Below, in pieces: positions 1 through 32,200 of a DNA stretch of 32,200 nucleotides. The DNA lies in contig JAFWLR010000005.1 in the NCBI GenBank assembly GCA_017510985.1, forward strand, positions 1 through 32,200, written 5' to 3'. A program made the translations under genes and the position numbers. How positions within the stretch are numbered: the stretch's first letter is position 1; each line of letters opens with the position of its first letter. Source of the DNA: Candidatus Saccharimonadota bacterium (GTDB lineage Bacteria > Patescibacteriota > Saccharimonadia > Saccharimonadales > Saccharimonadaceae). Under the pieces are notes generated by a model. The model saw nothing but the letters and a program-made list of their open reading frames with translations. It did not search any database and was not told the origin of the DNA.

Positions 1-2320
1 CCATAAATGTTTCATTCAAATCACCGATAATCTTGAACGGAGCATATGGGAGGGAATGATTGTCGTCGCCAAATTCAAGAATTTTCTCGCTGGCTTTTGT
101 GGAGCTATAGAGTTTACCATCTTGCATAAATACTAAGTTCGGTTCACCGTTTTTATTTACAAACTGGGCGCCCCACGCATTGCTAAAGGTGGCCAATACT
201 TCATGATCGGCACTAACGACATAAGTGTCAACTTTGTCGGCGTAATCGTTCCAGAGAGTGACTACAGCGCTAGGTTTGCCATCATAGATTCCGACATCGA
301 ATGAAGCAATCGTACCCCATAGATTTAAAATCACATCTCTATCCCACTGATTGCCATTTTTGTGGAAAAGTACGATGCTGCGATTACCGTCGATTAAACC
401 TTCGGGGTCGGCGTCGTCATTAGTGTAAGCAAAAATATATGGGTAATCATCGCTTGAATCTTGGCTCGTAGTTACACCAACGCCTCCGTAGATATAAAAT
501 GAGTCTGATGACACTTGCTCCTGGTCTACGAATTCATTGGAGGCAGGATCAAATCTTGCGAGCATGATTTTGCCACTCTTTGCAACTTCGGTTAAGGTAG
601 CACCGTTACTGCCGTCGTTTGTGAGGCGACGCCATACGAGATAAGACTCATCTGGGTCGGAACTATGCGTGAACTTGGCGTCAAAGTCTTGGCCGGACTC
701 TTCAGTGACTGGTTTAGGTTCACTCATTTGCTGAGCGGAGCCGTCATAGATTGAATAGTCTAACTCCCCATTATTATTTGCAAAAACCGTGACGGCGTTT
801 AATTCATTGGTAGGATGTTTAATAGTTTGGATGCCGCTGTGTGGGTAGACATTTTCAGCAATCCGGTGTGCATAATCATAATTATCTACAGTTTGGGTAT
901 TTGTAATTTCCGAAGGAGTAGCTAGGGCAGGTCCACCACCAAAGCCTGCTGGCTCTGTGGATACGGAGCCAGTTTTCTTGGTTGGTTTATCAAGGTTTTC
1001 GAGATCCCAGGTAGTCTCGCCTTCTGGTAATTTAATCATGCCAGCTGGTTTACTGCCGTAGTCACTAGCGATAAGTTTATCGCGCTCTTCGTCTAGGGTG
1101 TTTTGCAAATCTAGATCTGGTGTGTAAGTGGTAGTATCGTCTGTTTCTGCTACGTTATTGATGAAATCATGTGAACCTTTTACGAAGGTGAATGTCGCCA
1201 CGGTTCGTCCAAGCACTTTTGCTTTCAATCCTACCTCACCAGCGACATTAAGGCTGTAAAAATTAAATTCTGGCAAAATGTGGGCTTTGATACCGATATT
1301 AGCTGCGCCATAAATCCCGACTGACGCGAGCCAGCCAGAACCGATGCCGCCGTAGAGTTCTAGTCCAGCCGACAAGCCAAGGTCGAGTGTGCCATTAAAG
1401 TATTGTTCACTTTTGGGGAAAATCAAGAAGGTAAATTCTCCATCAGCGCCAATGGTCGCTGTCAATGAATAGGTGAAAATAGCATATTGGCCTGTTACTT
1501 TGTATCCAGTTCCAACATACATTTGTATGGTCCCGGTCATTTTTTCAGGATGATTATCATAAGAAGTCGCGTAGCCAGCAAAAGTCCAGGTTAGCCCCAT
1601 GCCACCTTTATCTACCTGATGTTTTTGGGTGTCTTTCCATTTTTGATATAGGTTGGATTTGGAAATGCGGTCTTTCATGTTGTCTTTTTCGGCGTCTGCC
1701 CAGAACTCCGCATCGGTAGAATTGACACCGATACCAAGAACGGAGCGACCATCTGGGTAGTGTTCATATTTAATTGGAATAGGGATAGGACTAAAGGAGA
1801 AATTCATGCCGGTAGTAAGTGTACCCATGTCGATTTTGATATCTTTGAGTGGACCCAATGTCACTGGTTTTTCAAAATCTTCCTTGGTGGCATTTTGCTT
1901 AATGATGAGACCGAGCATGGTTTGACGCACAACGTTGTCATCCCAGTCGTAGAGGATGATTTCGAGACCAGAGCCGGCTGTGAGCTCGGTGGCATTAAAA
2001 ATACATTGCCGGCCGCCAGTTTCACAGATGTTTTTGGCTGTGCCATCCTCTGTGATGTCGCGGAGTAAAATGTTTTTTACACCGTAGAATCCTTCCTCCA
2101 CGTCAAAATCAAGCGTGATGTCTTTCTGGTCGTCAATCGAAACAACATAGGCATTATTATATATATCGACTACGTCCTGGTCGTAGGTCATCATCACTGA
2201 ATGGAGCACGTCTCCGTTCGCAGAATCTGCGGCAAAAGTATTTGGCGCCATGAGAAATGCGGCCAATGCCAAAGTGAATAAAGCTAATATTTTTATACCC
2301 CATTGTTTAATAATATTCAT
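1..2320 (-). CDS. Large secreted surface protein, 3' end beyond left edge
   Basis: The minus strand is open from an ATG at 2320 to the window edge, giving about 773 residues without a stop. It starts MNIIKQWGIK, followed by a hydrophobic stretch (ILALFTLALAAFLMA) and a likely signal peptidase site after NTFA, so the protein is probably exported. The mature part is rich in Gly, Asp, Thr and aromatic residues, as in beta-rich surface proteins. Residues around 270-390 look like alternating beta strands and small Gly-rich loops. Around residue 480 there is a Gly/Pro-rich linker (GFGGGPALATP). I recognise no catalytic motif and no named family. An in-frame ATG four codons upstream (2332) is an alternative start; neither has a strong Shine-Dalgarno. 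Two extended -10 boxes lie upstream. Function unknown; surface adhesin or structural protein is inference only. Confidence 0.8.
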   Translation of the reverse strand, partial: MNIIKQWGIKILALFTLALAAFLMAPNTFAADSANGDVLHSVMMTYDQDVVDIYNNAYVVSIDDQKDITLDFDVEEGFYGVKNILLRDITEDGTAKNICETGGRQCIFNATELTAGSGLEIILYDWDDNVVRQTMLGLIIKQNATKEDFEKPVTLGPLKDIKIDMGTLTTGMNFSFSPIPIPIKYEHYPDGRSVLGIGVNSTDAEFWADAEKDNMKDRISKSNLYQKWKDTQKHQVDKGGMGLTWTFAGYATSYDNHPEKMTGTIQMYVGTGYKVTGQYAIFTYSLTATIGADGEFTFLIFPKSEQYFNGTLDLGLSAGLELYGGIGSGWLASVGIYGAANIGIKAHILPEFNFYSLNVAGEVGLKAKVLGRTVATFTFVKGSHDFINNVAETDDTTTYTPDLDLQNTLDEERDKLIASDYGSKPAGMIKLPEGETTWDLENLDKPTKKTGSVSTEPAGFGGGPALATPSEITNTQTVDNYDYAHRIAENVYPHSGIQTIKHPTNELNAVTVFANNNGELDYSIYDGSAQQMSEPKPVTEESGQDFDAKFTHSSDPDESYLVWRRLTNDGSNGATLTEVAKSGKIMLARFDPASNEFVDQEQVSSDSFYIYGGVGVTTSQDSSDDYPYIFAYTNDDADPEGLIDGNRSIVLFHKNGNQWDRDVILNLWGTIASFDVGIYDGKPSAVVTLWNDYADKVDTYVVSADHEVLATFSNAWGAQFVNKNGEPNLVFMQDGKLYSSTKASEKILEFGDDNHSLPYAPFKIIGDLNETFM

Positions 2321-2359
2321 TTGATTTCCCATTTATTTTATATAACCTACTTGATAAGT

Positions 2360-2407
2360 ATTATACCATAACCATTATTATTTAATGCTTTATTTGGAAT
2401 TATAACA
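2360..2407 (-). promoter_or_regulatory. Two tandem extended -10 promoters for the surface gene ending at 2320
   Basis: Reading the minus strand, TGGTATAAT has its TATAAT at 2365-2360 and TGTTATAAT has its TATAAT at 2404-2399. Both match the extended -10 consensus TGnTATAAT. The nearer one would start transcription near 2353, giving a leader of about 33 nt before the ATG at 2320. No good -35 is visible for either. Confidence 0.55.
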
Positions 2408-2495
2408 ATGCCCCCAATTCGGTAAATATCTAATACAAGATCGTTGCGTTTTGATTTTGCAGGGTTCACTATCTCTTTTCAGGAGGTGTTTTTTA

Positions 2496-2510
2496 TGTTA
2501 TAATTTAGAT
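2496..2510 (+). promoter_or_regulatory. Extended -10 promoter of der, leaderless spacing
   Basis: TGTTATAAT at 2496-2504 is followed by six bases and then the ATG of der at 2511. A start site seven bases past the -10 would fall on the A of the ATG. No Shine-Dalgarno lies in the six bases between. The AGGAGG at 2481-2486 is upstream of this -10, so it would not be in this transcript. Confidence 0.6.
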
Positions 2511-3953
2511 ATGAATAAATTACCGATTGTAGCGCTAATTGGGCAAACAAACGCAGGAAAATCTAGCCTTTTGAATCGGATGGCACATAAAAATATTGCG
2601 ATTGTAGCGCGAGAAGAGGGAACTACACGAGATAACGTGGTGGCGACAATAGATAACGCTTTTATTTTGATTGACACGGCAGGTTTAAAAGATCCGACCG
2701 ATAATTTTGAGGCGTCGATTCAAGACCAAATTGCAGATGCAATAGAGTCAGCCGATATAATATTAGTGACTTTGGACTCGTCCAAGTATTTTGATCATAA
2801 AGATGCCAAAATTGCAAAAGATGCGTTAAAATCAGGCAAACCGGTGTATTTAGTGTTGAATAAGTGCGATCTAGGTAATTCATTACCAATAGAAGAGTTT
2901 CGGGCGCTCGGAGTTGCGCCAGAGAACATCTATTATACCTCGGCGACGACTGGGCAAGGAATCACAAGCTTGAAAGAGGGGATTCTGTCCGAACCTATTT
3001 TCTCGGCATCGAGACTTGAATTTTTAAGCACATCATACGCCGGTCCGCGGGCAAAACCGCCCCTTCAGGACGAACCTGTCCGAGACGTTAGAAATATACA
3101 TGTTGAAAATTCAAATCATTTGATGACGCCGAGAAAAATAGGTTCGGACACTCCCTCTCTTAAAATCGCTCTGATTGGGCGACCGAATGTAGGAAAGTCA
3201 TCGCTGTTTAATTCGCTAGGCAAAAAGCAGCAGGCGATTGTGAGTTCAAAACAAGGGACGACGAGAGATGTTAACCGAGTACGAGTCAAATTCAAGGGCC
3301 GGGATTTAGAAATTTTGGATACGGCAGGCCTAAGAAGACCAGGCAAACGCGAGGTGGGGATAGAAAAATTTTCGGCCATCCGGACGCTAGCCGCAATTGA
3401 AGAAGCGGATGTCTGCGCATTATTAATAGACGGAACCGAGCCACACGTCAAATTGGACCAAACTCTGGCTGGACAAATTGTGGACGCAGGGAAAGGGATC
3501 ATCGTAGTGGTAACTAAAACTGATTTGGTAGAGGATACTGAGCATATTTTGGATGATTTGGAGCGAGATTTTAACTTTTTACCATATGCGCCGGTGCTTT
3601 TGACAAGTAGCGAAACTGGCAAAAATGTCACTAAATTATTCGAGTTGGCGCTAGAAATAGATGAAAACCGTCATTTGGAAGTCAAAACTGCGGAGCTCAA
3701 TAAAATTTTGAATGAAGCAATTGCGTCACATGTACCGGCAGGGCTCAAAAACACCAAACCCAAACCTAAATATATCGTACAAACAGATGTTTGCCCGCCG
3801 TGGTTTGTAGTGCACGGACATGATCTTTCACTTTTACATTGGTCGTGGAAACGGTTTTTGGAACGAAAAATTCGGGAGAAATACCCGTTCGTGGGCACAC
3901 CGATTATGTTTTCGTTCCGAAATGACGGCAACAGAGACAAAATTGACAAATAG
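2511..3953 (+). CDS. der: GTPase Der (EngA), ribosome assembly
   Basis: Double-domain GTPase that helps mature the 50S ribosomal subunit. G domain 1 has the P-loop GQTNAGKS (residues 11-18), EEGTTRD, DTAG and NKCD. G domain 2 has GRPNVGKS (about residue 223), QGTTRD, DTAGL and TKTD. A C-terminal KH-like domain follows, ending in KYPFVGTPIMFSFR, as in the family. The length, 480 residues, is slightly above usual because the linker between the GTPase domains is extended by about 50 polar residues. The first P-loop has Gln-Thr and Ala where most Der proteins have Arg-Pro and Val; lysine and serine are intact. I chose ATG 2511 and not the upstream in-frame start at 2451 because homology begins MNKLPIVALIG and because a -10 box sits directly before 2511. 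The next promoter overlaps its 3' end. Confidence 0.95.
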   Translation: MNKLPIVALIGQTNAGKSSLLNRMAHKNIAIVAREEGTTRDNVVATIDNAFILIDTAGLKDPTDNFEASIQDQIADAIESADIILVTLDSSKYFDHKDAKIAKDALKSGKPVYLVLNKCDLGNSLPIEEFRALGVAPENIYYTSATTGQGITSLKEGILSEPIFSASRLEFLSTSYAGPRAKPPLQDEPVRDVRNIHVENSNHLMTPRKIGSDTPSLKIALIGRPNVGKSSLFNSLGKKQQAIVSSKQGTTRDVNRVRVKFKGRDLEILDTAGLRRPGKREVGIEKFSAIRTLAAIEEADVCALLIDGTEPHVKLDQTLAGQIVDAGKGIIVVVTKTDLVEDTEHILDDLERDFNFLPYAPVLLTSSETGKNVTKLFELALEIDENRHLEVKTAELNKILNEAIASHVPAGLKNTKPKPKYIVQTDVCPPWFVVHGHDLSLLHWSWKRFLERKIREKYPFVGTPIMFSFRNDGNRDKIDK

Positions 3954-3971
3954 TCAAATCTGTGATATAAT
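3943..3971 (+). promoter_or_regulatory. Perfect consensus promoter before phoH
   Basis: TTGACA (3943-3948), a 17-base spacer, and TATAAT (3966-3971) preceded by TGA, so both boxes are perfect and the -10 is extended. The -35 overlaps the last codons of der. The predicted start is near 3978, giving a leader of about 119 nt before the PhoH ATG. Confidence 0.8.
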
Positions 3972-3982
3972 TTAAGTATGGT

Positions 3983-4057
3983 ATGAGTTTTGCTAAAACT
4001 CATTTTTTGTGCTAAACTAAATATAAGTGGGAGCAAATTGGATCGGCTCTCATTTTT
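3983..4057 (+). terminator. Two tandem terminator-like hairpins inside the phoH leader
   Basis: Hairpin 1: perfect 9-bp stem ATGAGTTTT/AAAACTCAT (3983-3991 with 3995-4003), loop GCT, followed by a run of T to 4008. Hairpin 2: 7-bp stem TGGGAGC/GCTCTCA (4028-4034 with 4046-4052, one G-T pair), followed by TTTTT (4053-4057). The first can end der transcripts. Both also lie just downstream of the strong phoH promoter, so they could attenuate phoH or make short RNAs. Confidence 0.6.
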
Positions 4058-4096
4058 GTAATCAGATCTAACGACCTTTAAAAAGGAGGAATGGCT

Positions 4097-5758
4097 ATGC
4101 CTGAGGACCAAATAGGCTATGTGTACGATACCAATGTCCTTGTTGATAATGTGGACATTATACCCGAGAAAGGCAGGAAATGTAAATTAGTTAGAAACCT
4201 AAGAGGCAAAGACGACATAATCCCATCTGTGGTAGTTCGTGAACTATCTAACTTTAAGGGGGAGAAAACTGATCGCGGCAAAGCAGCTCGGATTTTACTC
4301 AGGAGGATAAGAGATATCTTTAAAGATGAGATCGCCACGACGGAGGATATCTATAACCTGAAAGCCTCGGTAGAAATACCCGAAACTGGGCGGCGACTTT
4401 CAATCTTGCCGGTACATAAAGATTTTCGCAATTGTTTGCCGTTTCATCCATCGGACACCGATATGGATGGTCAAATTATTTTGACAGCAATAGCAGCGAG
4501 TTTGGCCCTAAGGGGCATAAACATTAATGGCACAGAGCTGATTGGGCGTATGTGTACAATGTCGTTTGACAACGTAGTATTAGTGACCAATGATAATGGT
4601 CTAGCAATCCGGGCATACGAACGCGGATTAAAGACCAAGCGGTATGGTTGCGAATATCCAACGTCATACACCGGGCGACGAGATATCATAGTAACCAAAG
4701 AACTGTTTTGCGAATTTTATAATTCGCCAGATGGTATATCCCGAAAATTCTTTGAAGAGCAGATGCCAGACGAACCAAGTTTGGCAGCAAACGAGTTTAT
4801 CGTGATGAGCCTAAAGGATATTCAGGATTACCCAAGCAGTTTTGATTACTGGGCAAATCCGTTTTTTGACAACATCGGGCGCTACGATAAGGAGTTGGGG
4901 CGAATCGTGAAGTTGCGTTATGTAAACGATTTCCCAACAAAAGCAAAAAACCCAGGGCAGGCAATATATGCTGAAGCGTTGATGGACCCAAATATCGCAG
5001 CTGTAATTTGTGCTGGACCAGCTGGTTCAGGCAAGACCTATATGGCCACAGTTTTTGGCTACAAAGCGTGCCTTGAGGGCAGATTCATCGGCGTAACGGT
5101 AGTGCCGTGCGAGAACCGAAGTAAAATAGGTGCCTTACCGGGTGATTTAAATGAAAAAATGGACCCGGATGTCCAGCCCCTAAAAAATGCTTTGCGCAAT
5201 TTCCTATTGTACGATGATGCATCTCTCAAAAAAGAGCTAGAGGCTCTTCAAAAATTCGGCGTCAATAGCAAGAAAGGATATACGCACAATGGTAGCAAAA
5301 ATAGCAGTGGCAATAGTAATAGCAGCGGTAACGACCATGGCAATGGTGGCGGTTGCGGATTAGGCAAACGGTCCCTAAAAAATAAATTAGCTGATCGCGT
5401 AGATTCGATTTGGATAGATTATTTCTCTAGCATACCGGTAGCTGTGGCTAGCGGGCGCGATTTTGCTCACGAACTGGCCATCTACGACGAATTCCAAGAT
5501 CATAACATCGCTCAAGCAGATACACTAATTAAACGTATTGGCAGAGATGGCAAAATCGTCTTGACCGGTGATGTGGAACAAATCCATGCACCCTACCTAG
5601 ATCGAGACAACAATGGCCTAGTCTATGCGTCGCAACAGTTGTTCGATAACGAAATGGTGGCTCAAGTCTATTTTAACGAGGATGAAGTAGTACGTCACCT
5701 TTTAGTTAAAGAACTCGCCAAACGACAAAAAAGCGAAAGGACCGAATCCTACAAATAA
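4097..5758 (+). CDS. PIN domain-PhoH family ATPase
   Basis: N-terminal PIN-like nuclease domain (residues about 5-190; YVYDTNVLVDN with the first acidic site, later TDMDGQIILTA and VTNDNGLAIRA) fused to a PhoH-type P-loop ATPase. Walker A is GPAGSGKT at about 307-314. A Walker B-like AIYDEFQDHN lies at about 462, and LTGDVEQIHAPYLD is the typical PhoH sensor motif. This architecture matches the PhoH2/YlaK-type proteins linked to RNA handling; substrate unknown. Residues about 390-425 form a Ser/Asn/Gly-rich insertion (NSSGNSNSSGN) inside the ATPase domain, which is unusual. I chose ATG 4097 over 4091 because AGGAGG at 4084-4089 is 7 nt from 4097 but only 1 nt from 4091. It has its own strong promoter and a hairpin-rich leader; a GC-rich hairpin follows the gene. 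Confidence 0.85.
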   Translation: MPEDQIGYVYDTNVLVDNVDIIPEKGRKCKLVRNLRGKDDIIPSVVVRELSNFKGEKTDRGKAARILLRRIRDIFKDEIATTEDIYNLKASVEIPETGRRLSILPVHKDFRNCLPFHPSDTDMDGQIILTAIAASLALRGININGTELIGRMCTMSFDNVVLVTNDNGLAIRAYERGLKTKRYGCEYPTSYTGRRDIIVTKELFCEFYNSPDGISRKFFEEQMPDEPSLAANEFIVMSLKDIQDYPSSFDYWANPFFDNIGRYDKELGRIVKLRYVNDFPTKAKNPGQAIYAEALMDPNIAAVICAGPAGSGKTYMATVFGYKACLEGRFIGVTVVPCENRSKIGALPGDLNEKMDPDVQPLKNALRNFLLYDDASLKKELEALQKFGVNSKKGYTHNGSKNSSGNSNSSGNDHGNGGGCGLGKRSLKNKLADRVDSIWIDYFSSIPVAVASGRDFAHELAIYDEFQDHNIAQADTLIKRIGRDGKIVLTGDVEQIHAPYLDRDNNGLVYASQQLFDNEMVAQVYFNEDEVVRHLLVKELAKRQKSERTESYK

Positions 5759-5783
5759 GCTTAAGCGTCATTCTTCTTTTCTA

Positions 5784-5809
5784 GCCCCCTGTCAATAACG
5801 ACAGGGGGC
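5784..5809 (+). terminator. Strong hairpin after phoH
   Basis: Perfect 10-bp stem (5784-5793 with 5800-5809), core CCCCCTGTC/GACAGGGGG, six-base loop. The T tract after it is weak (AATTCTT), so it may terminate inefficiently. It lies just before the pth promoter. Confidence 0.55.
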
Positions 5810-5817
5810 AATTCTTA

Positions 5818-5832
5818 TGGTATAATTATGGT
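5818..5832 (+). promoter_or_regulatory. Extended -10 promoter of pth, leaderless spacing
   Basis: TGGTATAAT at 5818-5826, six bases, then the pth ATG at 5833. This is the same spacing as at der. No Shine-Dalgarno is present. Confidence 0.6.
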
Positions 5833-6357
5833 ATGAAATTGATAGTTGGACTGGGTAATCCGGGGAATAAATATAACTTTACGAGACACAATACTGGGTT
5901 TTTGACGCTAGATTTTTATTTTAAGCTACATGGGCTTGATTGGGTAGCAAAACCGCGCTTAGGGGCTATTTGTGGCCGCAAGGAGGATATTTGGTTTATC
6001 AAACCGCAAGATTTTTATAATTTAAGTGGGCAAGCGGTACGGAGATATATGAAATTTTATAAGATAGCTAACTCTGATGTTTTGGTGGTATGTGATGATT
6101 TTAATCTGGAATTTGGGGTGGCGAGATATCGGTCTTCGGGTTCTGCGGGGGGGAATAACGGGTTAAAATCGGTGATTTCTGAGCTAGGGACGGATGATTT
6201 TGCTAGAATTAGAGTGGGTACAGGAAATAATGAGCTTAGGGGTGAGATGGGGGATGTGGATTTTGTGTTATCAAAATTCACTTCTGAAGAGAAAAAAATA
6301 CTACCAAAGATATTAAGAGAGGTGGCAGATAAGATTGACACTTGGGTAAATTTGTGA
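5833..6357 (+). CDS. pth: Peptidyl-tRNA hydrolase
   Basis: Cleaves the ester bond of peptidyl-tRNA released from stalled ribosomes. It starts MKLIVGLGNPGNKYNFTRHNTGF, with the family GLGNPG signature and the catalytic His in TRHNTGF (about residue 20). IKPQDFYNLSG corresponds to the KPxTFMNxSG motif. VCDDFNLEFG carries the catalytic Asp, and SAGGNNGLKS and RIRVGTG are the substrate-cleft motifs. The length, 174 residues, is near the lower end for the family. Start 5833 fits both the homology and the adjacent -10. The stop codon TGA also forms part of the extended -10 of the next gene (TGATATAAT at 6355-6363), an extremely tight packing. Confidence 0.95.
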   Translation: MKLIVGLGNPGNKYNFTRHNTGFLTLDFYFKLHGLDWVAKPRLGAICGRKEDIWFIKPQDFYNLSGQAVRRYMKFYKIANSDVLVVCDDFNLEFGVARYRSSGSAGGNNGLKSVISELGTDDFARIRVGTGNNELRGEMGDVDFVLSKFTSEEKKILPKILREVADKIDTWVNL

Positions 6358-6363
6358 TATAAT
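6335..6363 (+). promoter_or_regulatory. Perfect consensus promoter overlapping the pth 3' end
   Basis: TTGACA (6335-6340), 17 bases, TATAAT (6358-6363) with an extended TG. The predicted start is near 6370, giving a leader of about 63 nt. The string TTTGTGATATAATT here closely matches the phoH promoter. Confidence 0.8.
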
Positions 6364-6432
6364 TAAATGAGCTAGTTATAGCGTACTTTTGGTTGTTGGT
6401 TATTTTTGTAGCTTCTAGAGAAAGGAAGAAAA

Positions 6433-7026
6433 ATGCTACGAACCGAAATCCCAGTTGAACTGGAAAAGACGATGACGAAAGGGTATGTGTTACGCGCGTT
6501 AGATGATTATGCGGACGTAATCACAGGGAGACCTCTATCCTTGGTGGTAGATGGGCTCTGGTGCGCGTTAGCGGACGCCCATGATACATGTCGTAGTCAG
6601 CCAGGTTTCAAGCTGTTGATAAATTCCGAAAATTGCGCAAATGCATTGAACGTAGGGGCATGCCTAGAGTTGGCTGGTCCTGACGTTTATGATATTTGGG
6701 CAAAGAACGCCTGCGATATTTTGGCGAAAGACTCTTCAGGGCAGTTCGCCGATTTGAACTTGTTGCTTGACAAAACCTTCGAAACTTCTGGCTTCGAAGA
6801 GCAGCTGGCTTGGATGGAAGAGCTGGGGCTAGGCCAAAAACCGCTGATGCAAAACATCTTCGTGACAAACCGGAGACGGTTTGTAGAAGATGCGATGATC
6901 TCGGGCAAGGGTTCGTTGTTTGAGTATATGCTCAAACAATATCCACGTGATGATCCCAATTTCCTGTTCCGGCAAGCCCGTCAAATCATCTTGGCAAATG
7001 GCGGCGTGGCGCCAATTGAGTGGTAA
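6433..7026 (+). CDS. Unknown cytoplasmic protein, 197 residues
   Basis: I do not recognise this protein. It starts MLRTEIPVELEKTMTKGYV, has no signal peptide or membrane segment, and looks mostly alpha-helical and acidic, with several Cys (DTCRSQ, NCANALNVGACLELAG, NACDIL) and a late basic patch (VTNRRRFVED). The Cys spacing does not form an obvious zinc finger. AAAGGAAG 8 nt before the ATG is a usable Shine-Dalgarno. It has one of the best promoters of the window (TTGACA-17-TATAAT) and a terminator after it, so it is a monocistronic and probably well-expressed gene. It faces dprA convergently. Possibly lineage-specific. Confidence 0.8.
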   Translation: MLRTEIPVELEKTMTKGYVLRALDDYADVITGRPLSLVVDGLWCALADAHDTCRSQPGFKLLINSENCANALNVGACLELAGPDVYDIWAKNACDILAKDSSGQFADLNLLLDKTFETSGFEEQLAWMEELGLGQKPLMQNIFVTNRRRFVEDAMISGKGSLFEYMLKQYPRDDPNFLFRQARQIILANGGVAPIEW

Positions 7027-7046
7027 CAAATAACCAAGTTTGGATA

Positions 7047-7073
7047 GAGGTCGGACTAGCGCCGGCCTCTTTC
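7047..7073 (+). terminator. Intrinsic terminator of the 197-residue gene
   Basis: Stem GAGGTCGG/CCGGCCTC (7047-7054 with 7062-7069, one G-T pair), loop ACTAGCG, then TTTC. It lies between two convergent genes. Confidence 0.65.
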
Positions 7074-7081
7074 TGTTGGTC

Positions 7082-8161
7082 TTAGACTAAACCCCAATGG
7101 TTGAGACCGAGGGAGCGGAGGCGGCCCTTGATTTCGAGAAGAGTAGTAGTTTGATTGAAGACTTCTGGGGGAAGATGGGTGGCAGTCATGATTTCCTCGC
7201 CAGAGCGGTAACCGGCGGCTATGGCTTGAAGAATTTTAGTTTCGACGTCTGTATCGCCAAAAAGTTTGGCTTGGCGGAGTTTTTTGTGTTTTTTAATATA
7301 GTCCTCAGGGAAGAGTTCGCGCAAGATGTCGTCTGACTCAGTATAGGGGATAGCACCCTGTTTGATCAGTTTATTGCATCCTTGGGAATAGGGGCTGGTA
7401 ATGTTGCCAGGAACAGCAAAAACAGTTTTGCCTTGTTCGAGAGCATGAGCGGCGGTATTGAGGGAACCAGATTTCTCAGCCGCCTCAACAATGACTACAA
7501 TATCAGAGAGGGCAGAAATAAGGCGATTGCGGTAGAGAAAAGAGAAGTGTGGCTCTAAATTGCGTTTTTTAAAGGGGTCTCTAGGAATAGGATTATCCTG
7601 TGCATCTTGGCAATTTTCTGCATCGTAGTTGATCCAATTAGTGCCGTTCCAACCAGCTTCGCCAGGGGCAAGAGGGGAATTAAGGTATTTCGGAGTACTG
7701 GGGGCGTATTCAGAAATAATGGCACCGCCTTTTGCAACGATTTCTTCGGCGAGTTTGAAATGAGCGCTGGGGTAGATGTGATCGATGCGAGTACCTAATA
7801 CGGCTATAGTAGTGCCGCCGGCAGCTAAACAACCCTTATGACCAATGCCATCTATCCCGTAAGCTAACCCAGAAACGATGATTACGCCTTTCTTTGCTAA
7901 CTCGTAGGCGAGTTTGTAGGCGACCTCTTGACCATATCTGGTGCTATGGCGAGAGCCCACAATGGCAACAGTTTTGGGTCGAGTGTGGGTTGATTTTTTG
8001 GCCTCTGTCTTACTGGGTTTGACCACATTTTGGGGCAATTTGCCATAAAAATACAATGTTTTAGGCTTAAGCGCAATAGAGTTTAACACCTCTGTAAAAT
8101 TATGCTCTAGGGGTGAAATTTGGTTGATTTTTGTAAAAAAGTGTGAAAAAAGTGTTGACAT
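7082..8161 (-). CDS. dprA: DNA processing protein DprA/Smf
   Basis: Binds incoming single-stranded DNA in natural transformation and loads RecA. The Rossmann core is clear: VGSRHSTRYGQ, VSGLAYGIDGIGH, AVLGTRIDHIYP, then RNRLISALSD, VEAAEKSGSLNTA, AVPGNI and GCNKLIKQGA. A winged-helix-like C-terminus follows (ETKILQAIAAGYRSGEEIM). The length is 359 residues. Between ISEYAPSTP and FLYRNRLIS, where most DprA proteins have only a short Pro-rich loop, there is an insertion of about 45 residues (from KYLNSPLAPGEAG to EPHFS). I chose ATG 8161 because GGAG lies 8 nt upstream; the ORF is open a further 18 codons. A perfect plus-strand promoter overlaps the start codon. Confidence 0.92.
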   Translation of the reverse strand: MSTLFSHFFTKINQISPLEHNFTEVLNSIALKPKTLYFYGKLPQNVVKPSKTEAKKSTHTRPKTVAIVGSRHSTRYGQEVAYKLAYELAKKGVIIVSGLAYGIDGIGHKGCLAAGGTTIAVLGTRIDHIYPSAHFKLAEEIVAKGGAIISEYAPSTPKYLNSPLAPGEAGWNGTNWINYDAENCQDAQDNPIPRDPFKKRNLEPHFSFLYRNRLISALSDIVVIVEAAEKSGSLNTAAHALEQGKTVFAVPGNITSPYSQGCNKLIKQGAIPYTESDDILRELFPEDYIKKHKKLRQAKLFGDTDVETKILQAIAAGYRSGEEIMTATHLPPEVFNQTTTLLEIKGRLRSLGLNHWGLV

Positions 8162-8183
8162 TTTATTTCTCCTGTGATATAAT
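8155..8183 (+). promoter_or_regulatory. Perfect consensus promoter of the structured RNA
   Basis: TTGACA (8155-8160), 17 bases, TATAAT (8178-8183) with extended TG. The core TGTGATATAAT is the same as before phoH and the 197-residue gene. No ORF with a ribosome site follows. The predicted start is near 8190. The -35 box overlaps the start codon of dprA on the other strand. Confidence 0.75.
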
Positions 8184-8189
8184 GAATAT

Positions 8190-8540
8190 AGTTGGTTCAC
8201 AAAAAAGTGAGCCACACCGCACCTAAATAAGTTATAATTCAGTTATACTACTCCTAGTATAACACGAATTGCGAGCTTTTGAAACCCTTTCGGGCATTAA
8301 ATTTCTTCATGGTTTAATTGCTTTATAAGTATTACCTCCACTTTGAAAGGGAGCATTTCAAAGGCTTAGCAATCCCTCTAACCGGCGGGCCCCAATATTG
8401 TGTGAGGTGGGTCGCGCTTCCGGGGTCTCCCCGGTATAGTAGAGAAGCGTTAGAGGGCCAAAATGCCCCCGTAACATGTTCAGGTGATGCCCACCCTTAC
8501 CTGAACAATTAGTTCCGGGGGCATTTTGGTGTAAATTTTA
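8190..8540 (+). ncRNA. Candidate structured non-coding RNA of unknown family
   Basis: No protein gene fits this 412-base gap, but it has a perfect promoter and dense RNA structure. Stems seen: 8194-8200 with 8207-8213; 8242-8249 with 8256-8263; 8282-8286 with 8311-8315; 8317-8322 with 8368-8373, enclosing 8341-8348 with 8356-8363; 8374-8382 with 8449-8457, enclosing CCGGGG/CCCCGG (8420-8425 with 8429-8434); 8458-8470 with 8517-8529, enclosing 8478-8486 with 8499-8507. The last three outer stems abut with no unpaired base between them, so they can stack. A T-rich tail follows at 8530-8545. I looked for tmRNA (T-arm, tag), RNase P (GAAAGTC, ACAGA) and SRP helix 8 signatures and found none. The 3' limit is approximate. 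Confidence 0.6.
8256..8264 (-). promoter_or_regulatory. Candidate dprA promoter within a palindrome
   Basis: Reading the minus strand, TGTTATACT is an extended -10 (TATACT at 8261-8256). It forms one arm of a perfect 8-bp inverted repeat (8242-8249 with 8256-8263), whose other arm gives AGTTATACT on the plus strand. Its 13-base context CGTGTTATACTAG is also found before murG. Confidence 0.45.
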
Positions 8541-8558
8541 TTTAAAAACTGATTATTG

Positions 8559-8567
8559 TGGTATTAT
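8559..8567 (+). promoter_or_regulatory. Extended -10 of topA, leaderless spacing
   Basis: TGGTATTAT at 8559-8567 is followed by seven bases and the ATG of topA at 8575. No Shine-Dalgarno is present. Confidence 0.5.
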
Positions 8568-8574
8568 AAATTAT

Positions 8575-10908
8575 ATGGCAAAGAATTTAGTAATAGTAGA
8601 GAGCCCGGCAAAAGCTAAGACGATTGAGAAATATCTTGGAAGTGATTTTAAAGTATTGGCTAGCGTAGGGCACATTCGGAAGGATACTAAGGTGGATAAG
8701 TCCACCTTTGACGTAACGTACGAAATAGATCCAGGGCACAATAAGATTATCTCGGAATTACGCAAAGAGGCTAAGGCGGCAGAGAAAATTTGGCTGGCAA
8801 CGGATGAAGACCGCGAGGGTGAGTCAATCTCTTGGCATCTCTGCGAGGTGCTGAAATTGCCGAAAAATACTGCCCGAATTACTTTTCATGAAATCACCAA
8901 ACCAGCGTTAGAGGAAGCAATTAAAAATCCACGAACAGTAGATATGAATATGGTATCCTCACAACAGGCAAGACAGACACTAGATATGTTGGTGGGGTAT
9001 GATTTATCCGATATTGTAAGACGAAAGGTGCCGGGGGCGATTAGTGCAGGACGCGTACAATCGCCAGCGTTACGCCTGATTGTAGAGCGAGAAAAACAGA
9101 TTGAAAAGTTTGAGAGCAAGTTTACGTTTAAAATCACTGGGGAATTTCTCTCGACCGGTTCTGCCGATAAAAAATCTTTCATAGCAAACTACGATGGTAA
9201 AACGCTGGAAACCGAAGATGCTGCGCGTGAATTATTGGAAAAATTATCTCAGTCACGGTTTATCGTAGAAGGTATAGAAGAGACAGAGGGGTCTAAATCT
9301 GCGCCTGCACCTTTTACCACGGCAGCTTTGCAAATTGAAGCAAATAGTAAGTTGAGCTTTTCTTCTCGGACAACTATGAGTGCAGCGCAAGGGCTGTATC
9401 AAGCGGGACTAATTACTTATCACAGAACTGATTCTTTGAACTTAAGCTCACAAGCGGTGGGGGCGATTGCGGGGTATATCGAAGGTAATTTTGGCAAAAA
9501 TTACTTGAAAGTGCGGAAGTTTAAAACTAAAGATGCCTCTGCACAAGAGGCGCACGAGGCAATCCGGCCAACTAACGTAAACGTAACTTCTGCTGGCAAA
9601 AATAATTATGAGAAACGATTGTACCAGTTAATCTGGGCGCGGACAGTGGCAACACAAATGGCTAATGCTAAAGTAGCTAAAACTACCATCAGAGTATCGC
9701 ATGATTTTATTGCCAAAGGGGAAGTGGTGGTGTTTGATGGATTCTTGAAAGTTTATGGCAAGAGTAAAGATTTGGAGCTACCAAAGGTGGCTAAGGGGGA
9801 TAAATTGTCTTGTCTGGAACTGACGGCGCGGCAAACTTTTGCTAAGCCACCGGCAAGATATACTGAGGGGTCGCTAGTGAAGAAGTTGGAGGAACTAGGG
9901 ATTGGGCGGCCGTCAACTTATGCCTCGATTATGACTGCGATTCAGGCAAGAGGATACGTAGTGAAAGGCGAGAGCGAGGGGGAAGAGCGAGAAATAATTG
10001 AACTTAAAGCTACCAATGGTAAAGTGGTGAAGAGTTTGAACAAAGAAAAATTTGGCGCCAATAAAGGAAAGTTAATCCCAACGCCGATTGGTGAGTTGGT
10101 GGCCGGGTTTCTCACTGATAACTTTAAAAATATCGTAGATTATAAATTCACGGCGAATATTGAAAAGGATTTGGATCTAGTGGCAGATGCGAAGTTGGAA
10201 CGCGTCAAAATGCTTCAAGATTTTTATAAACCATTCCGCGAGACGGTACTTGTAGCTAATGGAGTAGAACGGTATAATAATGCACGATTACTTGGTCATC
10301 ACCCAGAGAGCGGTAAACCGATTTATGCTAAAGTAGGGAAAAATGGTGGGTTTATCCAATTAGGGGATAACGAGAAAGAATCAGGCGAAAAACCGAGATT
10401 TGCGCCGCTACCCAAGCGAAAAAGCGTTAAAACGGTGACGTTAGAACAGGCGCTCACACAACTGGCTTTGCCGGCTTTACCACGCGTGCTAGGCAAAGCG
10501 CCGGACGGAGCGGAAATCGTGGCGGCCAATGGGCCGTTTGGGCCATACCTCAGAGGCGGTAAATACAATATCCCAATGAAAGACCATGACCCATATACCG
10601 TAACACTAGAAGAAGCTTTGCCGCTATACCAAGCTAAAATCGACTCTATTATTGCTGACTGGGGCGAAATTATGATTATTAATGGAGCTTATGGGCCGTA
10701 TGTCAAGGGCCCAGGGCGACGCAACAACGTGAAAATTCCCAAAGAAATAGATGCGAAAAAAGTGACCGAGGCACAGGCTCGAGAAATGTTAGAAAATAAA
10801 CCTAAGGCTACTCGGCGCGGAGTGCGGGGTAGACGAAAGACGGCCACGAAAAAGAAAGCGGTCAAGAAAACGACGAAAAAGGCGGCTACACGGAAGACTA
10901 AAAAATAA
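8575..10908 (+). CDS. topA: DNA topoisomerase I (type IA)
   Basis: Relaxes negative supercoils through a covalent 5'-phosphotyrosine intermediate. The Toprim domain opens with VIVESPAKAKTIEKYLG and has ATDEDREGE (Asp at about residue 77) for metal binding. SAGRVQSPALRLI is the type IA core motif. The catalytic Tyr is in GLITYHRTDS (Tyr282); His replaces the Met usual after it. EEAHEAIRPT-like QEAHEAIRPT and GIGRPSTYASI complete the core. The C-terminus carries Topo-C repeats (GFIQLGD, NGPFGPYLRGGKY, NGAYGPYVKG) and no four-Cys zinc fingers, then a Lys/Arg/Thr-rich tail of about 35 residues that probably binds DNA. The length, 777 residues, is normal for the zinc-less form. The TAA stop lies inside its own terminator hairpin. 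Confidence 0.96.
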   Translation: MAKNLVIVESPAKAKTIEKYLGSDFKVLASVGHIRKDTKVDKSTFDVTYEIDPGHNKIISELRKEAKAAEKIWLATDEDREGESISWHLCEVLKLPKNTARITFHEITKPALEEAIKNPRTVDMNMVSSQQARQTLDMLVGYDLSDIVRRKVPGAISAGRVQSPALRLIVEREKQIEKFESKFTFKITGEFLSTGSADKKSFIANYDGKTLETEDAARELLEKLSQSRFIVEGIEETEGSKSAPAPFTTAALQIEANSKLSFSSRTTMSAAQGLYQAGLITYHRTDSLNLSSQAVGAIAGYIEGNFGKNYLKVRKFKTKDASAQEAHEAIRPTNVNVTSAGKNNYEKRLYQLIWARTVATQMANAKVAKTTIRVSHDFIAKGEVVVFDGFLKVYGKSKDLELPKVAKGDKLSCLELTARQTFAKPPARYTEGSLVKKLEELGIGRPSTYASIMTAIQARGYVVKGESEGEEREIIELKATNGKVVKSLNKEKFGANKGKLIPTPIGELVAGFLTDNFKNIVDYKFTANIEKDLDLVADAKLERVKMLQDFYKPFRETVLVANGVERYNNARLLGHHPESGKPIYAKVGKNGGFIQLGDNEKESGEKPRFAPLPKRKSVKTVTLEQALTQLALPALPRVLGKAPDGAEIVAANGPFGPYLRGGKYNIPMKDHDPYTVTLEEALPLYQAKIDSIIADWGEIMIINGAYGPYVKGPGRRNNVKIPKEIDAKKVTEAQAREMLENKPKATRRGVRGRRKTATKKKAVKKTTKKAATRKTKK

Positions 10909-10930
10909 CCGCCGGATTGCGGTTATTTTT
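10901..10930 (+). terminator. topA terminator overlapping the stop codon
   Basis: Perfect 12-bp stem AAAAATAACCGC/GCGGTTATTTTT (10901-10912 with 10919-10930) with loop CGGATT. The left arm includes the topA TAA. It is symmetric A/T, so it may also act on the convergent gene. Confidence 0.85.
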
Positions 10931-10968
10931 GAATGGGGGCGATAAGCCTATGGCGGTAGACGCTACGG

Positions 10969-12708
10969 CTACTCCGCTACGCAGCGGACAGACCTCCCGC
11001 CGCGGCGGTAGTCCTGGTTCGCTGGCGAGACCCCGCTTGAATAGAAGTTCAGGTAGTAGCCGTTGGTACCAGGCGCAGTTACCGTACTAGACCAGTAGTC
11101 CCCGGCGCTCTGAGCGTAGTAAAGTGTAGTACTACTGACGTGGCCCGAGCGGACAAAGTAGAGAGGATCGCCATGGGCACCGGTAGTCCGGATCATGTTA
11201 AAACCATTAGCGGTGTAGCCGGTGTTGGTAGAGCCGGCGAGATCTTCACCATTAGTTACGCCTTGGGCTTTGAGCATCTTGTTGAACTCGGATATAACTG
11301 TGCCACCTTCAGTAATACCTTTTGGTAATCTCCAGCCCTTAGGACAGATAGAGTTGGGCATGACAGTGTATTGGGCCGCAAACGCACTAGAGTCGTTCAT
11401 GGCATTAGCGGCGGTAAAGTTGTAATAGTTGCCGATCTTGTAATGGGCGCATTCGGCGGCAGTATGGCCAGCATTAGTACAGTCACTCAATGTTCCGTAA
11501 ATCGTGTCATAAGCAGTAGTACCAGAATTATATATATAGACGTCGCTACCGTTCAATTGACCTTCAGCCTGGTAAGGAGCATAGTTATTGTTAGCCCAGC
11601 CACTAACTACATTCGTGGCCGAGTTAGAATAGCTGAAGTCGCTAATGGTGGCTGGAGTACCAGTGACAGTAGCATTACCAGCTGGAGTCCAAGTAATCAC
11701 GCCGGTGTCGCTATCTACCGAGTAGCCGTTTAGTAAGGTAGTGCCGTCTTGCGCGTAGGCAGTGGTGAGGTTGGTGTTTTCGGAAGTTAGCTCAATAGGG
11801 TTGCCATTATAGGTACCACCAATCTGGAGGTCTAGGTTCTGAGTCATCCAGAGCTGCGAAGTAGTACAGTTATCCCCGTCATAGTTGGTGCAGAGACGGG
11901 CCACGGTGTAGGTCTTGCCATCACGACCATCTGTGACAGTCTTTTCTTCACCTACAGCTAGGCTACCACCCCAATACTGAACATCTTGCATATTGTCTGC
12001 ACTGGGCATAGCGCCGCTACTTGGGTGGACCAAAGTGTATTTGACCTGCCCGACATAAGTGCCAGATGGCTGATTACCAGCGATATAGGCAGCATAGGTA
12101 GTGGTGAGTTTGGAACCGAGGGTGGCGTCGGTAGTGGAAGTATAATTAGCCGCTTTGGTGTAATTATCTGGCACTGTATGGTAATTATCAAAACTATTTA
12201 CGATAGATAAATTGTCCGGCAAATAAGTTTGTGAAGTATCAGTAACTTTAGTTAGCTTCATCGCCCACTGAGAAGTACTGCCACTAGTTGCGGTGCCGGT
12301 AGATATATCATAATTGCTACCTAATGTACTACTTTGTAATTTGTTGTTGCCTGTCGTATTGCCTCCGTACCCTACTACATAAATAGCATAGCCCGAAGGA
12401 TCATTACATAAGGTCTGAATAGTGGTCTGGCCGATACCATCCGGATAATAATCGCTAGCACCAGAATAGATGCCGCCCGGAATAGTACCATTGTGTGCCG
12501 TATTGACCGTAGCAGTCATAGAACAGAAAGCTGGGACTGTGACAGAAGCACGAGAGGCAGCGCTGTCGCTAGCGGTACCGGTGATAGCAAAGGCGCTGCT
12601 AAGGCTTAATCCTAGCCCCATCAAAATAGTAAAAATTAATAATGTTCCAATCATGCCATATATAATATGGCCAATTTGTTTTTCTATTTGTTGGTTGATG
12701 ACCTGCAT
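10969..12708 (-). CDS. Secreted FISUMP-domain surface protein
   Basis: 579 residues. N-terminus MQVINQQIEKQIGHIIYG, then a hydrophobic segment (MIGTLLIFTILMGLGLSLSS) and AFA, a probable signal peptide or anchor. Residues about 55-240 form a Thr/Ser/Asn-rich domain that looks beta-rich. From about residue 250 the sequence matches the FISUMP (Fib_succ_major) pattern: VTDGRDGKTYTVARL, LWMTQNLDL, YNFTAANAM, SICPKGWRLPKG, DYWSST and the C-terminal RSVRCV. This domain is common on surface proteins of Saccharibacteria and Bacteroidetes; its ligand is unknown. GAGAGGT lies 6 nt before the ATG. Its long leader has the crossing-hairpin architecture described separately. It converges with topA. Confidence 0.88.
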   Translation of the reverse strand: MQVINQQIEKQIGHIIYGMIGTLLIFTILMGLGLSLSSAFAITGTASDSAASRASVTVPAFCSMTATVNTAHNGTIPGGIYSGASDYYPDGIGQTTIQTLCNDPSGYAIYVVGYGGNTTGNNKLQSSTLGSNYDISTGTATSGSTSQWAMKLTKVTDTSQTYLPDNLSIVNSFDNYHTVPDNYTKAANYTSTTDATLGSKLTTTYAAYIAGNQPSGTYVGQVKYTLVHPSSGAMPSADNMQDVQYWGGSLAVGEEKTVTDGRDGKTYTVARLCTNYDGDNCTTSQLWMTQNLDLQIGGTYNGNPIELTSENTNLTTAYAQDGTTLLNGYSVDSDTGVITWTPAGNATVTGTPATISDFSYSNSATNVVSGWANNNYAPYQAEGQLNGSDVYIYNSGTTAYDTIYGTLSDCTNAGHTAAECAHYKIGNYYNFTAANAMNDSSAFAAQYTVMPNSICPKGWRLPKGITEGGTVISEFNKMLKAQGVTNGEDLAGSTNTGYTANGFNMIRTTGAHGDPLYFVRSGHVSSTTLYYAQSAGDYWSSTVTAPGTNGYYLNFYSSGVSPANQDYRRGGRSVRCVAE

Positions 12709-12852
12709 ATCTACCTCTCTTCTGGATGGGTTCTGCCAACTCTTTTATATCCCACTCAGCTCTCGCGGGAGTCCACCTAAGTGGCTGTCACTCGTCCATA
12801 TTAAATTTCACCTAATCCCCCAGCGGTGCCATCTTCTACGGGGATATGCGCA

Positions 12853-13007
12853 AAAATGGCACCGCGAGCGGTGCAATCATCAGAGATATTTTACAGACGT
12901 CACGCCTATAGAACTCACTGACATCCTCGTGGTGCCATTTTCGAGCTCGATAAGCGTAAGATATTAATCTTGGCGTCCTTAAATGTAAAATATTTCTAAT
13001 GATTGCA
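12853..13007 (-). promoter_or_regulatory. Structured 5' leader with crossing stems (attenuator or pseudoknot)
   Basis: In transcript order: segment 1 (13007-12972) pairs with segment 3 (12906-12872) as an imperfect stem of about 33 bp. Segment 2 (12941-12926, AAAATGGCACCACGAG) pairs with segment 4 (12868-12853, CTCGCGGTGCCATTTT) with one mismatch in 16. The two stems cross. Segment 4 is followed by a T run and GCGC, so stem 2:4, or the local hairpin GCACCG/CGGTGC (12874-12869 with 12864-12859), can terminate transcription. Segment 1 begins at the predicted start site. A further GGCACCGC near 12831-12824 could pair with segment 4 as a competitor. The same layout precedes the gene starting at 21113. 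Confidence 0.65.
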
Positions 13008-13012
13008 TTTCT

Positions 13013-13020
13013 ATTGTAGC
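13013..13020 (-). promoter_or_regulatory. Extended -10 promoter of the FISUMP gene
   Basis: Minus strand TGCTACAAT with TACAAT at 13018-13013. The predicted start is near 13006, about 298 nt before the ATG. The 12-base core GTGCTACAATAG (13022-13011) recurs on the plus strand at 13182-13193 as the divergent promoter. Confidence 0.55.
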
Positions 13021-13048
13021 ACGAGTTTGGGCGGATAGGCAAGTGGAA

Positions 13049-13073
13049 AATTGTTGTAATTTTTACAACAATT
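13049..13073. promoter_or_regulatory. Perfect 11-bp palindrome, possible operator
   Basis: AATTGTTGTAA (13049-13059) and its complement (13063-13073) are separated by TTT. It lies about 35-60 bp upstream of the minus-strand -10 at 13018-13013, where a regulator could act. As an RNA it could also be a small hairpin. No T run supports a terminator. Confidence 0.4.
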
Positions 13074-13183
13074 GACAGAATTACAATAAATCGGTCTAAA
13101 ACTAGCAAAATTGTGATTCTAACCCTGTTATTGAGACCTAAAACATAAGCGGGATAATTTTTTTCCATAATTGTAAAAAATGT

Positions 13184-13191
13184 GCTACAAT
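13184..13191 (+). promoter_or_regulatory. Upstream extended -10 promoter of the sigma4-HARE gene
   Basis: TGCTACAAT with TACAAT at 13186-13191, predicted start near 13198. It shares the 12-base core of the divergent promoter at 13011-13022. Confidence 0.45.
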
Positions 13192-13212
13192 AGTAGTAGA
13201 AAATGGATAATT

Positions 13213-13247
13213 TCATAGTTGACGTAAATTAAAAACTATGATATTAT
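13213..13247 (+). promoter_or_regulatory. Main promoter with overlapping 8-bp inverted repeat
   Basis: TTGACG (13219-13224), 17 bases, TATTAT (13242-13247) with extended TG. The inverted repeat TCATAGTT/AACTATGA (13213-13220 with 13234-13241, 13-base spacer) overlaps both boxes and looks like an operator, possibly for self-regulation by the encoded DNA-binding protein. Confidence 0.6.
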
Positions 13248-13294
13248 ATTACAAACCGATAATATTAACAGGGGCGAAATAAAGAAAGGTATTA

Positions 13295-14323
13295 ATGAAC
13301 CAAAACGCGGAAATCCTTAAAAATGCAACCAATGGTAGTTTAAAAGTAATTGAACAAGACCGCGAAAGAGAGATCATTTCGCGTCGGTTTGGGCTCACTG
13401 GCAACAGAGAGACTCTTGAGCAAATTGGCGAGACTTTGTCTATCACACGAGAGCGGGTGCGGCAGTTAGAGAAAGCAATTTTAATTCACCTGCAAATTTG
13501 CGCAGAAGAAGGCGAAATCGCAGAATTAGCTCCAGCGGAAAAGATTTTGATCCGCAATCTGACCGAGATGGGGCGAGTGGCAAAGCTGAGCGACCTAGCG
13601 AATAAGGTTTATGGTAAGGAAACTATGATGTCAGAAAGGGCTGGGATTTACTTTATCGCGACTTTTTCACAGAGCCTGACCATCGTAGAAGAAAATGACA
13701 AATATTATACTGCGGTGGGGATCGCAGATTACGGGGACAGTTTGAAAATCCGAGAGCGGGTAGACGAAATTGTAGGAATAATACACAAAAACAAGCAGCC
13801 GATGACTTTAGATGAGCTTGACAATAAGTTAAATTATGAACACCCAGACCATATCAAGGCAGTGGCGTCAATTTCTAAGCTATTGGCTACTTTGAATGGG
13901 GTATGGGGGCTGGCTAAATGGCCTTCGGTCAACCCCAAAAATATTCGCGATAAGATTTTTGTAATTTTGGAAGCCAAGAAGGAGCCGATGCATTTCTCGG
14001 ATATCGCTAAAGAGATTAAAGAGTCTAACTTTAAGCGAAAAAATGTAACGGTGCAAGCCATTCACAACGAGTTAATCAAAGACCCGCGATTTATTTTGAT
14101 TGGGCGAGGGATTTATGCGCTAAATTCTTGGGGGTACAAGAAGGGAACGATTTCAGATATTATTAAATCTATTTTGGAAAAGTCTGACAAGCCATTAACA
14201 AGGGAAGAAATCGTAAAACACGTGCTGCATGTGCGCAGAGTGAAAGAAACCACTATTTTGCTTAACTTACAAAATAAAGAATTATTTAAAAAGGTGGGGC
14301 GCAATTCTTATACTTTAGCTTAA
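13295..14323 (+). CDS. Sigma-70 region 4 / HARE-HTH fusion regulator
   Basis: 342 residues. Residues about 20-65 match sigma-70 region 4, including REREIISRRFGL, TLEQIGETLSITRERVRQLE and its -35-binding helix-turn-helix. No region 2 is present, so it is not a complete sigma factor. Three winged-helix-like segments follow. The segment from about residue 213 (IRDKIFVILEAKKEPMHFSD to IGRGIYAL) fits HARE-HTH, the fold of the RNA polymerase delta subunit; the last (ISDIIKSILEKSDKPLTREE to NSYTLA) looks like another copy, and one weaker copy lies between. I infer a promoter-recognition or RNA polymerase-associated regulator. Similar fusions are common in Candidate Phyla Radiation genomes. The start has AAAGAAAGG 6 nt upstream. 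The promoter carries a palindrome. Confidence 0.85.
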   Translation: MNQNAEILKNATNGSLKVIEQDREREIISRRFGLTGNRETLEQIGETLSITRERVRQLEKAILIHLQICAEEGEIAELAPAEKILIRNLTEMGRVAKLSDLANKVYGKETMMSERAGIYFIATFSQSLTIVEENDKYYTAVGIADYGDSLKIRERVDEIVGIIHKNKQPMTLDELDNKLNYEHPDHIKAVASISKLLATLNGVWGLAKWPSVNPKNIRDKIFVILEAKKEPMHFSDIAKEIKESNFKRKNVTVQAIHNELIKDPRFILIGRGIYALNSWGYKKGTISDIIKSILEKSDKPLTREEIVKHVLHVRRVKETTILLNLQNKELFKKVGRNSYTLA

Positions 14324-14435
14324 AAAATAAAATAATCTTTCTCGGACACACGTCGCTTCGCTCCAGCGTCCCAAGGGATTTTCAAGGCCGTTCGGACGAG
14401 CTTACGGTTCTCGAAATGATTATTTTGTTTTTTAA
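14320..14435. repeat. 116-bp imperfect palindrome after the sigma4-HARE gene
   Basis: Outer arms 14320-14337 and 14418-14435 are complementary at 17 of 18 positions, the other being a G-T pair. The arms are A/T only apart from a C/G, so transcription on either strand ends in a T-rich arm. The interior has partly complementary GC-richer stretches, including a TTCGCTC motif. It includes the stop codon of the upstream gene and ends just before the next promoter. Probably a large bidirectional terminator. Confidence 0.6.
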
Positions 14436-14437
14436 TG

Positions 14438-14453
14438 TGATATAATTGTGAAT
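14438..14453 (+). promoter_or_regulatory. Extended -10 promoter of the TraG-like gene, leaderless spacing
   Basis: TGATATAAT at 14438-14446, then seven bases and ATG at 14454. A GTG at 14448 is in frame but would lie upstream of the predicted start site. Confidence 0.6.
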
Positions 14454-17400
14454 ATGGAAGCAGTCATACATTTTATCTTGATGCCAATCTTTTGGATACC
14501 AGTGGTGGGGATTTTGGCGTTTTTGACTTATCGGAATTATAAGAAGTTGAACCGGTTGAAAGTACTGAACGTAGATTCGGTGCTTTTAATGTTGGAGATC
14601 CCACGTGAAAATGATAAAAAAGAGCTGGCGGCGGAGCAATTATTTGCTAGTTTGCATGGGATTCTGCGAGACAAGCAGGAATTAAAAAATTCTGGCGGAG
14701 TACAAGAACATTTATCATTTGAGATTGTGGCAACGGCAGGGCAGATCCGATTTTATGTGTGGACGCCCAAAATCCTGCAAAGTTTTGTGGAAGGGCAGAT
14801 TTATTCTCAGTACCCAACAGTACAGATTTATAAAATGAACGAAGACTATGTGGATAAACGAGGCGAATATCCGGTGAGTTATATGACTGAACTCGGGCTA
14901 GTAGACAATGAAGCACTGCCGATTAAGACTTTTGATACCTTTGAGGTAGACCCCTTGGCAGGAATTACGGGGACTTTAGCTAAATTAGACCCAGACAATT
15001 CGGAGGAAATGTGGATTCAGATACTGGCGCGTCCAATTCCGGATGATTGGCACAAAAATACTACAGATAAATGGATTCGACGAATAAAATCAGGGCGAAA
15101 ATCGCTCTTTAATGGAGTGGGGATAGACTGGACTTGGATAGTAGAGGCGTTCGCAGCGTTGTTCCGGCCGCCGGCTGGAGGGACAAATTCCGAAGTAAAG
15201 GTAGAGCTATCCGAGCGAGCTAAAACACAGATTGCCAAAGCAGAAGAAAAGGCTACCAAGCTGGGGTACGAGGTGAAGATTCGTTTGGCGTATCTAGGAT
15301 CTAACGATACAGATGCAAAGCTAAATATGCAAGCGCTAGTGGGGACTTTTAAGCAGTATAATTCTACTAATCTGAATGGGTTTAAGCAGATTGGAGGAAC
15401 GTTTAACCCGGCGGATCTAGATGCCTATAAAATGCGACAATTTACTAGTCGTGGGTTTATTTTGAATATTTCGGAGTTGGCTAGCGTATACCATTTGCCA
15501 CATACCTCGGTAGAAACGCCAAATATCGTCTGGGCCACCTCTAAAACAGCTGAACCACCGGCGAAATTACCGGTGTTAACAGGGGTAGTATCTAACGATG
15601 AGAATATTTCGGCCTTTGGACTAACAAATTTCCGGGGGATTAATCATCAGTTTGGGATGTTGCGCCGAGATAGAAGCCGGCACGTATATATTATCGGACA
15701 AACAGGGGCGGGGAAGAGTGGCCTACTCGAACTATTAGCATTATCTGATGTGTTTTACAATCAGGGGTACTGCATTGTGGATCCACACGGGGATTTTGCA
15801 ATAGATAATCTAAGATTTGTACCAGAATCGCGCATAGATGATGTAGTGTATTTCAACCCAGCAGATACGGCTTTCCCGGTGGCGTTTAACCCTTTGGAGG
15901 TAACTGACCCAGCTAAGAAGCCAAATATTTGTTCGGAAGTAATAGGGGTACTAAAACGGATGTTCGGCGACTCGTGGGGGCCACGACTTGAGCACATTTT
16001 GCGTTATACCTTATTGGCTTTGTTGGACAGACCAGAAACAACCTTGTTGGATATTTCGCGGCTACTCACAGATAAAGATTTTCGCAAAGAAACGCTGGAT
16101 TATTGCAAAGACGTGACAGTACTACAGTTCTGGAAACACGAATTTGGCCAGTGGAATGAAAAACAAGTGAATGAATCGATTGCACCGGTTTTGAATAAGG
16201 TGGGGGCATTTACGGCTAATCCGATAATCCGAAATATTATTGGGCAGCCTAAATCATCGTTTGACATCCGGAAAATTATGGATGAAGGTAAAATTTTGGT
16301 GGTAAATTTGTCTAAGGGGCTAATTGGCGAAGATAATGCGGCGATTCTGGGGGCGTTTATTGTAACGAAAGTGCAGCTAGCGGCAATGAGCCGCTCAGAC
16401 ATTGCTGACTTGTCGGCTCGGCGACCGTTTTATCTCTATGTGGATGAGTTCCAAAATTTTGCGACAGATTCGTTTGCGGTGATTTTGAGCGAGGCACGGA
16501 AATATGGACTAAATCTTACCGTGGCAAACCAATATGTGGCTCAGATGACTGATTCAGTGCGCGATGCGGTGTTTGGCAATGTGGGAACAACGATTTCATT
16601 CCGAGTATCGGCAGATGACGCACCGGTGCTAGTCAAACAATTTGAGCCGACTTTTGATGAATCGGATATTATCCAATTAAATAACCGACATTTCGTGATT
16701 TCAATGATTATTAACGGAGAGAAAGTGCCGGCTTTTTCGGCTACTACCCTGTCTATTCCTTCGACACCGGCAGATAATTTTGAAGCGATTGTGGCCCATT
16801 CTAGAGAGTATTTTGCAAGGCCGCGGCTCGAAGTGGAGGCCGAAATTCGGGAAACAATTGAACAGTCTGAGAAATATAAGCGCGAGTTGGCAGATTCGGG
16901 AAGACAAGAGGGGGCTGACCCGCGAATGATAATTAAGGGCGGGGAAGAGAAACCGGTATTTGCGCCGGTGGTGACTAGTGGAGCCAAGGGCAAGGGTGGA
17001 GGTCGTGCCGAACAAAAACCGAACTTAAAAAGAGCTGCTACACCGCAAGGGGATTTCCGAAAGCAAAATCTGAGCCCAAATACAGCTGAAGGCAAAGAGG
17101 CCTTAGGGCTAAAAGATTTGGCTAAATTGGTGGGGATGAAGCAAGCCAATGAAGCAGAGAGGAGCCCCGAGCAGGAAACCAGTAAAAATGTTCAAATGGA
17201 TAATGGCCAAAAAATGAAAAAAGGGAAACAGGGCCGCAAAAAAGAACATTCTACCGCCAAAAAAAGCAAGAAACGCTTTGAGAAGAAGGCTGGCGAGACT
17301 GCTGCCACAAGAAATAATTCCCCTGTGACTAATTCTCGTCCCGCTTCCCCTGTTCACCCAGAGGTAGAATACCAAGAAAAAACTGAGGTAGAGATTAGAC

Positions 17401-17501
17401 CGACGCATCATTCCCTCCCCTTATCTACCCCTGTTGAAAGAGTCGATCATCATGCTAGCAAAGATAATTCTATAGATGGATTTTTGGCGATCAAGCACTA
17501 A
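14454..17501 (+). CDS. Membrane-anchored TraG/TraD-type conjugation ATPase
   Basis: 1015 residues. The N-terminus has a membrane segment (FILMPIFWIPVVGILAFLTY) followed by an extended domain of about 380 residues. The ATPase domain has Walker A GQTGAGKS (about residue 415), CIVDPHGDF, Walker B YLYVDEF (Asp about 664), SEARKYGLNLTVANQY and a TraM-recognition-like segment (DAVFGNVGTTISFRVS). This is the pattern of type IV secretion coupling proteins (VirD4/TraG/TrwB) and related DUF87-like ATPases. Residues about 820-1015 form a low-complexity, Lys/Glu/Pro-rich tail, probably disordered. No relaxase, VirB4 or pilin is encoded nearby, so its partner system cannot be named; DNA or protein transport at the membrane is the inference. 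ATG 14454 was preferred because a -10 box ends 7 nt upstream. Confidence 0.85.
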   Translation: MEAVIHFILMPIFWIPVVGILAFLTYRNYKKLNRLKVLNVDSVLLMLEIPRENDKKELAAEQLFASLHGILRDKQELKNSGGVQEHLSFEIVATAGQIRFYVWTPKILQSFVEGQIYSQYPTVQIYKMNEDYVDKRGEYPVSYMTELGLVDNEALPIKTFDTFEVDPLAGITGTLAKLDPDNSEEMWIQILARPIPDDWHKNTTDKWIRRIKSGRKSLFNGVGIDWTWIVEAFAALFRPPAGGTNSEVKVELSERAKTQIAKAEEKATKLGYEVKIRLAYLGSNDTDAKLNMQALVGTFKQYNSTNLNGFKQIGGTFNPADLDAYKMRQFTSRGFILNISELASVYHLPHTSVETPNIVWATSKTAEPPAKLPVLTGVVSNDENISAFGLTNFRGINHQFGMLRRDRSRHVYIIGQTGAGKSGLLELLALSDVFYNQGYCIVDPHGDFAIDNLRFVPESRIDDVVYFNPADTAFPVAFNPLEVTDPAKKPNICSEVIGVLKRMFGDSWGPRLEHILRYTLLALLDRPETTLLDISRLLTDKDFRKETLDYCKDVTVLQFWKHEFGQWNEKQVNESIAPVLNKVGAFTANPIIRNIIGQPKSSFDIRKIMDEGKILVVNLSKGLIGEDNAAILGAFIVTKVQLAAMSRSDIADLSARRPFYLYVDEFQNFATDSFAVILSEARKYGLNLTVANQYVAQMTDSVRDAVFGNVGTTISFRVSADDAPVLVKQFEPTFDESDIIQLNNRHFVISMIINGEKVPAFSATTLSIPSTPADNFEAIVAHSREYFARPRLEVEAEIRETIEQSEKYKRELADSGRQEGADPRMIIKGGEEKPVFAPVVTSGAKGKGGGRAEQKPNLKRAATPQGDFRKQNLSPNTAEGKEALGLKDLAKLVGMKQANEAERSPEQETSKNVQMDNGQKMKKGKQGRKKEHSTAKKSKKRFEKKAGETAATRNNSPVTNSRPASPVHPEVEYQEKTEVEIRPTHHSLPLSTPVERVDHHASKDNSIDGFLAIKH

Positions 17502-17510
17502 GGAAATAAA

Positions 17511-17625
17511 CTTTTCTTTGGGTAAAGAAAAGCTTAGCAAAAGAAACCAGCATAAAATTTAAGTTGGAAATGAAACTCAACTTAAAATGAGAAAATATCT
17601 GACAAATTCCAACGGAATTTGTCAG
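17511..17625. repeat. Three tandem perfect hairpins
   Basis: 17511-17519 with 17524-17532 (CTTTTCTTT/AAAGAAAAG), 17558-17566 with 17578-17586 (TTTAAGTTG/CAACTTAAA), and 17599-17610 with 17614-17625 (CTGACAAATTCC/GGAATTTGTCAG, loop AAC). None is followed by a T run on the plus strand. The first begins 10 nt after the TraG-like stop. They may protect the mRNA 3' end. Confidence 0.55.
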
Positions 17626-17781
17626 GAAAAAGACAAGCCTTTATTCATCTTTTTCATATAGGTTTAATGTCGTACAATATAGATTTTAGGACATTACGGG
17701 TAAATCCAAAAGATGGTTAATGGGTCGTCTTTTAAACATAAACATTTAGGGTTGGGCGGAAATTAGGCCCTGCTTGCAAAT

Positions 17782-18030
17782 AATCAACTATAAGTTTTAC
17801 CAGCTAGGGACTCGTTCTTGGTTAATTTTTACAAAATACGGGCAGGTGGGGAGTGCTTTAGTCGTTATGTACGGTTATCTTTATAGAACACTCAGACGGG
17901 AGGACCAATATACTGCAATAATTTCTATTGACTGCACCGATCGAGCACTCCCCACACTGCAATTTTGTAAAAATCACACGAACGAATCTGGTCTAAATTT
18001 CATTTATGCTGGTAAAACTTATAGTTGATT
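17782..18030. repeat. 249-bp long palindrome with perfect 23-bp ends
   Basis: The arms 17782-17804 and 18008-18030 are perfect 23-bp inverted repeats. Complementarity continues inward: 17824-17836 with 17962-17974 (A/T-rich, TTTTTACAAAAT) and 17846-17857 with 17944-17955 (GTGGGGAGTGCT). The centre, about 17860-17940, shows no strong pairing. No target-site duplication is visible at the ends. The 84-codon ORF inside it is judged spurious. It could be a long structured RNA, a terminator, or a MITE-like element. Confidence 0.65.
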
Positions 18031-18203
18031 TTCTCAAAACTCACTAATTTTACGCCTACCCCTGTTGAGCCTTCAATTTTGTGGTTTTTGGGGTGGATTT
18101 TCGGATTTGACTTTTTCCCTGGTTTATTTCCCTATTTTGATTGTTTCCCTGTTATTTGTGGGCTGGGTAGTGTCGTTCCCTGATTTTTAGTTGCCTCTAT
18201 TTT

Positions 18204-18258
18204 CCGAACAAAAACCGAACTGGAAGAAGAGAAGTATACTGCCGAACAAAACCCGAAC
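18204..18258. repeat. Two 17-bp direct repeats with paired CCGAAC motifs
   Basis: CCGAACAAAAACCGAAC at 18204-18220 and CCGAACAAAACCCGAAC at 18242-18258 differ at one position. Each holds two CCGAAC hexamers 11 bp apart, about one helical turn. The flanking stretch 18110-18182 also has repeated TTTCCCT or TTCCCTG units. These may be protein-binding sites; no gene is seen here. Confidence 0.5.
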
Positions 18259-18295
18259 GCTTCCCCGCTCTGGGTTTATCTGTCTAGAAATTAGA

Positions 18296-18329
18296 AACCA
18301 CCCCTTGAATCAAAATTCGCGGGGTGGTT
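18296..18329. terminator. Hairpin AACCACCCC/GGGGTGGTT
   Basis: 9-bp perfect stem (18296-18304 with 18321-18329) with an inner GAAT/ATTC pairing. On the minus strand a weak T-rich stretch (TTTCTAATTT) follows, so it may end transcripts of the surface gene that stops at 18606. Confidence 0.4.
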
Positions 18330-18354
18330 ACCTGACGGGTTAGACAAAATGGGC

Positions 18355-18431
18355 TTGACTTTTATAGTCTTATGGATTAAAATTTAATTAGGTTTTGATT
18401 GAATTATCGCTTCCTACTGGGAGCGATTTTT
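18355..18431 (+). ncRNA. Possible small RNA: promoter followed by terminator
   Basis: TTGACT (18355-18360), 17 bases, TAAAAT (18378-18383), predicted start near 18390. About 15 nt later comes the hairpin ATCGCT/AGCGAT (18406-18411 with 18422-18427), closed further by GATTGAA/TTCAATC, and TTTTT. The result would be a RNA of roughly 40 nt with no ORF. Confidence 0.4.
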
Positions 18432-18605
18432 CAATCTTACTGTTAGGTGTAACCGTCCCAGTCGTATTGAAAGTTTCATTCAACAAAACCCTCCTTTCTA
18501 CCGCCAGATTATTAAGGTAAATTCTACTCCTTTCAAAAGTCCAAAGCGTCTAATATTATCCTAGCACGGAGTTGTCTCTGGCGCAAGCATAGCGGGAATG
18601 GAAGG

Positions 18606-21113
18606 CTAAGGGGTGATGACCCAAGGGTCGGTGGAGATGCCGGTGCCACCTGATATGGTAGTTCCAGAGGCGAGAGAAATAGCGGGGCGGACACCATTGG
18701 AATAATACACAGCGTTACTACCTGAGTAACCGATAGAAGCCACACGAAATGCATTAACACTACCTTCCGGTTTACCACGATGGTAAATTGACAATAACCA
18801 AAAATAAGAACCAGACCGTAAGAACGAACGATAGGACCATCTAGAAGAGTAATCTGACGCTGTAGTTGGATAATATCTGGTTTGCCCATCTACCATAGTA
18901 ACTGCCGGAAAGCCATGCCCAGCAAAAGCTACTTCATCTTCCGTAAGAAGTGCTAATGGGTAATTTAAAAAACCATTATCAGCAGTCAATAAATCCTGCC
19001 CCGTAATGTTTGGGCAAGTTAGTGAAGCATATTTGCCGCTATAAGCATTTCGCCGCGCTGCGCCAAAGCTTACTCCGCTACCTATACCGTAGGTTAAACC
19101 TGGCGTATAAGGGATTGTAGAGTCATTTTCGGTGGGCGAAGTTGTAGTAGATCTATCATTGCACCACCCAGCACTAGTTTCTAGTTTAACGGCAAAGTTA
19201 GATAAGTTGCTTGTGTTGGTATACCAGTTTTCTATAGTAGTTTTTAGATTAGAGGCAGTCATAGTACCTTGGCTATTAGTATTTTTAAAGAGAGTGCCAT
19301 TTAGGGTGGAGTCGGTGTAAAAAGTGTCATTGGAGGGATTACCAGCATATTTGTAGTCGTTATTGTAGTTATAACCTACATATACTGCATAGCCCCTAGT
19401 GCCATATAGATTAGTATCGCTGCCTATATCATAAGTTATTGTGGCGTTTGTTGTTGTTCCTTGGTTAAATGGTGAACTTCCAGCCTGCGTATTAGCTCCA
19501 GATCTAGCACAACCATCTGTGGCATCCCAAGTGCCATTGTAAATCATCTTGGTGCCACCACTACCTGTAGTTCTTACTATTCGCCAACAAGTATCACTCT
19601 TGGTTGAGTTAGCATCGTGGAGTCTGACATAGTTTTGGTAATAGGCAGAGTCACCAGATGATGGGATACCGGAACTTTCTCCATTTGGGGCATCATAATA
19701 TTTATAAGTTTGATCTAATATACCTCGGAAATAATAGACATCACTTGTATTGGCCGCATCACTAGCTTCACCAAAGTAAGTAGAGTCGTATTTGTATACT
19801 CCCGAGTTAGATGTATCTGCATAAGGACTGTCTGAAACTGGTTCAGTGAGGAAAGCTTGCATATCAGATAGGGTTTGAGTTCTTTCGGTCAAGGTTTCAT
19901 TGGCTGTATCTTCTGTAGTTTTAACTTGGCAAGTAACTAGGTCATGGATAGTGGTTTTACCGTAGCAAGGGTCTGTTCGCCAAATGGCATAAAGGGTTAG
20001 TTCATTAGTATCTGAAGTCTGGTCTACAACATAAGCACCGCCTATATCGTATTTAGTAGCGTTAGCATCACCAGTATAGTTACTATTACAGTATCCATCT
20101 ACTGGTACTGCTGCTGTACACCAACCAGCAAAGAGATAACCAGTAGTAACTGGAATGTTGTGGTCTATACGACGAGGTGTCTCACTTGCAATGGTAGTGG
20201 TTTCACCCATGGTACCAGTATCACTAGCAGTATGATTGTCTGGCATATTAGTAACGGTGTCTCCACTACTACCTAGATTAGCATCATAAGTAATAGTATA
20301 TGGTGTAGGATTACCAATAGCAGCAAAGGTAAAGTCAGTACTGTAGGCTCCTTGTGGTACAGTATAGTCTAATCTAGATCCTATAGCTACAGTATAGTTA
20401 GTAGGTATTAGGTCTCCTGTGTTAGTATCTGTACCACTAGCTGCAGTAGTAATATCTAAGATTTGGCTATTACTACCTATAGGAGCAGGTAGATAGTACT
20501 TGTTAGTAGTATTGTCTATACAGGAACTAGTGGTGCTGTCTGTACAGTACTTACTAGGTAAATAGCCCCATTTGTTGTTATAGTTAGTAGTACTAGTAGA
20601 GTCTGTAGCAGAGAAGGTAGTAGCAGTAATACCTACTGTACCAGTAGGAGGAGTAAAGGTATCTATAGTATGGGTCACATTAGGATTCACACTAGTGTCT
20701 GTATAGGAAAGGGGAGTAGAGGAAGTATTAAGGGTATAGCCACTGGCATGATTAGTCTCTACACCAATAGTCACTGCATTACTACTAGCAAACTTACCAT
20801 CCTTAATAGGTGGGATATTCATTACTATTGGTCCAGTAGAAGAGACTGAGACTGTGATGGAGCTGGCTGTAGCATAGGTATTACTAACATTAAATAGTAC
20901 TGGCAAGGCTAATAATAGGATAAGGGCAATTGGAATACAACTAATAAGCCCACTGAAAGTGCCAGTAGTAGTTATACACTTACCCTCCATAGTCTGGATG
21001 CTGTCTCTGACATCCCGACCGGGCTGTCTACTGACACTTTCACTGGGCTCATTATGCCAATTACTTTTCAGATACTTATTTGCGAGTTTAATTCTCTTTG
21101 TGATTAGAGACAT
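18606..21113 (-). CDS. Large secreted surface protein with InlB-type repeat
   Basis: 835 residues. It has a long basic N-terminal region of about 50 residues, then a hydrophobic segment (LISCIPIALILLLALPVLF) and a cleavage-like site near NTYA. Residues about 85-260 are a Thr/Ser-rich beta domain. From about 275 (YTITYDANLG to LTLYAIW) it matches the InlB B-repeat/Listeria-Bacteroides repeat. The last 400 residues resemble exported C-terminal domains with CWRIVRTTG, YWLLS and NGVRPAISL (DUF6273-like). I assume an adhesin or other surface role; no enzyme motif is seen. GGAGGT lies 5 nt before ATG 21113, supporting this start over Met42. The leader carries the same crossing-stem architecture as the gene at 10969-12708. 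Confidence 0.85.
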   Translation of the reverse strand: MSLITKRIKLANKYLKSNWHNEPSESVSRQPGRDVRDSIQTMEGKCITTTGTFSGLISCIPIALILLLALPVLFNVSNTYATASSITVSVSSTGPIVMNIPPIKDGKFASSNAVTIGVETNHASGYTLNTSSTPLSYTDTSVNPNVTHTIDTFTPPTGTVGITATTFSATDSTSTTNYNNKWGYLPSKYCTDSTTSSCIDNTTNKYYLPAPIGSNSQILDITTAASGTDTNTGDLIPTNYTVAIGSRLDYTVPQGAYSTDFTFAAIGNPTPYTITYDANLGSSGDTVTNMPDNHTASDTGTMGETTTIASETPRRIDHNIPVTTGYLFAGWCTAAVPVDGYCNSNYTGDANATKYDIGGAYVVDQTSDTNELTLYAIWRTDPCYGKTTIHDLVTCQVKTTEDTANETLTERTQTLSDMQAFLTEPVSDSPYADTSNSGVYKYDSTYFGEASDAANTSDVYYFRGILDQTYKYYDAPNGESSGIPSSGDSAYYQNYVRLHDANSTKSDTCWRIVRTTGSGGTKMIYNGTWDATDGCARSGANTQAGSSPFNQGTTTNATITYDIGSDTNLYGTRGYAVYVGYNYNNDYKYAGNPSNDTFYTDSTLNGTLFKNTNSQGTMTASNLKTTIENWYTNTSNLSNFAVKLETSAGWCNDRSTTTSPTENDSTIPYTPGLTYGIGSGVSFGAARRNAYSGKYASLTCPNITGQDLLTADNGFLNYPLALLTEDEVAFAGHGFPAVTMVDGQTRYYPTTASDYSSRWSYRSFLRSGSYFWLLSIYHRGKPEGSVNAFRVASIGYSGSNAVYYSNGVRPAISLASGTTISGGTGISTDPWVITP

Positions 21114-21155
21114 GAGACCTCCGGGTTAGTTTGCTAATTCCCTGGCGGCTATATA

Positions 21156-21296
21156 AAAACGGCACCGCGAAGGGGTGCTATACACTAATTGCTTAAACCA
21201 GATGGTCTCAACAACTAATGGCCCTCACGGTGCCGTTTTCGCTGTTGAGTTTAATCTGTATAAAAGAGCCATCTGTTTTAACAATTAGTATATAGC
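21156..21296 (-). promoter_or_regulatory. Structured 5' leader with crossing stems, second copy
   Basis: In transcript order: segment 1 (21296-21266) begins exactly at the predicted start site and pairs with segment 3 (21209-21177) over about 31 positions. Segment 2 (21239-21228, AAAACGGCACCG) pairs perfectly with segment 4 (21167-21156, CGGTGCCGTTTT), followed by further T's. A local alternative for segment 4 is GCACC/GGTGC (21178-21174 with 21166-21162). CTCAACA/TGTTGAG (21249-21243 with 21213-21207) can form inside. Sequence identity to the first leader is confined to the GGCACC core and GCGGTGCC; the arms of 1:3 are different but still complementary. Confidence 0.65.
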
Positions 21297-21302
21297 GATT
21301 CC

Positions 21303-21311
21303 ATTATAACA
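21303..21311 (-). promoter_or_regulatory. Extended -10 promoter of the 835-residue surface gene
   Basis: Minus strand TGTTATAAT (TATAAT at 21308-21303). The predicted start near 21296 gives a leader of about 183 nt. No convincing -35 is visible. Confidence 0.6.
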
Positions 21312-21379
21312 CGCCAAAATCGGCTTGAAAAGTCTTGATTTTGAATGAAAATTATGGTGTTATAATAGAGGTGAGAGTG

Positions 21380-22075
21380 TTATTTCCAGTAGGCTTTGCC
21401 AGAAATGCGGACGTCGATATACTGAAAATCACTAATTCCCTGCCCGGTAAGGTAGCGGAGCATACGGTCGGCATCCTCAACCGAGACAGCAGTGCCGCGG
21501 TCTATATGGAGTTTAATAAAACCTGGGTAGCCATCTAGATAAAAATCTACCTCGCGAATAGAACCGCTAGGGACGACGGCCTTAATGGGTTTATAGCCAA
21601 GATCACGAAAATCCTGCTCGGCTTGGCCGATATAGGCGCGCATGCGATTAGTAATGCGACTACCAGCGGAGGCGTCTTCGTCAATAATATCGATGGTTGG
21701 TTCAGAGGTCATAGGGGCTTCCTCGGTCGGAGTGGCAATAGGCTCTGGCTCGCCGGTACCGACAAAGAAGAAACAGAGAAAAATCAACACCCCAGCCAGA
21801 GCAACGAAGCCAATAATAGTGAAAAATACTCGGCGGGCTTGGCGCTTTTTGTCTTGCTTACGAGCAGCATTACGCTCGTTTCTAGTCTCTAGCTTTTCGC
21901 GTTGCTCGCCAATAGTGCGGCCCATCTTGAAGGTGGACTGACGGTTCATCTTGCGACGAGCTAATTCTGGACGGGGCCTGTCGTCGCCTCCTCCCCCAAA
22001 ATTTTGCAAGCAAACATTTTGGGGGTCCCCCTCCGGCGACACCACCCGTCCATGTTTATCTTTCTTACGACCCAC
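21380..22075 (-). CDS. ftsQ: FtsQ-like division protein
   Basis: 231 residues with the FtsQ/DivIB layout: a long basic cytoplasmic region (about 80 residues), one membrane segment (VFFTIIGFVALAGVLIFLCFFFV), a Pro/Thr/Glu-rich stalk and a short outer domain ending FQYIDVRISGKAYWK, like the FtsQ C-terminal strand. A full POTRA domain is not evident, so the outer part is shorter than in classical FtsQ. In the septal complex FtsQ links FtsL/FtsB to the divisome. The start is GTG at 22075; AGGAGG at 22086-22091 supports it and no better ATG exists. It lies 4 nt after murG. Position in the dcw cluster is the main support for the name. Confidence 0.65.
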   Translation of the reverse strand: MGRKKDKHGRVVSPEGDPQNVCLQNFGGGGDDRPRPELARRKMNRQSTFKMGRTIGEQREKLETRNERNAARKQDKKRQARRVFFTIIGFVALAGVLIFLCFFFVGTGEPEPIATPTEEAPMTSEPTIDIIDEDASAGSRITNRMRAYIGQAEQDFRDLGYKPIKAVVPSGSIREVDFYLDGYPGFIKLHIDRGTAVSVEDADRMLRYLTGQGISDFQYIDVRISGKAYWK

Positions 22076-22079
22076 CCTA

Positions 22080-23306
22080 CTAAGCCTCCTCTAAAATAAT
22101 CTCAGCCAAGCGGCGGGCGGCGTCGGAGCGGGCTTCTTCGTGCAAACGCTCAGCCATATCAGCACGGATACGAGGTGATTTAATTAAATGGCGAACTTCG
22201 TCTAAGAGTTTGGTAGGGTCGGCGACCATAGCCATATCATTAATAACAGATGCAGCCTTAGCGGCCTGAAGGCGTTCGGCATTCTTTTGTTGATGCCCAC
22301 CAGGTAAACGAGCAAATGGCACTAAAATGGTAGCCTTTTTTAAGGCTGCCATTTCGGCAATAGTAGTGGCGCCGGCACGCGAAACAACTATGTCAGCTGC
22401 ACCCATTAGTTCATCCATAGTAGTATTAAATTCCCACATACGGAAATTGGATTCAAGAGAGGCCTTGTCCCAGTTTTCGTATTGTTTAAGGTCAACCATA
22501 TCCTCGTAGTGTTTACGACCGGCAACCAACCCGACAGAAGTGAATTTTAATAGCTCTGGCAGAATAACTCTAGTGGCCTCGTTGAGATTTTCAGAACCTT
22601 GAGAACCGCCGGTAATCACGACTAGGGGTTGATTAGGGTTGAAGGAAAAAGCGCGTTTTAGAGAGTTTTGCTTGGCAGGAGTAACGGGCTTGAAGTCAGG
22701 ACTGACGGGAATACCGGTCCAGACGTAATTGGGATGGGCTTTTAAGGTCTCTTCGGATGGTGGCATACCGAAAGCTACTTTACGAGCCTTCTTCATGAGG
22801 ATACGGTTGGCAAGACCAGCTACAGCGTCAGACTCGTGGATGATATAAGGGATCTTGAAAAGCCGCGCCATCAAACCTACTGGCAAGCAAACGTAACCAC
22901 CTTTTAAAAAAATAATATTGGGGCGGTGGCGGTGGCGAACTAAACGACAAAAACTAATGACGAGCCCCGCCAAAAAGCCGAAGAATCCACAAATGTTACC
23001 AATAATTAACTCTTTGATAGTAATGCCAAAGTGGACAAAATAATCTCTAAAATGCCAGTCAGCATAACGGTGAAACTTTCCCGCTAGTAAACGACGTACC
23101 CGAATGTAGGCGACTTTATGATGGCGAGCTTCCTCGCCCCAGGCCACACCAATCTCGGTAGTGAGTTTGGTAACGTTTTTGTAATATTTAGGGTCTGTCC
23201 AAAATTCTACCTCGGCGCGGGGTTTTCTTTCTAAAATTTCACGCACTACGGCGACGGCTGGTGTAATGTGCCCCCCGCTGCCCCCGCCGACTACTAATAT
23301 CTTCAT
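22080..23306 (-). CDS. murG: MurG, lipid II-forming GlcNAc transferase
   Basis: Adds GlcNAc to lipid I at the inner membrane face, making lipid II. The N-terminus MKILVVGGGSGGHITPA is the family signature. VCLPVGLMARLFKIPYIIHESD is the acceptor-side motif and VVITGGSQGSENLNEA, SRAGATTIAEMAALKKATILVP and PGGHQQKNAERL form the UDP-GlcNAc site. The length, 408 residues, exceeds the usual 350-360 because of an insertion at about residues 70-120 (HRYADWHFRDYFVHFG and a hydrophobic stretch), which may help membrane contact. GGAGGT lies upstream of ATG 23306. The gene start overlaps the end of ftsW by 68 bp and has its own -10 box. Confidence 0.95.
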   Translation of the reverse strand: MKILVVGGGSGGHITPAVAVVREILERKPRAEVEFWTDPKYYKNVTKLTTEIGVAWGEEARHHKVAYIRVRRLLAGKFHRYADWHFRDYFVHFGITIKELIIGNICGFFGFLAGLVISFCRLVRHRHRPNIIFLKGGYVCLPVGLMARLFKIPYIIHESDAVAGLANRILMKKARKVAFGMPPSEETLKAHPNYVWTGIPVSPDFKPVTPAKQNSLKRAFSFNPNQPLVVITGGSQGSENLNEATRVILPELLKFTSVGLVAGRKHYEDMVDLKQYENWDKASLESNFRMWEFNTTMDELMGAADIVVSRAGATTIAEMAALKKATILVPFARLPGGHQQKNAERLQAAKAASVINDMAMVADPTKLLDEVRHLIKSPRIRADMAERLHEEARSDAARRLAEIILEEA

Positions 23307-24480
23307 TTTTACTACTTACCTCCCTACTAGTATAACACGAAAGTTGTAAAACGAGGCCAATTGCAAAGGCGATAAAGATCATACTGGTACCACCATAAGA
23401 AAGAAGTGGTAAAGTAATACCGGTAACAGGCACGAGGCCGGTCATAGCCATAATGTTAACTACCACTTGGGCTAGAGTCCAAGAAAAAATCCCGACAATA
23501 AGCATTCTGCCTTCACTGTCTTGGGTATATTCGGCAACTTTGACCATTCTGAGCAAAAGGGCGGCAAAAACGGCGATGATTAAAAATAGCCCGACAAAAC
23601 CGAAAGTTTCACCCATCACAGCAAAGACGGAGTCGTTGATGGACTCGGGTAAATAACCAGTGGCTTGGACGGAATTACCGATACCCACGCCAAAAAAACC
23701 GCCCACGCCGATAGCAAGCATAGCATTATCTACGTGATAAGTGGCATCAGAACTCTCCCCGCCGGTGAGAGTAGTGACCCAAGCGTCTACCCGTTCCATC
23801 CGGTGGCCAGAAAAAGCCACTGCACCGACGGCGCCAACTAAAATAATAGCAAGCATAATGAGATACTGACTGGCTGGAACACCGGAAATTAAGAGCATAC
23901 CAAGAACAATGGCAATTAAAGCTACGCCGGTACCAAGGTCACCTTGGCCTACTACCACAAGGGCCAAGGATATGCCGCAAATAATTATTAGAGGCAACCA
24001 AAATTCTTTAAATTTGCCGATGACACCTTCTTGTTGCTTGCGGGTAAGAAAATCGGCGAGATAGATAACAAGAGCTAGCTTCAAAACTTCGGCGGGCTGA
24101 AAATTGATACCGCCAATATCAAACCAACGACATTCGCCGAGTTCGCATTTGACGATACCGGAACTTTGCCCACCAGAAACGAGAGCCAAAAACCACAGCA
24201 AAGCTGAGAGAGTGAGGGCAATAATTATAAATGGCTTGGCGACTTTTTTGATATATTTATAAGGAATCCACTTGAAAGCGGCAAAAAAAGCGAGAAGAGC
24301 GAGGGCGACCGAGCGGAGCTGACCCCAAAAGAAATAGTTGGAATCGTAATCTGTGCCGTAAGTGGAATTTAGAACATTGGCACGCATGGGACCGATGGCG
24401 TAGATCACAATTAACCCGAGCGCCATCAGGCCTAGAGTAGCAAAGAGGATGATTAAATCGGATTTGTGTTTGCGGTTCAT
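23239..24480 (-). CDS. ftsW: FtsW septal peptidoglycan polymerase (SEDS)
   Basis: 413 residues with about ten membrane segments. It polymerises lipid II together with FtsI at the septum. Motifs typical of SEDS proteins are present: WFDIGGINFQPAEVLKLA, GQGDLGTGVALIAI, NDSVFAVMGETFGFVGL and PLLSYGGTSM. The name FtsW over RodA rests on its place between mraY and murG. I chose ATG 24480 because AAGGAG lies 7 nt upstream and the conserved part begins there; the ORF is open for 47 more codons, which overlap the end of mraY. The basic C-terminal tail (SSRRGQRGAHYTSRRRSA) is encoded over the start of murG in another frame. Confidence 0.93.
   Translation of the reverse strand: MNRKHKSDLIILFATLGLMALGLIVIYAIGPMRANVLNSTYGTDYDSNYFFWGQLRSVALALLAFFAAFKWIPYKYIKKVAKPFIIIALTLSALLWFLALVSGGQSSGIVKCELGECRWFDIGGINFQPAEVLKLALVIYLADFLTRKQQEGVIGKFKEFWLPLIIICGISLALVVVGQGDLGTGVALIAIVLGMLLISGVPASQYLIMLAIILVGAVGAVAFSGHRMERVDAWVTTLTGGESSDATYHVDNAMLAIGVGGFFGVGIGNSVQATGYLPESINDSVFAVMGETFGFVGLFLIIAVFAALLLRMVKVAEYTQDSEGRMLIVGIFSWTLAQVVVNIMAMTGLVPVTGITLPLLSYGGTSMIFIAFAIGLVLQLSCYTSREVSSKNEDISSRRGQRGAHYTSRRRSA
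23329..23337 (-). promoter_or_regulatory. Internal promoter for murG within ftsW
   Basis: Minus strand TGTTATACT, TATACT at 23334-23329, predicted start near 23322, 16 nt before the murG ATG, leaving GGAGGT in the leader. The 13 bases CGTGTTATACTAG (23339-23327) are identical to the candidate dprA promoter. Confidence 0.45.
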
Positions 24481-24529
24481 TTTAAGCTCCTTGGGGCAGT
24501 CGTCCGTCGGTGTAGCCCACCTAAAGTCA

Positions 24530-25558
24530 TCATATTGCGCCTCCGGTGGCGGCGAAAAAGACGCCCATGATAGCACAGACACCGGCAACAATCCAGAAGC
24601 GCATGACAATTTTGGCTTCACCCCAGCCTTTAGCCTCTAAATGGTGGTGTAATGGGGCTGAGATAAACAATTTATGATGAAAGAATTTTTTCCAGAAAAG
24701 CTGAAGGAGGCTAGAGCCGGCTTCAATCACAAAAGGTAAACCAATCACTGGTAAAAGCAGGAATGAATTAGTCATCATGGCTACTACGCCTAGCCCAGCG
24801 CCTAGAGCAAAAGAGCCGGTGTCGCCCATCATAAAACGGGCAGGCGGCACATTGAACCAAATGTAGCTAAGAAGCCAGCCGACGACGGTAAGACAGAAGC
24901 CGAAGAGTAAAATATTGCCCTGAAAGAGCGCAATAACACCAAAGGCCCCATAAGCCATCATGGCGAGACCACCAGATAGACCGTCTAGGCCATCAGAAAT
25001 ATTAACCGCGTTGCTTGTAGCTACCACAGCAAAAGCAAAGATTAAAATCATACCGACTACACCAATTTCCAAATCGCCAAAGAACGGGATAAGCATAGTG
25101 GTCCAGCCGAGTTTGACAGCAAAGAACCAACCAAGTACTACACCTACAATGGTGATAAGAATAAATTTAACCGGGCCACGCAGTCCTGCTGCGCCACGTC
25201 CAGAACCAAAAATGTTAATCACGTCGTCTATAACACCTACCAAAGCCCCGCCAAGAAAGCCGACTAGCGGTAGCCAAGTCTGTCCGCGGTCTAGATTAAA
25301 AGCCCAAGTAACTACCGTAACAGCTACTACACCGATTAGTCCGGCCATGGTAGGAAAAACATGTTTGAATTTGTGGGCATGAAGCTTACGCATGACGGGT
25401 AAATCTTTGCCATCTACGGTTTCAGTTTTTTGCTTTTTCCAAAATTTGTATTTGTAAGCAAAATGGGTGTAGAAGGGGGTGAGAGCCATCGAGATTAAGA
25501 ATCCCGCTAAAGCTAGTAATAATCCGTGAAATAGTTCGTCGCTAATAATCGGTAACAT
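24530..25558 (-). CDS. mraY: MraY, phospho-MurNAc-pentapeptide transferase
   Basis: Makes lipid I from UDP-MurNAc-pentapeptide and undecaprenyl phosphate. It is a polytopic membrane protein of 342 residues. Conserved motifs: MRKLHAHKFKHVFPTMAGL near the N-terminus, GVIDD (Asp pair about residue 110), AVNISDGLDGLSGG, ARFMMGDTGSFALG, and SAPLHHHLEAKGW with the histidine cluster. NISDG replaces the common NLTDG. AAAGGA precedes ATG 25558. It lies 11 nt after ftsI, so it belongs to the same transcript. Confidence 0.95.
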   Translation of the reverse strand: MLPIISDELFHGLLLALAGFLISMALTPFYTHFAYKYKFWKKQKTETVDGKDLPVMRKLHAHKFKHVFPTMAGLIGVVAVTVVTWAFNLDRGQTWLPLVGFLGGALVGVIDDVINIFGSGRGAAGLRGPVKFILITIVGVVLGWFFAVKLGWTTMLIPFFGDLEIGVVGMILIFAFAVVATSNAVNISDGLDGLSGGLAMMAYGAFGVIALFQGNILLFGFCLTVVGWLLSYIWFNVPPARFMMGDTGSFALGAGLGVVAMMTNSFLLLPVIGLPFVIEAGSSLLQLFWKKFFHHKLFISAPLHHHLEAKGWGEAKIVMRFWIVAGVCAIMGVFFAATGGAI

Positions 25559-25569
25559 TTTTGATCCTT

Positions 25570-27429
25570 TTATATCCTCGGTTTAATCTTTAAATAATCT
25601 ATTAAATAGTTGGAGAGAGTATTAAACAAATCCATGGCGTCGCCACTGCCAATGCTTTGACCCTCCCCCCACATTTTAACCATTATTACGTATTTTGGCA
25701 ACTCCCCACTTGGCCCGACAAAGCCAATATAGGAGCCGACTAGTTGGGCAAAAGTATCGTCGTAGGCGCCGTTAACAATAACTTGGGCGGTACCAGATTT
25801 GCCGCCAATGTCGTAGCCGGGGCGGTCGGTGCCATCGGCAACTTTGTAACCGCGATTATTAATGAGCATAGCGCGCATAGCGGCAGAAGTTTCTTCAGTG
25901 AGGATCTGGTCGGATACTTTACTCTCGACGGGTTCTGTCACACTTTTTCCCCCTATTTCGCTTTCGTTTAATGAGGATACCTCTCCAAGTTTATTGATCG
26001 TTGATGTATCATTTAATGGTACAATCTTGTCATCTTCCAATACTCCCTTCACAATTGTCGGGGTATGCCAAGTGCCACCATTAACTACGGCAGAAAAGGC
26101 AGACGCAGTCTGAACCATGGTGATACCAAGGTTTTGACCAAATGTCATGTTAGCATAGGTGGAATCACGGCCCCAGCCTTCGTTGGGGTCTTCGATATAA
26201 CCCTCAGCCTCAATTAGCTCGATGCCAGTGATTTGGCCCAAGCGGAACTTGTTGTGATAGTAATCGTAGAGTTTTTCCCTGCCCTGCTGAGTAATCCTAG
26301 TGGGGTCGCCACCGAGCAAGCGAAGAGCCTGAATAGAACCAGTATTAAGGGACCAGTAGAGGGCAGTCTTCATATTAATAGTGCCATAGAGTATACTACG
26401 CTGTTCGGCATTTTCGATTTTCCAGCCATCTACGGTGGTATAATGTTCATTGAAATAGGTGGTGTCGGCAGTCATTTTGCCTTCGTTGACGGCGGCGGCA
26501 AAGGTGAAAGATTTGCAAATAGAAGCTGGCTCGTAGGGAACCTCGGTGGTATAGTTAACAAAAGCGGCGGCATCGGTGACTTTGTCATAGTGGGCGGGGT
26601 CGTAATTAGGAAGATTTGCCATAGCGAGAACCTCACCATTATTGGGATCCATGATTAAAACCGAGGCGTTGGTGGCGGCGGTGGAGTCGATGGCGGCTTG
26701 AGCGCGCTCTTCGACACCGTATTCTAGACCACGATCCACGGAAAGTATAATGTTTTCACCGTCCTTAGATGGAATTTTGATGTTTTCGTCGCCAATAGAA
26801 AGAGCGACTTTATTGACATCGGCGGTAGCTTTAATGAGGCCATCCTCGCCAGCTAGTTGCTTATCAAGTGAGCCTTCCGTACCATATTGCCCCACTCCAT
26901 CATCATTAACAAAACCGAGCAGCCCAGAGGCCAAAGTACCTTCGGGATAAACACGTTGGTTGATTTTTTTCAGCCAAATGGCTGGGGTGCCCGAATCGGC
27001 AATTTGTTGAGCGGTTTCGCGGGGGATGTTTTTAGCTACAACAGAATAGCGTAAACCTTCGGTATTATAAACTTCGTCTAAATCAGCAACGACATAATCT
27101 TTAGCATATTGGTCAATCACTTGCTCGATATCTTCTTTTTTGGTGACAGTGGGATCGATGACGATTTCGTAGGTAGTTTGATTGAGAACAACGGCTACCG
27201 GCTGGTCATGGTCCATCATATAGATTTCGCCACGTTTAGCAGTAATAGTTTCGAGAATCGTATGCTGCTCGCTGGCTTTGGCTACCCAGTTGCCATGTTC
27301 GAGGATTTGAATAAAAAAGAGCCTTAGTAAAATAATCCCAAGTAAAACGAGGACTATAGTGCGCAAAATTTTGAGCCGGCGGCGAGAAGGGTCGGTAATA
27401 GTGTGAGGTTGGTAATTATTCTGTGGCAT
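25570..27429 (-). CDS. ftsI: FtsI-type penicillin-binding protein (class B)
   Basis: Septal transpeptidase paired with FtsW. 619 residues: basic N-terminus, membrane anchor (IVLVLLGIILLRLFFIQIL), a pedestal domain with KRGEIYMMD, then the transpeptidase domain. Active-site motifs are SICK (Ser303, Lys306) in PYEPASICKSF, SLN (360-362) and KSGT (544-547) in GGKSGTAQV. Most class B enzymes have EPGSTFK here; Cys next to the catalytic Lys is unusual. The start overlaps the end of the ftsL-like gene by 14 bp, suggesting translational coupling. A Ser/Thr/Glu-rich insertion lies at about residues 465-510. Confidence 0.93.
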   Translation of the reverse strand: MPQNNYQPHTITDPSRRRLKILRTIVLVLLGIILLRLFFIQILEHGNWVAKASEQHTILETITAKRGEIYMMDHDQPVAVVLNQTTYEIVIDPTVTKKEDIEQVIDQYAKDYVVADLDEVYNTEGLRYSVVAKNIPRETAQQIADSGTPAIWLKKINQRVYPEGTLASGLLGFVNDDGVGQYGTEGSLDKQLAGEDGLIKATADVNKVALSIGDENIKIPSKDGENIILSVDRGLEYGVEERAQAAIDSTAATNASVLIMDPNNGEVLAMANLPNYDPAHYDKVTDAAAFVNYTTEVPYEPASICKSFTFAAAVNEGKMTADTTYFNEHYTTVDGWKIENAEQRSILYGTINMKTALYWSLNTGSIQALRLLGGDPTRITQQGREKLYDYYHNKFRLGQITGIELIEAEGYIEDPNEGWGRDSTYANMTFGQNLGITMVQTASAFSAVVNGGTWHTPTIVKGVLEDDKIVPLNDTSTINKLGEVSSLNESEIGGKSVTEPVESKVSDQILTEETSAAMRAMLINNRGYKVADGTDRPGYDIGGKSGTAQVIVNGAYDDTFAQLVGSYIGFVGPSGELPKYVIMVKMWGEGQSIGSGDAMDLFNTLSNYLIDYLKIKPRI

Positions 27430-27772
27430 AGCCAGTTACCATGGCGTCTTCCATGTTGGCAGCGACGGTACTGTTTTTGGCAGCTGCGACAGAGGTGAGA
27501 CGTGCTTTTTCTACTGCGAGGTCTTCTTTTTCGGCGTTCATTTCAGTAATTTCGGTTTCGACGGAAGATAATTCATAGTCAAAACTGGTGGCTTTAGTGC
27601 CCTCAGCTACATAGATCAAACCAAAAACTAGGGTGAGCATACCTACAATCACAATTTGCGAAATGGAGCCGAGACTGCGCTTAGTATGGCGGATGGTATT
27701 ACGGTTACGGGCAAAGCTAGTGGTAGTGTTGAAATTGGCGCCGCGTCTTGATACATAGGTTTGATTCATCAT
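27416..27772 (-). CDS. ftsL: FtsL-like division protein
   Basis: 118 residues. A short basic cytoplasmic part (RNRNTIRHTKR), one membrane segment (ISQIVIVGMLTLVFGLIYVA) and a coiled-coil-like region (VETEITEMNAEKEDLAVEKARL). This is the FtsL/DivIC layout, and its place between rsmH and ftsI is where FtsL is expected; the sequence alone would not settle it. Two adjacent Met codons start the frame, with GAGG about 11 nt upstream. It is separated from rsmH by a 363-base spacer that holds a 21-codon ORF and strong hairpins. Confidence 0.75.
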   Translation of the reverse strand: MMNQTYVSRRGANFNTTTSFARNRNTIRHTKRSLGSISQIVIVGMLTLVFGLIYVAEGTKATSFDYELSSVETEITEMNAEKEDLAVEKARLTSVAAAKNSTVAANMEDAMVTGYATE

Positions 27773-27863
27773 TTTTGGTTTTTCCTCGCTTGATGTTTAT
27801 GTTGATGTTTAATATTTTTGTTTTTTCACATTTTTGATAGCTTATGATCTTTGGTCTCTTAGT

Positions 27864-28026
27864 CCGGGGGCTTTTACAAGCAGAGCTATAAGTGACTTAT
27901 AAAAGCTTGCCCGGGAAGGTCATACACTTCACACTCTCTGTGAAACTCTAAATTGGTTTTGGTAGGCCTTAATTGGCCCAAGTACGCTTTATCCTGGAAC
28001 CCAGAGCGGATTTAGACCCGCTCTGG
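27864..28026 (-). promoter_or_regulatory. Structured spacer between rsmH and ftsL
   Basis: Hairpins seen: CCAGAGCGG/CCGCTCTGG (28001-28009 with 28018-28026, perfect 9 bp), GGCC/GGCC around 27965-27978, TTCACA/TGTGAA (27928-27933 with 27939-27944), and a compound stem CCGGG/CCCGG (27864-27868 with 27910-27914) enclosing GCTTTTA/TAAAAGC or alternatively TATAAGT/ACTTATA. I see no promoter for a separate RNA on either strand, so it is probably part of the dcw mRNA. Known riboswitch families were not recognised. Confidence 0.5.
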
Positions 28027-28036
28027 TAAGGTAGGA

Positions 28037-28102
28037 CTAAAGGAAATGAACCTTGACTGTTTGTTTGCGAGATTTATTCGCAACTACGATTTGTTTTGGC
28101 AT
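28037..28102 (-). CDS. Short ORF (21 residues) with strong ribosome site
   Basis: ATG at 28102 is preceded by AAGGAGGG (28113-28106), the best Shine-Dalgarno near the dcw cluster. The peptide begins MPKQIVVANK and ends VKVHFL before a TAG; it is basic, with no membrane segment. It starts 34 nt after the rsmH stop and is followed directly by a perfect 9-bp hairpin. It may be a leader peptide controlling ftsL and later genes, or a small protein of its own. The function is unknown. Confidence 0.5.
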   Translation of the reverse strand: MPKQIVVANKSRKQTVKVHFL

Positions 28103-28135
28103 ATTGCCCTCCTTTTTTTAGTGTTTTTATTTTTA

Positions 28136-29014
28136 TCAATTCCGCTTTCTTGCAAGACGCAACTTAGCACTGCGCGAACGCGGGTTGATAACTAACTCCT
28201 CACTCTCTGCAGTGATGGGCTTTTTGTTGATGATTTTAAGAGGCGATTCTTCGCCATAGCTACTGGCCTCTTTGAAAAAATCTTTAACGAGCCGATCTTC
28301 TAGACTATGGAAGGTGATGATACCCAGGCGACCATTTTGATTAAGTAGTTTAGGGAGAAGCGGGAGAGTTTTCTCAATCTGCTCGAGCTCACCATTAACT
28401 GCTATCCTAATCGCTTGGAAAACTTGAGTGGCGGGATGGGTCTTGGAATAACCGTGGATCCTAGTCCGAATTAGCTCGGCTAATTCTACGGTAGTTCTAA
28501 GGGGGCGATGGTGCACAATGACCCGTGCAAACATATGAGCGCGACCGGATGGGATTTCGCCGTATTTGATCAGAATCTCGGCTAATTCCCTCTCGCTGGC
28601 ATGGTTAACGATGTCAGCAGCAGTCTTGCTTTGCCTTCTATCCATCCGCATATCTAGAGGGCCATCGTTTTTGAACGAAAAACCCCTGTTTTCCATATCT
28701 AGCTGCGGAGATGAAACTCCAAAATCCGCGAGTATAATATCAAAAGCCTTTCCACACTGTAAAAGCTGTAGCACCGCACTATAAAAGTCTGTGTTTATGA
28801 TAGTAGTTGTCGGCGGGAACTCCTGCGCTAAATATTCGGCAGCGAATTCGTCGCGATCCACTAAAACTGCACTTTTATAATTCCGTGTCACATCCAAAAT
28901 ACTTCTAGCATGACCACCATAGCCAGCGGTTAAATCTAAATATGATTCGTGCAGCTGTGGGTTTAATCCTGCTAGGACTTCTGATAATAATACGGGGATA
29001 TGTAGTTTCTCCAT
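28136..29014 (-). CDS. rsmH: RsmH (MraW), 16S rRNA C1402 N4-methyltransferase
   Basis: SAM-dependent methylation of C1402 of 16S rRNA. 292 residues. HIPVLLSEVLAGL opens the protein, LDLTAGYGGHA is the SAM-binding loop, then ILADFGVSSPQLD, RGFSFKNDGPLDMRMD, THPATQVFQAIRIAVNGEL, ITFHSLEDRLVKDFF and the tail NPRSRSAKLRLARK. All are family signatures. ATG 29014 fits the conserved start; the frame is open for six more codons. It is the first gene of the dcw cluster. mraZ, which usually precedes it, is absent from the window. Confidence 0.96.
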   Translation of the reverse strand: MEKLHIPVLLSEVLAGLNPQLHESYLDLTAGYGGHARSILDVTRNYKSAVLVDRDEFAAEYLAQEFPPTTTIINTDFYSAVLQLLQCGKAFDIILADFGVSSPQLDMENRGFSFKNDGPLDMRMDRRQSKTAADIVNHASERELAEILIKYGEIPSGRAHMFARVIVHHRPLRTTVELAELIRTRIHGYSKTHPATQVFQAIRIAVNGELEQIEKTLPLLPKLLNQNGRLGIITFHSLEDRLVKDFFKEASSYGEESPLKIINKKPITAESEELVINPRSRSAKLRLARKRN

Positions 29015-29023
29015 GTATATATT

Positions 29024-29029
29024 ATTATA
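29024..29029 (-). promoter_or_regulatory. -10 box of rsmH and the dcw operon
   Basis: Minus strand TATAAT (29029-29024), with TG directly before it, and nine bases before the rsmH ATG. The expected leader is only about two nt, nearly leaderless, and no Shine-Dalgarno is present. Confidence 0.5.
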
Positions 29030-29047
29030 CACTATTTTTTACTTTGC

Positions 29048-29295
29048 TTGAGACCGTTCAACCAGAAACTACGGCGGGTTTGTTTCTGCTTTGATTTTTG
29101 TTTGGCACAATATAGTCACCACGATTCTGACCCACGCTGGGTGGATTTCATAATCATGGCCGTTGAGAGACTTATTGTGTAATAGACCATATAGAGTTTT
29201 ATTGGGAGGTGTGTTTGAGGAAGGTACGCACGATTGTTTTGACGCATCTCGCTTTAATTTAATGCGCGTCGTAGCTCCTAGTTGGTCGGTCTCAA
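29048..29295. repeat. 248-bp imperfect palindrome upstream of the dcw cluster
   Basis: Arms of 29 bases, 29048-29076 and 29267-29295, match at most positions; the outermost nine (TTGAGACCG/CGGTCTCAA) and an inner CTACG/CGTAG are perfect. The interior contains a further hairpin near 29241-29270. No gene is supported here. It lies upstream of the rsmH -10, so it would not be in that transcript. Confidence 0.55.
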
Positions 29296-29376
29296 ACTTT
29301 TTTAATGTACGAACTTCTTGTTTGTTTAGCGTTTTTGTTGTTTGATTCGCTTAAATCTAGTTTATGATATTTTCAC

Positions 29377-29398
29377 AAAAAAAGCAAGAGCTTTTTTT
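29377..29398. terminator. Bidirectional A/T terminator hairpin
   Basis: AAAAAAAGC (29377-29385), loop AAGA, GCTTTTTTT (29390-29398). Perfect 9 bp; each strand ends in seven T's. Confidence 0.6.
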
Positions 29399-29507
29399 AA
29401 CTTTTTTTAGTTTGAGTTTTGCACCGTTGTGGAAAACTTCTCTGTTATTTTCCCGAACAAAGTTGGTTGCACTCCTTCCCTTTTTGTGTTGTAATAACCG
29501 AACAGTT

Positions 29508-29691
29508 GGGGTCCGAACCATAATTTTCGTGAGCCACTTCGCTGCACGCCAGGAAAGTTTTTGTAAATTTTTTAACGGAAATTACTCGTGTCTCACGGCT
29601 GTCTTCACGGTTCGCACGAGATAATTTCCTAAAATTTACAAAAACTTTCTTGGGTTTGCTCTAACCTCACGAAAATTAGGTTATGGACCCC
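29508..29691. repeat. 184-bp nested palindrome before the KwaB-like gene
   Basis: Three nested complementary arm pairs: 29508-29533 with 29666-29691; 29551-29571 with 29631-29650 (AAAGTTTTTGTAAATTTT); and 29577-29590 with 29615-29629 (GGAAATTACTCGTG, one bulge). It ends six bases before the extended -10 of the next gene. Confidence 0.65.
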
Positions 29692-29698
29692 TTCGGTA

Positions 29699-29723
29699 TG
29701 ATATAATAAAGAAAATAAGGAGG
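29699..29723 (+). promoter_or_regulatory. Extended -10 and ribosome site of the KwaB-like gene
   Basis: TGATATAAT at 29699-29707, predicted start near 29714, then AAGGAGG at 29717-29723, four bases before the ATG. Unlike several neighbours this gene has a Shine-Dalgarno leader. Confidence 0.6.
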
Positions 29724-29727
29724 AAAA

Positions 29728-30699
29728 ATGGAAGAATTTGATGTGTTCTTGTGGGCGAACGAGGTGGATGAAGTGAAGAATAATGTCTCAGCGGAATTGT
29801 TTTTGTTTAATAAAAATTATACGCCGTATAAGATCAAATATTCAGATAAACTGGCAGGGGCAGTGAAATCGATGTTTATGAATGAAGCGGTAAAATATAT
29901 TATTGAGGAAGCGGAAAAGGGACTAGAGTGTCGCGAGTACGAAAGAGCGGATGGTGAGGATAAAGTAATTTATCGTACTTCCCTTTCTAAAGTGGGGCGA
30001 GCAGAGACTCTGATTCATTTGATTGAAAATGAGTACAAGGACATAGATTATTTTAATGAAAATGAGTATGACTTTAAGAAAGTAAAGGGGATTATTGCTA
30101 AGTTTACTTATCCGGGCGAAACTGGAATGAAGACTTTTTATATTGCCAAGATTTTGCCGGCGTCATCGGCGCTGAAAGGGACTTCGTCGTGGGAGATTAA
30201 CGGAGAGAGCTTTGAGCCATTTTCGGCGGAAATTGCTCTCAAAATGCCAGAGGATAACCAAGTGGCGATTGTGGATGGAGTGATTGTAGTCTTTAACCAG
30301 GCAAAGTTTGAAAATTTGTTCCAATATGATTACAAATCACAGGTAATTGCAGAGGCAAAAGCAAAGGAGCTGGCCGAGAAATACAAGTTGTCGTTTGCGG
30401 AGGGACTAACTTTGGACGGGTTGCTAGCGGACAAGAAGCCGATTTTAAAGAAGGTGCAAGCGATGGATATTGCAGAGGAAATGCCACAAGATAAATTGCT
30501 AAATTATGCAGACGAGATGCAGCTGGAGCTAATGACGGATGATGATGGCTCGATCATTATTATGGATGATAAGGATCTGACGATGTTTGTGAATTTGCTC
30601 AACGAAGATTATTACGTGTCGCCAGTAAATGGCAAAAGATACGAAATTAAATCTAAAAAATTACTCGGTGAACCGGATGGTGAACCACCGAGAGGGTAA
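29728..30699 (+). CDS. DUF4868 (KwaB-like) protein, possible phage defence
   Basis: 323 residues, soluble, acidic. The order of elements fits DUF4868, the family of KwaB from the Kiwa anti-phage system: an N-terminal alpha/beta part, a central strand-rich part (KTFYIAKILPA), VAIVDGVIVVFNQAKFENLFQYD in the middle, a helical stretch, then NLLNEDYYVSPVNGKRYEIKSKKLL, which resembles the conserved C-terminal element. The length matches KwaB. Its usual partner, the membrane protein KwaA, is not encoded next to it: upstream is a palindromic spacer and downstream a convergent CYTH gene. So it is either an orphan KwaB-like protein or a relative with another role. Family assignment is from memory of the pattern and is moderate. 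Confidence 0.6.
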   Translation: MEEFDVFLWANEVDEVKNNVSAELFLFNKNYTPYKIKYSDKLAGAVKSMFMNEAVKYIIEEAEKGLECREYERADGEDKVIYRTSLSKVGRAETLIHLIENEYKDIDYFNENEYDFKKVKGIIAKFTYPGETGMKTFYIAKILPASSALKGTSSWEINGESFEPFSAEIALKMPEDNQVAIVDGVIVVFNQAKFENLFQYDYKSQVIAEAKAKELAEKYKLSFAEGLTLDGLLADKKPILKKVQAMDIAEEMPQDKLLNYADEMQLELMTDDDGSIIIMDDKDLTMFVNLLNEDYYVSPVNGKRYEIKSKKLLGEPDGEPPRG

Positions 30700-30703
30700 A
30701 TTG

Positions 30704-30864
30704 TTGAATTGCTAACTTATTTTCGTTCGTGGTTCGCTCGCGTCATGTTAATTTTTGCTATATTTCGCTCAGTCCTAAACTTATAATCTACGTCTAGGAC
30801 GAGGAAATACCGCAAAAATTAACTTGGCTCGCTCAAACGAACTCAAATTAAGTTTGCAATTCAA
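30704..30864. repeat. 161-bp palindrome between convergent genes
   Basis: Outer arms 30704-30719 with 30849-30864; GTTAATTTTTGC at 30747-30758 with its perfect complement 30812-30823; TATTTC/GAAATA; CTCAGTCCTA/TAGGACGAG (30768-30777 with 30795-30803). GTTCGCTCG and GCTCGCTC motifs lie in the arms. It overlaps the last codons of the CYTH gene. Probably a bidirectional terminator. Confidence 0.65.
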
Positions 30865-31384
30865 AGTAGGATGACCCAACGAAGTCGGATTCGCCGAGAG
30901 TTTGGAAGGTTTTTTCAAGGTCTAGTTTGGCCTCAGTGACGGAGTCATTGGGGGTGAGGCTAGACTCGATTTTGGCATAGTAACCTTGTAAATTATCTAC
31001 TTTGTCTAGATAAATATAAGTTCCTTCCCCCATATCTAGGCTTTGGCGACGGCGGGAAACTTCGGCTGTTGGCTTGAAGCCGAGCTGAAGAATAATGTTA
31101 ACCATTTTTTCGTAGTCTTTGATTACGGTTTCTTCTACGATATCCACGCCAGAATCTTCGATGTGGCGCTTTAAGATAAAATAATATTTAGCGGGCTTGT
31201 CTACGGCTTTCATTTCGGTGCGCATGATCAGGCGGGGATAACCGGAATTAGGCTTGTAATTTCTGGGGGTGTAAATGCGGTCGTGCTGCCAGTAAACGGG
31301 GCTAAAGTTCAGCTCAATGTCAGCCAATTTTTGAATAAAATCACTGTGGTTTTTTAGCTTGCATTTTAGAATAACTTTTTTCAT
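30848..31384 (-). CDS. CYTH-fold protein (CyaB/triphosphatase superfamily)
   Basis: 178 residues. CYTH proteins bind triphosphate compounds within a beta tunnel. The sequence shows the spaced strands of the family: LIMRTEM, YYFILKRH, VEETVIKDY, GFKPTAEVSRRRQSL, YIYLDKVDNLQGYYAKIES. The N-terminal signature ExExK is degenerate (VILKCKLKN lacks the two acidic residues), although later Arg, Lys and Glu residues are kept. It may therefore bind but not hydrolyse its substrate, or act on another one. It starts directly after a -10 box and lies 32 nt downstream of the FISUMP gene on the same strand. Confidence 0.65.
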   Translation of the reverse strand: MKKVILKCKLKNHSDFIQKLADIELNFSPVYWQHDRIYTPRNYKPNSGYPRLIMRTEMKAVDKPAKYYFILKRHIEDSGVDIVEETVIKDYEKMVNIILQLGFKPTAEVSRRRQSLDMGEGTYIYLDKVDNLQGYYAKIESSLTPNDSVTEAKLDLEKTFQTLGESDFVGSSYFELQT

Positions 31385-31390
31385 AGAGCT

Positions 31391-31399
31391 ATTATAACA
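31391..31399 (-). promoter_or_regulatory. Extended -10 promoter of the CYTH gene, leaderless spacing
   Basis: Minus strand TGTTATAAT (TATAAT at 31396-31391), six bases, then the ATG at 31384. No Shine-Dalgarno. Confidence 0.6.
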
Positions 31400-31416
31400 T
31401 ATTTCCCTGTTTGGAG

Positions 31417-32200
31417 CTAGTTGTTGGCGATGCAGCGGACTGCAAACCCAGCACTACGACTAAAAGCATAGGTTGGGTTAATATCCGAGTAACTATCGAT
31501 GCGTAACCTATGCATGCTTGATGTGTTATAGTAAGTAGACGTCCAAAATTGCCCTAATTGGCCTTGATCATAGGCTTGTCCACTCTCGAAATTCCCAGAA
31601 AGGGGTACACGAAAAATTGTTCTAAAGTCAGCATAATTACTATATCTATTGACGAGTGCCTGATATTCTCCGCCAACCTTTGGTATATGCCAATTCACTG
31701 AACAAATATCATAGTCAGCATTACCGGTGCCGGCATCCGATGGATAACAATAACTACCGGCGCTAGCGGCACAATAATTATAATAAATACCTATTTTCCA
31801 TTGCCCTGATTGATCATAAGAATTGTTAGATACAGCATCTTTATACTCAGAGTTGATTCTCGGTGTAGTCCAATCAACTCCAGAAATGTAGTTATTCCAA
31901 GTAGAAGTAACTGCATCAGTGGCGTATGGACTAGAGCCACCGCCGTTCTTGAAGTAATATAAGGCAGTATCAGGAGTATTGGTATTTCCCTGCAGGTCAT
32001 CCAAAGAAGTAGTTGTGGGATTTAGTTTGAGGTTTTCTAGCAGCCAACACCGATTATCCTTTAGCTTAGCTACCCAGTAAACATTATTGTCTCTAACATC
32101 TATTAATTGTGCCTCCATGGTATCACTATTATCAGTTAGTTGTGAAGTATAAACATTATTACATATAGTTGTACTCATATCCTGCATCTTATAGTAACCA
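31417..32200 (-). CDS. FISUMP-domain surface protein, 5' end beyond right edge
   Basis: The reading frame is open to the window edge, so the Met at 32187 is not taken as the start. About 261 residues are visible. MQDMSTTICNN, QLIDVRDNNVYWVAKLKDNRCWLLENLKL, ICSVNWHIPKVGGEYQALVNRY, QFWTSTYY and the terminal AGFAVRCIANN follow the FISUMP pattern almost end to end. The protein is probably secreted, but its N-terminus is not in view. It belongs with the FISUMP protein at 10969-12708, though the two are only distantly similar. Confidence 0.85.
   Translation of the reverse strand, partial: GYYKMQDMSTTICNNVYTSQLTDNSDTMEAQLIDVRDNNVYWVAKLKDNRCWLLENLKLNPTTTSLDDLQGNTNTPDTALYYFKNGGGSSPYATDAVTSTWNNYISGVDWTTPRINSEYKDAVSNNSYDQSGQWKIGIYYNYCAASAGSYCYPSDAGTGNADYDICSVNWHIPKVGGEYQALVNRYSNYADFRTIFRVPLSGNFESGQAYDQGQLGQFWTSTYYNTSSMHRLRIDSYSDINPTYAFSRSAGFAVRCIANN

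Follow-up and report, generated by a model that had tools for sequence, protein, structure and literature searches.

The leader at 21.2 kb of the window (the whole stretch of 32,200 nucleotides that was analysed) represents one instance of an RNA structure not catalogued before. The structure is found in a genus of gut Saccharibacteria, in up to dozens of copies per genome, a lower bound that depends on the search pattern, with many copies at contig ends. We consider it somewhat probable that this is a multi-copy cis-regulatory leader RNA of the transcription-attenuator type, placed at the +1 end of mRNAs for variable surface proteins; its structure, placement and gene association are read from the sequence, and we infer termination, read-through and a signal. 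The leader adds a structured RNA family from the Candidate Phyla Radiation that displays unusually strong covariation and is absent from Rfam. Almost all genes of one large family of surface proteins in gut Saccharibacteria are tied to it. The variable domains of these proteins trace to diversity-generating retroelements, so that a tiny genome's handling of a diversified adhesin repertoire becomes testable.

The leader occupies positions 21296–21155 of the minus strand, and its long hairpin, formed by segments 1 and 3, begins at the predicted transcription start. The promoter (21303–21331, minus strand) consists of a -35 box TTTTCA (21331–21326), a 17-nt spacer and a TG followed by the -10 box TATAAT (21308–21303), which ends 6 nt before position 21296; segment 1 thus starts at the predicted start site, as the preliminary description had it. 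On the same strand, segment 1 (21269–21296) forms the 5' arm of the hairpin (P1 and P1b) and covaries with segment 3 (21177–21205), the 3' arm. Between the two lie a U-rich 5' bulge CTCTTTTATACAGATTAAA (21250–21268; bulge 2 of the family) and an upper, inner stem, in which the 5' strand CTCAACAGC (21241–21249) pairs with the 3' strand GTTGTTGAG (21207–21215); segment 2, AAAACGGCACCGTGAGGG (21222–21239), is carried in the apical loop. Segment 4, CCCTTCGCGGTGCCG (21173–21160), follows directly 3' of the hairpin base, is complementary to segment 2 and runs into five Ts (21159–21155), which together (21155–21173) make a terminator-like 3' strand. The ribosome-binding site GGAGG (21118–21122) and the gene of an 835-aa surface protein (18606–21113) come next, both on the minus strand. 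The predicted fold of 21153–21297 has an energy of -52.1 kcal/mol (z -6.5), and none of 200 shuffles was equally good. A 15-codon open frame (ATGGCTCTTTTATAC...CCGTGA, 21272–21225, minus strand), seen by eye in this one leader, starts in the 5' arm and ends within segment 2.

A second leader lies at 12848–13007 of the minus strand, with segment 1 at 13007–12984, segment 2 at 12946–12926, segment 3 at 12895–12872 and segment 4 at 12868–12848. Its fold (12840–13010, minus strand) also beats shuffles (z -5.9), and the claim that both leaders have the same order of four segments holds. What they have in common is this order of parts and the GGCACC/GGTGCC core; the 1:3 arms differ between them, yet are complementary within each leader. 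The core GGCACC/GCGGTGCC is indeed kept and lies within a helix of 12 bp that is extended by an A:U pair. The second leader also has a downstream GGCACC (12825–12830, minus strand) complementary to segment 4, designated segment 5, which is absent from the 21.2-kb leader.

Behind the second leader is the gene of a 579-aa surface protein with a FISUMP domain (10969–12708, minus strand; TIGR02145, 51.2 bits, cut-off 41.65). BLASTP between the two surface proteins of the window gave no match, and the C-terminus of the 835-aa protein has a weak DUF6273 match (E 0.018) below the cut-off. Its residues 79–273, however, align with a profile of the leader-controlled family (hhalign 96.1%, E 3.5e-9). The two proteins are therefore relatives with homologous N-terminal domains and different C-terminal halves, and the earlier designation of them as unrelated was wrong. 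Coordinated expression of both genes is plausible from the shared architecture. A gene divergent from the one behind the second leader encodes a 342-aa protein (13295–14323, plus strand) with a sigma-70 region 4 and a HARE-HTH domain, delta-subunit-like.

Covariation of the hairpin and of helix 2:4

From the fetched DNA we collected 140 distinct copies, of which 120 are non-redundant (at most 80% alike). This 120-copy set was used for element counts, 2:4 pairing, arm swapping and the T-run, while the tests of spacing, energy, segment 5, ribosome sites and antisense promoters were made on an earlier set that held a few antisense duplicates. RNAalifold recovered the lower stem unaided from a plain MAFFT alignment of 61 copies. 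All 13 lower-stem pairs have two-sided changes that keep the pair, with 94% of the cells paired. For the lower stem and helix 2:4 together, 93% of the cells are paired, compared with 78.5% after shuffling and 35–48% when the strands are slid, and the covariation score of 0.436 falls to 0.151 after shuffling and to 0.109 or less after sliding. An alignment-free comparison gave a similar picture: the own 5' arm is the best partner of the 3' arm in 115 of 120 copies, with a mean pairing energy of -45.9 kcal/mol for own and -17.9 kcal/mol for foreign arms. The view that compensatory change here reflects a selected RNA structure is thus strongly supported by the lower stem, helix 2:4 and own-arm pairing. 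At columns 17:176 of alignment A2, in the lower stem, a U-G wobble is preferred (26 UG, 17 UA, 13 CG); position 8 of helix 2:4, too, is usually U-G.

The family plan, read along the 5' side, is a stem of ~18 bp, a 5' bulge of ~5 nt, a further ~7 bp, a U-rich 5' bulge of ~14 nt, an upper stem of ~13 bp and a loop of ~25 nt that holds segment 2. The 3' strand of the long hairpin, comprising the lower arms and the upper stem, has a median length of 42 nt. Sequence conservation is limited to segments 2 and 4 and the U-rich bulge, which contains TTTT in 83 of 119 copies.

Segments 2 and 4 can form a GC-rich helix of 12–17 bp across the family, in which compensatory changes are found. At position 9 the pairs are AU in 61 copies, GC in 32, UA in eight and GU in seven of the 120; position 7 has GC in 76, AU in 25 and A.C in 19, the AU class having been collected partly by a pattern that requires it. 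The only variants of GGCACC in the core are GGCATC and GGCGCC, and pairing is kept through wobble. In 112 of 120 copies the T-run is exactly five long. The search design itself accounts in part for the constancy of the six core bases and of the first Ts, but not for that of the fifth T or of the core flanks in the first search. The five Ts are also present in copies reached via the gene and not via the pattern. Segment 5, a further downstream copy of segment 2, occurs in 81 of 117 copies, compared with 14% in shuffles, and is missing from about a third, including the 21.2-kb leader. As a competitor it is not systematically stronger than segment 2 (18 stronger, 48 weaker).

Distribution and downstream genes

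The genome search proposed in the preliminary description found four occurrences of the core pattern GGCACC..GCGGTGCCNTTTT and none of the reversed pattern in the genome of the window (454 kb, 60% complete); the core pattern is also present in 14 of 100 related genomes. A stricter pattern recovered 88 stretches of public genome contigs, which belong to gut Saccharibacteria, mostly from ruminants, together with five rabbit-gut loci. When wobble variants of segment 2 were allowed, the leader was present in 49 of the genus's 118 genomes, the relaxed-pattern counts on both strands counting some copies twice; a stricter pattern was found in none of 252 genomes from other genera of the order. All of these genomes are apparently metagenome assemblies. 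A scan of 1.10 Mb for the architecture, made independently of the core, had the GGTGCC core in 197 of its 206 matches, and the nine core-less ones correspond to the background seen in the reversed-sequence control (12 in 0.85 Mb). Rfam 15 gave no match on the window, none on the leaders of four copies (L001–L004) at E up to 5, and only tRNAs at gathering thresholds on the rabbit loci; the leader is described nowhere in the literature searched. The rabbit-gut assemblies are titled Clostridia, Oscillospiraceae or Bacilli (L111, L119, L121, L136, L151) and have the same leader and protein family, either as mislabelled bins or through transfer.

In 103 of 119 copies a TAYAAT box precedes the hairpin base, mostly by 5–6 nt, which would place the first nucleotide of the RNA at this base. 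Sense promoters were predicted for 53 of 113 copies and for nine in shuffles. With the hairpin base at +1, the structure could be imagined as a blunt 5'-end hairpin that protects the mRNA from 5'-end-dependent decay, with 2:4 or 4:5 merely adding stability. We regard this as distinctly unlikely, since it leaves unexplained the covarying 2:4 helix, the conserved run of five Ts and the match of the loop to a strand beyond the hairpin.

The median distance from the T-tract to the gene start is about 70 nt. In the 21.2-kb leader, the minimum-energy fold pairs the GGAGG region with segment 4, as would be expected if segment 4 (CCUU/CCUC) exerted translational control by masking the ribosome-binding site; this happens in 3 of 83 genes, compared with 11 when segment 4 is shuffled, which makes such masking very improbable. 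The FISUMP domain (TIGR02145) is matched by 41 of the 48 downstream proteins that are complete; six have a match to the CPR Pam pilin model NF058581, all listed scores of which fall short of the curated cut-off. Conversely, three genomes contain 45 FISUMP genes whose upstream DNA could be read, and 41 of these have the leader; this count is based on one Pfam family, includes one copy with GGTGCCAATTTT that the script had missed and excludes one retroelement template. The suggestion of shared control of surface proteins is borne out by this gene context, FISUMP genes standing behind leaders.

Proposed attenuation mechanism

In the mechanism that we propose, the long hairpin would fold first and be complete before segment 4 is made. 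Segment 2 may then capture segment 4, and the resulting helix with its U-tract would act as an intrinsic terminator that ends the mRNA before the gene, while the full hairpin would keep segment 2 out of reach and let the polymerase read on. Where present, segment 5 could take segment 4 away. Helices 1:3 and 2:4 have no nucleotides in common, and their exclusion would be topological, or else 2:4 would form a pseudoknot at the cost of the upper stem. The median energy is -45.6 kcal/mol for the full hairpin and -41.8 kcal/mol for the terminator state (set with a few antisense duplicates), with a median difference of 4 kcal/mol; the hairpin differs by a median of 1–4 kcal/mol, depending on the penalty, from a pseudoknot in which the lower stem is kept and the upper one lost. 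Because these three states are nearly equal in energy, we read the leader as a putative attenuator, with 2:4 in competition with either the upper stem or the complete hairpin. The general attenuator feature of a GC-rich helix and U-tract between promoter and gene is present. Against this reading, most copies are predicted to favour the hairpin over the terminator state, which could make termination weak. Unlike in classical attenuators, helices 1:3 and 2:4 have no overlap, and about a third of the copies have no segment 5.

The same near-equality of pseudoknot and hairpin would also suit a pseudoknotted sensor, riboswitch-like or protein-binding, in which 2:4 pairs without loss of the lower stem and one of the states is stabilised by a ligand or protein acting at the U-rich bulge or the apical loop. 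Consistent with this, nearly every copy keeps segment 2 in the apical loop, unpaired and clear of the arms, and the U-rich bulge 2 is conserved. There is, however, no compact aptamer-like conserved core beyond segments 2 and 4, the regulated genes are non-metabolic, and the predicted equal-arm fold-back geometry found no support (rho -0.59 between lower and upper arm length, with arm assignment partly ambiguous). We therefore consider a sensor of this kind unlikely, though the best placed of the alternatives.

A further possibility is cross-talk in trans, in which a free segment 2 captures segment 4 of another nascent leader and surface genes exclude one another. In its favour, the 2/4 code of genome G056 is nearly identical at all loci and the arms are unique. 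The window's own genome, in contrast, has differing 2/4 codes between loci, and its own 2/4 segments pair on average at -20.7 kcal/mol compared with -17.4 kcal/mol for foreign ones, although few loci there have their own segment as the one best partner. Selection for orthogonal arms was not seen either, cross-pairing being -17.2 kcal/mol within and -17.7 kcal/mol between genomes. Altogether, cross-talk as the function of the leader appears highly improbable.

With attenuation as the preferred reading, the leader can be placed beside known systems. Attenuators of amino-acid biosynthesis (trp/his type) have four segments, the last followed by a U-tract, which pair as 1:2, 2:3 and 3:4, and a leader peptide. 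The leader likewise has four numbered segments with a U-tract after the last, and differs in pairing 1:3 and 2:4. In H-type pseudoknot riboswitches of the preQ1-I type, a loop pairs with a strand just 3' of its hairpin, near expression signals. The loop of the leader hairpin does the same; unlike preQ1-I, the hairpin is roughly 40 bp long, has highly variable arms and has no Rfam match. The leader resembles T-box leaders in having a string similar to UGGNACCGC and, ahead of the U-tract, a terminator strand GCGGUNCCA; it differs in that UGG is changed to CGG in many copies, a C precedes GGCACC in about a third, and the genes behind the leader encode surface proteins. Assignment as a T-box was rejected because the four copies searched had no Rfam match.

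In pT181 the competing helices share a segment, whereas 1:3 and 2:4 of the leader share none. As in the pT181 repC attenuators, a hairpin of the 5' leader would compete with an intrinsic terminator before the gene, and the structure would decide on read-through. In countertranscript-driven attenuators of this kind an antisense RNA tips the balance (PMC3753616). Over the leaders, antisense promoters are at chance level (35 versus 34 in shuffled sequence), and antisense-RNA control is not supported on this count.

Evolution of the leaders and diversity-generating retroelements

Arms from the same genome barely exceed shuffled sequence in their mutual identity (0.64 versus 0.61), even where the DNA just after the T-tract is more than 80% identical. 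Presumed orthologous leaders of different genomes, by comparison, have a 5'-arm identity of 0.82–0.98, sometimes with proteins that are far more divergent (seven pairs). Since arms differ, downstream DNA is alike and orthologous arms are alike, the downstream sequence seems to be homogenised between loci while the leaders stay in place. A gene conversion tract reaching segment 3 would destroy the stem pairing, a possible reason for the boundary at segment 4.

The unrelated arms also exclude a mobile palindrome inserted twice in the window, which had been named as a possible refutation. More generally, the many copies per genome and the inverted repeats would fit a mobile palindrome or invertible DNA element upstream of several genes. 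The spacing to promoter and gene is fixed, however, and viral contigs held no leader under the pattern used. Inversion from segment 2 to segment 4 would make segment 3 repeat segment 1, yet the hairpin-forming orientation was found in 102 of the 104 matches examined first. The chance that the leader is such an element seems negligible.

In all four genomes examined, reverse transcriptase genes lie beside a template and a variable repeat, which identifies diversity-generating retroelements; 95–100% of the mismatches between the two repeats fall at template adenines. The window's own genome (G000) has template and variable repeats at L254:1561–1707 and 2061–2207 of contig C14, with 95% of 20 mismatches at template adenines, and its reverse transcriptase at C14:3181–3804. 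The C-terminus of the target, judged DUF6273-like by eye, resembles that of the 835-aa protein. The other retroelements (L252, L253, L255, L256) are in G056, G009 (two) and G005. Readable local targets belong to the surface family, being of the FISUMP type in G056 and G009. Three local targets have no leader pattern in the fetched surrounding DNA, unlike their dispersed relatives. In most of the dispersed, leader-bearing paralogues, a fraction of 0.36–0.81 of the mismatches falls at template adenines, versus about 0.1–0.3 between templates, as expected for descendants of diversified copies.

Cultivated Patescibacteria are obligate episymbionts that live on other microbes (PMC12206443), and by analogy the surface proteins behind the leader may serve host attachment. 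It is a tentative and rather unlikely idea that one architecture, with a private stem at each locus, chooses the expressed adhesins from a retroelement-seeded repertoire, possibly with cross-talk via the 2/4 code, so that few would be on at once. Relatives that lack the leader core (L222–L251; G022, G001 and others) have short open frames of about 90–130 aa with the FISUMP C-terminus at their end, which look like templates or silent cassettes.
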